From assembly GCF_014206975.1 (NCBI RefSeq), contig NZ_JACHOU010000005.1, positions 124,001 through 188,000 on the forward strand: a stretch of DNA of 64,000 bases, given 5' to 3'. The stretch is from Aminobacter aganoensis (lineage in GTDB: Bacteria > Pseudomonadota > Alphaproteobacteria > Rhizobiales > Rhizobiaceae). Shown one piece after another: positions 1 through 64,000 of this stretch (the stretch's first letter is position 1; each line of letters opens with the position of its first letter). Below the pieces are notes generated by a model that was not told where the DNA came from, ran no database searches, and was given only the letters and a program-made list of their open reading frames with translations. The translations under genes and the position numbers were made by a program.

Positions 1-6
1 GAGCGC

Positions 7-32
7 GCCCACGCAACCTCCGTTGCGTGGGC
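7..32. terminator. 11-bp perfect stem-loop
   Basis: GCCCACGCAAC at 7-17 pairs perfectly with GTTGCGTGGGC at 22-32 across a CTCC loop. No U-tract follows on either strand, so it may be a weak or Rho-assisted terminator of a gene outside the window, or simply a stable hairpin. The next gene starts 110 bases downstream. Confidence 0.35.
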
Positions 33-141
33 CTCTCCACGGCCAGACATCCAGGCCGCAGCAAGCAGGAAATCGGAACCTTTGCTCAATCGAGCGGTTT
101 GGCTGGCACGACCCATGTCAGATCAAACCAAGGTAAATGCC

Positions 142-612
142 ATGAACATCCAACATCATTCCATGCACAACTACCTTCGTCTTCTGGCGATGGCAGTTCT
201 GTCCTTCATCGCCATGTTTGCCCTCATGTACGCCATGGTGAACACCTTCGCCGATGTCTTTGCAAACCTGAACCAGTTCTACATGGCGGCGCTGATGGTG
301 TTCCCGATGATCCTGATCGAGCTCCTGCTCATGCGCGCCATGTACCCCAACCGCGCCATCAACGTCGCGATCGTCGTCTTCAGCCTCGTGGCATTCACCG
401 CCTCGTGGTTCATGATCCGGGAACAGACGGCAATCGCCGACGTGCAGTTCCTGAAATCGATGATCCCGCACCACTCCGGCGCAGTGCTGATGTGCGAGAA
501 CGCGACCGTCAGCGATCCGGAGATTGCCGCCCTGTGCAGCGATATCGTGCCCGGCCAGCAGGCCGAGATCGACAAGATGAGGGAAATCCTGCAGCGCCTC
601 GAAGGCGCATAG
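142..612 (+). CDS. DUF305-type small membrane protein
   Basis: This 156-aa protein has three likely membrane helices (about residues 12-32, 45-63 and 72-89) followed by a C-terminal DUF305 segment. That segment contains MIPHHSGAVLMCE, the His-His motif typical of the family. DUF305 proteins are often found near copper-handling genes, but their biochemical role is not settled and no copper gene is next to this one. The ATG at 142 is chosen because AAGG lies about 9 bases upstream and the product then starts just before the first helix; ATGs at 82 and 115 are possible but have poorer sites. The membrane-anchored N-terminus plus short DUF305 tail suggests a cytoplasmic-membrane protein. Confidence 0.75.
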   Translation: MNIQHHSMHNYLRLLAMAVLSFIAMFALMYAMVNTFADVFANLNQFYMAALMVFPMILIELLLMRAMYPNRAINVAIVVFSLVAFTASWFMIREQTAIADVQFLKSMIPHHSGAVLMCENATVSDPEIAALCSDIVPGQQAEIDKMREILQRLEGA

Positions 613-678
613 TCCTGCTCGGCAAAGGGGCTGCAACCGAACCTTCGGCCTGCGGTCACATCGGCAGGCCTGCCTCGA

Positions 679-1983
679 TCAGCCGGCAGCGTCGATCGGC
701 TGGCCGCCGGGGGTCTGCAATGCAGCCAGCATGTCCTCGGCCACGTCTTTCCAGCTTCGCAAGCTGGACCTTGCCGCGACGATCCGCCGTTGCAGGCCCA
801 GGCGGTAGTCCTTGTCGGTAGCCAGCCGCTCCAGCAAGCCGGCCAGCTCCGCCGGCGAATCCGGGTCGAAATAGACGGCGAGGTCGCCGCCGACCTCGGG
901 CAGGCTCGACGACGGTGCGGCCAGCGCCGGCGTGCCCAGCCACAGCGATTCCCCCAGCGGCAGGCCCCAGCCCTCGAGCTTGCTCGGCATCAGCGTCGCC
1001 AGCGCGTTCTGGTACAGCCTGATGAGATCGGCCTGCGAGGGGTTGTCAATCATCAGCACATGCTGGGCCACCGTCGCATTGCGGCCGCTGTTGAGGCCCG
1101 CGATCGTCCGCCACCGGTTGGCGCCGGCGATCACCATCAGCGGCGGCGTCTTGCCCTGTTCCAGCAGCAGCTTCTGCGCGGCGAGAACGACGTCGAGGTT
1201 CTTGCGCCCGAGCGTGATGCCGACGCCCAGCACGTAGGGCCGTACCGGCAGCTCGAGCTTTGCCGTCTCGCCATCCGCGCGGCACTCATGCGCCAGCGGA
1301 ACCACGGACATCCCGGGCAACGGCGGCAGCAACCCCTCCTCCACCTTGGCCTGCAGGTCCTTCGCGGTGAACTGCGAATTGGCGATGATATGGCTGGCGT
1401 GCCGGATCACCTTGTTGTTGTCGGCATGGAAGTTGCGCTGGAACGCATCCGGTTTGTCGCCGAAATCATGCAGCGGGATGCAGTCGTGCAGCAGCGGGTA
1501 GAACCGCGTCCTGGAACCAGTCCGGGCGAGGCAATCGATCATGTCGACCAGAAGCTTCGGCCGCCCGGCCGACACCAGATAACCATCCTGGAGCGCAATC
1601 GGCTTCAGATGCGATTGCAGCGCTCGCAGCTTCGAGCGATTGACCGCCCTCAGGAAGGTGCTGAACGTGGTCGCAAACACGCGGTTCGGCAGGCTGCGGC
1701 CCGGCTTTGGCCCCCGCAGCCGGTAGGGAACGGCACCTTCGGGAAAACCGAGATCGACGACGCCATTGTAGGACGCCTTGCCGAAATGCGGGGTGACCTC
1801 GAAGAAGGCGCGCGCCGTCTCGTCGTAGACGACGAAGATCACGCCCTTGTCGAGGAGATGCAGCTCGTAGCCGATCTCCGCCACCACCCTGGCGATGCCA
1901 TAGAACTTCAGCCTGCCACGACTTAGCAGGTAAAGCTCGCTCAGATCGTAGTAGACAGGTGAACTCAAACAGGCCTGATCCAT
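679..1983 (-). CDS. Glycosyltransferase family 4 (GT-B fold)
   Basis: This 434-aa protein has the retaining GT4 signature [16 protein letters not shown] near residue 337, with the two glutamates of the E-x7-E motif, followed by LPEVGGD, which normally contacts the nucleotide-sugar donor. The middle carries [18 protein letters not shown], a typical start of the C-terminal Rossmann domain. It probably transfers a sugar to a surface polysaccharide or lipid; donor and acceptor cannot be read from sequence. The ATG at 1983 opens the conserved part, although the frame continues upstream. The gene lies directly downstream of rpoD on the same strand, but a hairpin at 2002-2030 separates the two transcripts. 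Confidence 0.8.
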
Positions 1984-2001
1984 TTTCGACCGATACACAG
2001 C

Positions 2002-2030
2002 AAAATGGCCGTCCCGGGGGACGGCCATTT
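2002..2030 (-). terminator. Intrinsic terminator of rpoD
   Basis: AAATGGCCGTCCC and GGGACGGCCATTT form a 13-bp inverted repeat with almost no loop. On the minus strand it begins 12 bases after the rpoD stop codon and ends in TTTT. It falls between rpoD and the downstream glycosyltransferase gene. Confidence 0.8.
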
Positions 2031-2042
2031 GTTGGTTTTATG

Positions 2043-4064
<2,022 letters not shown>

Positions 4065-4203
4065 TCTTTGCTTTCTCCAGGCGGCCCGTCAGCCGCTTAA
4101 ACTCTCGGACAGTGCAAATCAGATCGCCTCATCCAACCTGCGCCTGAACTGCCAGTAGCTGCACCTGTGTTAAGTCCAGATTAACCCTGATATCTGTGGC
4201 GGA

Positions 4204-4233
4204 TTATCTTCCTGTCCAGTGACAAGCACCCAA
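4204..4233 (-). promoter_or_regulatory. Candidate rpoD promoter in the 4065-4388 gap
   Basis: The 324-base gap upstream of rpoD holds no gene. On the minus strand TTGGGT (4233-4228) and GATAAT (4209-4204) are 18 bases apart, a fair sigma-70 match about 140 bases before the rpoD ATG. A second -35-like CTTGAC lies at 4327-4322 without a good -10. Neither has direct support. Confidence 0.35.
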
Positions 4234-4349
4234 TCCGCATTCTACAGGCCGTCGACACGACTGGCGGTCTGGCCGCCGGTTAACTTTTCGAATCGACCTG
4301 ATTCCGTCATTCCGGCGGAAGGTCAAGCGCCTGTCGCATGATTCGCTGC

Positions 4350-4380
4350 AAAAAAGCGAATCAAATGCGGGATTTTCGCT
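4350..4380 (-). terminator. Intrinsic terminator of dnaG
   Basis: On the minus strand, just after the dnaG stop, AGCGAA (4380-4375) pairs with TTCGCT (4360-4355) and is followed by a U-tract at 4354-4350. The stem is short (6 bp) with a 14-base loop. Confidence 0.6.
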
Positions 4381-4388
4381 CTCTCGCC

Positions 4389-6344
4389 CTAGTTTCGCCC
4401 GCCTCGGCCCGAGGACACACCGAAGCCTTCGATAAGCGCCTCGGTAGCTTGCACGTCATGAAACTGCGCCTGGATCTCCACCAGATGCCGATAGTTTTCG
4501 TCGGTCGGATCGGTGGCCAGCGCCGCCTCGGCCTGTTTCAGTTCCTTATGTAAGGTACGGGCGCTGCGGTGCAAGTGCAGCGCCTGCGCGAAGGCGTCGC
4601 GGGCGTCTTCGAGTGCCGCGTCCTCGAGCGCGGTCCACTGCCGCGTCCGTCGCGCCAGCGCCACCGCCCGCTCCCACATCTCGGCGCAGGAGGCGCGCTC
4701 GATCGCCGCCACCACTCCCTCGCGCGTGTTGGCCTCTCCATGCGCCATGGCATCGATCAGCACCGAATGCAGTTGGCGCAATTCGCCATGGCTGAGATCG
4801 AGCTTTTCGACATGGTCGAAATTCTCGTCGATCAGGGAGGGATGGTTGACCAGGGCCACCACGAGGGCCGCCTCGCGCAGCGGCATGATGCCGCCTGCCC
4901 GCTTGACCATCGCCGAGCGCGCCAGGCTCTCCGACACGGCCAGCCTGCCTGCGGCGGCACCGCCGCCCTTGTTCCACTGGCCGCGCTCGTTGCCCTTGCC
5001 GAATCCGGGCTTGCCGAACGAGCCCTTGCCGCGGTCGCCCTGGCCCTGCTGCCGGCCGCGCTGGTTGCCGAAGAAACTCAGCACCCGTTCGCGCATCTCC
5101 TGCTGGTAGTGATAGCGGACGCTCTCGTCCTTGATCCGGCCGGTCAGTTCGCGCAGCGTCTTTTCGAGCTCGGCACGACGCTCGGGCGTATCGAACACGC
5201 CACCCGAGGTCTCGCGCATCCAGACCAGGTCGGACAAGGGCCGTGCTTCCGAAAGCACCGCGCGAAACGCCTCGGGCCCCTCGGCCTTGACCAAATCGTC
5301 GGGGTCCTTGCCCTCGGGCAGTAAGGCAAAGCGCGCCGTATGGCCCGGCGCCACCAGCGGCAGCACCATGTCGGCGGCGCGATAGGCGGCCTTGAGGCCG
5401 GCCTTGTCGCCGTCGAAGCACAGCACCGGCTCACCCGACATGCGCCACAGCAGCTCGAGCTGGTTTTCGGTCAGCGCCGTGCCGAGCGGCGCCACCGCAT
5501 TGTCTAACCCGGCCTGGGCCAGCGCGATCACGTCCATGTAGCCTTCGACGGCGATCACCGCCCCGCCCTTCTGCAGCGCCTTGCGGGCGCGGGCGAAATT
5601 GTAGAGCACGTTGCCCTTGTGGAAGAGCTCGGTTTCAGGCGAGTTCAGATATTTGGCCGAGACTTCCGCCGACATGGCGCGTCCGCCGAAGGCGATGATG
5701 CGGCCGCGCGAATCCGGGATCGGGAACATGATGCGGTCGCGGAAGCGGTCGTAGGACACCGGCACGTCCTCGAACACGGTCAGCCCGCAGGCCTCCATCT
5801 GCAATTTTTCGATGCCCTTGGACGCGAGGAATTCCTTGAGCGCATTGCGGCTGTCGGGCGCAAAACCGAGCCTGAACGTCTGCTGCGTCGCCGGCGTCAG
5901 CCCGCGGTCGCGCAGATAGGCCCGTGCCCGCGCCCCGTCCGCGCTTTGCAGCCGGTCCTCGAAGAATGTCGTCGCCAGTTCCATGACGTCGGTCAGGCTG
6001 GCGCGTTCCTTCTCGCGCCGCTCCTCATGCGCGTCGCGCGCCGGCATCGGCACGCCGGCCATCTCGGCGATGCGTTCGACCGCCTCCGGGAAGGTCATGC
6101 CGTCGAGGTCGGTCAGGAAGCGGAAATGATCGCCCGACACGCCGCAGCCGAAGCAGTGGTAGCGGCCCTTGCGGTCCTCGCAGTGGAACGAAGGCGACTT
6201 CTCGCCATGGAACGGGCAGCACGCCCAAAAGTCGCCGCGCGGCGCATTGGTCTTCTTGCGGTCCCAGGTCACGCGCTGTCCCACCACGGCCGAAATCGGC
6301 ACGCGGTCTCGTATCTCGCTCAAAAATCCGTCGGAAAAGCGCAT
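4389..6344 (-). CDS. dnaG: DNA primase DnaG
   Basis: DnaG makes the RNA primers for chromosome replication. The 651-aa product starts with a CHC2 zinc ribbon (C43-x2-H46 and C64-x2-C67). The catalytic TOPRIM core follows, with VEGYMDV near residue 270 carrying the acidic residue and CFDGDKAG near residue 315. A Gly/Gln/Lys-rich low-complexity linker (about residues 435-480) leads to a C-terminal DnaB-binding helical domain. The low-complexity linker is longer than in enterobacteria. The ATG at 6344 begins MRFSDGFLSEIRDR, the usual alphaproteobacterial N-terminus, with AGGA 7-10 bases upstream. It forms the dnaG-rpoD pair with the gene downstream. Confidence 0.97.
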   Translation of the reverse strand: MRFSDGFLSEIRDRVPISAVVGQRVTWDRKKTNAPRGDFWACCPFHGEKSPSFHCEDRKGRYHCFGCGVSGDHFRFLTDLDGMTFPEAVERIAEMAGVPMPARDAHEERREKERASLTDVMELATTFFEDRLQSADGARARAYLRDRGLTPATQQTFRLGFAPDSRNALKEFLASKGIEKLQMEACGLTVFEDVPVSYDRFRDRIMFPIPDSRGRIIAFGGRAMSAEVSAKYLNSPETELFHKGNVLYNFARARKALQKGGAVIAVEGYMDVIALAQAGLDNAVAPLGTALTENQLELLWRMSGEPVLCFDGDKAGLKAAYRAADMVLPLVAPGHTARFALLPEGKDPDDLVKAEGPEAFRAVLSEARPLSDLVWMRETSGGVFDTPERRAELEKTLRELTGRIKDESVRYHYQQEMRERVLSFFGNQRGRQQGQGDRGKGSFGKPGFGKGNERGQWNKGGGAAAGRLAVSESLARSAMVKRAGGIMPLREAALVVALVNHPSLIDENFDHVEKLDLSHGELRQLHSVLIDAMAHGEANTREGVVAAIERASCAEMWERAVALARRTRQWTALEDAALEDARDAFAQALHLHRSARTLHKELKQAEAALATDPTDENYRHLVEIQAQFHDVQATEALIEGFGVSSGRGGRN

Positions 6345-6656
6345 CGGGTCCTGCTTGTTTGAAACTGATATAGGCCTTCGCCCCCTCCGACACGACTCCT
6401 ATTCGCCGGCATGCCCGCTGTTCACAGGCCGGAAGCCGCGATCGTTCCAATTGCGTGCACGGATGTCGCCCGGGAACCCGACGCTCCGCCGAACGTATCT
6501 CCTATATGACCCGTTCACATATCTTGCGGGCAATGCACACGCGTGCAATATGGACGAAAAATATTATCCGGCTAAGATAATCGACATGGTCATGACAGTG
6601 ATTCGCATCCGCGTCCTGCCGCTCGCAGCCGCCCCCCGCTTCCGCCGGTGCAGCCG
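6345..6656. other. 312-bp divergent intergenic region between dnaG and a Na/Pi cotransporter gene
   Basis: No gene is visible. A small dyad TGCAC-ACGC-GTGCA lies at 6534-6547, about 110 bases before the transporter start, and an AT-rich stretch (6548-6575) follows that could hold its -10 region. On the minus side CTATAT-like bases about 25 bases before dnaG could serve as its -10. No clear -35/-10 pair was identified for either gene. Confidence 0.4.
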
Positions 6657-8321
6657 ATGAGCGGGTCTGTCGTCCTGCTGCATCTCGCCGGCGCCGTCGC
6701 GCTTCTCCTGTTTGCCACGCGCATGGTGCGCACCGGGGTCGAGCGCGCCTATGGCGACGTCCTGCGCCACAAGCTGCGCAACACCATGCGCAATCCGATC
6801 CTGGCGGTGCTGGCCGGTACGGCACTCGCCATCGCCTTCCAGAGTTCCACCGCGGTCACCCTGCTCGTCGGCTCCTTCGCCGGGGCCGGCATCGTCAGCG
6901 GCATCGCCGGCCAGCTCGCCGTGCGCGGCGCCGAGATCGGCTCGGCGCTGGTCATCAAGATCCTGACCTTCGACCTGTCCTTGCTGGTGCCGATCTGCCT
7001 CGCCGCCGGCACCACCATGTTCCTGGCCACCGACCGCCGCAGCTGGCAGCAGACCGGCCGCATCCTCGTCGGCATCGGCCTGCTCGTGCTGTCGCTCGAA
7101 ATGGTCGGCCAGGCCTCCGAGCCGCTGCGCGAAAGCAGGCTCCTGCCCGTCATAGTCGACTATTTCGCCGGCGACCCCGTCACCGCCTATCTGCTGGCGG
7201 CCATCGTCACTTGGCTGTTCCATTCCTCGATCGCCGCCGTGCTGCTGATCGTCACCCTGGCCGGCCGCGGCTTCGTGCCGCCCGAACTCGGCATCGTGCT
7301 GGTGCTCGGCGTCAATCTCGGCAGCTCGGTCATCGCCCCCCTGCTCACCCGCAACGCCGAGCCCGGCGTCCGCGTCGTCCCCATCGGCAACCTCCTGATG
7401 CGCGGCGCAGGCTCGCTGGTCATGCTGGTCGTCTTCCTCTGGGCCAAGCCCTCGGTCGCCTTCCTCGGCGCCACCGTGCCCGACCAGATCATCAACGCCC
7501 ATATCCTGTTCAACTGCATCATCCTGGTCGCCGGCATCCCGCTGGCGAAGCTGGTCTACAGCGCGTCGGAAAAGATCGTCGCGCTCGGCACCAAGGCCGA
7601 CCCGGCCAGGGACATGGCAGTCGCCGAACTCAGCGCGCTCAACGAAGCCGCGCTCGACACGCCGTCCCAGGCGCTGGCCAACGCCACCCGCGAGGTCGTG
7701 CGGGTCTGCGAAACCATCGAGATCATGCTCCAGCGCATCATCGAGCTCTACGAAAAGCCCGACGCCGACAAGATCGCGGCCCTCGCCTCGCTCGACGACC
7801 GCGTCGACCGCCGCCATGCCGCCATCAAGCTCTACCTCGCCAAGGCCACCATCCGGCCGATGACCGAGGACGAGGCGCTGCGCTGCCAGGAACTGCTCGG
7901 CGCCTGCGTCAAGCTCGAACAGGTCGGCGACATCATCGTCCGCAACATGCTCGCCCACGTCCAGAAGAAGCTCGACCGCGGCCTCGAATTCACGCCCGAG
8001 GGCTGGCGTGAGCTGACCAGCTTCCATGCTTCGGTCATGGCCAATGCGCGCCTCGCCTTCAACGTGCTGGTGTCGCGCGACGCCAACACCGCCCGCCAGC
8101 TCGTGCTCGAAAAGGACAGGCTGCGCGACGTCGAGAAAGAGACCAGCCAGAGCCACTTCCTGCGCCTGCGCGACGGCACCATCAAGAGCGTCGAGACCAG
8201 TTCCATCCACCTCGACACCATCCGCGACCTCAAGCAGATCAACTCCCTGCTCGCCTCGATGGCCTACCCCGTACTCGAAGAGCAGGGCCTGCTGCGCGGC
8301 TCGCGGCTGAAGGCCAGCTGA
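6657..8321 (+). CDS. Na/Pi cotransporter family protein with PhoU-like C-terminus
   Basis: This 554-aa inner-membrane protein has two halves. Residues 1 to about 310 are hydrophobic and contain the duplicated Na/Pi-cotransporter repeat, seen as IAFQSSTAVTLLVGSFAG and LFHSSIAAVLLIVTLAG, each with the QSS/HSS substrate-binding motif. Residues from about 330 form a helical PhoU-like cytoplasmic domain (EIMLQRIIELYEK). The family imports phosphate with sodium, and some members act in phosphate or stress signalling. The ATG at 6657 is preferred over a GTG at 6648. It diverges from dnaG. The end of the gene is followed by a palindromic repeat rather than an obvious terminator. Confidence 0.88.
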   Translation: MSGSVVLLHLAGAVALLLFATRMVRTGVERAYGDVLRHKLRNTMRNPILAVLAGTALAIAFQSSTAVTLLVGSFAGAGIVSGIAGQLAVRGAEIGSALVIKILTFDLSLLVPICLAAGTTMFLATDRRSWQQTGRILVGIGLLVLSLEMVGQASEPLRESRLLPVIVDYFAGDPVTAYLLAAIVTWLFHSSIAAVLLIVTLAGRGFVPPELGIVLVLGVNLGSSVIAPLLTRNAEPGVRVVPIGNLLMRGAGSLVMLVVFLWAKPSVAFLGATVPDQIINAHILFNCIILVAGIPLAKLVYSASEKIVALGTKADPARDMAVAELSALNEAALDTPSQALANATREVVRVCETIEIMLQRIIELYEKPDADKIAALASLDDRVDRRHAAIKLYLAKATIRPMTEDEALRCQELLGACVKLEQVGDIIVRNMLAHVQKKLDRGLEFTPEGWRELTSFHASVMANARLAFNVLVSRDANTARQLVLEKDRLRDVEKETSQSHFLRLRDGTIKSVETSSIHLDTIRDLKQINSLLASMAYPVLEEQGLLRGSRLKAS

Positions 8322-8402
8322 GCGGCCCGGAAACCGGAGCGAAGCGCAGGTCTGTCCGGCACAGGCGAGCCGCCCGCGAGCTCGCAGGACTTGGGTTCCT
8401 CG

Positions 8403-8442
8403 CCCCCACGACGTGGGGGAGAAGTGGCACGGCGAAGCCGTG
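8403..8442. repeat. Dispersed palindromic intergenic repeat, copy 1
   Basis: Two adjacent hairpins, CCCCCAC-GAC-GTGGGGG (8403-8419) and CACGGC-GAA-GCCGTG (8428-8442), are followed by GGAGAGGGG. The layout resembles the other repeat copies near 28.1, 28.9 and 32.6 kb. It sits between two co-directional genes and may act as an mRNA stabiliser or terminator. Confidence 0.6.
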
Positions 8443-8546
8443 ACGGAGAGGGGCCCTTTCTCATCCGCCCGCTGGCCCCAGCAACCGCCCTTGCCTGTCC
8501 CGCCCTTTCCGGGCGAGGCTGCTCCCGACATCAAGGGAGCCAGCAC

Positions 8547-9710
8547 ATGGCCGCGCTCGACCACGACGCCCTCATCGCCGAGATGACCGCATGGCGGCGC
8601 GACCTGCATGCCCACCCCGAATTCGGCTTCGAGGAAAAGCGCACCGCAGCCTTCGTCGCCCGCAAGCTTCGCGAATTCGGCCTCGACGAGGTCGTCGAGG
8701 GCATCGGCGGCACCGGCGTCGTCGGCACGCTGCGCCGCGGCAGCGGCAACCGGGCGATTGCACTCCGCGCAGACATGGACGCGCTGCGCATCGCCGAGCA
8801 GGCCGACCACGGCCACGTCTCGCAAAATCACGGCGTCATGCATGCCTGCGGCCATGACGGCCACACCGCGATGCTGCTCGGTGCCGCCAGGATGCTCGCC
8901 GCCGACGGCGGCTTCGACGGCACCGTGCGCTTCGTCTTCCAGCCGGCCGAGGAATGGGGCAAGGGCGCGCTCGCCATGCTCGACGACGGCCTGATGAGCC
9001 GCTTTCCCTTCGACGAGATCTATGGCCTGCACAATATGCCCGGCCTGCCCGTCGGCCGTTTCGAGACGCGGCCCGGGCCGATCATGTCGGCGGAGGACAA
9101 TTTCGAGATCGTGCTGCGCGGCCTCGGTGGCCATGCCGCCCGCCCGCATGGCGGCCGCGAGGTGCTCGTCGCCGCCTGCGCGCTGGTCACCAACCTGCAG
9201 ACCATCGTCTCGCGCCGGCTGAGCCCGGCCGACATCTCCGTCGTCTCGGTCACCGAGCTCGTCACCGACGGCACCCGCAACGCCCTGCCCGGCTTCGCCC
9301 GCATCCTCGGCGATGCGCGCAGCTTCCGGCCCGAAGTCAGCGCTGCGATCGAACAGCAGATGCGCATCATCGCCGAGGGCACGGCACTGACCTACAATTG
9401 CAGCGCCGAAGTGACCTACACCAGGGAGTTCGTGCCGCTGATCAACGATGCCGACGCCACCGCGGCCGCCATCGAGGCGGCCAGCTCCGTCTTCGACCCA
9501 GGCGCCGTCAACGGCCATGGCGAGATCGTCACCGCCTCGGAAGATTTCGCCCGCTTCCTCGACCATGTGCCCGGCTGCTTCGCCTATATCGGCAATGGCG
9601 AAGGCTCGGCGCCGCTGCACAACCCGTCATTCGACTTCAACGACGACGCCCTGATCCATGGCGCCCGCTTCCACGCCGCCACCGCCCGCCACCGCCTGCC
9701 GGTCGCCTGA
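8547..9710 (+). CDS. M20 family amidohydrolase (hippurate hydrolase / N-acyl-amino-acid hydrolase type)
   Basis: This 387-aa dinuclear metal hydrolase cleaves an amide bond of an N-acylated amino acid or similar substrate. The motif HACGHDGHTAML gives ligands C101, H103 and nearby residues; FQPAEEWGKGA holds the catalytic glutamate; GLHNMP and the C-terminal LHNPSFDFND give further ligands. The dimerisation domain contains GLGGHAARPHGG. The ATG at 8547 follows AAGGGAG at a good distance and gives the usual start MAALDHDALIAEMTAWRRDLHAHPE. Exact substrate is unknown: hippurate, acyl-amino acids and indole conjugates are all used by this family. No transporter lies beside it. Confidence 0.9.
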   Translation: MAALDHDALIAEMTAWRRDLHAHPEFGFEEKRTAAFVARKLREFGLDEVVEGIGGTGVVGTLRRGSGNRAIALRADMDALRIAEQADHGHVSQNHGVMHACGHDGHTAMLLGAARMLAADGGFDGTVRFVFQPAEEWGKGALAMLDDGLMSRFPFDEIYGLHNMPGLPVGRFETRPGPIMSAEDNFEIVLRGLGGHAARPHGGREVLVAACALVTNLQTIVSRRLSPADISVVSVTELVTDGTRNALPGFARILGDARSFRPEVSAAIEQQMRIIAEGTALTYNCSAEVTYTREFVPLINDADATAAAIEAASSVFDPGAVNGHGEIVTASEDFARFLDHVPGCFAYIGNGEGSAPLHNPSFDFNDDALIHGARFHAATARHRLPVA

Positions 9711-9884
9711 CGCGGCGCGCTTGCGCGAATCGACCGCATTCGTAAACTTGGCCACGGCCGTGCAGCCTGCCGCTCGCTCCATCCGGATTGGTGAATGCAC
9801 CACGAAGCTGGTTTGACCCTCATGGGGTGACCGTCAGCAATTGCGAGCACTGACGCCATTTGTCGCCCTCATGGGAACCGATCC

Positions 9885-10469
9885 ATGCCGACACTGAACC
9901 GAACCAAACTCATGGCCAAGGAGCTGCGGGGCGCCTTGGCCGCGCAAGACGTGCATCTCTCGCACGGCGCCTGCCTCGAGATCGTTGCCCGCCAACTCGG
10001 CTTCAACGAATGGAACATCCTCAAGGCCGCATGCGATGCCGAGGTCGATCTCGCCATGGCAATCCTTGTCGAACATGGCCGCGAGGAAGAAGCCGCCGCC
10101 TTCTACCAGCGCGCCTTCGGGGCCGTTCGCGGCGGGGCCTACATGTTCGAGGGCAAGCCGATCTCCATCGACCTCCGCATCGGCGACGTCGCCCTGCAGG
10201 TCGGCGGCGCCAATCCGCGCCGCGAAGGCGAGCCGCAGCGCGGCGGGCCGTTCTTTCCCAAGGCCCACGGCGCGGTCAGCGCCGTCTTCATCCTTGATGT
10301 CGCCAACGCCGAAACCGCCCTGCAACGGGCGATCGGGGCCGGGGCAATCCTGCGAGGAGAGCTTGGCGTAGCAACCGACGGCCGCCGCGGCGCCACTGTG
10401 TTCGACCCGTTCGGCCACATCTGGGGACTGCGCGACAAGACGCCGATAAAGCTGCGTCGCGCCGCCTGA
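9885..10469 (+). CDS. Glyoxalase/bleomycin-resistance (VOC) fold protein with N-terminal extension
   Basis: This 194-aa protein has an N-terminal helical extension (residues 1-60, ending in ARQLGFNEWNILKAAC) that is common in 'glyoxalase superfamily' proteins. A VOC domain with a PhnB-like order follows (EEEAAAFYQRAFGAVRGG ... VFDPFGHIWGLRDKTP). The conserved end FGHIWG normally carries a metal-binding His or Glu. No reaction can be assigned; family members include dioxygenases, isomerases and antibiotic-binding proteins. The gene stands alone between the amidohydrolase and the convergent yqeY. Confidence 0.75.
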   Translation: MPTLNRTKLMAKELRGALAAQDVHLSHGACLEIVARQLGFNEWNILKAACDAEVDLAMAILVEHGREEEAAAFYQRAFGAVRGGAYMFEGKPISIDLRIGDVALQVGGANPRREGEPQRGGPFFPKAHGAVSAVFILDVANAETALQRAIGAGAILRGELGVATDGRRGATVFDPFGHIWGLRDKTPIKLRRAA

Positions 10470-10490
10470 ATCTCCCCTTATCCCCAAAAC

Positions 10491-10516
10491 GAAAACGCCC
10501 CGCACTGGCGGGGCGT
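10491..10516 (-). terminator. Intrinsic terminator of yqeY
   Basis: CGCCCCGC (10496-10503) and GCGGGGCG (10508-10515) form an 8-bp GC-rich stem with a 4-base loop. On the minus strand it is followed by TTTTCGTTTT, so it ends the yqeY transcript. It may also work in the other direction for the convergent VOC gene. Confidence 0.85.
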
Positions 10517-10547
10517 CTCATTTGCGGAAACAGAAGCCGTCAAAAAC

Positions 10548-10997
10548 CTACTGCAGCAGGTTCTTGACGATGCCGCTTGCCTTGCCGAAGTCCATCTGGC
10601 CGGGATAGCGCTCCTTGAGCGCGTTCATGCAGCGTCCCATGTCGCGCAGGCCGTCGGCGCCGACCTCGGCGATCACCTTCTGGGCGGCGTCGCGCACGTC
10701 GTCCTCGGCCATCTGCTTGGGCAGGAAGTCGCCGATGATGGCGATTTCGTCGCGCTCCTGCGCGGCCAGCTCCAGCCGCGCGCCTTCCTCGAAGGCCTTG
10801 GCCGATTCCTGCCGCTGCTTGACCATCTTGGTCAGGATCTGCAGGATTTCCTCGTCCGACACCGGGTCCTTGCCGGCACCGCGATGGGCGATGTCGCGGT
10901 CCTGGATGGCGGCCTGGATCAGCCTGAGCGTCGAGGTGCGGCGCTTGTCGCCGGCTTTCAATGCAGTCTTCAGCGCCTCGGCGAGCATCTCGCGCAT
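10548..10997 (-). CDS. GatB/YqeY family protein
   Basis: This 149-aa YqeY-type protein carries the conserved core TLRLIQAAIQDRDIAHRG and GDFLPKQMAEDDVRDAAQKV. The fold matches the tRNA-binding tail domain of GatB, a subunit of the tRNA-dependent amidotransferase. The free-standing protein's role is not established, but binding tRNA or tRNA-like substrates is plausible. The ATG at 10997 is chosen because AGGAGT lies 7 bases upstream; the ATG at 11003 would sit only two bases from that site. YqeY is found near dnaG and carA in many rhizobia, and carA starts 290 bases away on the other strand. Confidence 0.85.
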   Translation of the reverse strand: MREMLAEALKTALKAGDKRRTSTLRLIQAAIQDRDIAHRGAGKDPVSDEEILQILTKMVKQRQESAKAFEEGARLELAAQERDEIAIIGDFLPKQMAEDDVRDAAQKVIAEVGADGLRDMGRCMNALKERYPGQMDFGKASGIVKNLLQ

Positions 10998-11122
10998 GGC
11001 CATTACTCCTGAACGTGTCGCAAACAATAGCGCCGACCTGCCACAGTGGCAAACCGAATGACAATGGCCAACTTCCTGTTTTCATTAGGAAAAATAATTA
11101 GCCACGAATCCCGGACCGGTCA

Positions 11123-11151
11123 TTGACCACCCGCCGGGGTTCGCTTATTGT
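11123..11151 (+). promoter_or_regulatory. Candidate carA promoter
   Basis: TTGACC (11123-11128) and TATTGT (11146-11151) are separated by 17 bases, a good sigma-70 arrangement. It leaves a leader of about 130 bases before the carA ATG at 11287. Confidence 0.5.
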
Positions 11152-11286
11152 CCGCGCCTTGCAAGGACTAGTTTGTTTTGTGCACGGGGCCCGCCTGACG
11201 GTGGTCGTCCGTGCTTTTCGCTGCGCGATATGGCCTCTCCCGAGCCATTTTTCAAGTCGCGGCGCCCGTTACGCAGGAGCATCGCC

Positions 11287-12489
11287 ATGGCCTCAGAGAC
11301 CGCCCCCTGGGCAACCGAAGTGCCGACCGCCGTTCTGGTGCTGGCCGACGGCACGGTAATTACGGGCCGAGGCCTCGGCGCCACCGGCACGGCCGTCGCC
11401 GAAGTCTGCTTCAACACCGCGCTGACAGGCTACCAGGAGGTCCTCACCGACCCCTCCTACGCCAGCCAGATCGTCACCTTCACCTTCCCCCACATCGGCA
11501 ACATCGGCACCAATGACGAGGACATCGAGGACCTCAACCCGGCGGCCCGCTTCGGCGCGGTCGGCGCGGTGTTCAAGGCCGATGTCACCAACCCGTCGAG
11601 CTATCGCGCCGCCGGTCACCTCGACCAGTGGCTGAAGCGCCGCGGCATCGTCGCCATGTCGGGCGTCGACACCCGCGCGCTGACAGCGCTGATCCGCGAA
11701 AAGGGCATGCCCAACGCCGTCATCGCGCATGCGCCCGACGGCAAGTTCGACATCGAGAACCTCAAGGCCCAGGCCCGCGCCTGGTCCGGCCTCGTCGGCC
11801 TCGACCTCGCCAGGGAAGTCACCTCCGGCCAGTCGTCGTCCTGGACCGAGACCCCCTGGGTCTGGAACGAGGGATATGGCGAGCGCGCCGAAGAAACCAT
11901 GCACGTCGTCGCCATCGACTACGGCGTCAAGCGCAACATCCTGCGCCTGCTCGCCGGCCTCGGCGCCAAGGTCACGGTGGTTCCGGCCAAGACCTCGGCC
12001 GAGGACATCCTGGCGATGAAGCCGGACGGCATCTTCCTGTCCAACGGCCCCGGCGACCCCGCCGCGACGGGCGAATATTCGGTCCCCGTCATCAAGGACC
12101 TGCTGAAGACCGAACTGCCCGTCTTCGGCATCTGCCTCGGCCACCAGATGCTGGCGCTGGCCCTCGGCGGCAAGACCGAGAAGATGCACCAGGGCCACCA
12201 CGGCGCCAACCATCCGGTCAAGGACCACACCACCGGCAAGGTCGAGATCGTGTCGATGAACCACGGTTTCGCCGTCGACGCCAAGTCGCTGCCGCAAGGC
12301 GTCGAAGAGACCCACGTCTCGCTGTTCGACGGCACCAACTGCGGCATAGCGCTCACTGGCCGCCCGGTGTTTTCGGTCCAGCACCACCCCGAGGCGTCGC
12401 CCGGCCCGCAGGATTCGCACTACCTCTTCCGCCGCTTCGCCAACCTGATCCGCGAACGCCAGGGCGAACCCGCCTTCGCCGAGCGCTGA
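11287..12489 (+). CDS. carA: Carbamoyl-phosphate synthase small subunit (glutamine amidotransferase)
   Basis: CarA hydrolyses glutamine and passes ammonia to CarB for carbamoyl phosphate, the precursor of arginine and pyrimidines. The 400-aa protein has the CarA N-terminal domain ([20 protein letters not shown]) and a class-I glutamine amidotransferase domain. Its triad is C283 in FGICLGHQM, with H367 and E369 in QHHPEASPG. The ATG at 11287 follows AGGAG by 7 bases. In this genome carA is not adjacent to carB: the large subunit begins 12.1 kb downstream on the same strand, with unrelated genes between. A strong terminator follows carA, so the two are transcribed separately. Confidence 0.97.
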
Positions 12490-12508
12490 GCCGCGACGGT
12501 CAAGAAAC

Positions 12509-12533
12509 AAAGCCGCCTCCGGGCGGCTTTTTC
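12509..12533 (+). terminator. Intrinsic terminator of carA
   Basis: AGCCGCC (12511-12517) pairs with GGCGGCT (12522-12528) and is followed by a run of T residues. It lies 22 bases after the carA stop codon. Confidence 0.9.
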
Positions 12534-12880
12534 TTTGCTCCGATCGGGCGATGCCCCTGACCCCATTCCAGTATTGTAGCGGTGGAGCCGTACCTCTCCG
12601 GCAGATCGCGCCATCACACGCCGGATCGCAGCACCTGAGAGATGCCGCTCAGCATGCGGCGGTCATCGACGCGCGGCACACTGCGGGGTCTACTTGGAAG
12701 CGGTTCGATCCCGTTCCATGCGGAGCCAGGTCATTTCGACTCATGCGCCGCCTGAATCAGATTTCGCCACGACATGAAAGCCAGCCGCTGCCGACCCCGT
12801 AACTGCGGTTCGGAACTAAACTCACCAACTCCCGAAAGCCGACATCTGGCCGCAGAAAGCGATGCTGGCTGCATGTCATG
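12534..12880. other. 347-bp gap with no convincing gene
   Basis: No open frame here has a good start site or coding character. At 12700-12712 there is GCGGTTCGATCCC, which looks like the T-arm of a tRNA but lacks a matching acceptor or the rest of the cloverleaf. The same 13 bases occur inverted at 16203-16215. The gap marks the border between the GC-rich carA region and the lower-GC HEPN gene. Confidence 0.4.
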
Positions 12881-14251
12881 TCAGGTCTTGCTCAGACGGA
12901 GCTGATCCGGATCATCGCAATTCGGAGTGTTGGCGATCCAGTCAAGACAGAGCAATAAACAAAGCCTGCCGAACTGCTCGGCGAGGGCTTTCGTATCGGA
13001 CCAGTCATTGCCTAATTCTTGGTTGTTTCCGTGGATTAGTCGACTACGACCATCGCTATAAATGCGGTCGATTGCTTTCTTGAGGGTAGGGCCATCGGGA
13101 CGAATGGGTTTGTCGTCCTCCATCTTCAGGCGAGCATTGATGAGAGTAAGTATACCGCCTGATTTTCTTCCGCATGCCAGAGCGTCGAGAGATGCGGCCA
13201 GTTTGACGACGGCCATATGGGACGAGCTTTCACGGCACCCCTCATGAAACCACAAGAACGCATGAAACAGCGTTGACATCATATTGGGGCGGGCGACGGC
13301 CCCGTCGGGGCTAATGACGTAGGCCAGCATCTCTCCCACGACCGCAAATATGTCGGCTTTCTCCGCCAAAATGCCTTCCCATTCGACTGGCTTGATATGA
13401 GGTCCGAACGGCGGGTGCGACCAACTCGACCCTGAGAGTACGCCTTTGCCGGGGACAAAGGTCAGGGCTTTACGGCGATGCGGTTCGCGATCAAAGAGCA
13501 GATTGATGCCGTCAAGGGCTTTAGATGGAGTTTGCCACATGAGTGCTATGGCCGTTGTTGCGAATCGTGCGGCCATGAGCGCTTTTTCCCGTCCGGCCTC
13601 CGACGCCAAATCATGGATGGCAATGCTGCATACAAATTTGCACGATCCGATGGCGTCGATAACGTCCAATTCGGCGATGCTGTCGAATGACGGTTTGCGC
13701 TTTCGAAGTTTACCACCTTGCCATATGCGCTCAATCCGCCGCTGGGATCGCGTTGAAATCCCGCTATCCTGGTACTTACGTTCGAGCCAAACGTCTCGCG
13801 GCTCAAATAAGACCGGGCCGATGGAGAATGGTTTGAAATCTTTGCCGCCAAAAAGCGTGCACCCAAACGCATATTCTCGAATGCTTTTGCCTGTAGCATC
13901 CTGATTAGCGGTCTTTTTAACCTGCGTAAGGACGGTCAATGCGTTCGCTTCAAGATCATAGTCTACGTCAATTGAGGCGAGAGCCGGCCCGAATGCGCGT
14001 CTTACGATCGCCCGCCATTCGGCCTGCGTGAATTTCGGCTTTAAGAGCGGATCGTCATCCATCAGCCGTTTGGCGACCCGCTCAATCCCCTCATCGAGCT
14101 TACGTGAGACGATAAGGGATTCACCGTTTCCGGCATCGATCATGCGCGGCAATGAAAAATCGTCGACTTTCGACCGCTCTGCTATCGGTATGGCTTCGAG
14201 CCGTACTAGTTCACGGATGATATCTTTGACCAGATCGCGCTGCGCGCTCAC
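12881..14251 (-). CDS. Large hypothetical protein with a C-terminal HEPN-like R-x4-H motif
   Basis: I do not recognise the full 456-aa protein. Near its C-terminus GRSRLIHGNNQELG contains R-S-R-L-I-H, an R-x4-H motif like that of Apea-type HEPN domains, preceded by helices and a conserved AVVKLAASLDAL segment. HEPN domains with this motif are often RNases in toxin or defence systems. The N-terminal two thirds has no clear domain. The start is a GTG at 14251 that overlaps the stop of the upstream broken frame by four bases, suggesting translational coupling. Base composition is clearly lower in GC and less codon-biased than neighbouring genes, a sign of transfer. The HEPN assignment rests on one motif. 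Confidence 0.6.
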   Translation of the reverse strand: MSAQRDLVKDIIRELVRLEAIPIAERSKVDDFSLPRMIDAGNGESLIVSRKLDEGIERVAKRLMDDDPLLKPKFTQAEWRAIVRRAFGPALASIDVDYDLEANALTVLTQVKKTANQDATGKSIREYAFGCTLFGGKDFKPFSIGPVLFEPRDVWLERKYQDSGISTRSQRRIERIWQGGKLRKRKPSFDSIAELDVIDAIGSCKFVCSIAIHDLASEAGREKALMAARFATTAIALMWQTPSKALDGINLLFDREPHRRKALTFVPGKGVLSGSSWSHPPFGPHIKPVEWEGILAEKADIFAVVGEMLAYVISPDGAVARPNMMSTLFHAFLWFHEGCRESSSHMAVVKLAASLDALACGRKSGGILTLINARLKMEDDKPIRPDGPTLKKAIDRIYSDGRSRLIHGNNQELGNDWSDTKALAEQFGRLCLLLCLDWIANTPNCDDPDQLRLSKT

Positions 14252-14774
14252 GACGGCTCCCTATCGAGAATGCCGGTGAGGCTAGCAAATCCGGCGTGGT
14301 TAAGTGCGGCCATGGCATCGCGTCGACCATCGATGGCTCTCTGGATTCTATCCACATTGTCAAACACAGTAGATTGCAACGCTTCGATCTGTTCGGCTGG
14401 CAAGTCATGTTGCTTTGCTCCGGCCACGATCAGAGCCAATACCAATCATAGGGCGTGAGGCCGGATTCGGACTTAGACGCTATATAGGTGACCGCCCTGA
14501 TCTTGGTGCCATCGGGAAGAACAACCGGAAATGTATCATCGCGCTCATATCCGTTGCCACAACCTTCCTCTCGGTCGAGGTTGGGCAACTCGCGATCGTC
14601 GATTTCGAACAGGACACCGTACTGCCGTAAATCATCGGACTTGGCCAGCGTAGCTTTGCCCGATAAGTCTTTGCTTCTTTTGGTGAAGGCCAATGTGTGG
14701 CCGCCAGCATGGGCGATGCCCCCCGCCGTGAGTCGCGGACCGCGAGCGCCAAGAGCGGCAAGTCGGCTCCTGTC
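14248..14774 (-). pseudogene. Broken gamma-glutamylcyclotransferase-like (AIG2/GGCT fold) gene
   Basis: Two minus-strand frames join into one GGCT-like protein. The first (to 14430) reads GHTLAFTKRSKDLSGKATL, VLFEIDDRELPNLDREEG and ends with TPYDWYWL. The second continues as LALIVAGAKQHDLPAEQI and stops at 14248. The family pattern YDWY-x-x-LVLAGA shows they belong together, so one base is missing near 14438. The N-terminal part with the YGSNM substrate loop is absent: the frame runs into a stop at 14775-14777. A single-base assembly error would explain the frameshift but not the missing N-terminus. Its last codons overlap the HEPN-like gene start. Homologues act on gamma-glutamyl amines or peptides. 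Confidence 0.65.
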
Positions 14775-14844
14775 TCATTCCACTCTCGCATCTGCATCCA
14801 GAAGCTGCCAGTCCGCTTGCCACCCCACACCCGTCATTCCGAGT

Positions 14845-16107
14845 CTATGTATTCACGCTCTCGGCCTCGCTGGCGTCCGTTCCCTTTTGCTCCGTCGGCC
14901 TCTCCACCTTCAGCACGAACACCGCCAGCGCCATGGCGATGAAGATGCCGCCCAGCACATAGGGCGCGCCGGCAAACGAGACCGGGGCGTTCGGCCCGGT
15001 GAACCAGGCGAAGATGCCGGTGTAGAGCAGCGGCGTGATGATGCTGGTGATCGAAAACAGGCTGGTCATCGCGCCTTGCAGCTCGCCCTGCGCCGATGGC
15101 GGCACCTTGGCCGCCGCGAGGCTGCGCAGCGGCGGGTCGGCAAGCGCCTCGAGGCAGGTCGCCACGATCACCGCATAGACCAGCCAGCCCTCCCAGGCCG
15201 CGGCATAGCCGAAGGCGGCGACGGTGGTGAACGCCAGGCCCACCGCCGCCGTGCGCCACTCGCCGAGCCTTGGGATGGCGCGCGGCAGCACCAGCGCCAT
15301 GACAAGCGCCCCGCCGATGCCGAACACGCCGAGCGAAAAGCCGATCTGCTGCTCGCTCCAGCCGTAGCGGTAGCTGCCGACGAACGACCACACCGCCGGG
15401 TACATCATGTGGCCCAGCGTCATCAGGAAGAACACCATGCCGATCCAGCCGATGCCCTTGTAGTTGCGCATCTGGCGGAGCGCGCCCAGCGGGTTGGCGC
15501 GCTTGAGCTCGAATTTGCGGCGGTTCTCCCTGGTCAGCGTCTCCGGCAGGAAGAAATAGGCGAGGACGAAATTGAGGAAGGCAAGGCCGGCGGCAAAGAA
15601 GAACGGCACGCGCGGTCCGAACCCGCCCAGCAGGCCGCCGAGCACCGGCCCGATCACGAAGCCGACGCCGAAGGCGATGCCGAGCAGGCCGAAATTCTTC
15701 GCCCTGTTCTCGTCGGTCGAGACGTCGGCGATGAAGGCCGAGGCGGTCGAATAGCTGGCGCCGCTGATTCCGGCCAGCACGCGGCCGATGAACAGCATCG
15801 CATAGGACCAGGCAAAGGCGCAGATCAGGTTGTCGATGGCGAAGGTCAGCACCGAGGCGAGCAGGATCGGCCGGCGGCCGAACCGGTCGCTCAGATTGCC
15901 CATCAGCGGCGCAAACAGGAACTGCATCGCCGCATAGACGAAGAACAGCCAGCCACCCTCGATCGCCGCTTCGCTGATGCCGACGCCGGTCAGTTCCTGC
16001 AGGAAGGCAGGCAGCACCGGCATGATGATGCCAAAACCGATGACGTCGAGCAGCAGCGTCACGAAGACGAGCGCAAGGCCTCGTTTGGCGGTCTTTTCGT
16101 CAACCAT
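14845..16107 (-). CDS. TCR/Tet-type MFS efflux transporter
   Basis: This 420-aa protein has 12 predicted membrane helices and the drug:H+ antiporter motifs. Motif A is GNLSDRFGRRPILLASV between helices 2 and 3, motif C-like is GIAFGVGFVIGPVLGG in helix 5, and LLDVIGFGIIMPVLP in helix 1 is characteristic of the TetA group. Related chromosomal proteins in rhizobia are usually annotated as Tet-like without shown tetracycline resistance, so the substrate is unknown. The ATG at 16107 follows GGTGGG by about 6 bases. There is no divergent tetR gene; an inverted repeat at 16273-16295 upstream may be an operator. Confidence 0.85.
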   Translation of the reverse strand: MVDEKTAKRGLALVFVTLLLDVIGFGIIMPVLPAFLQELTGVGISEAAIEGGWLFFVYAAMQFLFAPLMGNLSDRFGRRPILLASVLTFAIDNLICAFAWSYAMLFIGRVLAGISGASYSTASAFIADVSTDENRAKNFGLLGIAFGVGFVIGPVLGGLLGGFGPRVPFFFAAGLAFLNFVLAYFFLPETLTRENRRKFELKRANPLGALRQMRNYKGIGWIGMVFFLMTLGHMMYPAVWSFVGSYRYGWSEQQIGFSLGVFGIGGALVMALVLPRAIPRLGEWRTAAVGLAFTTVAAFGYAAAWEGWLVYAVIVATCLEALADPPLRSLAAAKVPPSAQGELQGAMTSLFSITSIITPLLYTGIFAWFTGPNAPVSFAGAPYVLGGIFIAMALAVFVLKVERPTEQKGTDASEAESVNT

Positions 16108-16272
16108 GTCGAACCCACCTGGCACAAGGTCGCGCATCGGCGATGCGCCGCTTCAAGCTGTCGCAGCATGTCGTTTACCGCCGCCGCATGGGGGCAGCAG
16201 CGGGGATCGAACCGCCGGGGGCAGTGCGGAACGTCGCTTATATCAGCGGCAAGGATCAGGAACAATGCGTGA

Positions 16273-16295
16273 ACACATCAAAATGTCTGATGTGT
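16273..16295. promoter_or_regulatory. 8-bp perfect dyad upstream of the Tet-type efflux gene
   Basis: ACACATCA (16273-16280) and TGATGTGT (16288-16295) form a perfect inverted repeat with a 7-base spacer. It lies 165 bases upstream of the efflux gene and 20 bases past the end of the aldo/keto reductase gene. Spacing suits a dimeric regulator; the regulator is unknown. Confidence 0.4.
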
Positions 16296-16315
16296 CCAGA
16301 GGCACGGACGGAACG

Positions 16316-17236
16316 TTACGGGACCGCCCTGCCCTCGCTCGCTTCGAGGATCGAGAACCATTGCTGGCGGTCGAGTGTGACATCGAGCGCGCGGGCCAGC
16401 TGCGCCAGCCGCTCCGGCTTCATCGTGCCGAGCACCGGCACCAGCCGCGCCGGATGGCGCAGCAGCCAGGCGATGGCGACGGTAGCAACGTCGTGCGCGC
16501 CGGTCTCGGCCGCCGCCACGCTCAGCGCGGCCCGCACCTTGTGCTCGCGCTGGCCGTCGCCGGTGAACAGCGACCCGCCCCCCAGCGGCGACCAGATCAT
16601 CGGTGCGTAGCGCAGCCTTTGCGCATGGTCGAGCCTGCCGTCCGTCAGCGCCGAGGTCTCCAGCACCGAATGCTCGATCTGGTTGGTGACGACAGGAAAC
16701 GGCAGACGCGACGCCAGCAGGTCGAACTGCGGCACCGTGAAGTTCGAGACCCCGACGGCGCGCACCTTGCCCGCCTGCACCACCCGCTCCAGCCCCGCCG
16801 CCGTCTCGTCGGCATCCATCAGCGGGTTGGGCCGGTGGATCAGCAAAAGGTCGAGATAGTCGGTGCCGAGGTTCTTGAGCGACCGGTCGACCGACGCCGC
16901 GATATGGGCGGCACCGGTGTCATAATGCTTCAGCCAGTTTTCCGGCCGCTGCGGCGATTTCAGCATGATGCCGCATTTGCTGATCAGCTCGATGCTGTCG
17001 CGCCGGCCCTTCCAGCGTGCCAGACCTGCGCCGAAGGCCTCCTCGACCTGGTAGCCGCCATAGATGTCGGCATGGTCGAAGCTAGTGATGCCGAGCCCGG
17101 CCGAAATGTCGATCAGCCGGGCAACCGCGTCGGCGTCCCGCGTCGCTCCGCCGTCCAGCAGGCGCCAGGCGCCGAACACCAGCCGCGACAGCGACGGGCC
17201 GCCCGGCACCAGTTCGATGCGCCTGTCCGCAGCCAT
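16316..17236 (-). CDS. Aldo/keto reductase, YdhF-like
   Basis: This 306-aa NADPH-dependent oxidoreductase has a TIM-barrel fold. The catalytic tetrad is visible: D54 and Y59 in FDHADIYGG, K87 in LISKCG, and H134 in LLIHRPNP. The cofactor-binding end contains VLGTMKPERLAQLARAL. Members of the YdhF-like group reduce aldehydes or ketones of unknown physiological identity. The ATG directly follows the TGA stop of the upstream metallopeptidase gene with no spacer, so the two genes are co-transcribed and probably translationally coupled. Confidence 0.92.
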   Translation of the reverse strand: MAADRRIELVPGGPSLSRLVFGAWRLLDGGATRDADAVARLIDISAGLGITSFDHADIYGGYQVEEAFGAGLARWKGRRDSIELISKCGIMLKSPQRPENWLKHYDTGAAHIAASVDRSLKNLGTDYLDLLLIHRPNPLMDADETAAGLERVVQAGKVRAVGVSNFTVPQFDLLASRLPFPVVTNQIEHSVLETSALTDGRLDHAQRLRYAPMIWSPLGGGSLFTGDGQREHKVRAALSVAAAETGAHDVATVAIAWLLRHPARLVPVLGTMKPERLAQLARALDVTLDRQQWFSILEASEGRAVP

Positions 17237-18145
17237 TCAGATCGGGTTGTTGAAGGTGTCGCAGGACGACAGCTTGCCACTCTTCAGGCCGGCGGCAAAC
17301 CAGCGCTGGCGCTGGTCCGAGGTGCCGTGGTTGAAGCTTTCCGGCACGACATAGCCCTGCATGCGCTTCTGCAGCGTGTCGTCGCCGATCTGCTGGGCCG
17401 CGTTCAGCGCCTCCTGGATGTCGCCGTCCTCGAGCAGGCCCTTCTGTGCGGTGTAATAGCCCCACACGCCGGCGAAGCAGTCGGCCTGCAGCTCGACGCG
17501 CATCGACATCTGGTTGGCGTCGGCCTCGCTCATCTGCTGCCGCATCTGGTTGAACTTGGGCAGGATGCCGGTCAGGTTCTGCACGTGGTGGCCGACCTCG
17601 TGGGCAATCACATAGGCCTGGGCGAAATCGCCCGCGGCACCGAACTGCTTGGCCAGTTGGTTGAAGAACGAGGTGTCGAGATAGACCTTCTTGTCGCCGG
17701 GGCAGTAGAACGGCCCCGAAGCCGACGAGGCGTAGCCGCAGGCCGAGGAAACCTGGCCGGAAAACAGCAGAAGCTTGGGTTCTTCGTACTTCAGCCCTTC
17801 GGCCTGGAAGATGCCGTTCCAGGTGTCTTCGGTCTCGGCCAGCACCGTCGAGACGAACTGCGTCATCTCGTCGTTTGCCGGCGCGCCGCCTTCGGTCACC
17901 TGGCCGCCGCCCGGTCCCGAGCCGTCGCCGCCGGCCAGGATCTGCATCGGGTCGATGCCGCAGGCGCGCAATGCAAAGAACAGCACGACGAGAATGATGA
18001 TGCCGGAAATTCCGCCGCCGCCGCCGATGCGCGGGCCCATCGGCAGCCGTCCGCTGCCGCGGCCGAAGCCGCCGCCCAGCCCGCCGCCGCCCTGGCCGCG
18101 CGCATCCTGCACATTGTCACTCTGGCGACGGCCTCTCCAACGCAT
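17237..18145 (-). CDS. Neutral zinc metallopeptidase (YpfJ family), membrane-anchored
   Basis: This 302-aa protein starts with a charged, glycine-rich cytoplasmic tail (GGGGLGGGFGRG), has one membrane anchor at about residues 45-62 (GIIILVVLFFALRACG), and carries the zincin motif HEVGHHVQNLTG, in which the two histidines bind zinc and the glutamate is catalytic. A further conserved segment is RVELQADCFAGVWGYY, whose E supplies the third ligand. The family is widespread and its substrate is unknown. The start at 18145 is favoured because GAGGG lies 9 bases upstream; the ATG at 18151 is too close to that site. It leads a two-gene operon with the aldo/keto reductase. Confidence 0.9.
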   Translation of the reverse strand: MRWRGRRQSDNVQDARGQGGGGLGGGFGRGSGRLPMGPRIGGGGGISGIIILVVLFFALRACGIDPMQILAGGDGSGPGGGQVTEGGAPANDEMTQFVSTVLAETEDTWNGIFQAEGLKYEEPKLLLFSGQVSSACGYASSASGPFYCPGDKKVYLDTSFFNQLAKQFGAAGDFAQAYVIAHEVGHHVQNLTGILPKFNQMRQQMSEADANQMSMRVELQADCFAGVWGYYTAQKGLLEDGDIQEALNAAQQIGDDTLQKRMQGYVVPESFNHGTSDQRQRWFAAGLKSGKLSSCDTFNNPI

Positions 18146-18267
18146 GGGCATATCCCTCAATGTTCGTCGTCGCGGGCTTGGCTCCGCTCAGGGAGACAAT
18201 TAGCCCAACGCTTGATTCAAGTCACAGGGTTTTTGGTTGTGCCACCCGGGCGCGCAACCGCCGGCGG

Positions 18268-18456
18268 TCAGCTCTTCTGCTTGGTCCCGGCGCTCTTGCC
18301 GTCGGAGCTTTTGGCCCGCTCCTCGAAGCGCTTTTCGCCCTTCTTGAAGTCCTGGCCGGTCTTCGCCTCGACCTTGCGTTCTTGCTTGGCCGCAGCCTTG
18401 TGCAGGCCCTTGGCAGCCGCCTTGCCCTTCGCCGTCGGAGCTTGAGTGATCGCCAT
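18268..18456 (-). CDS. Small lysine-rich basic protein
   Basis: This 62-aa protein is very rich in Lys, Ala and Glu (AKGKAAAKGLHKAAAKQERK) with no hydrophobic segment, giving it the look of a histone H1-like tail or a disordered nucleic-acid-binding protein. No family is recognised with certainty. It is likely real because a full GGAGGAAG site precedes the ATG by 5-10 bases and codon use matches the neighbourhood. It is a single gene between the metallopeptidase and the acyltransferase fusion, both also on the minus strand. Confidence 0.6.
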   Translation of the reverse strand: MAITQAPTAKGKAAAKGLHKAAAKQERKVEAKTGQDFKKGEKRFEERAKSSDGKSAGTKQKS

Positions 18457-18580
18457 CTTTCGCTTCCTCCCAGGCGCCGGAATCCAGCCGGCGCTCAGGC
18501 TAACGCAGGCGCGCCGCGCTGGTTCCCGCCAGGATCGTCAGGCACGCGGCAGCAGGTTTCATCGAGCCGGCTGGATCGGC

Positions 18581-21142
18581 CTATTCCGCCGGCGCCGCCT
18601 GCACCGCCAGCGCCGTATCCGCCCGTCGGCTGCGCCGCGCCGACAGCCAGGCGGCAACCGCCTTCTGCCCATGGAACGCCGCGATCCCCGTCAGCATGCC
18701 GACCGCCACGGTCAGCGCCGTCGCCACCGGCCACGACGCAAGCGCCTTGAACTGCGGCGCCAGAAGCTCCGGCACCAGGCGATGGAACAGGTAGATGTGG
18801 TAGCCCGCCGCCGCCACCGGCAGCGCCAGCGCGGCGACCTGCTTCGGCACGGCCACCCGCGGCCGGTAGAGCAGCATCGCCACGCAGGCCAGTTGCAGCA
18901 TGAACTTGACCCAGGAGCCGGTCCAGTTGCCGCCCCAATAGGCCATGACGGGAAATGCCATCACGGCCGCCCCCATCACCAGCATGCGCTGCCGCGCCGT
19001 CCGCGCATGGAAGATGCACCAGCCGAACACGGCGAGGTAGAACACGTCCGACACGGTGAAGATCTGCACCGCCCCCACCGCCCAGACCTTGGGCGCGAAA
19101 AACTTGATCGCCACCGTCACGACGAGCGCCGCCATGCCCGTGCCGAACGGGTTCTCCGCCACCCGCCGCCGCACCGCCGGCAGCGAAAACAGCCCGGCGA
19201 CGATCAGCATGACCTGCGCATAGGCCTCCACGAACCAGTAGAGATAAGGCAGCATGTGCTTGGGATCGAAGATGCCGAGATTGCCCAGAAGGAAGACCGA
19301 CGGCCACAGCACCTCGCCGCGCGCGATCGAATAGGCGGCGACGATCGGCGCATAGATCGCCAGGTTGCCGGCCAGCGCCTTGAGCAGCCGCGTCGTCTCC
19401 CCGCGCATCAGTGCGGCGCCATGGAAGCGCGCCAGCCCGTAGCCGACCAGCATCACCAGCGCCGCTGCCCCGCCGGGAATGGGCCACAGCGTGGCGTGGT
19501 GCAGCACGACGAGCAGGATCGCCATCGCCCGCATCAAGAGTTCGGAATCGACCACGCGCAGCCCGCCGGTCTGGCGTCCGAGCCGTGCCAGCGCCCCCAC
19601 CGGCATCTTCTCCCAGCCTTCGGGAATGCGGCCCAGCTTGCGTTCCAGCGTCAGCGACAGCTGCACGAACAGCAGGGAATCGCCGCCCAGTGCCTCGAAA
19701 CTGTCCGTCGGCGCCACCTGCCGGGGATAGAAGGCGCGCCTGAACGCCTCGATGATTCCCGGATCGGCTTTCGCCGCCTGCCGCGCCCGCTGCGCCACCG
19801 CCTGATGGTCGACCTTGCCGTTGGACAGCCGCGGCAGCGCCTCGACCGCTACCGCCTCGACATGCAGCGGCGTCAGGCCGCTGGCCTCGACCATCAGCCT
19901 GCACACCGCCTCGGGCGCCTGGCCGGACGAGAACGCCGCCACCAGGCGCCGGTCGTCTCCCGTCACCGCCGCAACGATGCCATGGCGCGCCAGCGCATGC
20001 TCCACCGCCTCGTGGCCGATCCTCAGGCCGGCGATCTTCGACATGCGCTTCAGCCGTCCGACGACGCGGAAGAAGCCGTTGTCGCAGCGTTCGGCCAGAT
20101 CGCCGGTGCGAAGCTCATCCACCTCGGCGCCGCGCGCCAGGTCGGCCCTGCCCTCGGCATAACCCATCATCACGTTCGGCCCGCGATAGACGAGCTCGCC
20201 CGCCGCGCCGCTGCCGTCGATCCTCGCGCCGTCTTCGCCGACAAGCGACAGTTCCCCGCCCGGAATGGCGATGCCGATGCTGTCGGGGTTCGCCGCAAGC
20301 GCCTGCGGCGGCACATAGGCGATGCGGGCTGCCGCCTCGGTCTGGCCGTACATCAGGAACAGTTGCTGCCCCGAGGCATCGAGCTTGCGCCGGAAGCTCT
20401 CGGCCAGCTCGACCGGCATCCGCCCGCCCGCCGCCGTCATGAAACGCAGCGACGGCAGCTGCTCGGGGCGAAACCCGGTCTTCTGCATCAGCTCGTAGGA
20501 ATAGGGCACGCCGCTGATGTTGGTGACTTCGGCCGCGCGCAGGTCATCGGCAAATCCCTTTTCGGTCACGCCCTTCGCCGAAACAAACACGCTCGCGCCG
20601 ACCGCCAGGTGCGAGTTCAGCACCGACAGGCCATACGAATAGTGGAACGGCAGGATCAGCGCCGCCCGGTCGTCGGTCTCCAGCCCGAGATAGCAGGCGA
20701 TGGCCTCGGCATTGCTGTTGATGTTGGTGCGCGACAGCCTGACGAGGCGGCTCCTGCCGGTGCTGCCCGATGTCGCCAGCAGCACGGCGAGGTCGCCATG
20801 CAGTGCCTCCCCTGCCCGCTCGTGCTCGATCAGGCGCCAGCGCCCGTCGACCAGCCGCACGCTCACATCGGGACGGAAGTCTTCTTCGAAATCGGCAATG
20901 GCCTTCGCCTCGCCGGGCGCGATCAGCGCCACTGCATGCCCGCCTGCGCGGGCCGCGACATAGGCGGTGATGGCGTGCTCGGAATTCGCCGCCTCGATCG
21001 CCACCAGCTTGCGGCCGTTGCCGAAACCGGCGGCCATCCCGGCGGCGCGGCGCGCCAGTTCGGCATGGCTGATCGCGGGCCGGCCCGGAAAGATCAGGGC
21101 CGGGCGTTCGCCATGCGCCGCCAGTTTCTGCAGGAAATCCAT
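18581..21142 (-). CDS. Adenylation domain - carrier domain - membrane acyltransferase fusion
   Basis: This 853-aa protein joins three parts. Residues 1 to about 440 are an AMP-forming adenylation domain with the P-loop-like LLATSGSTGRSRLVRLS and the later YRGPNVMMGY and RTGDLAE motifs. A phosphopantetheine carrier domain follows (about 470-540), with the serine in EALGGDSLLFVQL. From about residue 555 the protein is a multi-helix acyltransferase with LLVVLHHA, like acyltransferase family 3. A simple reading is that an acid is activated, loaded on the carrier and passed to an acceptor at or across the membrane, comparable in logic to the Dlt system. Acid and acceptor are unknown. A TTGATG with CGCTAT 17 bases downstream lies before the gene. 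Confidence 0.85.
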   Translation of the reverse strand: MDFLQKLAAHGERPALIFPGRPAISHAELARRAAGMAAGFGNGRKLVAIEAANSEHAITAYVAARAGGHAVALIAPGEAKAIADFEEDFRPDVSVRLVDGRWRLIEHERAGEALHGDLAVLLATSGSTGRSRLVRLSRTNINSNAEAIACYLGLETDDRAALILPFHYSYGLSVLNSHLAVGASVFVSAKGVTEKGFADDLRAAEVTNISGVPYSYELMQKTGFRPEQLPSLRFMTAAGGRMPVELAESFRRKLDASGQQLFLMYGQTEAAARIAYVPPQALAANPDSIGIAIPGGELSLVGEDGARIDGSGAAGELVYRGPNVMMGYAEGRADLARGAEVDELRTGDLAERCDNGFFRVVGRLKRMSKIAGLRIGHEAVEHALARHGIVAAVTGDDRRLVAAFSSGQAPEAVCRLMVEASGLTPLHVEAVAVEALPRLSNGKVDHQAVAQRARQAAKADPGIIEAFRRAFYPRQVAPTDSFEALGGDSLLFVQLSLTLERKLGRIPEGWEKMPVGALARLGRQTGGLRVVDSELLMRAMAILLVVLHHATLWPIPGGAAALVMLVGYGLARFHGAALMRGETTRLLKALAGNLAIYAPIVAAYSIARGEVLWPSVFLLGNLGIFDPKHMLPYLYWFVEAYAQVMLIVAGLFSLPAVRRRVAENPFGTGMAALVVTVAIKFFAPKVWAVGAVQIFTVSDVFYLAVFGWCIFHARTARQRMLVMGAAVMAFPVMAYWGGNWTGSWVKFMLQLACVAMLLYRPRVAVPKQVAALALPVAAAGYHIYLFHRLVPELLAPQFKALASWPVATALTVAVGMLTGIAAFHGQKAVAAWLSARRSRRADTALAVQAAPAE

Positions 21143-21319
21143 TCTTCGCTCGCCCCCGACCGCCCCTTCGCGGTCCCTGAACGCGCGAGCCGATAGCGTT
21201 ATTCCTGATTTTTTGCATCAACTATTTTTCACATAGCTAATGTTTCCCGTCGCCGGAAGGCGTGTGGCTGCGCGAACACGTCGCACGAGGGCTTGCCAAA
21301 ACGCCGGCCTTCGCTATTC

Positions 21320-21336
21320 TTGCAAATGACTTGCAA
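21320..21336 (+). promoter_or_regulatory. Paired TTGCAA operator-like sites before mntH
   Basis: Two palindromic TTGCAA boxes (21320-21325 and 21331-21336) lie 11 bases apart, one helical turn, ending 19 bases upstream of the mntH start. Manganese uptake genes of rhizobia are controlled by Mur, a Fur-family regulator with TGCAA-rich dyads, so this is a plausible Mur site. Confidence 0.45.
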
Positions 21337-21355
21337 CTGCGATTAGGAACATCGA

Positions 21356-22702
21356 GTGGACTCCTACACCCGGCCGGCCGAAGACACCGAGGGTTGGCGG
21401 ACGGCGCGAGGCGAAGGATCGCTCTCCGACGTCCATCGTTCGATCGCCATCAGCAAGGACGCCCCGACCTGGCGCAAGGCAGCCGCCTTCGTCGGCCCCG
21501 GCTATCTCGTCGCCGTTGGCTACATGGATCCCGGCAACTGGGCGACCTCGATCGCCGGCGGCTCCAAGTTCGGCTACACGCTTTTGTTCGTGGCGCTGGT
21601 TTCCAACATCATGGCGATCGTGCTGCAGTCGCTTTGCGCCCGCCTCGCCATCGCCTCGGGCCGCGACCTCGCCCAGGCCTGCCGCGACGCCTTCCCGCGT
21701 CCCGTCGCCTATGTGCTGTGGTTCCTCGCCGAAGTCGCCATCATCGCCACCGACATCGCCGAGGTCATCGGCACGGCCATCGGCCTCAACCTCATCTTCG
21801 GCATTCCGCTCGAGATCGGCGTCATCATCACCGCGCTCGACGTGTTCCTCATCCTCTATCTCCAGAAGCTCGGCTTCCGCTGGGTCGAGGCGCTCATCAT
21901 CACGCTGCTCGGCGTCATCGCCGTCTGCTTCGCAATCCAGGTGGCGCTGGCCGACCCCGACTGGGGCGCGGTCATAGTTGGCTTTGCGCCCACCACCGAG
22001 ATCGTCACCAACCCCGAGATGCTCTATCTCGCCTTGGGCATCCTCGGCGCCACCGTCATGCCGCACAATCTCTATCTGCATTCCGGCATCGTGCAGACGC
22101 GCGCCTATGGCAACACGCTGGTCGAAAAGCGCCAGGCGCTGAAGTTCGCGACCTGGGATTCGACGATCGCGCTGATGTTCGCCTTGCTCATCAACGCCTC
22201 GATCCTGATCCTCGCCGCGGCCGCCTTCTATTCCACCGGCCGCACCGAAATCGTCGAGATCGGCGAGGCCCATTCGCTGCTCGCGCCGCTGCTCGGACTC
22301 GCCATCGCCCCCACTTTGTTCGGCATCGCGCTGCTCTGCTGCGGCATCAATTCGACGGTAACGGCGACGCTCGCCGGCCAGATCGTCATGGAAGGCTTCC
22401 TCCACATCAAGCTGCCGCCATGGCTGCGCCGCCTGGTCACCCGCGGCATCGCCATCGTACCGGCCGCGGCCGTCACCATGTGGTACGGCGACAGCGGCAC
22501 GGCGCGTCTGCTGATCCTTACCCAGGTCGTGCTCAGCCTGCAGCTCTCCTTCGCCGTCTTCCCGCTGGTCCTGTTCACCGCCGACCGCAAGAAGATGGGC
22601 GCGCTTGTCGCCCCGCGCTGGCTGATCGCCCTGGCCATGCTGATCGCGGTCGTCATCGCCGCCCTCAACGTCAAGCTGCTGGTCGATTTCGTCCTGAACT
22701 GA
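21356..22702 (+). CDS. mntH: Nramp family divalent metal (Mn2+) transporter MntH
   Basis: This 448-aa inner-membrane transporter imports Mn2+ (and possibly Fe2+) with protons. Helix 1 contains [11 protein letters not shown] with the metal-binding DPGN, and helix 6 contains [10 protein letters not shown] with the MPH motif, both diagnostic of the family. About 11 helices are expected. The start is a GTG at 21356 with AGGA about 7-11 bases upstream; the N-terminus is 25-30 residues longer than in enterobacteria. The gene is single, divergent from the acyltransferase fusion, and paired TTGCAA boxes just upstream suggest metal-dependent repression. Confidence 0.93.
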
Positions 22703-22729
22703 TCGGCACGACAGCCAATGCTCGGCAAA

Positions 22730-23902
22730 TCAGCGGGCCACCACCACCGGTGCCGACCGCCGCGACAAGACGAGCACCGCAAGTGCCACCAGCGGGAACG
22801 CCGCAGCCACCAGGCCGAGATCGGACGGCCGGGCGAACTCCAGCACGCGTCCGCCGATGACTGTGCCCAAGGCGATGCCGAAATAGAGTGCCGAGGCGTT
22901 GAGCGACAGGGTCAGGTGCGCCACCTCGGGCGCGAAACCGACGATGCGGCTCGCCTGCGCCGGCGGAAAAGCCCAGCCGATGATGCCCCACGGCACCATC
23001 AGCCCGATCAGCACCGGCCCGGCGATGTGGTGCGGCAGCAGCTTGAGCGTCAGTGCAATCGCCAGGCAGAAGCCCGACGACATCAACAGCGACAGCACCA
23101 CCATGCGTGTCGCGCCGATCCGGTCCGCAAGATAGCCGCTCGACAGATTGCCGATGACGGCACCGGCGCCAAAGGCCAGCAGCATGCCCGGCAGGGCGAT
23201 GGCCGGCAGCCCCGCCCCTTCCAGCGCCAGCGGTGCGATGTAGGAGATCACCGTGAAACCGCCGGCGAGATAAAGCAGCGTCACCAGAAGCGACGGCAGG
23301 ATGCCGGGCCGGGCTATGGCGGTGAAGCGCTCGCCAAGCGTCAGCTTGATGCCGCGCGATCCCCGCGGCAGCCGCACCCACAGGATCGCCGCACAGGAAA
23401 TGCTGAGCAGCGCAATCGCCAGGAAGGTGCCGCGCCAGCCCCACATCGTCGCGATCAGCGACCCTGCCGGCGCACCCAGCGCCACCGCGAATGTCGTGCC
23501 GCCGACAACGACGGCGATCGCGCGTGCCCGATGCTCGGGCCCTGCCAGCGACACGGCTGTCGCCTGCGCGGTCGCCGCATAGAGCCCGGCCGCCATGCCC
23601 ATCACGACCTGCGCCACCAGCAACCCGCCGAAGGACGAGCTCATGGCGGCAATGACGTTGCCCGCCACGAACACCAGCATCGTCGCCGCCAGCACGCGGC
23701 GGCGGTCGACCTCGCCCGCCAGCGCCGACAGCACTGGCGCGCCGACGGCGTAGGCGAGCGAAAACGCCATGATCAGGTAGCCGGCGAAGGGCACCGAGAC
23801 ATGGGCATCGCCGGCGATCGCCGGCAGCAGGCTGGAGAACACGAAGCCGACGGTGCTCATCGCAAACGAGCCGACCGCCAGCCAGATAAGGCGCTTGTCC
23901 AT
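22730..23902 (-). CDS. MFS transporter (DHA1-like)
   Basis: This 390-aa protein has 12 predicted helices and the motif-A variant GEVDRRRVLAATMLVF after helix 2, with GGTTFAVALGAPAGS resembling motif C of antiporters in helix 5. Its closest recognisable type is the arabinose-efflux-like DHA1 group, usually exporters of small molecules. The substrate is unknown. It is divergent from an ArsR-family gene 145 bases away, and a strong inverted repeat lies only 12 bases before its start, so repression by that regulator is very likely. Confidence 0.88.
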   Translation of the reverse strand: MDKRLIWLAVGSFAMSTVGFVFSSLLPAIAGDAHVSVPFAGYLIMAFSLAYAVGAPVLSALAGEVDRRRVLAATMLVFVAGNVIAAMSSSFGGLLVAQVVMGMAAGLYAATAQATAVSLAGPEHRARAIAVVVGGTTFAVALGAPAGSLIATMWGWRGTFLAIALLSISCAAILWVRLPRGSRGIKLTLGERFTAIARPGILPSLLVTLLYLAGGFTVISYIAPLALEGAGLPAIALPGMLLAFGAGAVIGNLSSGYLADRIGATRMVVLSLLMSSGFCLAIALTLKLLPHHIAGPVLIGLMVPWGIIGWAFPPAQASRIVGFAPEVAHLTLSLNASALYFGIALGTVIGGRVLEFARPSDLGLVAAAFPLVALAVLVLSRRSAPVVVAR

Positions 23903-23913
23903 GACGCTGTCCT

Positions 23914-23943
23914 TAGTTCAAAATTCGTTGAACTATTGAACTT
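23914..23943. promoter_or_regulatory. ArsR-type operator in the MFS/arsR intergenic region
   Basis: TAGTTCAA (23914-23921) and TTGAACTA (23928-23935) form a perfect 8-bp dyad with a 6-base spacer. A third half-site, TTGAACTT, abuts it at 23936-23943. Its position 12-41 bases upstream of the MFS gene would block that promoter when bound. Confidence 0.7.
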
Positions 23944-24047
23944 GTCGTAGCGTCATGTCAATCTGCCTCGAACGCGCTCTTGCCATCGTCATGTCAGCAG
24001 GCGGCGCCAACCTTGAACCGACCGGACAGCATAGCTAGCTTCGCACC

Positions 24048-24389
24048 ATGTCATTGCCGCATCCCAATCCCGACCAGATCAGCCTCGCAAACGTGCTTGC
24101 CGTGCTTGGCGACCAGACGCGGCTCGCCATCGTCGGCTATCTCGCCCGCAACGAGGGCGTGGCGATGAGTTGCGGCCAGTTTCTCGATTTCGGCTCCAAG
24201 ACCAATCTCAGCTACCACCTCGCCAAGCTGCGCGAGGCCGGCATCACCAAGACCGAGGTTTCCGGCACCAGCCGGCTGATCTCGCTGCGCCGCGGCGACC
24301 TCGACAGCCGCTTTCCGGGCCTGCTCGATTCGATCGTCACCGCCGCGCGCGACCTGCCTCTCCTGGAACGGCTCAAGGACGACGGCTGA
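24048..24389 (+). CDS. ArsR family winged-helix transcriptional regulator
   Basis: This 113-aa protein is a compact winged helix-turn-helix: LANVLAVLGDQTRLAIVGYLA (helices 1-2), then FGSKTNLSYHLAKLREAGITKTE as recognition helix and wing. No CxC or CxxC metal-binding pair is present and only one cysteine is seen (in MSCGQF), so it is probably not a classical arsenic or zinc sensor. Its target is most likely the divergent MFS gene, judged by the dyad at 23914-23943. The inducer is unknown. Confidence 0.88.
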   Translation: MSLPHPNPDQISLANVLAVLGDQTRLAIVGYLARNEGVAMSCGQFLDFGSKTNLSYHLAKLREAGITKTEVSGTSRLISLRRGDLDSRFPGLLDSIVTAARDLPLLERLKDDG

Positions 24390-24632
24390 CCCGGGAAACG
24401 GGCGCCGGACGCCGGTCGCGACGCCCCGAACCGGCATGGCGCGTCGAGCTTCCCGCTGCTGGCCGCATTCTTGCCTGTCTACAATGGCTTAAATGCTATT
24501 TTCGGGGTTCCCCCCTCCCCGTCCTTCCCCTATAAGGCGCGCCTAGCCTGATACTTGAATCTCACTTGCGCACCGGCCCGGGCATCGCCCCGTCCCGGTT
24601 CTTCGCGCAGGCCTACTGACGGACCGTACACA

Positions 24633-28127
<3,495 letters not shown>

Positions 28128-28145
28128 AAGCGTCGCCACAGCTCT

Positions 28146-28345
28146 CTTCTCCCCGTTTACGGGGAGAAGATGCCGGCAGGCAGATGAGGGGCAGCGCAAG
28201 CGCTGCCGCCGTCGCCGAGTAAAGCGCGACGCCCAAGCTGCTGATCTCCCCCTTGCGGGGGAGATGGCCGGCACGCCAGAGGGGGGTGCGAAGAAGCGCG
28301 ACACCTCAGGCAAACCGCCACTTCTGCCCGGCTCGCCCCCCGCAT
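28146..28345. repeat. Dispersed palindromic repeats, copy 2, in the 28128-28518 gap
   Basis: CTTCTCCCC-GTTTAC-GGGGAGAAG lies at 28146-28169 and a second hairpin, ATCTCCCCC-TTGC-GGGGGAGAT, at 28244-28265. Between them are GCAGATGAGGGGCAGCGC and similar words typical of rhizobial intergenic repeats. The remaining gap to 28518 shows no gene. Confidence 0.7.
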
Positions 28346-28518
28346 TGCGTGCGACGACACCCCCCAACGCCTCATGGCGTGGCCTGACGCGAGCTACGTA
28401 ACAAGCATCTATTGTCCTGCCGGCTTGCTTCGATCCCCTGCGCTATTTCTTCACCTCCACCTTCCCACACGCATGGATTGCAGATAACTCTTCTCTATCG
28501 GGTGGGGAGTATTTGAAA

Positions 28519-28893
28519 ATGAAGCTGAACACTATGCGGCTGGCACTGGCATCGGTGCTGGCGGGACTGCTGGTTGTGGCCGTGCCGGACGCGGCGATGG
28601 CCAGGGACAAGGGCTCGCTGGCCGGCAAGGAAGGCGACAAGCGCTATCCGCTGCAATTCGGAAACACCACGGGCCCGTGCCAGAAGGTCTACAAGGACTA
28701 TATCGCGGCGCCCGGGCATTCTGCCTACGCACAGACCCACAGGGGCAGCACCGAAGCCTTCTTCTGCGGCCCCGCCTACAACGCGCCGACACAGAAGGCA
28801 GCCGAAGAGCGCGCCCTCGCCAACTGCAATTCGGTCGGCAAGAAATACAAGGTCAAGACGACAGGCAAGTGCGCCATCTACGCCTCGAAGTGA
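28519..28893 (+). CDS. Small secreted protein, DUF4189-like
   Basis: This 124-aa protein has a signal peptide (KLNTMRLALASVLAGLLVVA, cleaved after AMA near residue 30). The mature part contains CQKVYKDYIAAPGHSAYAQ, FFCGPAYNAPTQKAAEERAL and ANCNSVGKKYK with four cysteines. The segment of alanine-rich helix ending in ALANC resembles DUF4189 repeats, in which a cysteine pair forms a disulfide; this is only a resemblance. The ATG at 28519 follows GGGGAG by about 9 bases. It probably functions in the periplasm or outside the cell. It is flanked on both sides by palindromic repeats. Confidence 0.65.
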   Translation: MKLNTMRLALASVLAGLLVVAVPDAAMARDKGSLAGKEGDKRYPLQFGNTTGPCQKVYKDYIAAPGHSAYAQTHRGSTEAFFCGPAYNAPTQKAAEERALANCNSVGKKYKVKTTGKCAIYASK

Positions 28894-28922
28894 GGCCACG
28901 GGTGGGCCATCGCGATCATCTC

Positions 28923-29096
28923 CTTCTCCCCTTGTGGGAGAAGGTGCCCCGAAGGGGCGGATGAGGGGTGCTGGAAGAAACGGGAGGTCGCAGGAGGCAA
29001 TCCGGATTGCGAGAAATCTCGAAACGCCCCCGCTCCGTCCAGCACCCCTCATCCGACCTCGCTTCACTCGGCTACCTTCTCCCACAAGGGGAGAAG
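28923..29096. repeat. 175-bp inverted-repeat element, copy 3
   Basis: CTTCTCCCCTTGTGGGAGAA starts at 28923 and its reverse complement ends at 29096. Inner arms ATGAGGGGTGCTGGA (28961-28975) and TCCAGCACCCCTCAT (29038-29052) also match perfectly. The whole element can fold into one long hairpin and lies between two co-directional genes. No transposase is present. Confidence 0.75.
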
Positions 29097-29169
29097 ATAT
29101 TGCCGCCTCGCGCCCCTCCCCATCCCGCGTCCATCCGGCTACCCTGCCCTGCCAGCCAGGATTCGCCGC

Positions 29170-29535
29170 ATGCCCATCGCCTACGACCCGTTCGACGAAA
29201 TCCGCCGCGAGGCGTCGGGCTTTAGCCTGGTCCCGCCGCAGGTGGTCGCCGACAACGCCGCCAGGGGCCTTGCGCTGCGAAAGAAATTCGGCCGCGGCGG
29301 CACCGAGATCGGCGTCGGCCGCGCCGAGGAGCTCGTCGCCCGCACCGAACTTTCACCCCACACCATCAAGCGCATGGTCAGCTACTTCGCCCGCCACGAA
29401 ATCGACAAGCGCGGCAAGAATTTTGGCAACGAACAGAACCCTTCAGCCGGCCACATCGCCTGGCTGTTGTGGGGCGGGGATGAAGGGCGGGCGTGGGTGC
29501 TGGAGATGAAAGGGCGGATAAAGCCAAACGGCTAG
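29170..29535 (+). CDS. Small protein of a phage-associated conserved domain (KRM-YFARHE / LWGGD type)
   Basis: The 121-aa product contains LALRKKFGRGGTEIGVGRAEEL, HTIKRMVSYFARHEIDKRG and PSAGHIAWLLWGGDEGRAW. This combination recurs as a domain in phage head-related and other mobile proteins and also as single small chromosomal proteins; its function is not known to me. A helix-turn-helix-like segment (SPHTIKRMVSYFARHE) might bind nucleic acid. It has no signal peptide. No other phage gene is nearby, so it is probably a resident gene rather than a prophage remnant. Confidence 0.65.
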   Translation: MPIAYDPFDEIRREASGFSLVPPQVVADNAARGLALRKKFGRGGTEIGVGRAEELVARTELSPHTIKRMVSYFARHEIDKRGKNFGNEQNPSAGHIAWLLWGGDEGRAWVLEMKGRIKPNG

Positions 29536-29650
29536 ACCGGCACTCCTCGTCCGAAAAGAAGAGTTGCCTCCGCCCGAAGAGCATCGCGCCGGCCGGCATT
29601 ACCGGTCCCGACTACATGGTCGTCTGGAAACTTCGCTCGCTGGCAGCAGG

Positions 29651-30070
29651 CTACCCTTGCATCTCGGCCGGTGCTCCCGCCATGTCGACCGCCAGCGCTT
29701 CGAACACGTGACCGTCGGGGTCCTCGAAGACCCGGTTGTACAGCCAGCCCATGTCCTGCCGCTCGCGAACGTCAGCCTTGCCGCCGGCTGCTGCCGCCGC
29801 CTCAACCATGGAGTCGACCTGCTCTCGGCTGCTGCGGGACAAGGCAAGCAGCACCTCGCTCGTCACATGGGCGTCGGCAATCTCCTTCGGTGTGAAGGTT
29901 GAGAAATAGTCATGCGCCAGCAACTGAAACGTGATGGTGTCAGACCAGACCATGCTCGACGACTGGTGGTCGCTGAACTGCTCGTTCTTCTCGCATCCGA
30001 TCGCTTGGTAAAAGCGGGTCGCGACGGCCAGGTCCTTCACCGGCAGGTTTATATAGATCGTCTTCGACAT
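29651..30070 (-). CDS. VOC family protein (glyoxalase-like)
   Basis: This 139-aa single VOC domain begins SKTIYINLPVKDLAVATRFY and ends NRVFEDPDGHVFEALAVDM, the usual two beta-alpha-beta modules. Conserved metal-site residues are partly present (H in DGHVF, E in FEAL). It resembles 'lactoylglutathione lyase-like' proteins of unknown activity. The ATG at 30070 follows GAGGACC. It starts 26 bases after the stop of the alpha/beta hydrolase gene on the same strand, so both are probably one operon under the TetR operator at 31115-31143. Confidence 0.85.
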   Translation of the reverse strand: MSKTIYINLPVKDLAVATRFYQAIGCEKNEQFSDHQSSSMVWSDTITFQLLAHDYFSTFTPKEIADAHVTSEVLLALSRSSREQVDSMVEAAAAAGGKADVRERQDMGWLYNRVFEDPDGHVFEALAVDMAGAPAEMQG

Positions 30071-30095
30071 TGTGGTCCTCCACTGAGAATTTGCT

Positions 30096-31097
30096 TCATT
30101 GAGCTTGCGGTTCGAACCAGCCCTTTGGCGTTTCGCCATTGAGGAACGGCTCGATCAGGGCGCGCAGCAACTCGACCTGGCCCATGATGGCGGTGTGTGA
30201 GGTCGCAGGCAGTATGGCGAGGCGTGCTTCCGGCAGGGGCTTGCCCTGGTCACCCATCACGCCGCCACCAAGTAACCGGAACATCGCCAGGGTATGTGCA
30301 TGGTCGACGATGTCGGCATCACCCTGAATGATGAGGATTGGCGTCTTCAGCTTTGCCACATCGGTTTCCCAGGCCATAGGCTCGTGTTCGAGCGCGATCA
30401 GTTTGTCCACGAGGGCGGGGAAGCCTTTCGGGTCGGCCGCCAGCTCGCGATAAGCATCTTCCATCGGCGTGCCGACAAACAGTTCGGGGACGATTTGCGG
30501 GACAAAAGCCCGGTAATCGGGGTGCCAGCCCTTGAAATCGTAGGCGATGGACGTCAAGGCGGCCCTGTCGACCTTGTCGGGGTGCCGGATTGCCAGTTGA
30601 AGTCCGACAGCAGCGCCCATCGAATAGCCGAAGATGTCCGCCTTATCGACGCCGACGGCATCCATGAAGGCAGCGATATCGTCGGCGAGGTTGGGATAGG
30701 TTATGGGCCGGCCGATATCGGGCGTACGGCCATGTCCCTGCATTTCGACGGCGATGACCCTGCGCGATCGAGCGAGGGCGGGTATGATTTCGCCCATCGT
30801 AGGAATGTTCATATAGGCGCCGTGCAGGACTACGAGGGGATCACCCTCGCCAGAGGTCTCGTAGTACATCTGCATGCCGTTGACCTCGATGCGGGCGCCG
30901 ACAGGTTCAGACTGTGCGACCATGGGGCCGATTGCAAGCAGGACCCCGGCAATGAGTTGCAGCGCGGACCATTGTCTCCTCCTCCTCGTTTCAACGCTCC
31001 GCGAGACCAGCCTGGATGAACCAAAAGTCCGACGCTGATCTCGCGTCAATAAATCGTGCCCAGACACCTCGCTCCTTGGCACGACAGAAACGGACAC
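30096..31097 (-). CDS. Alpha/beta hydrolase with uncertain start (possible frameshift at the N-terminus)
   Basis: The catalytic core is clear: LVVLHGAYMNIPT (oxyanion hole), IFGYSMGAAVGLQLA with the nucleophile serine in GYSMG, a later aspartate in LIIQGDADIVDHA, and the histidine in LPATSHTAIM. A secretion-like hydrophobic segment (ALQLIAGVLLAIGPMVAQS) precedes it. The only in-frame start far upstream is a GTG at 31097 with a poor site. A strong GAGGAGGAGGAG site precedes an ATG at 30972 that is out of frame; deleting one base at about 30969 would give MSALQLIAGVLLAIG, an ideal signal peptide. Either a sequencing error or a real lesion is possible. Substrate unknown. Confidence 0.75.
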   Translation of the reverse strand: MSVSVVPRSEVSGHDLLTRDQRRTFGSSRLVSRSVETRRRRQWSALQLIAGVLLAIGPMVAQSEPVGARIEVNGMQMYYETSGEGDPLVVLHGAYMNIPTMGEIIPALARSRRVIAVEMQGHGRTPDIGRPITYPNLADDIAAFMDAVGVDKADIFGYSMGAAVGLQLAIRHPDKVDRAALTSIAYDFKGWHPDYRAFVPQIVPELFVGTPMEDAYRELAADPKGFPALVDKLIALEHEPMAWETDVAKLKTPILIIQGDADIVDHAHTLAMFRLLGGGVMGDQGKPLPEARLAILPATSHTAIMGQVELLRALIEPFLNGETPKGWFEPQAQ

Positions 31098-31114
31098 GCC
31101 CCGTTTCGCAATGA

Positions 31115-31143
31115 TGTAGACCGATCTACATATTCTGTAGACC
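31115..31143. promoter_or_regulatory. TetR-type operator TGTAGACC
   Basis: TGTAGA-CCGA-TCTACA (31115-31130) is a perfect dyad, and a further half-site TGTAGACC lies at 31136-31143. The TAGACC core resembles operators of NemR-like TetR regulators. The site sits between the hydrolase gene and the divergent tetR gene, 38 bases before the likely tetR ATG. Confidence 0.7.
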
Positions 31144-31180
31144 AGTTTTCATATGTCGTCAATTGTGGTATGGAACCCTT

Positions 31181-31762
31181 ATGGCAAACTTGACGAAAGA
31201 CCGGATGCTGCAAGCCGCCACGAGGCTCCTGCAGTCGCGTGGCTACTTTGGTACAGGCCTGAACGACGTCCTCGCAGAAAGTGGCGCTCCACGAGGTTCG
31301 CTCTATTTCCACTTTCCTGGCGGCAAGGGGCAGCTTGCCTTGGAAGCAACCCGAGCCGCGGTCGATGAAGTCACACTGGCGACGGCCAAGACCATCGCCG
31401 AGGCCGAAACCCCGGGCACCGCGCTCAGAGCCATCTCCGAACGCATCGCAGACCTCATGAGAATCACGAACTATGAGCGGAGCTGTCCGATCTCGCCGCT
31501 GATACATGATGGGGTAAACGATCTGCCGGCTCTTCTTGATCTGTGCCGCGAGGCTTTCGACACTTGGATGGGCCTTATGGAGGAGATGCTGCTGAAGTCA
31601 GGCTTGACGTCGGACCGCGCCAAGACGCTTTCATTGCTCGCCCAAACAGTCTTTCAGGGCGGCTCGATCGTCTCGAGGACCCACCATGACGATCGAATGC
31701 TTCTTGATGCGATCGACGAGGTCGCTCGGCTTATCGACAAAGAAGTCGCCGACGTTTCGTGA
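31181..31762 (+). CDS. TetR/AcrR family transcriptional regulator
   Basis: This 193-aa repressor has an N-terminal helix-turn-helix (RMLQAATRLLQSRGYFGTGL, then ESGAPRGSLYFHFPGGKGQL), which is the LmrA/YxaF-like variant with a glycine-rich turn. The C-terminal ligand domain contains CPISPLIHDGVNDLPALLDLCREAF. One cysteine near the ligand domain could sense electrophiles, as in NemR-like proteins, but this is inference. The ATG at 31181 gives the standard N-terminus. It is divergent from the hydrolase/VOC operon and the TGTAGA dyad between them makes that operon its likely target, together with itself. Confidence 0.88.
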   Translation: MANLTKDRMLQAATRLLQSRGYFGTGLNDVLAESGAPRGSLYFHFPGGKGQLALEATRAAVDEVTLATAKTIAEAETPGTALRAISERIADLMRITNYERSCPISPLIHDGVNDLPALLDLCREAFDTWMGLMEEMLLKSGLTSDRAKTLSLLAQTVFQGGSIVSRTHHDDRMLLDAIDEVARLIDKEVADVS

Positions 31763-32430
31763 CAGGTAGATGTGTAATTGGGTGACCTGCGGGACACCTA
31801 TTCCGTCCAAGGCCTTGGCGGCGCGCGGGTGCCAGCACTCGAGTCATCGTTCATGCGCCGCTCGTCGGGCAAGGCGCCGGCCAGCAACGCCTGGCAAGAT
31901 CACATCGGTCAGATTAGGGGACCGAAGTATCTACCGGACCGCGCAACCCGTTACGCGAGTTGTCGCACGTAAAGCAGAGCCGTTCAGTTCACATTCGAGC
32001 CGGCACAGTCAGTTCGGGCCAGTTGCCTCTCGCGCTTCACAAACGCAAAAAGCCTCTCTGTCACCATCTGTCAGCAATCTTACCCCCAAATCCCGTCCCG
32101 CTTTTCCACCCCCCTCAAACCCTCCCGCATAATCTCGCCAGTTCCTCCCGCGGGAACGCCGGTCGCGACGGCGGCATGCGGGGAGGAGCCGGCGCCTCCG
32201 CTCGTGGGCTAACGTGGTTCGCGGTCCGGGGAGGTTCCGTCCAAGGGTTCCCCTTCGGGCACTACGGCCCGGGTGCGCTGGACGATGCGCTAGTGGGGGC
32301 ACGGGCGAAAATGCCTAGGCCCCGGAAGCGGAACGGACGGGAACAGAAATCGCCGGCGGGGCGCGGACGTCGCGCCACATATCAAACTATCGGAAGGCTC
32401 GGCCCCGCGCCCCGCTTCCCGAACTTCCCT
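31763..32430. other. About 670 bp without a convincing gene
   Basis: Short frames on both strands have no ribosome site or known family. The stretch is GC-rich from 32130 on, with many short inverted words but no recognisable structured RNA (RNase P, SRP, 6S or tmRNA signatures were looked for and not seen). It may contain decayed sequence. Confidence 0.4.
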
Positions 32431-32438
32431 CATCCTGA

Positions 32439-32486
32439 GCTTGTCGAAGGATGAGCTTGTCGAAGGATGGGTTTGTCGAAGGATGA
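32439..32486. repeat. Three tandem 16-bp units GCTTGTCGAAGGATGA
   Basis: Units at 32439-32454, 32455-32470 and 32471-32486 differ by one or two bases. With the preceding CTCATCCTGAG the first unit forms the palindrome CTCATCCT...AGGATGAG, a REP-like word common in alphaproteobacterial intergenic regions. Confidence 0.8.
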
Positions 32487-32562
32487 CAATGGCCAGGCGC
32501 GAAAGCGAGCGTGGCGACGGAGGAGTGCGACGTATTGAAGAAATCGCGTGCTTTCGCGCCTC

Positions 32563-32704
32563 CTCTGGCCTGCCGGCCATCTCCCCTCAGGTGGGGAGAT
32601 CAGTCCTCATGCCGACCTTCGCCAATCGCCGGGGTTGCAGGATGAGCGGGGCTTCGACGCTGCCAATCTCCCCACCTGTGGGGGAGATGGCCGGCAGGCC
32701 AGAG
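32563..32704. repeat. 142-bp element with 24-bp perfect terminal inverted repeats, copy 4
   Basis: CTCTGGCCTGCCGGCCATCT continues to 32586, and its exact 24-base complement occupies 32681-32704. Inner palindromes CTCCCCTCAGGTGGGGAG and CTCCCCACCTGTGGGGGAG lie next to the arms. It is non-coding and resembles a MITE-like or REP-pair element; no target-site duplication was identified. Confidence 0.75.
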
Positions 32705-32767
32705 CGGGGCAACGTGGAACTCCAAGAACGGCAAGTTGCGTTCTCCCCGCCATTGAGCGGGCTGCCC

Positions 32768-34414
32768 TCAATCCCCCACCGGGTTCAGGCTCTTGTCCAG
32801 CTGGCCGGGGCTTTCCCACGCCGCCACGAAGCTCAAAAGGTCGGCCATGAAGAACGTGCCGGGCACCGCCGCCGGCAGGTCCGGCTTCCATGCGGGATCG
32901 GAGAGATAGGAGCCCGCGTCGCCCTGGACGAGGCCGACGAACACCTCGGCGACGATGCGCGCGCCCACCGGGCCGAGCCGCTTGCCCTCGCCGCGCAGTT
33001 CGGCCTCCTTGAGGATGTAGTACCAGAGCGGCGTGCGGGCGTCGAAGCCGAGCGACTTCGCCACCGCACCGTCCGGCCCGGTGGCGATCTCGGCCGGCGA
33101 GATCGCATCGAAATTGATCTTCTGGCGCATCAGCGCGGCCACCGCCTGGCCCGAGGGCAGCCCGATCTGCACCCCGCGCCTGAGGTTGCGGAAGGCGAGG
33201 CTGGCGGCGGCGGAACCTGCGGCCGCGCCCGGCAGCCGGTGCAGCTCGCCGGCCAGCAGCGGATCGAGCCGGCGCGACTGGTTGAACTCGGCCTTGATGG
33301 CGTCCGGCGCCGGCAGCTCGAAATAGCGTCGCCAGTCGATCACCCAGTTGCTCGGGAAGGTGCCCTGCCCCGGCGTACCGCTGTCGAGCCCGCCCGACAG
33401 GTTGGTGAAGCGGAAGAAGAAGTTGAAGGTGCCTTCGGCGAGATGCGGTTGGGGCGTGCGGAAGATGCGGTTGTGGTTGTAGCGCGGCCTGACCATCGAA
33501 TGGCCGAGCCGGTAGACGGCGCCGGAAAACTCCCATGGCATGAACGGCTTGGTCCTGAAGCGGTAGAATTTGCGGCCCTCATGCAGGATCCGAGCGACGA
33601 TGCCGGTCTCGGTCAGCCGCTCGACCCAGTCGTGCAGCACCATCCACTGATAGTGCCAGCGCACCGTCCGCGCCGCCTCGGCAAACAGCCTGTCGTCGGC
33701 CACCGTGCCCTTGAGATGGTCGACCACGGCGTTGTGGAACTTCAGGAAGGCGAGGTGGATCTGCGCGACGATCAGGTTCTCGTCGTTGCGGTGGTCGCCG
33801 ATCAGCGCCACGCCCTGGGCGTTGCGCGGCAGGTCGTTGGGCAGCTGCGGCACCTGCTGGCCGGGCCGGTCGGGGCCCTCGACCGACACCTCGGCGGCCC
33901 CGAGCAGGAGCTTCGGCGTGTCGACCATGGCGCCATCGGCGTTCGGCGCACGCGCAAACAGGAAGCGGTGCGGCCCGGGCCCCGCGCCATAGACGCAGTC
34001 GAGGTCGAGCCCCGGCGTGCGGAAATTGCGCGTCATCCCGGGGTCGGCCATCGCCTCGCTCAGCGGCGTCAGGTCGAGCGTGATGTCGTGGTCGACGAAC
34101 TGGCCGAGATAGGTGAAGCCGGCGGGGATGTCGGGATTGTCGAGCGCCGTCTGGCGCGGGTCGCCGGCCGGAAGGTCGGGCTCCGCCATCGCCCTGGCGA
34201 GTGCGAGCAGGTCGTCGTCGGTGGCCGTCAGCGCCTGGCCGCGCAGCTCGCCGAACATGAAGTCGAAGAACGCCTCGCCCTGCGCGCCGCCGACGGCCAG
34301 CGGCGAGGCTGCGGCCGGCGCCACTTGGGCTGCGGCAATCACAGCGTTTTCGGCCAGCACCTGCCGGCTGACGAAACCATGCCCGATGCGCTGCCTGAGA
34401 TTCGGCCCGGCCAT
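32768..34414 (-). CDS. Animal-type haem peroxidase (peroxidase superfamily)
   Basis: This 548-aa protein belongs to the haem peroxidase family shared with myeloperoxidase and peroxinectins. GQFVDHDITLD carries the distal histidine and covalent-haem aspartate region, RNDENLIVAQIHLAFLKFHN gives the catalytic Arg and neighbouring Glu, and VYRLGHSMVRPRYN carries the proximal histidine. It oxidises halides or organic substrates with H2O2. No signal peptide is visible, so export (if any) is unconventional, as seen in other bacterial members. The ATG at 34414 follows GGAGG by 6-7 bases. A hairpin region lies 60-100 bases upstream. Confidence 0.88.
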   Translation of the reverse strand: MAGPNLRQRIGHGFVSRQVLAENAVIAAAQVAPAAASPLAVGGAQGEAFFDFMFGELRGQALTATDDDLLALARAMAEPDLPAGDPRQTALDNPDIPAGFTYLGQFVDHDITLDLTPLSEAMADPGMTRNFRTPGLDLDCVYGAGPGPHRFLFARAPNADGAMVDTPKLLLGAAEVSVEGPDRPGQQVPQLPNDLPRNAQGVALIGDHRNDENLIVAQIHLAFLKFHNAVVDHLKGTVADDRLFAEAARTVRWHYQWMVLHDWVERLTETGIVARILHEGRKFYRFRTKPFMPWEFSGAVYRLGHSMVRPRYNHNRIFRTPQPHLAEGTFNFFFRFTNLSGGLDSGTPGQGTFPSNWVIDWRRYFELPAPDAIKAEFNQSRRLDPLLAGELHRLPGAAAGSAAASLAFRNLRRGVQIGLPSGQAVAALMRQKINFDAISPAEIATGPDGAVAKSLGFDARTPLWYYILKEAELRGEGKRLGPVGARIVAEVFVGLVQGDAGSYLSDPAWKPDLPAAVPGTFFMADLLSFVAAWESPGQLDKSLNPVGD

Positions 34415-34473
34415 GAAAGTGCCTCCCCTGACTGGCGTGAAGGGAGCAGCGTAATGCCGATCGCGATTTCTCG

Positions 34474-34516
34474 CAATCTACGATGGTATATATCAATTGA
34501 TTTATACCATAGATTG
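34474..34516. promoter_or_regulatory. Long AT-rich hairpin at the GNAT gene end, upstream of the peroxidase gene
   Basis: CAATCTA and ATGGTATA (34474-34490) pair with TATACCAT and AGATTG (34503-34516), with a 3-base bulge and a 12-base centre ATCAATTGAT. The right arm includes the GNAT stop codon. It could be an operator or a terminator without a U-tract. Confidence 0.45.
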
Positions 34517-35002
34517 CATTTCCCCCGACCAGTCGACCTCGACCATGCCGAGCCGGAGATAGAGCCGATAGGCGGCGGCGTTGCCGAAGCGGTTGGTCTT
34601 GAGGTCGACATGGCTCGCGCCACGCGCGGAAAAGGCTACAAACACCTGCCGCATCAGCGCCTCGGCAATGCCCTTGCCGCGAAAGTCGGGATGCACGGCA
34701 AGATCCTTGACGAAGCCGCCAGCCCAGCATTGCGCGGCACCCGCCAGCCGCCCGCCGGTTTCATGCACGAGGAAGCACAGGCCGGGATCGAACTCGGCGT
34801 CGTCGGCGAGCCTCGGCCACCAGACGTCGAACGGGCCGTTCAGGCCGTCGTCGAAGGCAAGTTCGAGCAGATCGTGCAGCGGCCGGGCATCGCACGCCTG
34901 GAACGTCCGCATGACGAAGCCATCGGGCCATTGCGGGGTATCGAGGTCGCCGCCCAGCACCTTGCGCAGGCGAACGTCGTTGTCACCTTGCGGCCGGGGC
35001 AC
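34502..35002 (-). CDS. GNAT family N-acetyltransferase
   Basis: This 166-aa protein contains the acetyl-CoA loop VHPDFRGKGIAEALMRQVF (motif A, R/Q-x-x-G-x-G/A variant) and the motif-B helix NRFGNAAAYRLYLRLGM. The acceptor amine is unknown. The likely start is a GTG at 35002, only three bases after the stop of the lytic transglycosylase gene, so the two genes are co-transcribed. An internal ATG would remove the first 30 residues but keep the fold. Confidence 0.82.
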   Translation of the reverse strand: MPRPQGDNDVRLRKVLGGDLDTPQWPDGFVMRTFQACDARPLHDLLELAFDDGLNGPFDVWWPRLADDAEFDPGLCFLVHETGGRLAGAAQCWAGGFVKDLAVHPDFRGKGIAEALMRQVFVAFSARGASHVDLKTNRFGNAAAYRLYLRLGMVEVDWSGEMQSMV

Positions 35003-35005
35003 GCG

Positions 35006-36043
35006 TCAGCCGCGGTGGCGCACGCGGTCGCGGCCCAGGCCCGTCTCGTCGAGCAGGCCCTTGCGCTTGGCGTGGTAGTAGTAGCCGCTCTGGTAGAGCT
35101 TGTCGGCCATGTCCTCGTTGCCGTCGGACACCATGAAGGCGCCGCGCAGGTATTTGACGGCGAACTTCAGGTTGGTCTCGGCATCGAGCAGGCCGTTGGC
35201 CGGGCCGTCATAGCCCATGCCGCGCGCCGTCGCGTGCTTGATCTGCATCAACCCCCAGTGGCCCCTGTTGTAGGCCAGCGGGTTGAAGGTGCTCTCGCGA
35301 TTGACGACGCGCCGCACCAGGCGCTCCGGCACCTCGTACAGCGCGGCATATTTGGCGATCAGCTCGTCGACCTTGCCGCGCGAAGCCAGCGCCGGGCTGT
35401 CAGGCGCGGCATAGGACGATGCGGCGAAGCTTTCGGGCGCAACATTGCCGAGCGACGCCACCTGATAGCTTTTCGGCACCGGCGCCTTGGCCGGCAGGGC
35501 ATAGTCGGCAAGCGTCGGCGCGGGCGGAAACTCGCCGGAAAGCTTGGCATCGCTGGCAGCGACGACGATGTCGCCGCCGGCCATCGGCGCGCTCATCGGA
35601 TCGAACGGCGCCTTGGCGACGGCAGGCGCCGGTGCAGTCGCGGCAGGCGTCTTGGCTGCTTCGGATGCGGCTGCGACGGTGGTGGCGGCTTCGCCGCCGG
35701 GTGCCGGAGCTGGCGCCGCAGCGGCGACAGCGATGTCGGCAGCATCGGGCGCAGCAGCGGCCATCTCGAGCGCGGCGGTCGCCGGCGATGTTTCGGCCGC
35801 GGCAAAGGATGTGGGCACCACGGTCACGGTTTCAGGCAGCGCGAAATCGGCGTCGGCCGACTGCACGAGGTCCGCATCGGAACCGGCGGTTGGCGCAAGA
35901 CTCGCATCGGCGCTCAGGGCCACGTCCGCACCAGTCGAAAGGTCCGTGCTGAGCGCCGCCGTGTTTGTCTGGCAGCCCGACAGCAGAGCCGTCGCCAATG
36001 CCGCCGAGATCAGCAGATGGGTCTTTATCGCCGGCAAATGCAC
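35006..36043 (-). CDS. Lipoprotein lytic transglycosylase (SLT domain)
   Basis: The 345-aa product begins with a lipoprotein signal ending in LLSGCQTN (acylated Cys near residue 22). Residues 25-230 are a low-complexity Ala/Pro/Asp-rich stretch, probably disordered. The C-terminal SLT domain carries LVRRVVNRESTFNPLAYN, in which E is catalytic, then GLMQIKHATARGMGY and LKFAVKYLRGAFM. It would cleave peptidoglycan with 1,6-anhydromuramic acid formation at the outer membrane. The GTG at 36043 is chosen because it starts just before the signal peptide and avoids overlap with the divergent ogt gene; the frame stays open upstream. The long linker is unusual for the family. Confidence 0.85.
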   Translation of the reverse strand: MHLPAIKTHLLISAALATALLSGCQTNTAALSTDLSTGADVALSADASLAPTAGSDADLVQSADADFALPETVTVVPTSFAAAETSPATAALEMAAAAPDAADIAVAAAAPAPAPGGEAATTVAAASEAAKTPAATAPAPAVAKAPFDPMSAPMAGGDIVVAASDAKLSGEFPPAPTLADYALPAKAPVPKSYQVASLGNVAPESFAASSYAAPDSPALASRGKVDELIAKYAALYEVPERLVRRVVNRESTFNPLAYNRGHWGLMQIKHATARGMGYDGPANGLLDAETNLKFAVKYLRGAFMVSDGNEDMADKLYQSGYYYHAKRKGLLDETGLGRDRVRHRG

Positions 36044-36210
36044 ACTCTGGTTAATGATTTCGTCCCGTACGACCCTCCTTACATGAAGGCTCCCGCCCGG
36101 GCAATCCACAGGCGAATGCGGTTTTCGGGTGGCATAGGGCCGCAGATCGTGCGAAAATGTTCCTGATTTGTACCGATTTGGCGGCAAATGCCTCCACGGA
36201 AGGGAGTGAC

Positions 36211-36798
36211 ATGGACAGCACCATTTCCTTGCCCCTGCCCGGCCACGCAGTGTTCGAAACGTCGCTCGGCTTCATGGCGCTCGCCTGGAGCGATGCTGGC
36301 CTGACCCGCGTCTGCCTGCCCGAAAAAACCCACGCGGCAGCCGAGCGGCGCTTGTTGCGGCTCGCCGGCACGGACGCCGCGAATGCCAACGCCGACCAGA
36401 TTGCCCCGGCATGGATCGCGGCCCTCGTCGCCGACGTCAGGCGCTATGCCGACGGCGCCGACATCGACTTCTCCGGCGTGCCCGTCGATCTCGCCGGTGT
36501 CGACGGGTTCCGCCGCGACATCTACGCCGCGGCGAGAAACCTGCGCCACGGCGAAACCACCACCTATGGCGGATTGGCCGAGAAGGCCGGGCATAAGGGC
36601 CTGTTCCGCGAAACCGGTGCGGCACTCGGCAGCAATCCGATCCCCCTGGTCATCCCCTGCCACCGCATCCTGGCGGCCGGCGGTAAGATCGGCGGCTTCT
36701 CGGCGACCGGCGGCTCGGTGATGAAGGAACGAATGCTGGTGCTGGAAGGCGTGCGCGTCGGCCCGCCGCCGGCAGCGCAAGCGTCGTTCGGCTTTTAG
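36211..36798 (+). CDS. ogt: Methylated-DNA-[protein]-cysteine S-methyltransferase
   Basis: The 195-aa enzyme removes methyl groups from O6-methylguanine by transfer to its own cysteine, which lies in IPLVIPCHRILAAGG (PCHR motif). The preceding segment TTTYGGLAEKAGHKG is the DNA-binding helix region, and GGFSATGGSVMKERML is the conserved C-terminal part. It lacks an Ada-type N-terminal domain, so it is the Ogt type. The ATG at 36211 follows GGGAG by 6 bases. It is divergent from the lipoprotein transglycosylase gene. Confidence 0.93.
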   Translation: MDSTISLPLPGHAVFETSLGFMALAWSDAGLTRVCLPEKTHAAAERRLLRLAGTDAANANADQIAPAWIAALVADVRRYADGADIDFSGVPVDLAGVDGFRRDIYAAARNLRHGETTTYGGLAEKAGHKGLFRETGAALGSNPIPLVIPCHRILAAGGKIGGFSATGGSVMKERMLVLEGVRVGPPPAAQASFGF

Positions 36799-36878
36799 GA
36801 ACGACGCGGCAGCCGAATGTCATGGCATGACCGGACGCGGCCCATTCGGAACGGGTCGGAACTGGCCCGCAGCACAAG

Positions 36879-37208
36879 TCAGTTGTGCGGGAAAAGCCGG
36901 CGCTTGAAGAAGAAGCGGTCCCGCTCGATCTGCTTGCAGTTGTAGACCGGGCAGGACCTGGCATCGGCGGTCGGCACATAGGCGCGCCGCGCCTCCTGGC
37001 CCGACGGGCAGAAGCGATCGTTCCTGACATAGCGGTCGTAGCGCGGCACGCCCGAGGTCGGCGAGGTCCAGCGCAGGATCGCCACACCCTCGCCGCGTAC
37101 GGCGCCCTGCACCTGGGCGCAACTCATGCTGGTCGAAATGTAGCGCGAGACGGCCTGGGCCTCGGCAGCGACCAGGGTCAGGCAAACGGCAAGCAGAATG
37201 GCTTTCAT
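36879..37208 (-). CDS. Small secreted protein of unknown function
   Basis: This 109-aa product has a signal peptide (KAILLAVCLTLVAAEAQA) followed by a basic, cysteine-containing mature protein: SMSCAQVQGAVRGEGVAILRW, then FCPSGQEARRAYVPTADARSC and CPVYNCKQIERDRFF. Five mature-region cysteines suggest disulfides. Similar short secreted proteins occur in rhizobia with no assigned role. The ATG at 37208 follows GGAGATCC. The frame stays open upstream without a better start. It ends convergently with ogt. Confidence 0.75.
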   Translation of the reverse strand: MKAILLAVCLTLVAAEAQAVSRYISTSMSCAQVQGAVRGEGVAILRWTSPTSGVPRYDRYVRNDRFCPSGQEARRAYVPTADARSCPVYNCKQIERDRFFFKRRLFPHN

Positions 37209-37590
37209 GACGGATCTCCGAAGACTTCGGCAGCGACACTCATGCATGAGCCCGACGACGGGATCGGGTTCCGGATCATGCGACGATACAAGAAACTGCG
37301 GCGCGGCTTGCGCTTCCTCCAATGCCACGACGCGGTAACGCCAAGCAATATAACACTTTTCGCCCGCCATGGTTGCATGACTATTGAGGCCGGTTTCAAG
37401 CATGCCGCTTCAGGAAGGGCTTGCGTCGAGCGACAATTGCCCGTATATCGCTCACGTTGATATTTCGGCCGACAGATCCGTGCCCCGCGACACTCTCGCG
37501 TTTGCAGACGTCTATCTCCAAAATTTCGATATCACGGGTCGGGCACATAGCTTGATCAAGACCAAACTGCAGACGACAAGGATTATCGCA

Positions 37591-37800
37591 ATGGCAACTG
37601 GCACCGTTAAGTGGTTCAACGCAACCAAGGGCTTCGGCTTCATTCAGCCCGACGCAGGTGGCGCGGACGTATTCGTCCACATCTCCGCTGTCGAGCGTTC
37701 GGGCATGGGCTCGCTGGCCGATGGCCAGAAGATCAGCTTCGAGATCGAGCAGGACCGTCGTACGGGCCGCTCGTCTGCCGGAGCTCTCAAGGCAGTCTGA
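37591..37800 (+). CDS. Cold-shock protein (CspA family)
   Basis: This 69-aa single cold-shock domain has both RNA-binding motifs: KGFGFIQPD (RNP1) and VFVHISAVE (RNP2), with WFN at the start. It binds single-stranded RNA or DNA and acts as an RNA chaperone; whether it is induced by cold cannot be read. More than 180 bases upstream are gene-free, compatible with a long structured leader. GACAAGGATT lies before the ATG. Two strong terminators follow at 37959 and 38046. Confidence 0.95.
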
Positions 37801-37958
37801 TTTAAGGCGCGCGGGAGCGAAAGCTCCGATTGCGTAGCAAGTCACGGATGTACTGGCGGCCGCGCCACAAGCGCGCCGGAACCAAGACCTGAAGGACGAT
37901 GCGGCAGATTGCCGTGAGCCTCGGGCCAAAGGAACCAGGATCAGCTGCTGACAGCGGA

Positions 37959-37990
37959 AGGCGGGGTTACACCCCGCCTTTTTGTTTTTC
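37959..37990 (+). terminator. Intrinsic terminator downstream of the cold-shock gene
   Basis: AGGCGGGGT (37959-37967) pairs with ACCCCGCCT (37971-37979) across TAC, followed by TTTTTGTTTTT. It lies 159 bases after the cold-shock stop codon, leaving a long 3' leader-like tail. Confidence 0.9.
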
Positions 37991-38045
37991 GCAAACAGGC
38001 TTCAAGTCGCGGAAGCCCTTCCGCAACACCTGAGCGCAACACAAG

Positions 38046-38080
38046 AAAAAGGCCCGAAGATCGGATCTTCGGGCCTTTTT
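38046..38080. terminator. Bidirectional terminator
   Basis: AAAAAGGCCCGAAGATC and GATCTTCGGGCCTTTTT (17 bp each) are separated by a single G. U-tracts exist in both directions, so it ends the GST gene on the minus strand and backs up the cold-shock terminator on the plus strand. Confidence 0.93.
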
Positions 38081-38097
38081 CGTTCCGGATCTGGCGG

Positions 38098-38709
38098 TCA
38101 GGGCAGCCAGGTGAGCGGCACATGCCCCTCGTCCCCCGCCACGCGGGCAAGCCAGGCCTTCACCGCGGGGAAAGCATCCAGGTCATAGCCGCCGACGGTG
38201 GCATCATGGCTGTAGGCATAGAGCGCTATATCGGCGACGCTGATCGCAGCGCCTGCCAGGAATGGCGTCTTTTCAAGCTGCACCTGCATCACGCCGAGCG
38301 CCTTGTTGCCGCCGTCGAGCAACGCCTGCATCCGTTCCGGCGTCACCTGGGCGGCACGCTCGGGATAGAGAAACATCGTACGCCGAACGGCAACGTAGGG
38401 TTCGTGGCTGTATTGTTCGAAGAACAGCCACTGATAGACCAGCGCCCGTTCGTAGGCGTCGGTCGGCAGCAGCCGGGTCCCTTCGGCCATATGCAGCAGG
38501 ATCGCATTGGACTCGGCCAGGAAGCGTCCGTCCTCGAGCTCGAGCAACGGCACCTTGCCGTTGGCGTTCTTGGCGAGGTAGGCGGCCGAGCGTGTCGAGC
38601 CGTCGCGCGAGCTGGTTTCAACATGCCTGAAAGGCCGGCCGAGCTTGGCCATCAGCAGGCGCGGCTTGTAGCTGTTGCCGCTGTCGCTCATTCCATAGAT
38701 CGTGATCAT
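38098..38709 (-). CDS. Glutathione S-transferase family protein
   Basis: The 203-aa protein has a thioredoxin-like N-terminal domain with YGMSDSGNSYKPRLLMAKL and NGKVPLLELEDGRFLAESNAI, where the glutathione-binding S in ESNAI and the cis-proline after V are conserved. The all-helical C-terminal domain contains FLAGAAISVADIALYAY, the N-capping SxAD. The catalytic residue is probably a Ser near residue 9. Substrate unknown. Single gene. Confidence 0.9.
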   Translation of the reverse strand: MITIYGMSDSGNSYKPRLLMAKLGRPFRHVETSSRDGSTRSAAYLAKNANGKVPLLELEDGRFLAESNAILLHMAEGTRLLPTDAYERALVYQWLFFEQYSHEPYVAVRRTMFLYPERAAQVTPERMQALLDGGNKALGVMQVQLEKTPFLAGAAISVADIALYAYSHDATVGGYDLDAFPAVKAWLARVAGDEGHVPLTWLP

Positions 38710-38813
38710 CGCGCTCGTCCCTTTGTTCGATCGCGATTATCGCCGCACAGAAACGTCAAACCAGCGATTTGTTCTGCACCGAAACATCAGCATTTGTGAT
38801 GTTTCGCCTGAAA

Positions 38814-39652
38814 TCAGCCAAACAGCGGAACGACGACACACGCGCCACGGCGATATTGCGACATCTCGCGCGGCCCGTCCGCAAAGACGCTGCCGACCAG
38901 CATGGCCGGCTCGAGCAGGTCGCCCTGGAAAAGGTCGACGCCGGCACCAAGGGCGATTTCAAGGCGGCTTTCGCTGTCGATGCCCTCGACCAGCACCGAT
39001 ACCCCTTGCGCCTTGAACTCCGAGACCACTGGCCGCAACAGCCTGCCGGTCGCGGCGTCGGCGCAGAATCGCTCGAACGACGCCCGATCGAGCCTGGCGA
39101 TGTCGGCTTTCACCCGAGCGGCTGCATGTGCATCCGGCTGCCCTGCCCCGTGATGACCAAGTGCGACACGCAGGCCCAGCCCGCGCAAGGCGTAGGCAAG
39201 GTTTTCGTCGACACCATCGATTTCGCAGATCAGCTGCGACACGTCGAAACCTTCGTCCACAAGGCGCTGCACCATGAAACGCAGGTCCGCCATGGCTTCG
39301 CTGCCACCGCGTCCGTCATGACGGAACAGCAGCGAAATGCCTTCGACGCCGATGTTGTAGACATTGGCGAGCGGCAGCACTTCGATCATGCGTCCGACGA
39401 TCGCGCGATCTTCGGCAGCCACCCCGGCCAGGAATTCGGGCATCGCCACCGGCTGGCCCTTGAGATAAGGCACGACCTGCGCATCGGCGGCCACCGGCGT
39501 CAGCCGGCCCTGCTCATGGCGGAAGATCGGCTGCATGGCGCAGCGCAGGCGAAAATCGCCATGGACGCCGAACTCCAGCCCGACCTCGTCGGCAATGATC
39601 CTGGCAGCCAGATCCGCCGGCAGTGCTCCAAACCCGAAAAACCCGTCACTCA

Positions 39653-39656
<4 letters not shown>
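38814..39656 (-). CDS. Degenerate EAL-domain protein (probably catalytically inactive)
   Basis: This 280-aa protein follows an EAL-domain outline (AMQPIFRHEQGRLTPVAADA, MIEVLPLANVYNIGVEG, LICEIDGVDENLAY, VSVLVEGIDSESRL, LFQGDLL) but most catalytic residues are gone. The EAL signature is replaced, DDFGTG-like residues read GHHGAG, and only EGID and QGD remain. It therefore cannot hydrolyse cyclic-di-GMP by the usual mechanism and may be a sensor or partner. Its ATG overlaps the stop of the upstream, more complete EAL gene by four bases, so the pair is translationally coupled. Confidence 0.75.
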
Positions 39657-42039
<2,383 letters not shown>

Positions 42040-42064
42040 GCCCGGCCGTATCGGACTGTTGGAA

Positions 42065-42088
42065 AACCCGGCTCCGGCCGGGTTTTTC
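42065..42088 (+). terminator. Intrinsic terminator of aatA
   Basis: AACCCGGC (42065-42072) pairs with GCCGGGTT (42077-42084) across TCCG, and a T-run follows. It lies 25 bases after the aatA stop. Confidence 0.9.
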
Positions 42089-42307
42089 TTTGCCGGCTGC
42101 GCGAATCGACCGAAACTGTCATGCGGCTGCCGGCAAGAATCTTCGATTCTCATACGCTGTTATACATTTGCATATTGCCGTTCCGGCCTGAACTCTGTTA
42201 ATCTAAAGTAACTATATCCGCCGCGGCAGGCGGCGGTGTGCAGAGGCGTCCAGAGGCAGCAATTGTATCAGCATAGACAGCAGCAGCAGGGGCGAAGGAG
42301 CACAAGT

Positions 42308-42655
42308 TTGCTCACGCACTTGTTCTTGTTGCTGTTGACCGTTTTTGCTGCCCTTTCGGCCTCGGTTGCATCGAGTCAGGCGCATTTCAGCAATCAAGAC
42401 GAAAGTCCTCAGCTTTCCGTCGGCGATGTGCCCTACACGGAACCCGCAGATCCTTTCGCACTTCTGGCCTGGGGCGATTCGTGCGTCCCGATGGCCGAAG
42501 GCAATTGCGACGGCGCCGACGACAGCGGCCTGCTTCGGGCCGGCCACGGCCTGCCGATCGCGGCCATCGACAGCGCCGCCTCGCCGGCTGGCTCGCCCTT
42601 CAATTTCCTGCGCGCACGAACGAGCGCACCCCGCGCCCCGCCAGCCCAGGCCTGA
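42308..42655 (+). CDS. Small predicted secreted protein (TTG start)
   Basis: The 115-aa product begins LLTHLFLLLLTVFAALSASV, a strong signal peptide, followed by an acidic mature part (GDVPYTEPADPFALLAWGDS, CVPMAEGNCDGADDSGLL) with two cysteines. The TTG start is chosen because GAAGGAG ends exactly 7 bases upstream and codon 1 opens the signal peptide. No family is recognised, and the C-terminal third is Pro/Ala/Arg-rich and may be low quality. It stands alone between aatA and a ribbon-helix-helix gene. Confidence 0.5.
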   Translation: MLTHLFLLLLTVFAALSASVASSQAHFSNQDESPQLSVGDVPYTEPADPFALLAWGDSCVPMAEGNCDGADDSGLLRAGHGLPIAAIDSAASPAGSPFNFLRARTSAPRAPPAQA

Positions 42656-42778
42656 CGGCGCAACGCGCCCCACCTGCGCCGCATGACCGGACAATACGCG
42701 ACACATTCATAGGCTCGTCGCAGCTTGCCGGTCGTCCTCCCACGGGACTGCACGTCCCGACAAGTCTCAGGAATTGTC

Positions 42779-42949
42779 ATGTCTAAGACTCACCCACTCG
42801 GATTCCGTATCGAACGCGATCTCAAGGAAGCGCTCGTCAAGGCGGCCAAGGACGATCACCGCTCGGTGTCGTCGATGGTCGAAATCATCATCGCAAGGTG
42901 GCTCCGCGACCGCGGCTACCTCGTCGAGAAGGAAGAGCGGGCCGCCTGA
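42779..42949 (+). CDS. Small ribbon-helix-helix (Arc-like) protein
   Basis: This 56-aa protein reads GFRIERDLKEALVKAAKDDH then RSVSSMVEIIIARWLRDRGY, a beta-strand, helix, helix pattern like Arc/MetJ ribbon-helix-helix DNA-binding proteins. No partner toxin is next to it, so it is not an obvious antitoxin. AGGAA lies 6 bases before the ATG. It is followed by 325 gene-free bases and a transporter gene; it could regulate either neighbour, but nothing in the sequence proves it. Confidence 0.7.
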   Translation: MSKTHPLGFRIERDLKEALVKAAKDDHRSVSSMVEIIIARWLRDRGYLVEKEERAA

Positions 42950-43274
42950 GCCCGCCTTGCCGGACAAACGGCCCGGCGGCGCCAATCGTGCCGCCGGGCA
43001 GCATCCGCAAGCAGCTTTCCGCCTGCGAACAGCGCCGGGCGCCAGCACAGGCCCCCGCTCTTCTGGCGCTGGCCTCACATCGTCTTTTGCGATGCAGCAT
43101 CAATAGCTTCGAACACTTCGCGGCTGCTTCTACGACCAAAGTCATAATCCCAAAGCAGCGATGGATAACGCCCGCCTCCCGGCGTTATCACTTCGACCGT
43201 CGTTAGGTTCGGCGGATTCGCGCGGAGATTGCTCTCCAGGCCCTTTACCGCCGGCACTCTGGGAGGAGACAATT
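42950..43274. other. 325-bp gap upstream of the MHS transporter
   Basis: No gene is seen. The stretch 43075-43165 is relatively AT-rich and probably holds the transporter promoter; no clear -35/-10 pair or dyad was identified. Confidence 0.4.
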
Positions 43275-45161
43275 ATGGCAATTTCGGCAACCGCCGGCGC
43301 TACCCGTCGCGGCATGTCGCGAGAAGAGAAGAAGGTCATCTTCGCTTCCTCGCTCGGCACCGTCTTCGAATGGTACGATTTCTACCTTTACGGTTCACTC
43401 GCCGCCTTCATCGGCGCGACCTTCTTCGCCTCGTATCCCGAGGCGACGCGCAACATCTTCGCGCTGCTCGCCTTCGCCGCCGGCTTCCTGGTGCGCCCCT
43501 TCGGCGCGCTGGTCTTCGGCCGCATCGGCGATCTCGTCGGCCGCAAATACACCTTCCTCGTCACCATCCTGATCATGGGCCTGTCGACGTTCTTCGTCGG
43601 CCTGCTGCCCGGCTCGGCCACCATCGGCATCGCCGCCCCGATCATCCTGATCGTGCTGCGCATGCTGCAGGGCCTGGCGCTCGGCGGTGAATATGGCGGC
43701 GCTGCGACCTATGTCGCCGAACACGCCCCCGACGACCGCCGCGGCTACTACACCTCGTGGATCCAGACCACGGCGACGCTCGGCCTGTTCCTGTCGCTGG
43801 TCGTCATCCTGGTGGTGCAGAGCTGGCTCGGCAAGGAGGCCTTCGCCGCCTGGGGCTGGCGCGTTCCGTTCCTGCTTTCCTTCATCCTGCTCGGCATCTC
43901 GGTGTGGATCCGTCTATCGCTGTCGGAATCGCCGACCTTCCAGCGCATGAAGGAAGAGGGCAAGGGCTCCAAGGCGCCGCTGTCGGAAGCCTTCGGCCAG
44001 TGGAAGAACGCCAAGATCGCCCTGCTCGCGCTGTTCGGCCTCACCGCCGGCCAGGCCGTGGTGTGGTACTCGGGCCAGTTCTACGCACTGTTCTTCCTGC
44101 AGAACGTGCTCAAGGTCGACGCCCAGGCGGTCAACATCATGATCGCGATCTCGCTTCTGCTCGGCACCGGCTTCTTCGTGCTGTTCGGCTGGCTGTCCGA
44201 CAAGATCGGCCGCAAGCCGATCATCATGGCCGGCCTTGCGCTCGCCATCGTCACCTACTTCCCGCTGTTCAAGGCGCTGACCTGGGCCGCAAACCCGGCA
44301 CTCGCCACCGCCCAGCAGAACGTTCGCGCCACCGTCACTGCCGCTCCCGGCGACTGCAAGTTCCAGTTCAACCCGGTTGGCACCGCGAAGTTCACCACCT
44401 CCTGCGATATCGCCACGTCGTTCCTGACCAAGAACTCGGTTCCCTATGACGTCGTCGCGACGGCTGCTCCGGGCACCCCGGCAACCGTCAAGATCGGCGA
44501 GGAAACCGTCACCTCCTATGACGCCATCGCCGCCGGCGATGCCGCCAAGGCGAGCGACGCTGCCTTCGTCAAATCGGTCAACATCGCCCTCCACGACGCC
44601 GGCTATCCGCTGGTCCGTGGTACGGCCAAGGTTGCCGACCAGAAGCTCGACGCCTTCATCGCCGCCAATCCGGAACTGAAGCTCGACGCCGCCGCGGTCC
44701 GCGCCGGCGAAAAGACCACCGTTCCGACCGAACAGGCGATCAAGGACAAGCTGGTCACCGCCGAAGAGGCAGCCGGAGCTCCGGAGGTCGGGTTCTTCAA
44801 CATCCCGGCCGGCGGCAGCTTCGCCATGGTCGCCGACCCGGCAGCCGTCAGCTGGCCGATGATCATCGCCATCCTCACCGTCCTGGTCATCTACGTGACC
44901 ATGGTCTATGGCCCGATCGCGGCGATCCTGGTCGAGATGTTCCCGACCCGCATCCGCTACACCGGCATGTCGCTGCCCTATCACATCGGCAACGGCTGGT
45001 TCGGCGGCCTGCTGCCGGCAACCGCCTTCGCCATGAGTGCTGCGGCCGGCGACATCTACTACGGCCTGTGGTACCCGATCGCGATCGCGGCGATGACGCT
45101 CATTATCGGCACGCTGTTCGTCAAGGACACGCTCGGCACCGACCTCAACGCCAAGGACTGA
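43275..45161 (+). CDS. MFS transporter of the metabolite:H+ symporter (MHS) family, with a large insertion
   Basis: The 628-aa protein starts SLGTVFEWYDFYLYG, the signature of ProP/ShiA/KgtP-like symporters for organic acids and betaines. GRIGDLVGRKYTFLV is motif A, and a second copy FGWLSDKIGRKPIIMAG occurs between helices 8 and 9. Ordinary members have about 430-550 residues. Here residues about 340-520 form an extra hydrophilic, Ala/Lys/Asp-rich segment (with two cysteines) between helices 9 and 10 or so, probably outside the membrane. After it, helices resume with MIIAILTVLVIYVTMVYGP and end in a conserved PTRIRYTGMSL. The ATG follows GGGAGGAG. Confidence 0.88.
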   Translation: MAISATAGATRRGMSREEKKVIFASSLGTVFEWYDFYLYGSLAAFIGATFFASYPEATRNIFALLAFAAGFLVRPFGALVFGRIGDLVGRKYTFLVTILIMGLSTFFVGLLPGSATIGIAAPIILIVLRMLQGLALGGEYGGAATYVAEHAPDDRRGYYTSWIQTTATLGLFLSLVVILVVQSWLGKEAFAAWGWRVPFLLSFILLGISVWIRLSLSESPTFQRMKEEGKGSKAPLSEAFGQWKNAKIALLALFGLTAGQAVVWYSGQFYALFFLQNVLKVDAQAVNIMIAISLLLGTGFFVLFGWLSDKIGRKPIIMAGLALAIVTYFPLFKALTWAANPALATAQQNVRATVTAAPGDCKFQFNPVGTAKFTTSCDIATSFLTKNSVPYDVVATAAPGTPATVKIGEETVTSYDAIAAGDAAKASDAAFVKSVNIALHDAGYPLVRGTAKVADQKLDAFIAANPELKLDAAAVRAGEKTTVPTEQAIKDKLVTAEEAAGAPEVGFFNIPAGGSFAMVADPAAVSWPMIIAILTVLVIYVTMVYGPIAAILVEMFPTRIRYTGMSLPYHIGNGWFGGLLPATAFAMSAAAGDIYYGLWYPIAIAAMTLIIGTLFVKDTLGTDLNAKD

Positions 45162-45180
45162 TCCTCGGCCACCAACGCTG

Positions 45181-45215
45181 AAAAGCCCGGCAGGTGCGAA
45201 CCTGCCGGGCTTTTT
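45181..45215 (+). terminator. Intrinsic terminator of the MHS transporter gene
   Basis: AAGCCCGGCAGGT (45183-45195) pairs with ACCTGCCGGGCTT (45200-45212), 13 bp across GCGA, and is followed by TTTTT. It begins 20 bases after the stop codon. Confidence 0.95.
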
Positions 45216-45373
45216 CATTTCACAGACATGCCGAAAACGGCCGGCATCGATAGTCCTGGCTGGTCGGCCGGTGGCCTGAGGGCGCATGAGCGCTCGTCAG
45301 GGCCTCCTGCCTGCTGGCGCCGGTTCGAGAATTACCGCATAAGCACCAAACGTCTCCCCCAAGGTCGAAACCC

Positions 45374-46288
45374 ATGACCCTGCATCTCAACACGCCTCTG
45401 CTCGAATCGCGGCCCCTCAGCCTGGCAGCGGGGCGGTCGGTCTGGCTGAAGATGGACGCCCTGCAGCCACCCGGCTCATTCAAGATCCGCGGCATCGGCG
45501 CCGCCTGCGAACACCATGCCAGCAGCGGCAAGCGCCGCTTCATCTCATCCTCAGGCGGCAACGCCGGCATCGCCGTTGCCTATGCCGGCCGGCGTCTGTC
45601 GATTCCCGTGTCGGTCTTCGTTCCCGAGACGACGACGGACAGGGCCAAGGCGCTGATCCGCCAGGAGGGCGCCGAGGTCATCGTCCACGGTGCCTCGTGG
45701 CAGGAGGCCAACGAACGCGCCCTGTCGGCGCTCGACGCGGAAACGGCGTTCATTCACCCCTTTGACGATCCGCTGCTCTGGGCCGGACATGCGACGATGA
45801 TCGACGAAGTCGTCGCCAGCGGGCTGTCTTTCGATGCTGTCGCTCTGTCTGTCGGTGGTGGCGGTCTCATGGCCGGCGTTGCCCAGGGCCTGGCGCGCAA
45901 CGACCTGGCACATGTCCCGATCATAGCTGTCGAGACCGACGGAGCGGCGTCGCTGGCTGCCGCGATGACGGCCGGTTGGCGGGTGCAACTGCCCGCCATC
46001 ACCAGCATCGCCACCTCGCTCGGTGCCCGCGTCGTCAGCGAGCGCGCCTTCGAGCTGGCACAGAGCCGAGCAGTCGAGAGCGTCATCGTGCAAGACCGCG
46101 CCGCCGTCGAGGCCTGCCTGCGCTTCGTCGACGACCATCGCGTGCTGGTCGAGCCGGCTTGTGGCGCGACGCTCGCCCTCGCCTATACGCATCCAGCTTC
46201 ACTGGCGCGCTTCGAACGCGTGCTGATGGTCGTCTGCGGCGGAGCGACGGCGACCCTTGCCCAGTTGCAGTCCTGGCAAGCCGCCTGA
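45374..46288 (+). CDS. PLP-dependent serine/threonine dehydratase-like protein
   Basis: The 304-aa enzyme of the fold-type II PLP family has the lysine motif QPPGSFKIRG (K near residue 37), the phosphate-binding loop SSSGGNAGIAVAYAG, and SVGGGGLMAGVAQGL. It would deaminate serine or threonine to the 2-oxo acid and ammonia, like animal-type L-serine dehydratase, which has a similar short length. It has no regulatory ACT domain. The ATG at 45374 follows the site AAGGTCG weakly. It stands alone. Confidence 0.87.
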   Translation: MTLHLNTPLLESRPLSLAAGRSVWLKMDALQPPGSFKIRGIGAACEHHASSGKRRFISSSGGNAGIAVAYAGRRLSIPVSVFVPETTTDRAKALIRQEGAEVIVHGASWQEANERALSALDAETAFIHPFDDPLLWAGHATMIDEVVASGLSFDAVALSVGGGGLMAGVAQGLARNDLAHVPIIAVETDGAASLAAAMTAGWRVQLPAITSIATSLGARVVSERAFELAQSRAVESVIVQDRAAVEACLRFVDDHRVLVEPACGATLALAYTHPASLARFERVLMVVCGGATATLAQLQSWQAA

Positions 46289-46558
46289 CCGGCTCTGGCG
46301 AGATTGAGGCCGGTGGTTTCAAGCTTCCCGGCCCTCCCTTCATTGGCTCCGGCCTGGCGCTGGACCTGAGCAGGAGGTTCGGCCGCGACGGATGGCTCGC
46401 CTCCGAACCGGGCGGGCGCCTCATCCCCTTGCCCTCCCGGCAAAGCCGTGTGACGATGGGTACGACCGGGAGGAACACCAAAAACGTCATTGCCCGCGAC
46501 GGCCGAACAGGCCGGCCGCCGCATTCAGGGAAAAATGCCTGAGTGGAGGTCAGCTCTC

Positions 46559-48610
46559 ATGGGTAGTCGCGCCGGAGGAAGACGCACGGGACCGAAATGC
46601 ATCGCCATCGTCGGTCCCTTTGCCAGCGGTAAAACCACTCTTCTTGAAGCCCTTCTCGCCCGCACGGGCGCCATTTCCAAGCAACAGCCGGTGTCGACCG
46701 GCAACACGGTGTCCGATCATTCGGCCGAGGCCCGCGCCCACGCGATGAGCGTCGAGGCGGTCTTTGCCACCACCCAGTTCATGGGCGAGAGCATCACCTT
46801 CGTCGACTGCCCCGGCTCGGTCGAGTTTGCCTTCGAGGCCGACCCCATCCTTGCTGCCTGCGACCTGGCGGTCGTGGTCGCCGAACCCGACGAGAAGAAG
46901 ATCCCCGCCTTGCAGCTGATCATGCGCAAGCTCGACGAGCTCGGCGTGCCCCGCATCCTGTTCCTCAACAAGATCGACAAGGCGACGGCCGGCGTGCGCG
47001 ACACGCTCAAGCTGTTGCAGCCGGTCAGCCGCACGCCCCTGCTGCTGCGCCAGATCCCGCTGCGCAAGGATGGCGTCGTCGTCGGCTCGATCGACCTGGC
47101 GCTGGAACGCGCCTATGTCTACCGCGAGTATGCCGAGAGCGAGATCGCCGAGATTCCCGGCGACGAGAAGGCGCGCGAGCTCGAAGCCCGCTTCGCCATG
47201 CTCGAAACCCTCGCCGACCACGACGACCAGCTGATGGAGCAGCTGCTCGAGGAGATCGAACCGCCGAAGGACGAGGTTTTCGACGACCTCGCCGCCGATC
47301 TGCGCGATGGCGCTGTCACCCCCGTGCTGATCGGCTCGGCCGAAAAGGGCAATGGCGCGCTCAGGCTGCTGAAGGCCATCCGCCACGACGCCCCCGATGT
47401 CGAGGCGACCCGCAAGCGGCTCGGCGTCACCGACGGCAGTGCGGCCATCGTCCAGGTGATGAAGACCATCCACACCTCGCATGCCGGCAAGCTGTCGGTG
47501 TCGCGCATCCTGTCCGGCCAGGTCGGCGACGGCGCCGAGCTGTGGCTCAATGCCACCGACACAGCGAAGGTTTCGGGCATCTACCGCATGCTCGGCAAGG
47601 ACCAGTCCAAGCTCGCCAGCGCCGGTGCCGGCGAGACCGTGGCGCTCGGCAAGCTCGACAACGTCGCCACAGGCCAGACGCTGACCTCGGCCAAGGGCGG
47701 CATGAAGCCGCTCGTCAGCCTCGAGCCGCCAAAACCCGTCTACGCCTTCGCGCTGCGTCCCAAGGAGCGCAAGGACGAGGTCAAGATGTCGGCCGCCATC
47801 CAGCGCCTGGCCGAGGAAGACCCCTCGCTGACCCTGCACCACAACCAGGACTCGGCCGAAACCGTGCTGTCGGGCCATGGCGAGATGCATCTGAGGGTGG
47901 TGCGCGAGCGTCTCGAAGGCCGCAACCAGATCGCCGTCGAAGGCTATGCGCCGGCGGTGCCTTATCGCGAGACGATCCGCAAGGCCGTCCAGCAGCGCGG
48001 CCGCCACAAGAAGCAGTCTGGCGGCCACGGCCAGTTCGGCGATGTCGTCATCGAGATCAAGCCGCTGCCGCGCGGCTCGGGTTTCGAGTTCACCGACACG
48101 ATCACCGGCGGCGTCGTGCCCAAGCAGTACATCCAGTCGGTCGAGGCCGGTGCGCGCGATTTCCTCAAGGTCGGCCCGCTCGGCTTTCCCGTCGTGGACA
48201 TCGCGGTCAACCTGTCGGACGGCTCCTACCACAGCGTCGATTCCTCCGACATGGCGTTCCAGATGGCGGCCAAGATCGCGATGAAGGAAGGCATGCCCGG
48301 CTGTTCGCCGGTCCTGCTCGAACCCGTCATGAAGGTCGAGATCTTCACCCCCTCCGACGCCACCGCCCGCATCATCGCGCTGGTGCCGCAACGACGCGGC
48401 CAGATCCTCGGCTACGACGCGCGCGCCGACTGGCAAGGCTGGGACGTGGTCGAGGCGACGATGCCGCAATCCGAGATCGGCGACCTGATCATCGAGCTGC
48501 GCTCGGCGACCGCGGGTGCCGCCACCTACCGCGCCGAGTTCGACCACATGGCCGAACTCACCGGCCGCCTCGCCGACGAGGCGATGCAGTCGGCCGGCAA
48601 GGCCGCGTGA
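46559..48610 (+). CDS. Elongation factor G-like GTPase
   Basis: This 683-aa protein has the EF-G domain order: GTPase domain with the P-loop GPFASGKTTLLEAL, DCPGSVEFAFEADP (G3) and FLNKIDKATAG (G4); domain II near 320-400; and domains III-V, with PYRETIRKAVQQRGRHKKQS and GQFGDVVIEIKPLPRGSGF. It differs from canonical EF-G by lacking the AHIDAGKTT form of the P-loop. It belongs to the second EF-G-like group in alphaproteobacteria, whose role on the ribosome is not settled. The ATG at 46559 has GGAGGT 8 bases upstream; earlier ATGs lack such a site. Confidence 0.9.
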   Translation: MGSRAGGRRTGPKCIAIVGPFASGKTTLLEALLARTGAISKQQPVSTGNTVSDHSAEARAHAMSVEAVFATTQFMGESITFVDCPGSVEFAFEADPILAACDLAVVVAEPDEKKIPALQLIMRKLDELGVPRILFLNKIDKATAGVRDTLKLLQPVSRTPLLLRQIPLRKDGVVVGSIDLALERAYVYREYAESEIAEIPGDEKARELEARFAMLETLADHDDQLMEQLLEEIEPPKDEVFDDLAADLRDGAVTPVLIGSAEKGNGALRLLKAIRHDAPDVEATRKRLGVTDGSAAIVQVMKTIHTSHAGKLSVSRILSGQVGDGAELWLNATDTAKVSGIYRMLGKDQSKLASAGAGETVALGKLDNVATGQTLTSAKGGMKPLVSLEPPKPVYAFALRPKERKDEVKMSAAIQRLAEEDPSLTLHHNQDSAETVLSGHGEMHLRVVRERLEGRNQIAVEGYAPAVPYRETIRKAVQQRGRHKKQSGGHGQFGDVVIEIKPLPRGSGFEFTDTITGGVVPKQYIQSVEAGARDFLKVGPLGFPVVDIAVNLSDGSYHSVDSSDMAFQMAAKIAMKEGMPGCSPVLLEPVMKVEIFTPSDATARIIALVPQRRGQILGYDARADWQGWDVVEATMPQSEIGDLIIELRSATAGAATYRAEFDHMAELTGRLADEAMQSAGKAA

Positions 48611-48703
48611 CACGGGATGGACCGGGCGGCCCCATCGGCCGTCCGGACCTTCCTCCTCACGCTCTGTTGATCTTCAATGCGGCAAGCGAACGAAACACGG
48701 CAG

Positions 48704-48725
48704 CGTTCGCACACGTATGTGAACG
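48704..48725. promoter_or_regulatory. Operator-like dyad before msrP
   Basis: The 22-base palindrome starting CGTTCGCACACG at 48704 and ending TATGTGAACG at 48725 matches its own reverse complement at 18 positions. It lies 64 bases before msrP. Nearby GCGAACG (48686-48692) pairs with CGTTCGC (48704-48710), so half-sites repeat. A TetR-like dimer is a plausible binder; no regulator gene is next to it. Confidence 0.5.
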
Positions 48726-48789
48726 TGACCGCGTTGATTTCGCTGTCCGCCGGGGCGACCTTGCGGACGGTCCCTTTGGAGAACCAAGC

Positions 48790-49749
48790 ATGGCATTCGT
48801 ACACCGCCGCCCGAACTGGGCGATCTCAGAAGACTTGGCCACGCCCGAGGAGATCTTCCTCAACCGCCGCTCGATCCTCGCCGGCATGGGGCTCGGCCTT
48901 GCCGCCGCCGCGCTGCCGCGGCCGGCTCGCGCCGAGGAAAAGGACCCGACGGCCGACCTCTATCCGGCCAAGCCGAACACGGCCTACAAGCTCGACCGCT
49001 CGCTGACGCCCGAAGAGATCAACGCCAACTACAACAACTTCTACGAATACGGCACCTATAAGGAAATCGCCGCCAACGCCCAGCAGCTCAAGACACGGCC
49101 GTGGGAGGTGCAAATCGGCGGTCTCGTCGACAAGCCGATGACGCTCGCCATCGACGACCTGATCAGGAAGTTCCCGCTGGAAACGCGGCTCTACCGCCAC
49201 CGCTGCGTCGAGGCCTGGTCGATGACCATCCCGTGGAGCGGCTTTCCGCTGAAGGCGCTGGTGGCGATGACCAGCCCCAAGGCGGACGCGAAGTTCATCC
49301 GCTTCGAGACCTTCCTCGATCCGGAGATGGCGCCGGGACAGAACGACTTCGTCTATCCCTGGCCCTATGTTGAAGGCGTCACCATCGAGGAGGCAGCACT
49401 CGACCTGCCCTTCCTCGTTACCGGCGCCTATGACAAGCCGCTGGGCAAGCAGTTCGGCGCTCCGCTGCGTCTCGCGCTGCCGTGGAAATATGGCTTCAAG
49501 TCGATCAAGTCGATCCGCAAGATCGACTTCGTCGCCGAGCAGCCCGTCGGCCTGTGGGAAGCGATCCAGCCGAGCGAATACGGCTTCTGGGCGAACGTGA
49601 ACCCCGACGTGCCGCACCCGCGCTGGAGCCAGGCCAGGGAACGTGTGCTGCATACCGGCGAACTGGTGCCGACGCAGCTGTTCAACGGCTACGCAGCAGA
49701 TGTCGGCCAGCTCTATGCCGGCAAGGACCCGGCCAAGCTCTACATGTGA
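48790..49749 (+). CDS. msrP: Protein-methionine-sulfoxide reductase catalytic subunit MsrP (YedY)
   Basis: This 319-aa periplasmic molybdoenzyme repairs oxidised methionines. A Tat-type signal (LNRRSILAGMGLGLAAAALP, with twin Arg) is followed by the catalytic fold; RHRCVEAWSM holds the molybdenum-coordinating C139, and KYGFKSIKSIRKIDFV is a conserved late segment. The partner membrane haem protein MsrQ, usually encoded directly downstream, is absent here: the next gene is an unrelated convergent GFA gene. An unlinked msrQ or another electron donor is needed. The ATG at 48790 follows GGAG by 8 bases and sits after the operator-like dyad. Confidence 0.95.
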   Translation: MAFVHRRPNWAISEDLATPEEIFLNRRSILAGMGLGLAAAALPRPARAEEKDPTADLYPAKPNTAYKLDRSLTPEEINANYNNFYEYGTYKEIAANAQQLKTRPWEVQIGGLVDKPMTLAIDDLIRKFPLETRLYRHRCVEAWSMTIPWSGFPLKALVAMTSPKADAKFIRFETFLDPEMAPGQNDFVYPWPYVEGVTIEEAALDLPFLVTGAYDKPLGKQFGAPLRLALPWKYGFKSIKSIRKIDFVAEQPVGLWEAIQPSEYGFWANVNPDVPHPRWSQARERVLHTGELVPTQLFNGYAADVGQLYAGKDPAKLYM

Positions 49750-49752
49750 GCC

Positions 49753-50160
49753 TTACCCAGCCTTGATGTCGACATGCCACCACTTCGGCCGCCCGCCGCG
49801 GAACGAGTGGGCCGTCGGCTTGAATTCGAGCGAGCCGGGCTTGTCGAACGCCCCTACCAAAAGCGCCACGACCGGCGCGTCGTCGATGGCGCCGAGCGAA
49901 CTACCGCAGGAGGCACAGAAAGCGCGGCTGGAATAATCCGACGAGCGATAGACCGACGGCGCGCCGCCCGGCCCGGTCCAACTCACCTTGTCGCTGGCGA
50001 ACTCCACCCAGGCGGCGGTCAGGGCGCCGGTGTGACGCTGGCAGATGCGGCACGAGCAGGTATGCGGCTTGCCGGCCGGGCCAAGCGCCTGGAACCGGAT
50101 GGCACCGCAAAGGCACCCTCCGCCATGGATCTTCGGCCTCGCTGCCGGTGTCTTGCTCAT
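49753..50160 (-). CDS. GFA (glutathione-dependent formaldehyde-activating-like) family zinc protein
   Basis: This 135-aa protein has the cysteine ladder of the family: GGGCLCGAIRF, HTCSCRICQRHTGA and FCASCGSSLG, which together bind zinc. FKPTAHSFRGGRPKWW is a typical end, where the aromatic residues shape the pocket. Biochemical role is uncertain in bacteria: true glutathione-formaldehyde activity is disputed for many. The ATG at 50160 is taken because the zinc motif starts just after it; the frame stays open upstream in a gene-poor region. It ends 3 bases past msrP on the other strand. Confidence 0.85.
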   Translation of the reverse strand: MSKTPAARPKIHGGGCLCGAIRFQALGPAGKPHTCSCRICQRHTGALTAAWVEFASDKVSWTGPGGAPSVYRSSDYSSRAFCASCGSSLGAIDDAPVVALLVGAFDKPGSLEFKPTAHSFRGGRPKWWHVDIKAG

Positions 50161-50242
50161 GCTGCCCCCACGATGCCTTCTGCCAGTGATCGGGAAAATG
50201 GAACCACAGGGCCGATATGGAGACGGCCCGCCAGAATCAAAA

Positions 50243-50313
50243 GCGGCGCCCGAGGCAATCTCGGGCACCGCTTTTTGCGGACCGTTCCGCGGGAGGCGGG
50301 ACGGCAGGTCCGC
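50243..50313 (-). ncRNA. Possible second AbcR-like small RNA (hairpin pair with CCUCCC loop)
   Basis: On the minus strand GCGGACC (50313-50307 complement) pairs with GGTCCGC (50283-50277); its 23-base loop contains CCGCCTCCCGC. After AAAAA follows the hairpin GCGG..CCCGAG-ATTGC-CTCGGG..CCGC (50271-50243) and TTTT. This layout resembles the AbcR-type RNA upstream, but no clear promoter is visible and the hairpin could equally be a plus-strand or bidirectional terminator. Confidence 0.35.
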
Positions 50314-50520
50314 CGCTACGTGGCCAACGTCTTGGGTCGTTGGCAAACTGCTGGACGCGGCGCTTTGCCTGAGCCCTTGGCCCGCTCGGGTGATGCCCCC
50401 ATCTCCCGGCGCGCCATCACCGCGTCCATCCAAAAGCTAGGCGCGTCGCGGGGAACGGGGAACGTTACCCGGGGTTACATGTCACTGTTACGTGGGCTGG
50501 AGCGCCTGAATCCGGGCAAC

Positions 50521-50634
50521 AAAAAAGCCGGATCCAAGAAGATCCGGCTGAGTTTGTTTGGAAGTGCCGATTAAGGCTAACCTCCAGAGGGGAACACTCG
50601 AGGGCGCTAATGGGAGGAGGAACGCGCCCTGGAG
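50521..50634 (-). ncRNA. abcR1: AbcR-type (alpha-r15) trans-acting small RNA
   Basis: On the minus strand a transcript of about 115 nt is predicted. Its first hairpin has stem AGGGCGC/GCGCCCT (50630-50624 with 50607-50601) and a 16-base loop with CCUCCUCCCA (from 50620 down), an anti-Shine-Dalgarno sequence and the CUCCCA motif of the AbcR family. An outer stem CTCCAG/CTGGAG (50634-50629 with 50587-50582) closes it. The 3' end is a strong terminator GCCGGATC-TTCTTG-GATCCGGC (50548-50527) with six U residues. A promoter lies just upstream. In Sinorhizobium, AbcR RNAs lie beside lsrB; here lsrB is 800 bases away, past an ICMT gene. AbcR represses ABC-transporter mRNAs with Hfq. Confidence 0.8.
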
Positions 50635-50641
50635 ATGGTCA

Positions 50642-50672
50642 ATATATGTGCTCTCCATGCCCAACAAACAAG
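50642..50672 (-). promoter_or_regulatory. Promoter of the AbcR-type RNA
   Basis: On the minus strand CTTGTTT (50672-50666) and CATATAT (50648-50642) are separated by exactly 17 bases. This matches the alphaproteobacterial CTTGAC-N17-CTATAT form. Transcription would start near 50634, just before the first hairpin. Confidence 0.65.
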
Positions 50673-50893
50673 CATCTATTTTGCAACGCACGCATGCAAA
50701 AAGGCGCGAGCTGTGGTCCAACAATGTTAGAGGCCCGATAGGACCAGAATTACCGCCGAAAACCGGCAGATATCGATGCTGCAATGCACATCACAAGACG
50801 CGCTGACGGCAAAAAGGCCGCCGAATTCCGTGCTGCAGTGCAATGCCGCCGGTTCGGGCAGCGGACGATCATTGTTGCGGCAGAACCGGCATC

Positions 50894-51436
50894 ATGCGCA
50901 CTCTCCAAGCAACCCGACCAATGGGAGTGCAGGCCTTGCGCAAACCGTCCGCAGTGCTCGGCAGTGCCGTCTTCTTCCTCGCCGCGCCCGGAATCGTCGC
51001 CGGGCTGGTGCCGTGGATGCTCACCGCCGGCTACGGCCTTGCCGTGGCCAATGCGGCTTTGGTGGTCCTGGGTGTGATGCTCGTCGCGGCCGGGCTGGGC
51101 GTGCTACTGCATGCCTTCGCCCGCTTCGCCATGGAGGGTTCGGGCACCCCTGCCCCGATCGCGCCGACCGAGCGGCTGGTCATCGGCGGCGCCTATCGCC
51201 ACGTCCGCAACCCGATGTATGTGGCCATGCTGGCGATCATCCTCGGACAGGCACTGATCTTCGCGCACGGGCCGCTCGTCGCCTATGCGGCCGTCATCGG
51301 CGCCGCCATGGCCGCCTTCGTGCGTTTCTATGAAGAACCGGTCCTGGCCCACCGCTATGGCGGCCGATACGAGGCCTACCGCAGCAACGTTCCCGGCTGG
51401 CTGCCGCGTCTCACGCCCTGGCGCGGCGACGGCTGA
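50894..51436 (+). CDS. Isoprenylcysteine carboxyl methyltransferase (ICMT/PEMT-like) family membrane protein
   Basis: The 180-aa protein has about four membrane helices (AVLGSAVFFLAAPGIVAGLV and so on) and the signature GGAYRHVRNPMYVAMLAIIL, where the Arg, His and Asn-Pro residues bind S-adenosylmethionine. The C-terminal RFYEEPVLAHRYGGRYEAY is the conserved E-E motif. Bacterial relatives methylate lipids or unidentified small molecules. The start is uncertain: ATG 50894 gives 17-26 leading residues, and ATG 50921 is an alternative. It separates the AbcR-type RNA from lsrB. Confidence 0.82.
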   Translation: MRTLQATRPMGVQALRKPSAVLGSAVFFLAAPGIVAGLVPWMLTAGYGLAVANAALVVLGVMLVAAGLGVLLHAFARFAMEGSGTPAPIAPTERLVIGGAYRHVRNPMYVAMLAIILGQALIFAHGPLVAYAAVIGAAMAAFVRFYEEPVLAHRYGGRYEAYRSNVPGWLPRLTPWRGDG

Positions 51437-51457
51437 GGCGGTGCCTGACGCCCGGCC

Positions 51458-52354
51458 TCAGAAGGCCCAGCTGCGCGCCTTGGAGATGACGAAGTCGCGG
51501 AACACATGCAGCTTAGCCTGTTCCTTCATCGTGTCCGGATAGGCGAAATAGGTGTCGAAGGACGGCACCTCGGTTTCGGGCAGGAGCTGCACCAGCCCGT
51601 CATCCTTGCCCACGACATAGTCGGGCAGCATGGCGATGCCGGCACCGGTCTGCACTGCCCGCTTGATCGACAGGATGTCGTTGATCTGCAGCGTCGGCAC
51701 GCGCTGGCCGCCCTCGAAATCGCCCACCGTCTCGAGCCAGTTGAGCTCGCTCAGATGCGTCGGCACCGGCACGCCGAAGGTGACGATGCGGTGGCTCTTG
51801 AGTTCGGCGATCGACGCCGGCTTGCCGTATTTGTTGACGTAGGCTGGCGAGGCATAGAGGTGGAAATGCACGGTGAACAGCCGGCGCTGGATCAGGTCGG
51901 GCTGCTGCGGCTGGCGCAGGCGGATGGCGCAGTCGGCCTGGCGCATCGTCAGGTCGAGTTCCTCGTTGGCGAGGATCAGCTGCAGCTGGATGTCGGGATA
52001 GAGTTCGAGGAACTCCTGGACGCGCTCGGTCAGCCAGCCGGCGCCGAGGCCGACGGTCGTCGTCACGCGCAGCACGCCCGACGGCCTGTCCTTGGTCTCG
52101 GTCAGCCTGGTCTTGATCGTCTCGAGCTTCATCAGCACGTCGTGGGCAGTGCGAAACAGCATGTCGCCCTGCTCGGTCAGCACCAGGCCGCGCGCGTGGC
52201 GGTGGAACAGCGGCACGCCGATGTCGTGCTCAAGCGCGCTCACCTGGCGTGAAATGGCCGACTGCGACAGCCGCAGCGTCTCCGCCGCATGCGTGAAAGA
52301 ACCAGCCTCCGCCGCAGCGTGGAACACGCGCAACTTATCCCAATCCAACGCCAT
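51458..52354 (-). CDS. lsrB: LysR family regulator LsrB/VtlR-like
   Basis: This 298-aa LysR-type protein has the N-terminal winged helix (LRVFHAAAEAGSFTHAAETL, LSQSAISRQVSALEHDIG) and a substrate-binding domain with a cysteine near residue 145 (RQADCAIRLRQPQQPDL). Position next to trxB and lrp, with lps genes beyond, is the same as that of LsrB in Sinorhizobium, a redox and lipopolysaccharide regulator; Brucella VtlR is the orthologue and activates abcR2. That makes control of the nearby AbcR-type RNA a reasonable inference. It lies 32 bases downstream of trxB, same strand, likely an operon. Confidence 0.8.
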   Translation of the reverse strand: MALDWDKLRVFHAAAEAGSFTHAAETLRLSQSAISRQVSALEHDIGVPLFHRHARGLVLTEQGDMLFRTAHDVLMKLETIKTRLTETKDRPSGVLRVTTTVGLGAGWLTERVQEFLELYPDIQLQLILANEELDLTMRQADCAIRLRQPQQPDLIQRRLFTVHFHLYASPAYVNKYGKPASIAELKSHRIVTFGVPVPTHLSELNWLETVGDFEGGQRVPTLQINDILSIKRAVQTGAGIAMLPDYVVGKDDGLVQLLPETEVPSFDTYFAYPDTMKEQAKLHVFRDFVISKARSWAF

Positions 52355-52386
52355 TTTTCCCCTCTTATGCCAGGCGTCTGATCGGC

Positions 52387-53361
52387 CTATTCGGCCGCTT
52401 CGCGATGTACTTCAATTCCCGCCAGGTACTTTTCGGCCTCAAGCGCTGCCATGCAACCGAGGCCGGCCGCCGTCACCGCCTGGCGATAGATGTCGTCGGT
52501 GACGTCGCCCGCGGCAAACACGCCGGGCACGTTGGTGCGCGTCGAGTTCGCCTCGGTCCAGAGATAACCGTTCGGCTTCTGCTTCAGCTTGCCGACGAAC
52601 AGTTCGACCGCCGGCGCATGGCCGATCGCCACGAACACGCCGTCGGTCGCCATTTCGGTGATCGCGCCGGTGTGCACGTTCTTGAGCCTGACGCCGTTGA
52701 CCGACGGCGGCAGCGGCTTCTGCGCCGCAGCACCGACGATCTCCTCGACCGCCGAATCCCAGATCACCTTGATGTTGTCCTTGGCAAACAGCCGCTCCTG
52801 CAGGATACGCTCGGCGCGGAAATGGTCGCGCCGGTGCACCACCGTCACCGTCTTGGCGAGGTTGGAGAGGTAGAGCGATTCCTCGACGGCCGAATTGCCG
52901 CCGCCGACCACCACCACGTTCTTGCCGCGGTAGAAGAAGCCGTCGCAGGTGGCGCATGCCGAAACGCCAAAACCCTGGAACACCTGCTCGGAGGGCAGGC
53001 CAAGCCATTTGGCCTGGGCGCCGGTGGCGATGATCAACGCGTCGGCTGTGTAGACGGTGCCGGAATCGCCCTTGGCGCGGAACGGCCGGACGTCGAGGTC
53101 GACCTCGGTGATGATGTCGTGGACCATCTCGGTGCCGACATGCTCGGCCTGCGCCCGCATCTGGTCCATCAGCCAGGGCCCCTGGATAGGCTCGGCGAAG
53201 CCGGGATAGTTCTCTACCTCGGTGGTGATCATCAGCTGGCCGCCCTGCTGCATGCCGGCGACGAGCATCGGCTTGAGCATGGCGCGCGCCGCATAGATCG
53301 CTGCCGTGTATCCGGCAGGACCCGAACCGATGATAAGAACTGGCGCATGTTTGGCGGTCAT
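52387..53361 (-). CDS. trxB: Thioredoxin-disulfide reductase
   Basis: The 324-aa flavoenzyme reduces thioredoxin with NADPH. The FAD site IIGSGPAGYTAAIYAAR starts near residue 9, the redox-active pair is in ACATCDGFFY, the NADPH loop is VVVGGGNSAVEESLYLS, and the FAD-end motif VFAAGDVTDDIYRQAVTA is intact. The ATG at 53361 is chosen because the conserved sequence starts a few residues later; an ATG at 53382 gives seven more residues. trxB-lrp proximity and trxB-lsrB order are conserved in rhizobia. Confidence 0.96.
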   Translation of the reverse strand: MTAKHAPVLIIGSGPAGYTAAIYAARAMLKPMLVAGMQQGGQLMITTEVENYPGFAEPIQGPWLMDQMRAQAEHVGTEMVHDIITEVDLDVRPFRAKGDSGTVYTADALIIATGAQAKWLGLPSEQVFQGFGVSACATCDGFFYRGKNVVVVGGGNSAVEESLYLSNLAKTVTVVHRRDHFRAERILQERLFAKDNIKVIWDSAVEEIVGAAAQKPLPPSVNGVRLKNVHTGAITEMATDGVFVAIGHAPAVELFVGKLKQKPNGYLWTEANSTRTNVPGVFAAGDVTDDIYRQAVTAAGLGCMAALEAEKYLAGIEVHREAAE

Positions 53362-53571
53362 CGTAAGGGCCTTCGTGGTCAATGGAAAAAGCAGCCCCCC
53401 GCAAAACGGGGCGCAGATCGCCTCTAATCTAGGTGTTCACCCCTGCCCCGCGCAAGGCGACAAGATGTTACTCCCCCGAAAGCTTGATCTTCGGGGGAAC
53501 GCGCCCATGCCCGGCGTCGATTTCCTCAGCTTGGGCTTCCCAATGGCTGCGAGTGGTTTAATGACAAGGAC

Positions 53572-53588
53572 GCGCAAGATTCTTGCGC
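53572..53588. promoter_or_regulatory. Perfect dyad GCGCAAGA-T-TCTTGCGC before lrp
   Basis: Eight-base arms around a single central T (53580) lie 16 bases upstream of the lrp-type ATG. It may be an operator for autoregulation, or a hairpin in the leader. A larger hairpin, CCCCCGAAAG..CTTCGGGGG, sits about 80 bases further upstream. Confidence 0.5.
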
Positions 53589-53604
53589 GAGAGCTGGAGC
53601 GAAC

Positions 53605-54075
53605 ATGCCGATCAAGGCCGATCTCGACGCCATCGACTGGAAGATCCTGCGCGAACTGCAGGACGACGGCCGCATGACCAATGTCGAACTGTCGCGTCGC
53701 GTTGGCATCTCGGCGCCGCCCTGCCTGCGCCGGGTCAAGCGGCTGGAGGACGAAGGCATCATCCAGCGCTACCGCGCCCTGCTCAACGCCCCGGCACTTG
53801 GCATGGACGTCGTCGCCTTCTGCCTCGTCGGCCTCAACCGCCAGTCCGAGGTCGACCTCAAGGCCTTCGCCGACCGCACCCGCAACTGGCCGATCGTGCG
53901 CAGCGCCTGGATGGTCTCGGGCGAATCCGACTTCATGCTGCACTGCCTCGCGCCCGACCTCGGCACCTTCCAGACCTTCGTCATCGAGGAACTGACATCC
54001 TCGCCCAATGTCGACACCGTGCGCACGGCGCTGACGATCCGGCAGGTGAAGGATGAGGGACTGGTGGGGATCTAG
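53605..54075 (+). CDS. Lrp/AsnC family transcriptional regulator
   Basis: The 156-aa protein has an N-terminal helix-turn-helix (DAIDWKILRELQDDGRMTNV, VGISAPPCLRRVKRLEDEGII) and a C-terminal RAM ligand-binding domain (VDLKAFADRTRNWPIVRSAW). It is the type called lrp in rhizobial maps of the lps-core region. Targets could be amino-acid genes, trxB or itself. It is divergent from trxB and overlaps the convergent glycosyltransferase by four bases. The conserved dyad upstream may be its own site. Confidence 0.9.
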   Translation: MPIKADLDAIDWKILRELQDDGRMTNVELSRRVGISAPPCLRRVKRLEDEGIIQRYRALLNAPALGMDVVAFCLVGLNRQSEVDLKAFADRTRNWPIVRSAWMVSGESDFMLHCLAPDLGTFQTFVIEELTSSPNVDTVRTALTIRQVKDEGLVGI

Positions 54076-55094
54076 GGGTGGGCCGCGAAAAGTGCCATGT
54101 AGGCACGCACGACCGCATCAGCTGAAAATTGCTGCTCAAGTGTGCGAAGCCCTGACGCGACCAGCTTTCTCGACATTTCAACATCATCCTGGACGCGGCC
54201 GATTTCCCTGGCAAACGCCTGGTGATCGCCGATGTCGACCATCAGTCCGTTGTCGCCGTCGCGCATGAACCAGGTCGGACCTTCCGACCGGGTTGAGACG
54301 ACCGGAACATGCTGCGCCCAAGCTTCGAGGACCACATTGCCCAGGGGCTCGTGGCTGGACGCCATCGCGAAGCAATCACTGGCCGCGATGAAAGGCCTTG
54401 GATCTTTCTGCCAGCCGGCAAACCGAACACGGTCATCGACGCCGAGTTGTTCGGCCAGTGCACGCAGATTGCCTTCCTGTTCGCCATTCCCGATCAGCCA
54501 CAGATAAGCCTTCGGCCGTTCGGCGAGCGCTTGTATGAGGACATCGAAGCCTTTGCGCGGCACGAAACGTCCCATGGAGGAAATGACGAACGCGTCTTCC
54601 GGCGTATTCATGGCACTGCGGCTGAAGGGCGCCACTCGCTCCATGTCAGTGAAATTGGAGATCACTTCGACACCGCGCATCCAGCCCATGGCCCTGACAT
54701 GGCTGGCAATTCCCGGCGTATTGCAGACTACGGTGTCGATATTGCGGAACTTCTTCAATGTGGTCGGATAGTCGCCGAGACGTACCAGTCGATGCGGCTT
54801 AGGGTTTCCGGGCACGAGTTTGGCTCCCTTGGGCATCCATCCAAGGACACTGTTCGGTTTCCAATGTCTGATGAGCGCATTGACACGCAAGGGCAGCAAG
54901 AAGCGATCCAACGATGCGGTCCGGAAATGGCTCTCGATCACCTCCACCGAACTGTGAATGTTGTTCTTCCAGGCGCGATCAGGGCGGATCACGATTTTCT
55001 GTTGCACACCATGCTCAGCAAGTCCGTTGAGCAGATGGACAAAGAAACGTTCGGCTCCGCCATCCTTGCCGAAATGGAAATGCATTACCTTCAT
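54072..55094 (-). CDS. Glycosyltransferase family 4 (LPS-core LpsD-like)
   Basis: The 340-aa protein has the GT-B N-terminal start KVMHFHFGKDGGAERFFVHL and the C-terminal donor site MGRFVPRKGFDVLIQALAE, followed by SHEPLGNVVLEAWAQHVPVV, the E-x7-E region. Its position between lrp and a GT2 gene matches the lpsD/lpsE-type genes of the Sinorhizobium lps-core cluster, but no gene symbol is safe. Its ATG overlaps the upstream GT2 stop by four bases, which indicates coupling. Codon use is slightly less biased than in the flanking housekeeping genes. Confidence 0.85.
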   Translation of the reverse strand: MKVMHFHFGKDGGAERFFVHLLNGLAEHGVQQKIVIRPDRAWKNNIHSSVEVIESHFRTASLDRFLLPLRVNALIRHWKPNSVLGWMPKGAKLVPGNPKPHRLVRLGDYPTTLKKFRNIDTVVCNTPGIASHVRAMGWMRGVEVISNFTDMERVAPFSRSAMNTPEDAFVISSMGRFVPRKGFDVLIQALAERPKAYLWLIGNGEQEGNLRALAEQLGVDDRVRFAGWQKDPRPFIAASDCFAMASSHEPLGNVVLEAWAQHVPVVSTRSEGPTWFMRDGDNGLMVDIGDHQAFAREIGRVQDDVEMSRKLVASGLRTLEQQFSADAVVRAYMALFAAHP

Positions 55095-55954
55095 GGCTGC
55101 TGCTCGGCACGGCCTGACTTCGCGCCACGGTCGACGTCATCGACAGATGGCCTGGTCCGAAGTGCGTTGCGCTGATAGATTTTTGCTTCCGTCAGGAAGG
55201 AATAGACTGCGCCCGTCATTGCCTCGATGAACCCGGTGAAGCCGCATCGCCAAAGGCCATTGCGCAGGTAGAGGCGCAGGAAAAACATCGGCGGATTGAA
55301 AATGAGCCTGAAGCGACGTGGACCCTGCCCGGCCGCGACCAACTGATCGGCCTTGAGCGTGGAGTAGTTGTTTTCCTTGAGAATTTGCTGGTCCATGATG
55401 ATTGGGCGGAAGTGAAGCAGACTGCCGGAAGGTGCAGCCTTGACGTGGCCATCAGGTCGGATGCCCTCATGGACTCGCTGGGACAGGTCGTAACGGCCGC
55501 GCCCACGACGAATGAGCCTGAGATTGCGCCGTTCGTGAACATGTGCCGGCGTGTAACCATATCCGATCAGGTAGGGGCGCCGAGCGATGCGCCATCCAAC
55601 AACCGAGTCGTCGGCCGCCAAGAGCGCAGGCAGCGCGGCCCGAAGCGCATCGTCAAATCGCTCGTCCGCATCGATGTTGAAACACCAATCCTCTCGGCAC
55701 AAATCGAGCGCGAACTGCTTTTGCCCGGCATAGCCGCGCCACTTTTCCGAGAAAAGCCTAATCGGCCAGCCCCGATCGATGTAGGATTGGATCAATGCCA
55801 ACGTTCCGTCGGTGGATCCGGAATCCACAATCACGATGTCGCGGCAACCGCGCAGACTATCGATGCAGTTTCCGAGATAATCTTCTTCGTTCAGGCAGAT
55901 GATGAACGCAGAAAGGGGAAGAGTGCTTTCCACGATTTTCCTTTTACTAGGCAT
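55091..55954 (-). CDS. Glycosyltransferase family 2 (WaaE/KdtX type; LPS-core LpsC-like)
   Basis: The 287-aa protein starts LSAFIICLNEEDYLGNCIDS and has IVIVDSGSTDGTLALI, then KWRGYAGQKQFALDLCREDW and CFNIDADERFD, the DxD-like metal-binding pair of GT-A enzymes. That combination matches the WaaE/KdtX family, which adds a glucose-type sugar to lipid-A core heptose. A long C-terminal stretch (NPPMFFLRLYLRNGLWRCGF) suggests membrane association. It is the first gene of a two-gene operon with the GT4 downstream. Confidence 0.87.
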   Translation of the reverse strand: MPSKRKIVESTLPLSAFIICLNEEDYLGNCIDSLRGCRDIVIVDSGSTDGTLALIQSYIDRGWPIRLFSEKWRGYAGQKQFALDLCREDWCFNIDADERFDDALRAALPALLAADDSVVGWRIARRPYLIGYGYTPAHVHERRNLRLIRRGRGRYDLSQRVHEGIRPDGHVKAAPSGSLLHFRPIIMDQQILKENNYSTLKADQLVAAGQGPRRFRLIFNPPMFFLRLYLRNGLWRCGFTGFIEAMTGAVYSFLTEAKIYQRNALRTRPSVDDVDRGAKSGRAEQQP

Positions 55955-56212
55955 GGGCCGTGCATTGCAATATTTGCATTAAATGGAGGTTGACTGAAAG
56001 GCAACGGGCGGACCAGACCTGCACCGAGCATTCCCCCTTATCCAGGGAACGATCCACATCATTTGGCGTGGCCTAGCACGCCTGTCAAACGAGTTGAACC
56101 ACACTTTGCGCACGCGATCGGCTGAGTAACCCTCATAGAGTCTTGCGCCACGCCTCGCGGCAGTACATGAGATACCTGCCCGCATATCCAGCTACCTGCG
56201 AAGAAGAGTCGC

Positions 56213-56920
56213 TTGACCTACACATATGTCCCACCGCTGCTTCCCAGCCTAGCGCGCTGGCAAAAGATCTATAGCCGAAAGAAGGGCTTAAGTTGCCTAC
56301 GCGCACTCGAATACGAAAAGCTTGTCCAATTGAGACTTGAAGGTTCATTGCTTGACGTTGGGGGCGGAGGAAACTCGCTCTATCGCGACATACTTCCGCA
56401 GTCCGTGAAATATGACTCACTCAACATCGATCCGAAAATCGACCCGACTTACCTGGTCGGCCCAAACGGCGTTTTTCCGATCGACGACAACAGCTACGCA
56501 ACTTGCCTCTGTCTCAACACGCTCGAACACATTTACGACGCCCGTTTCGTCGTCGACGAAATCTACCGTGTGCTTGCGCCCAGCGGAACTGTTCACATTA
56601 CAGTGCCATTCATCTTCCGTATCCATGGACATCCCGATGACTACTTCAGGGGAACGCCCAGTTGGTGGCGGGAGACCCTGACCCGCGCTGGCTTTTCCAA
56701 GATCGAGCTGCAGCCTCTGGTTTGGGGGCGCTACACCAGCGCCGGCAGCATCAGCGGTTACAGAGGCCTTTTCAAGCGTGGCCGTTTCCATCTTTCACAC
56801 TTCTTCGATCTGCTTTACTCGAAAATCACCTTCGCCAGGGGCGACGGGCGCTATTCGGGACGTCGGGGTGAACGTATTTGTAGCGTGGCCCTCGGCTATT
56901 TCATAAGCGCCCAAAAATAG
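56213..56920 (+). CDS. Class I SAM-dependent methyltransferase (lower-GC cassette)
   Basis: The 235-aa protein has the SAM-binding motif SLLDVGGGGNSLYRD, then YATCLCLNTLEHIYDARFVV, the late motif of the UbiE/Coq5-like fold, and VHITVPFIFRIHGHPDDYFR. Acceptor unknown; in a polysaccharide locus it probably modifies a sugar or lipid. The start is a TTG at 56213 with AAGAAGAG upstream; an alternative is uncertain because no ATG is close. The GC content is lower than in flanking genes, suggesting acquisition with the next two genes. Confidence 0.8.
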   Translation: MTYTYVPPLLPSLARWQKIYSRKKGLSCLRALEYEKLVQLRLEGSLLDVGGGGNSLYRDILPQSVKYDSLNIDPKIDPTYLVGPNGVFPIDDNSYATCLCLNTLEHIYDARFVVDEIYRVLAPSGTVHITVPFIFRIHGHPDDYFRGTPSWWRETLTRAGFSKIELQPLVWGRYTSAGSISGYRGLFKRGRFHLSHFFDLLYSKITFARGDGRYSGRRGERICSVALGYFISAQK

Positions 56921-56936
56921 CCTACGGATCACTGAT

Positions 56937-57638
56937 ATGCCCAACTATTTTCGCAGCTTGAAGCTTCATTGGCGTCGCCTGCTCAACGTGCAGGAGATCA
57001 CACTCGACGGTGTAAGGATCTCGACCTCTCCGGAAGCGTTGCCTCGCTTCATCCGTTCGGCTCTCTTCAAGGAAACATACGAAAGCCACGAACGCCAATT
57101 GGTCCGCGGATTGCTCGCGCCAAATGATCGAGTCCTGGAGATTGGCACCGGGATCGGTTTCGTCTCACTTCTGTGCGCGCGCTTATGTGGCGCTCAGAAC
57201 GTCGTGTCGTATGAGGCCAACCCGTTGTTGGAGCAAATAATCCGTAACAACTATGCTCTGAACGGCCTGACACCCAACCTGCGCATGCGAGCCATCACCA
57301 CCGACGGCGAACCAATCGCCTTCTTCAGGAGCGACAACATCGTCTCATCGTCCACCAAGGAACGGGGTGGCCACGCCGAGAAAATGTCAGTGCAAAGTGA
57401 TCGCCTCGATGACGTTCTGGCCGAGCATCGACCAGATATCGTCATCATGGACGTCGAGGGGGCGGAAATCGAATTGTTGTCGAATTCCACACTGTCGGGC
57501 GTCAAGCATATCGTGGTCGAGATCCACCCCCACATCACCGGTGAGGATAAGGTCACCGCCATGCTTCAGGCGCTTCGGAACAAGGGCTTCACGCTTAAGG
57601 TCGAAGCGCACAAGACGATCTTGCTCAGCGCCGGATAG
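56937..57638 (+). CDS. FkbM-family methyltransferase (lower-GC cassette)
   Basis: The 233-aa protein shows the FkbM signature: RVLEIGTGIGFVSLLCARLC for SAM binding and DIVIMDVEGAEIELLSNS, with ITLDGVRISTSPEALPRF before it. FkbM-type enzymes O-methylate sugars or polyketides, and surface-glycan roles are common in rhizobia. It follows the other methyltransferase after 16 bases and probably shares its transcript. The acceptor is unknown. Confidence 0.85.
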   Translation: MPNYFRSLKLHWRRLLNVQEITLDGVRISTSPEALPRFIRSALFKETYESHERQLVRGLLAPNDRVLEIGTGIGFVSLLCARLCGAQNVVSYEANPLLEQIIRNNYALNGLTPNLRMRAITTDGEPIAFFRSDNIVSSSTKERGGHAEKMSVQSDRLDDVLAEHRPDIVIMDVEGAEIELLSNSTLSGVKHIVVEIHPHITGEDKVTAMLQALRNKGFTLKVEAHKTILLSAG

Positions 57639-57751
57639 GACGCGCGACGGAACTGCCTGGCCAACGGCATTGATGCCGACAGCGTTGTGAGCCGGCTGTC
57701 ATACCTGCAAGGTGTTGCTAAGATCGCGAGTTGCTGGCTAGACAGACGGAC

Positions 57752-58291
57752 ATGAAAATCACTTCAAGCATCTTCCGCGCCAAGGTCTTGGCTTTGCTCA
57801 GTCGCGGTAGAATTCGTGTAGGGCACCGCGCCAAAGTAAGTCAAAGGGCCGTTCTCCGTCCTCGGAGTGGTTCAATTTCTATCGGTCGCGACACTACCAT
57901 TTACCCGGGAGCGATGTTGTTGGGGCCGGGAGATATTTTGATCGGCAACAACTGCACCATTAACCCGTATTCTATCCTCTATGGGCATGGAGGTCTCAAG
58001 ATCGGCAACTGGGTACGCATCGCAGCCCATACTGTCATTATCCCGTCGAACCATAACTTTTCGGACATCGATAGGCCCATCGGATCGCAGGGCGGCACGC
58101 AACGCGGAGTTACCATTGAGGACGATGTATGGATCGGTGCCAACGTCACCGTTCTGGATGGAGCCCATATTTCCACCGGTTGCGTCATCGCAGCGGGGGC
58201 GGTTGTACGGGGCAAGACCGAGCCATTCGGGGTCTACGGTGGCGTTCCAGCCAAGTTACTCAAGATGCGTGGAACTCCCGAGACGATCTAA
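57752..58291 (+). CDS. Hexapeptide-repeat O-acyltransferase (lower-GC cassette)
   Basis: The 179-aa protein has left-handed beta-helix repeats (SISIGRDTTIYPGAMLLGPGD, ILIGNNCTINPYS, VWIGANVTVLDGAHI, VIAAGAVVRGKTEPF) and the PAKLL end typical of LacA/NodL-type acetyltransferases. The histidine in AAHTVIIPSNHNF is probably catalytic. It would acetylate a hydroxyl on a glycan using acetyl-CoA. The ATG at 57752 is favoured over an upstream TTG. It completes the three-gene cassette, about 110 bases after the FkbM gene. Confidence 0.87.
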   Translation: MKITSSIFRAKVLALLSRGRIRVGHRAKVSQRAVLRPRSGSISIGRDTTIYPGAMLLGPGDILIGNNCTINPYSILYGHGGLKIGNWVRIAAHTVIIPSNHNFSDIDRPIGSQGGTQRGVTIEDDVWIGANVTVLDGAHISTGCVIAAGAVVRGKTEPFGVYGGVPAKLLKMRGTPETI

Positions 58292-58793
58292 GCCGGCCAG
58301 CCGGCGCTGACGTCGATTGCGTCGAGCGCCGCCTCGTCTTGGGCCGTCGCGATGGCTGTGGTGAGCACTTCCTCACGGGCAAAGCGGGTTTGTACATGGA
58401 AAACACGGCGTCACAGATAGCGATGATGGCAGCTGCTTCACGGGTCACCCACCCGTCAACACCCTTGAATTTGATAATTGTTGCAGGATGCCGAAGTGCG
58501 CCAGCATAGGCACCATCAATCAGCGTTTGATCGACCAAGTCTTGGGCTGAACCGACCATTCCGCGCCTGTCCAGTCGAAGTTCGCGTCCTACTTTAGGGG
58601 CACGTCAATCGTGCGATGGGATAAGTTGCCAAGATCTTGTCGGACACTCGCCGATTGCCTGCCAGTAGCCTCGGTCAGGTGGAAAGAAACCTCCCTCTAT
58701 CACCGTAGCTCCTTCCAAGAATGCATTATTGTGGTCGAGCCTAGTGCCCGAGGAACCAAGTTGAACGCCCACAAGCGTGCAAGAATCAACTTG
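58292..58793. other. 502-bp gap without a convincing gene
   Basis: Short frames are present on both strands but none has a family match or good start. A minus-strand frame (58260-58559) with AQDLVDQTLIDGAYAGALRH and AAAIIAICDAVFSMYKPAL may be a decayed coding remnant, but I cannot assign it. The gap follows the acquired cassette and precedes lpsB. Confidence 0.4.
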
Positions 58794-59876
58794 TTACTGC
58801 GCCCAGACCCGCCCATAGACGGCGGCGAGATTGTCTACCTCGCGCTCGAGCGGGAAATCTGCCCGAACATAGGCCAATGCGGCGTTTCCGGCCGCAGCTT
58901 GCCGTTCGGGATGATCCATAAAAGCGCTAGACGCAGCGATCATGACCCGCAGGTCATCCGCCGAAACGACCATACCGGCGTCCGGCGGAACCAGCTCCGA
59001 AAACGCGCCGACATCGGCCGCCACCACGGGTACCCCGCTGGCCATGGCTTCGAGCGGCGTCAGCCCGAAACCTTCCCAGCGTTGCGGCGCGACGAACAGT
59101 GACAGCGCGCGATACCAGCGCGGGATGTCCGTGTGCTCGCCAACGAAGAGGATTCTGTCGGCCAGGCCGGCCGCGGCTACCTTGGTGCGCAACTGCTCTT
59201 CGAATTCGACATGCTGCGCGGTCGCCCGGCCGGCGATGATCGCCGACCATTCCGGCCGCTCCGGCAGCACCGCGATCATCGCATCGACGAACAGATCGGT
59301 TCCCTTCTGGTGGCGGATGCGGCCGAAACAGCCGACATACTGGCGCGCCGGGTCCAGTCCGACGGCTTTCCTCGCGTCGGCCCGATTTTCCGGCGGGCAG
59401 AACCGGACGGTATCGATGCCGTGCATCACCACCGTGTTGGGCACTTCGAGATAGGCTGCGGTCTTGCGGCTGGTGGCGATCACCGCGTCCATGCGCCGGA
59501 TGAGGAATTTGCTCCATCCGGTATGGTGTCGTTGCGAGGCCGACGTGAACACCAGCTTCAGCGGCGCCCGGAAGACGTCACGCAGCACCAGTCCGGCCAA
59601 CATCTCGACGTTACGCCGGGCGTGCCAGATGCGGGGCCGGCCGGAGGCCGGGCGCCGGAGCAGCGATGGCAGCTGCCACCAGCGCATCTTGGGCAGATTG
59701 TCGGGCAGGCCGGGCCCGAACACCGCGATGCTGAGGTCGCGCGCCTGGACCGGCACCAGTTGCACGATGGTGCTGGTGACGCCCGACAGGCGCTTCTTGA
59801 GATTGGGCGCGATCACCTCGATGCGCGCCATGTCGACCGCGCCGGAAATGTCGGCGCGGCTTTGTGCTTTTGTCAT
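58794..59876 (-). CDS. lpsB: Glycosyltransferase family 4, LpsB/LpcC-like LPS-core mannosyltransferase
   Basis: This 360-aa protein resembles LpsB/LpcC: the N-terminal ARIEVIAPNLKKRLSGVTST is distinctive for the group, and CFGRIRHQKGTDLFVDAM and RWEGFGLTPLEAMASGVPVV (E-x7-E) form the donor site. LpsB/LpcC adds the first mannose to the lipid A-core of rhizobial LPS. It lies next to greA, as in Sinorhizobium. The start is uncertain between ATG 59876 and ATG 59831; the former is used because the N-terminus then contains the full conserved region. It is separated from greA by 42 bases. Confidence 0.82.
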   Translation of the reverse strand: MTKAQSRADISGAVDMARIEVIAPNLKKRLSGVTSTIVQLVPVQARDLSIAVFGPGLPDNLPKMRWWQLPSLLRRPASGRPRIWHARRNVEMLAGLVLRDVFRAPLKLVFTSASQRHHTGWSKFLIRRMDAVIATSRKTAAYLEVPNTVVMHGIDTVRFCPPENRADARKAVGLDPARQYVGCFGRIRHQKGTDLFVDAMIAVLPERPEWSAIIAGRATAQHVEFEEQLRTKVAAAGLADRILFVGEHTDIPRWYRALSLFVAPQRWEGFGLTPLEAMASGVPVVAADVGAFSELVPPDAGMVVSADDLRVMIAASSAFMDHPERQAAAGNAALAYVRADFPLEREVDNLAAVYGRVWAQ

Positions 59877-59918
59877 CGTTGTCTGGTCCGGTATGCGGCG
59901 GCAGGTGCCGCCCACGCC

Positions 59919-60392
59919 TCAGATGAACTGTACCTGGACGATTTCGTAGCCGCGCGCGCCGCCCGGCGCGTTGACCTCGATGGCGTCGCCGACTTCCTTG
60001 CCGATCAGCGCGCGCGCGATCGGCGAGGAGATCGAGATGCGGCCGGACTTCACGTCGGCCTCCTGGTCGCCGACGATCTGGTAGGTCTTCTTTTCCTCGG
60101 TATCGTCGTCGACGAGCACGACGGTGGCGCCGAACTTGATCTTGTCGCCGTTCAGCTTGGTGACGTCGATCACCTCGGCGCGCGCGATCAGGTCCTCGAG
60201 TTCGTTGACCCGGCCCTCGTTGAGGCTCTGCGATTCCTTGGCGGCGTGGTATTCGGCATTTTCCGAAAGGTCGCCATGCGAGCGCGCCTCGGCGATGGCC
60301 TCGATGATGCGCGGGCGTTCTTCCTGCTGGCGCCAGCGCAGCTCTTCCTTCAGCGCGACGAATCCACCCGCCGTCATCGGAACCTTGTTCAT
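59919..60392 (-). CDS. greA: Transcription elongation factor GreA
   Basis: The 157-aa GreA rescues backtracked RNA polymerase by stimulating transcript cleavage. Its coiled-coil finger contains [20 protein letters not shown] with the acidic residues D and E that enter the polymerase channel, and the C-terminal domain includes [18 protein letters not shown]. The ATG at 60392 has a strong AGGAGAGG upstream. It heads the minus-strand greA-lpsB unit. A strong intrinsic terminator sits in its leader (60448-60489), so its expression is probably attenuated. Confidence 0.95.
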
Positions 60393-60447
60393 AGTCGACC
60401 TCTCCTGGCCTTTGCCGCGCGGCTTGCCTGTTGCTGCCGCGAGGCAC

Positions 60448-60489
60448 AAAAAAAGAAAACGGTCCGGCAGCCTCGGCTAACGGGACCGT
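60448..60489 (-). terminator. Intrinsic terminator in the greA leader (attenuator)
   Basis: On the minus strand ACGGTCC (60489-60483 complement) pairs with GGACCGT (60465-60459 complement), with an inner AGCC-GA-GGCT hairpin, followed by TTTCTTTTTTT. It ends about 56 bases before the greA ATG. No other minus-strand gene is upstream to be terminated, so it probably acts on greA's own leader. Confidence 0.75.
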
Positions 60490-60508
60490 CTCACCTCTAT
60501 CTCCGGCG

Positions 60509-60541
60509 AATATAGCAATCCTGCCGCAGAATTCACGTCAA
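60509..60541 (-). promoter_or_regulatory. Candidate greA leader promoter
   Basis: TTGACG (60541-60536) and TATATT (60514-60509) lie on the minus strand 21 bases apart, longer than ideal. Transcription from here would run through the leader terminator. The -10 is convincing; the -35 is not. Confidence 0.4.
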
Positions 60542-60678
60542 AAAATTCGTTTACCACCATAGACCTGTTGGTGCAGACAACCTGAGCGTTCGCCGCTTCA
60601 CCCGCTTGTGATTGAACCTGCACAGCTTTGATGCTCTGCTGCCGTTGCCGCGCCAGCCTTTCCACCTATGTCGGATAG

Positions 60679-61812
60679 ATGAGCAACCACACGCCGCTAC
60701 TTGCACTCATGTTCGCCCTGGTTGGTTCGCCGGCCCTCGCCGAGACGCAAACCTTCAACACCCAGGACCTCACGCTCCGCGCCGACGTCATCGCCGACGG
60801 CCTCGATCACCCCTGGGGACTGGACTTCCTGCCGGGCAACGAAGCCATCGTCACCGAACGCTCCGGCAACATCCGCATCTTCTCGCAAGACGGCCTGTCG
60901 GATCCGGTCATGGGCGTGCCGAAGGTGGCGGCCCGCGGCCAGGGCGGCCTGCTGGACATCGCCGTCGCCCGCGACTTCGAACGTTCCGGCACCATCTACT
61001 TCAGCTTCTCCGAGCCCGGCCGCGGCGGCGCGGGCACCGCACTTGCGCGGGCAAGGCTGGTTCGCGAAGGCAAGGCCGCGCGGCTCGAGGATGTCCAGGT
61101 CATCTTCTCGATGAGCCGCAAGACCGGTGCCGGGCAGCATTTCGGCTCGCGGATCGTCGTCAACGACGACGGCACGCTGTTCGTCACCACGGGCGACCGC
61201 GGCGATGGCGACCGCGCCCAGGACATGCACGATCATGCCGGCGCCGTCATCCGCATCAATGCCGACGGCTCGATCCCCGCCGACAATCCCTCGCCGGACG
61301 GAAAGGCGATGGCGCCGGAAATCTGGTCCAAGGGCCACCGCAACCTGCAGGGCGCGACCTACGACCCGGTCCTCGGCGCCCTGATCACCGTCGAGCATGG
61401 CGCCCAGGGCGGCGACGAGCTGAACCGGCCCCAGGCCGGCAAGAACTATGGCTGGCCGGTGATCACCTATGGCCGCGACTATTCCGGCGAAAAGATCGGC
61501 GTCGGCACGTCGGCCAAGGGCTACGAGCAGCCGCTGTATTACTGGGATCCGTCGATCGCGCCTTCCGGCCTCGCCAGCTACCAGGGCGACATGTTCCCGG
61601 AATGGAAAGGCGACCTGCTCGTCGGATCGCTGAAATTCGAACTGCTGAGCCGCCTCGACCGCGATGCCAAGGGCAACGTCCTCGACGAGGAGCGCATGCT
61701 CGACGGCGCACTGGGCCGGATCCGGGACGTCAACGTCGCCCCCGACGGCTCTGTCTGGTTGCTCACCGACGAAAACAATGGCGCCATCGTCAGGCTGTCG
61801 CGCGGCGACTAA
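60679..61812 (+). CDS. PQQ-dependent sugar dehydrogenase (Yli/Asd type)
   Basis: The 377-aa periplasmic protein has a signal peptide (LLALMFALVGSPALA) and a six-bladed beta-propeller of the soluble PQQ glucose-dehydrogenase-like group. Visible are GLDHPWGLDFLPGNEAIVTE, GGLLDIAVARDFERSGTIYF, GQHFGSRIVVNDDGTLFVTT with the catalytic His, GDRGDGDRAQD for PQQ/calcium and GHRNLQGATYDP. It would oxidise aldose sugars with PQQ; the organism may or may not make PQQ. It is divergent from greA. RBS before the ATG is weak. Single gene. Confidence 0.9.
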   Translation: MSNHTPLLALMFALVGSPALAETQTFNTQDLTLRADVIADGLDHPWGLDFLPGNEAIVTERSGNIRIFSQDGLSDPVMGVPKVAARGQGGLLDIAVARDFERSGTIYFSFSEPGRGGAGTALARARLVREGKAARLEDVQVIFSMSRKTGAGQHFGSRIVVNDDGTLFVTTGDRGDGDRAQDMHDHAGAVIRINADGSIPADNPSPDGKAMAPEIWSKGHRNLQGATYDPVLGALITVEHGAQGGDELNRPQAGKNYGWPVITYGRDYSGEKIGVGTSAKGYEQPLYYWDPSIAPSGLASYQGDMFPEWKGDLLVGSLKFELLSRLDRDAKGNVLDEERMLDGALGRIRDVNVAPDGSVWLLTDENNGAIVRLSRGD

Positions 61813-61878
61813 GGGGCAACGGCAATAAGGCAGCGGGGTTGGGGCAGTTGCCCTGCCCCCGCTGCCTTACAGCGCCGG

Positions 61879-62415
61879 CTACCCCCGCAGATAGGCGTCG
61901 ATCCGCTGTTCCAGCATGCCGTATTCCGGGCAGTTCGTGCCGCAGCGTTTGCCGATCTCCGACAATTGCACGCGGGCAGCCGCGACATCGCCGAGCATCA
62001 GCTGCGCCTCGCCCATATATTCCCGCACCAGCGTGTAGTCGGGATTGTTGCGCAGCGCTTCCTGGTAATAGCCGAGGCCGACGAGCACGCGCCCGGCCTT
62101 GCGGTGCGAATAGCCGAGATAATTGAGGATGCGCGGGTCGGTCTTGTCGGCGGCGAGCGTCAGCACCTTGATCGCCTCGTCATACTTGCCGTCCATGGCA
62201 AGCGCCCGGCCCGCCGAATAGAGGCTGTCGTCGTCGATCATGCCCGCCTTGGGCGGTTCGCATTTCTTGGTCTTCTTGTTGTAGACCATGCCGTTGTTGC
62301 ACTTCACCTCGTCGCCGCTGCTGCTCCCGCCGCTGTCGGCGGAGAACACAGGCGCCGCCAGCAAGGGCAGCGACACGACAACGCCAGCAAGCACTTTCGC
62401 AATTCGGGTCTGCAT
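61879..62415 (-). CDS. Secreted TPR-repeat protein, tandem paralogue A
   Basis: The 178-aa protein has a signal peptide (AKVLAGVVVSLPLLAAPVFS), a short conserved cysteine segment VYNKKTKKCEPPKAGMIDDD, and TPR repeats seen as LYSAGRALAMDGKYDEAIKV and LNYLGYSHRKAGRVLVGL. It ends RCGTNCPEYGMLEQRIDAYL with a cysteine pair. It is very similar to the next gene, from which it probably arose by duplication. Function is unknown; TPR-type domains bind proteins. AGGAGG lies 6 bases before the ATG. Confidence 0.85.
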   Translation of the reverse strand: MQTRIAKVLAGVVVSLPLLAAPVFSADSGGSSSGDEVKCNNGMVYNKKTKKCEPPKAGMIDDDSLYSAGRALAMDGKYDEAIKVLTLAADKTDPRILNYLGYSHRKAGRVLVGLGYYQEALRNNPDYTLVREYMGEAQLMLGDVAAARVQLSEIGKRCGTNCPEYGMLEQRIDAYLRG

Positions 62416-62517
62416 CGCTACCTCCTAAAATGCGCCCATCGCGAGATTAACGCATCCGGGGCCGGATTTCATCCGGGGACGGCGTGAATGCCGAGCCCAA
62501 CCGGCGGCGTTCCGGGC

Positions 62518-63090
62518 CTAGCCCTTGAGATATGTCTCGATCTGCTCGGCCAGCAGGCCATATTCGCGACAGCCCGTGCCGCAGCGCTCGGCGATTTCCG
62601 ACAGCTGCAGCCGCGCACCGGCGACGTCGCCGAGCGTCAGATGCGCCTCGCCCATATATTCGCGCACCGGCATGTAGTCGGGATCGTTGAGGATCGCCTC
62701 CTGATAATAGCCGAGGCCGACGAGGATGCGCCCGGCCTTGCGGTGGGAATAGCCGAGATAATTGAGAATGCGGGCGTCGGTCTTGTCGCTGGCCAGCGCC
62801 AGCACCTTGATCGCGTCGTCATAGCGGCCGTCCATGGCCAGCGCCCGGCCCGCCAGGTACAGGCTGTCGTCATCGATCATGCCGGCCTTGGGCGCTTCGC
62901 ATTTCTTGGTCTTCTTGTTGTAGACCAGACCGGTGCGGCACTTGACCTGGTCGCCACCGTTGCCGCCACCACCGCCCATGCCGCCGCCGGAATTGCCGCC
63001 TCCGCCGCCATCGGCGGAAAACACGGGTACGGCAAACAGCGGCAGCGACACCAACGCGCCTGCCAGAAGTCTCAGATATCGGATCTGCAT
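62518..63090 (-). CDS. Secreted TPR-repeat protein, tandem paralogue B
   Basis: The 190-aa protein has the same layout as its neighbour: signal peptide, a glycine-rich linker (GGGGGNSGGGMGGGGGNGGD), VYNKKTKKCEAPKAGMIDDD, TPR repeats (LNYLGYSHRKAGRILVGL) and the C-terminal RCGTGCREYGLLAEQI. The glycine-rich linker is absent from the other paralogue, which has a short serine/glycine stretch. The two are about 100 bases apart on the same strand and can be co-transcribed. GGAGG lies 6 bases before the ATG. Confidence 0.85.
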   Translation of the reverse strand: MQIRYLRLLAGALVSLPLFAVPVFSADGGGGGNSGGGMGGGGGNGGDQVKCRTGLVYNKKTKKCEAPKAGMIDDDSLYLAGRALAMDGRYDDAIKVLALASDKTDARILNYLGYSHRKAGRILVGLGYYQEAILNDPDYMPVREYMGEAHLTLGDVAGARLQLSEIAERCGTGCREYGLLAEQIETYLKG

Positions 63091-63153
63091 GGCTACCTCC
63101 ACCGATGCGTCCCCGACGAGGTCAACGCGTCGATGGCGGTGTTTCGTCCTGCC

Positions 63154-63504
63154 TCAGCCGCGGAAAATCAGCGCCGCCCCGCCGGCGATCAGCGCGAAGC
63201 CCATGGCATGGTTCCAGGTGATGCCTTCCTTGAGATAGAACACCGAGAAGATGACGAAGACCGAGAGCGTGATCACCTCCTGCATCGTCTTGAGCTCCGC
63301 CGCAGAATAGACCTGGTGGCCGATGCGGTTGGCCGGCACCGCCAGCCAGTATTCGAAGAAGGCGATCAGCCAGCTGAAAATGACAGCCGCGTAAAGCGGA
63401 GCCGCCTTGTACTTCAGGTGCCCATACCAAGCGAACGTCATGAACACGTTGGACGCGATCAGCATCAGCACAGGAAAGATCTTCGGCGAAAGCAGCAAAG
63501 CCAT
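63154..63504 (-). CDS. DUF486 family small membrane protein (DMT-like)
   Basis: This 116-aa inner-membrane protein has four helices, with MLIASNVFMTFAWYGHLKYK, IAFFEYWLAVPANRIGH and TLSVFVIFSVFYLKEGITW typical of DUF486, distantly related to small multidrug resistance/EamA transporters. Transport activity is unproven. GAGGAGG-like bases precede the ATG at 63504. It lies upstream of the TPR pair on the same strand. Confidence 0.9.
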   Translation of the reverse strand: MALLLSPKIFPVLMLIASNVFMTFAWYGHLKYKAAPLYAAVIFSWLIAFFEYWLAVPANRIGHQVYSAAELKTMQEVITLSVFVIFSVFYLKEGITWNHAMGFALIAGGAALIFRG

Positions 63505-63659
63505 GGGGGATACCGCGTGGAGGAGGAAGGAAGGCCGGCTATTTCTGCCTCGCCGTGCGCCGTGTCAACCGCGGCAACCACCCCGCGAACATCGAGGCAG
63601 TGACGTTGCCGCCAAATGCGCTATCATCAGGTGGGGGGAAGGCAACCAGGAGCACGCTC

Positions 63660-64000
63660 GTGCAGCAGCGGCGCGAAAAAGAGTGGGACCTGACCATCGG
63701 CCCGGACACCGTGCGGGTGTTCATCCTCAAGGCCAAGGCAATCAGCGCCGGCGTCAACGAGGATTATGAGGACGGCGCCGAGCACGAGATCGAATATGAC
63801 GGCGGCACCCACGACAATCACCATCACGCCGGACTCGCCGAGGAAGAGGAAGAAAACCTCACCGAAAAGGAGCTGCGCCAGCTGATCAGCGACCTTAATG
63901 TCGACGAGGCCGCCGAACTCGTCGCCCTCGCCTGGATCGGCCGCGGCGACTACGACGCTTCGGAGTGGCAGGACGCCGTCGCCGAGGCACGCCAGCGCAG
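63660..64000 (+). CDS. DUF3775 domain protein, 3' end outside the window
   Basis: Only the first 113 codons are in the window. A GTG at 63660, with AGGAG 7 bases upstream, starts QQRREKEWDLTIGPDTV. The last part LTEKELRQLISDLNVDEAAE and LVALAWIGRGDYDASEWQDA is the DUF3775 signature. The middle is acidic (EHEIEYDGGTHDNHHHAGLA) and likely disordered. The family is widespread in alphaproteobacteria and its role is unknown. Confidence 0.8.
   Translation, partial: MQQRREKEWDLTIGPDTVRVFILKAKAISAGVNEDYEDGAEHEIEYDGGTHDNHHHAGLAEEEEENLTEKELRQLISDLNVDEAAELVALAWIGRGDYDASEWQDAVAEARQR

Follow-up and report, generated by a model that had tools for sequence, protein, structure and literature searches.

Does the minus strand downstream of lsrB in Aminobacter aganoensis code for a regulatory RNA, to which family would it belong, and what would it act upon? 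These questions arise from a window of 64 kb (the whole stretch of DNA analysed here), for which an initial annotation had proposed an AbcR-type (alpha-r15) small RNA of about 115 nt, to be checked by an Rfam covariance search. This search is positive: positions 50636–50521 of the window (minus strand) match the ar15 family (RF02345) with 49.1 bits (E 5.6e-7, cut-off 40) over the full length of the model (1–112 of 112). It is the sole match within the 64 kb to reach a gathering score, a modest one compared with the up to 116 bits found in relatives. The start given by Rfam, 50636, is 6 nt downstream of the -10 element, so that an RNA of approximately 116 nt (50521–50636) is expected, close to the length proposed before.

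Structure and conservation of the RNA

Folding of a 117 nt RNA yields -48 kcal/mol, compared with -28 ± 3.7 kcal/mol for dinucleotide shuffles (z -5.5), none of 200 of which was as stable. From the 5' end, the fold consists of stem-loop SL1, an unpaired linker with UGUUCCCCUC, stem-loop SL2 and a terminator. SL1 is a strong hairpin and its 16 nt loop holds CCUCCUCCCA, the anti-Shine-Dalgarno (anti-SD) loop that had been described from the sequence. In comparison to the Rfam ar15 consensus SL1 is shorter, and SL2 (50559–50586, minus strand) has an extra inner GCC/GGC stem according to both the fold and the covariance search. The Rho-independent terminator (50521–50549, minus strand), backed by covariation, has a 10 bp GC-rich stem, a 4 nt UCUU loop and the six U residues noted earlier, with the first U forming a base pair at the bottom of the stem. 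Two anti-SD motifs are unpaired in this fold: aSD1, CUCCUCCC (50612–50619, minus strand), in the loop of SL1, and aSD2, UUCCCCUC (50587–50594, minus strand), in the linker. They overlap with the motifs M1, CUCCCA (50616–50611), and M2, GUUCCC (50595–50590), which have been described for the AbcR RNAs of Brucella (PMC5461406); only the former had been pointed out before. The covariance match and the three hairpins, with aSD1/M1 in the loop of SL1 and aSD2/M2 between SL1 and SL2, agree with ar15/AbcR.

To study conservation we aligned 43 sequences, the window and 42 of 67 distinct ones, with 12 near-identical sequences and 13 of the Rhizobium/Martelella type omitted. Loop and linker are almost invariant while the stems vary, with aSD1 almost invariant and aSD2 invariant. 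For 25 chosen base pairs, 96.7% of the cells can pair, and two-sided changes occur in 14 of them, distributed over SL1 (five of six pairs), the SL2 helices (three of ten) and the terminator (six of nine). None of 500 shuffles matched any of five covariation measures, and pairing falls to 31–49% when the partner is shifted by one to three columns. The terminator helix (helix 4) is paired in 99%. Within SL2, helix 2 is paired in 95% with two-sided changes in two of seven pairs, helix 3 in 91% with one of three; the latter value of 91% applies to the inner GCC/GGC stem, which shows little covariation.

A single ar15 copy is found in the genome of A. aganoensis, as in each of nine other Aminobacter genomes searched. 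At E ≤ 0.001, 34 of 61 genomes have ar15, in some cases as two to six copies, and none of 14 control genomes has it; absence of ar15 is defined here by this search with strict filters together with the core pattern. With a laxer threshold (E ≤ 1), matches appeared in eight of the 14 controls, none of them over the cut-off. Comparison thus establishes the RNA as a member of the AbcR/ar15 family, of the AbcR1 subtype judged by its upstream region (see below), and the predicted transcript of about 116 letters looks genuinely regulatory. As a member of a known family it is unremarkable and recoverable through a plain Rfam search.

Two further observations concern the borders of this family. Beside lsrB of L214 and L216, which belong to two further families of the order, ar15-like RNAs are located for which the Rfam model remains silent at E ≤ 0.001, and the RNA family may reach beyond what RF02345 detects. 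Moreover, a record titled Bacillus subtilis SK6B4 (L134) holds an alphaproteobacterial lsrB (70%) and an ar15-like RNA; its label or assembly looks wrong.

Promoter, LsrB box and genomic location

A minus-strand promoter had been proposed upstream of the RNA. Its elements are located as stated, with CTTGTTT as the -35 element (50666–50672), a spacer of 17 nt and CATATAT as the -10 element (50642–50648), but a scan with the strict sigma70 consensus detects none of this (no promoter found, 0.3 expected). Support for the promoter comes from its alphaproteobacterial form and from its conservation in the ten Aminobacter copies examined (the one studied here included): CTTGTTT is identical and CATATA present in all ten.

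Further upstream we found an element missing from the initial annotation, a predicted LsrB/VtlR box, GCATGCGTGCGTT (50685–50697, minus strand), which perfectly fits GCAT-N3-TG-N3-T. Hence the range annotated first, 50521–50672, includes the elements it had named but ends short of this box (50697–50685). The box is enclosed by a wider dyad, TTTTTGCA-N9-TGCAAAA (50679–50702, minus strand), read from the sequence. Counted from 50636 the box extends from -61 to -49. A box of this form is described at the same offset in the abcR1 promoter of Sinorhizobium meliloti, whose activity drops more than 22-fold when the box is removed (PMC8844928). The bare consensus is short and not rare (five matches in the window, 7.9 expected by chance), therefore the weight rests on position and conservation. 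At promoter spacing the box has one occurrence in the 5.76 Mb genome, and it is located in the expected 13 nt offset range in 64 out of 80 sRNA copies, compared with a mean of 0.11 over 37 upstream control ranges. These 80 copies are 79 from relatives plus the window, one extra core match in locus L106 being omitted. The box is present in each of the ten Aminobacter copies; 12 of the 16 copies without it read, by eye, AG in place of the consensus TG. The inner form of the dyad, TGCATNNNTGNNNTGCA, is likewise found a single time in these 5.76 Mb, and thus there is no second site of that strict form comparable to vrsA in Agrobacterium tumefaciens (PMC7486931).

The nearest same-strand gene upstream is lsrB/vtlR (51458–52354, minus strand; Pfam HTH_1 and LysR_substrate), in agreement with the neighbourhood proposed before; it codes for a LysR-type regulator, the presumed activator, and ends 821 nt upstream of the sRNA. 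One opposite-strand methyltransferase-like gene is located in between. Directly upstream of lsrB, at a distance of 32 nt, lies trxB (52387–53382, minus strand; TIGR01292, 397.9 bits, cut-off 343.45), whose true start is probably an internal ATG rather than that of the listed ORF. The closest named relatives of the LysR gene are found in Aminobacter niigataensis (98% identical, L062), followed by Mesorhizobium (up to 93%). In 74 out of 80 lsrB loci, covering about 4 kb on each side of the gene, the ar15 core follows lsrB on its own strand; the mislabelled-looking L134 adds one locus by eye, with a slightly shorter core.

This conserved position bears on the possibility that the RNA serves the downstream GFA-family gene (ORF from approximately 50142 to 49753) as a 5' leader or attenuator. 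The gene is on the same strand and, with the ATG at 50142 taken as its start, begins about 380 nt past the terminator, whose hairpin, placed between promoter and gene, could act in attenuation. However, a GFA homologue is present in only one of the 80 loci (L062), compared with the 74 holding the sRNA core, and a full-length match to a family of trans-acting sRNAs counts against a leader as well. On these two grounds we reject this explanation as extremely improbable.

More closely related is the question whether the RNA is of the AbcR2 type, that is RpoH1-dependent and stress-induced, or of the ar14/NfeR1 type (RF02344). Both anti-SD motifs are common to AbcR2 (PMC8844928), and a permissive search of 401 bases returned ar14 with 27.2 bits besides two weaker matches. 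All three are under their cut-offs, that of ar14 being 58.8 bits, and the genome holds five other ar14 copies above it. The RNA resembles NfeR1, which in S. meliloti is also activated by LsrB, in its anti-SD loops, but has one CCUCC loop and not three (PMC10746234). The position of the LsrB box speaks against AbcR2: a box at -61 to -49 followed by a sigma70-type promoter is the mark of AbcR1, and for the S. meliloti abcR2 promoter, which depends on RpoH1, no motif in addition to the RpoH1 -35 and -10 elements is reported (PMC8844928). The box position and the sub-cut-off ar14 score led us to reject both assignments as very unlikely. The AbcR1 type also has a bearing on expression, as the initial annotation had held that the lack of a transcript in stationary phase would count against the RNA. 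This criterion appears misplaced: AbcR1 of S. meliloti, the LsrB-dependent sibling, is described as high in exponential growth, and AbcR2 as the RpoH1-dependent RNA of stress and stationary phase (PMC8844928).

The five ar14 (NfeR1-type) copies were located at C4:257709-258136, C15:22967-23086 and C13:105611-105726 (L233–L236) of the same genome. Three of them are in tandem within about 430 nt and have repeated CCUCCUCCC motifs. The anti-SD RNA repertoire of A. aganoensis is rich.

Compared with the systems described so far, the locus is closest to AbcR1 of S. meliloti, with identical aSD1 and aSD2, the LsrB box at the same place, a sigma70-type promoter and a location near lsrB (PMC8844928, PMC3712013). 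Unlike there, a single copy replaces the tandem AbcR1/AbcR2 pair, and the methyltransferase-like gene separates lsrB from the sRNA. As reported for AbcR1 and VtlR of A. tumefaciens, the activator gene adjoins the sRNA and the box reads GCAT-N3-TG-N3-T, here with one ar15 copy (PMC7486931). AbcR1 and AbcR2 of Brucella abortus share M1 and M2 with our RNA but are two copies on two chromosomes (PMC5461406).

Anti-SD motifs and uptake genes

For predicting targets, the start regions (-25 to +6) of annotated genes of the Aminobacter aminovorans plasmid pAA01 were paired with aSD1 and aSD2. They replaced a crude gene calling on 464 kb which had misplaced many starts, that of lsrB included; Mesorhizobium pMLa was left out of the statistics. 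The classes (ABC substrate-binding proteins, SBPs; other ABC genes; others) were assigned by us from product names, and the first set retains two genes whose start codons, ATC and ATA, are unusual. In this set of 276 starts, the median aSD1 pairing is -15.6 kcal/mol for 23 SBP genes compared with -10.0 kcal/mol for 195 others (p 2.6e-4), and the preference persists when SD strength is removed (p 6e-4). None of 100 shuffled versions of aSD1 matched this difference. The 58 other ABC genes of the set were no different in their aSD1 pairing. A held-out set of 128 starts, with only five SBPs, gave p 0.010 raw and 0.097 after SD correction; pooling of 28 SBPs and 301 others gave p 2.5e-5 and 5.8e-4, respectively, values that concern complementarity only. 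GGGAGG precedes ten of these 28 SBP genes and 30 of the 301 others. For aSD2, no comparable SBP bias was found among the 276 starts (p 0.028 raw, 0.47 corrected; nine of 100 shuffles equalled the raw difference). At the level of predicted pairing, the aSD1 preference for SBP starts is what AbcR function predicts.

Within the genome of A. aganoensis itself, exact 9-mer matches to aSD1 number 13, eight of them with an ORF of at least 80 amino acids; these are too few, therefore no enrichment is claimed. The matches include an ABC ATPase (relatives are so annotated) as well as genes that on inspection of their sequence look like a TRAP small permease, an MFS transporter and a permease. One such site is in the window: TGGGAGGAG (43260–43268, plus strand), 6 nt before the ATG at 43275 of an MFS-transporter-like gene, a predicted target.

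The lsrB start site and a possible feedback loop

A scan for complements of aSD2 before start codons in the same genome yielded 45 matches, compared with 11 for the reversed pattern. One of the matches is lsrB itself, with AAGAGGGGAAAAATG at 52366–52352. Besides, the start region of a dnaA-like gene (by eye; C3:364154-364168, L174), GAGGGGAACGAAGTG, has an SD sequence complementary to aSD2. The lsrB site was noticed only after the scan and was therefore tested in other ways. Its SD sequence, AGAGGGGAA (52357–52365, minus strand), is a perfect 9 nt complement of the sRNA linker at aSD2 and is predicted to pair with this segment with -16.6 kcal/mol at 37 °C from an unpaired state of the mRNA. 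In a two-strand fold the same nine lsrB letters pair with sRNA positions 43–51 with a gain of 7.7 kcal/mol, while other parts rearrange. The pairing ranks 4th of 277 when set beside the 276 annotated starts, 2nd after correction for SD strength, and 4th of 405 with the held-out set added. GAGGGGAA precedes none of the 276 annotated starts and GAGGGG five of them, compared with ten of ten Aminobacter lsrB genes and 34 of 80 loci for the former and 50 of 80 loci for the latter.

Is this more than a good ribosome-binding site? That the complementarity reflects nothing but a conserved ribosome-binding site, unrelated to the sRNA, has in our estimate a slightly better than even chance. GAGG itself is an SD core, and orthologs share ancestry. 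On the other hand, over 81 loci (window included) lsrB has a mean pairing energy of -15.8 kcal/mol and an SD-corrected residual of -5.75 kcal/mol, with 69% at -15 kcal/mol or better, compared with +0.58 and 0% for trxB (81) and +0.40 and 1% for lrp (79) of the same loci; among the 276 background starts 5% reach -15 kcal/mol. In a second set of relatives with 40 lsrB genes, 17 with an ar15 core close by have a mean of -14.9 kcal/mol, compared with -7.5 kcal/mol for 20 without it; at -12 kcal/mol or better are 13 of the 17 but three of the 20. The residual difference has p 6e-5 (6e-5 to 2.5e-4 under other groupings), in statistics which ignore descent and with groups differing in family. Three genomes were set aside, two with ar15 away from lsrB (G025, G035) and one with a sub-cut-off ar15 1 kb off and no core (G019), and G055 (L221) was grouped as lacking ar15 despite a match under the cut-off at a distance of 25 kb.

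In many genomes that lack the sRNA, lsrB is not preceded by a real SD. When only real-SD starts (16S pairing of -6 or better) are considered, 16 with the core and 8 without, the link to the sRNA fades to p 0.053, as expected if the site serves the ribosome only. Strong lsrB sites also exist without a core nearby (L057, -20.5; L227, -13.6; L230, -14.1; L098), and weak sites exist despite a core (L043, -11.9; L048, L053 and L059, -9 to -10). Among four genomes of the same family lacking ar15, a very strong site is present in one and absent from three. In L214, which belongs to another family and gave no ar15 match at E ≤ 0.001, core and AAGAGGGGAAAG are both present. Judged from these comparisons, the complementarity at lsrB is unusual and conserved, and its tie to sRNA presence is suggestive only.

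A negative feedback loop conserved in Rhizobiaceae, in which LsrB activates abcR1 and aSD2 silences lsrB translation behind trxB, is therefore a tentative proposal, its odds having been lowered with the fading of the link among real-SD starts to somewhat below even. Such a loop might damp the redox input to LsrB after transcription and leave thioredoxin reductase untouched. Since trxB and lsrB may be co-transcribed, silencing lsrB alone requires that the sRNA pairs at an internal site of the mRNA. For A. tumefaciens, LsrB is reported to autoregulate the trxB-lsrB operon, and expression of lsrB is termed constitutive (PMC11975290). An RNA feedback loop has a precedent in NfeR1 and NtrBC of S. 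meliloti (PMC10746234). In the AbcR and LsrB literature as far as covered by our search there is no report of an AbcR1-lsrB loop; the MAPS target list of S. meliloti may already include lsrB as an AbcR1 ligand.

Sequence, structure, covariation, box position, synteny and aSD1 complementarity to SBP starts were computed here, and with the lsrB loop kept apart we consider it very probable that the locus codes for a single-copy, chromosomal-type AbcR1 ortholog, activated by LsrB and silencing uptake genes by anti-SD pairing. By analogy with the studied relatives, from which LsrB activation, Hfq use and translational silencing are taken, the neighbouring LsrB probably turns on the sRNA and thereby restrains the uptake of nutrients. 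LsrB would bind the box at -61 to -49 and activate the sigma70-type promoter; the 116 nt RNA, probably dependent on Hfq (the genome has one hfq gene), would end at its own terminator, and its two single-stranded anti-SD motifs would block mRNA start sites. With aSD1 the RNA would chiefly hit genes for ABC substrate-binding proteins, perhaps along with other genes of uptake, and with aSD2 a further set, which may include lsrB.

These findings extend the well-studied AbcR family to Aminobacter. The single-copy form, also found in Mesorhizobium loci, offers a simpler setting for the study of AbcR1 than the two-copy models. AbcR1/2 were stated in one report as not discovered in Mesorhizobium huakuii 7653R (PMC5596092); in M. 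huakuii NBRC 15243 (L138, position ~5739) we find the ar15 core downstream of lsrB together with an LsrB box. New here, as a prediction, is the lsrB Shine-Dalgarno sequence as a target of aSD2. If true, the feedback on lsrB would account for how a redox regulator supplying a very large RNA regulon limits its own level.
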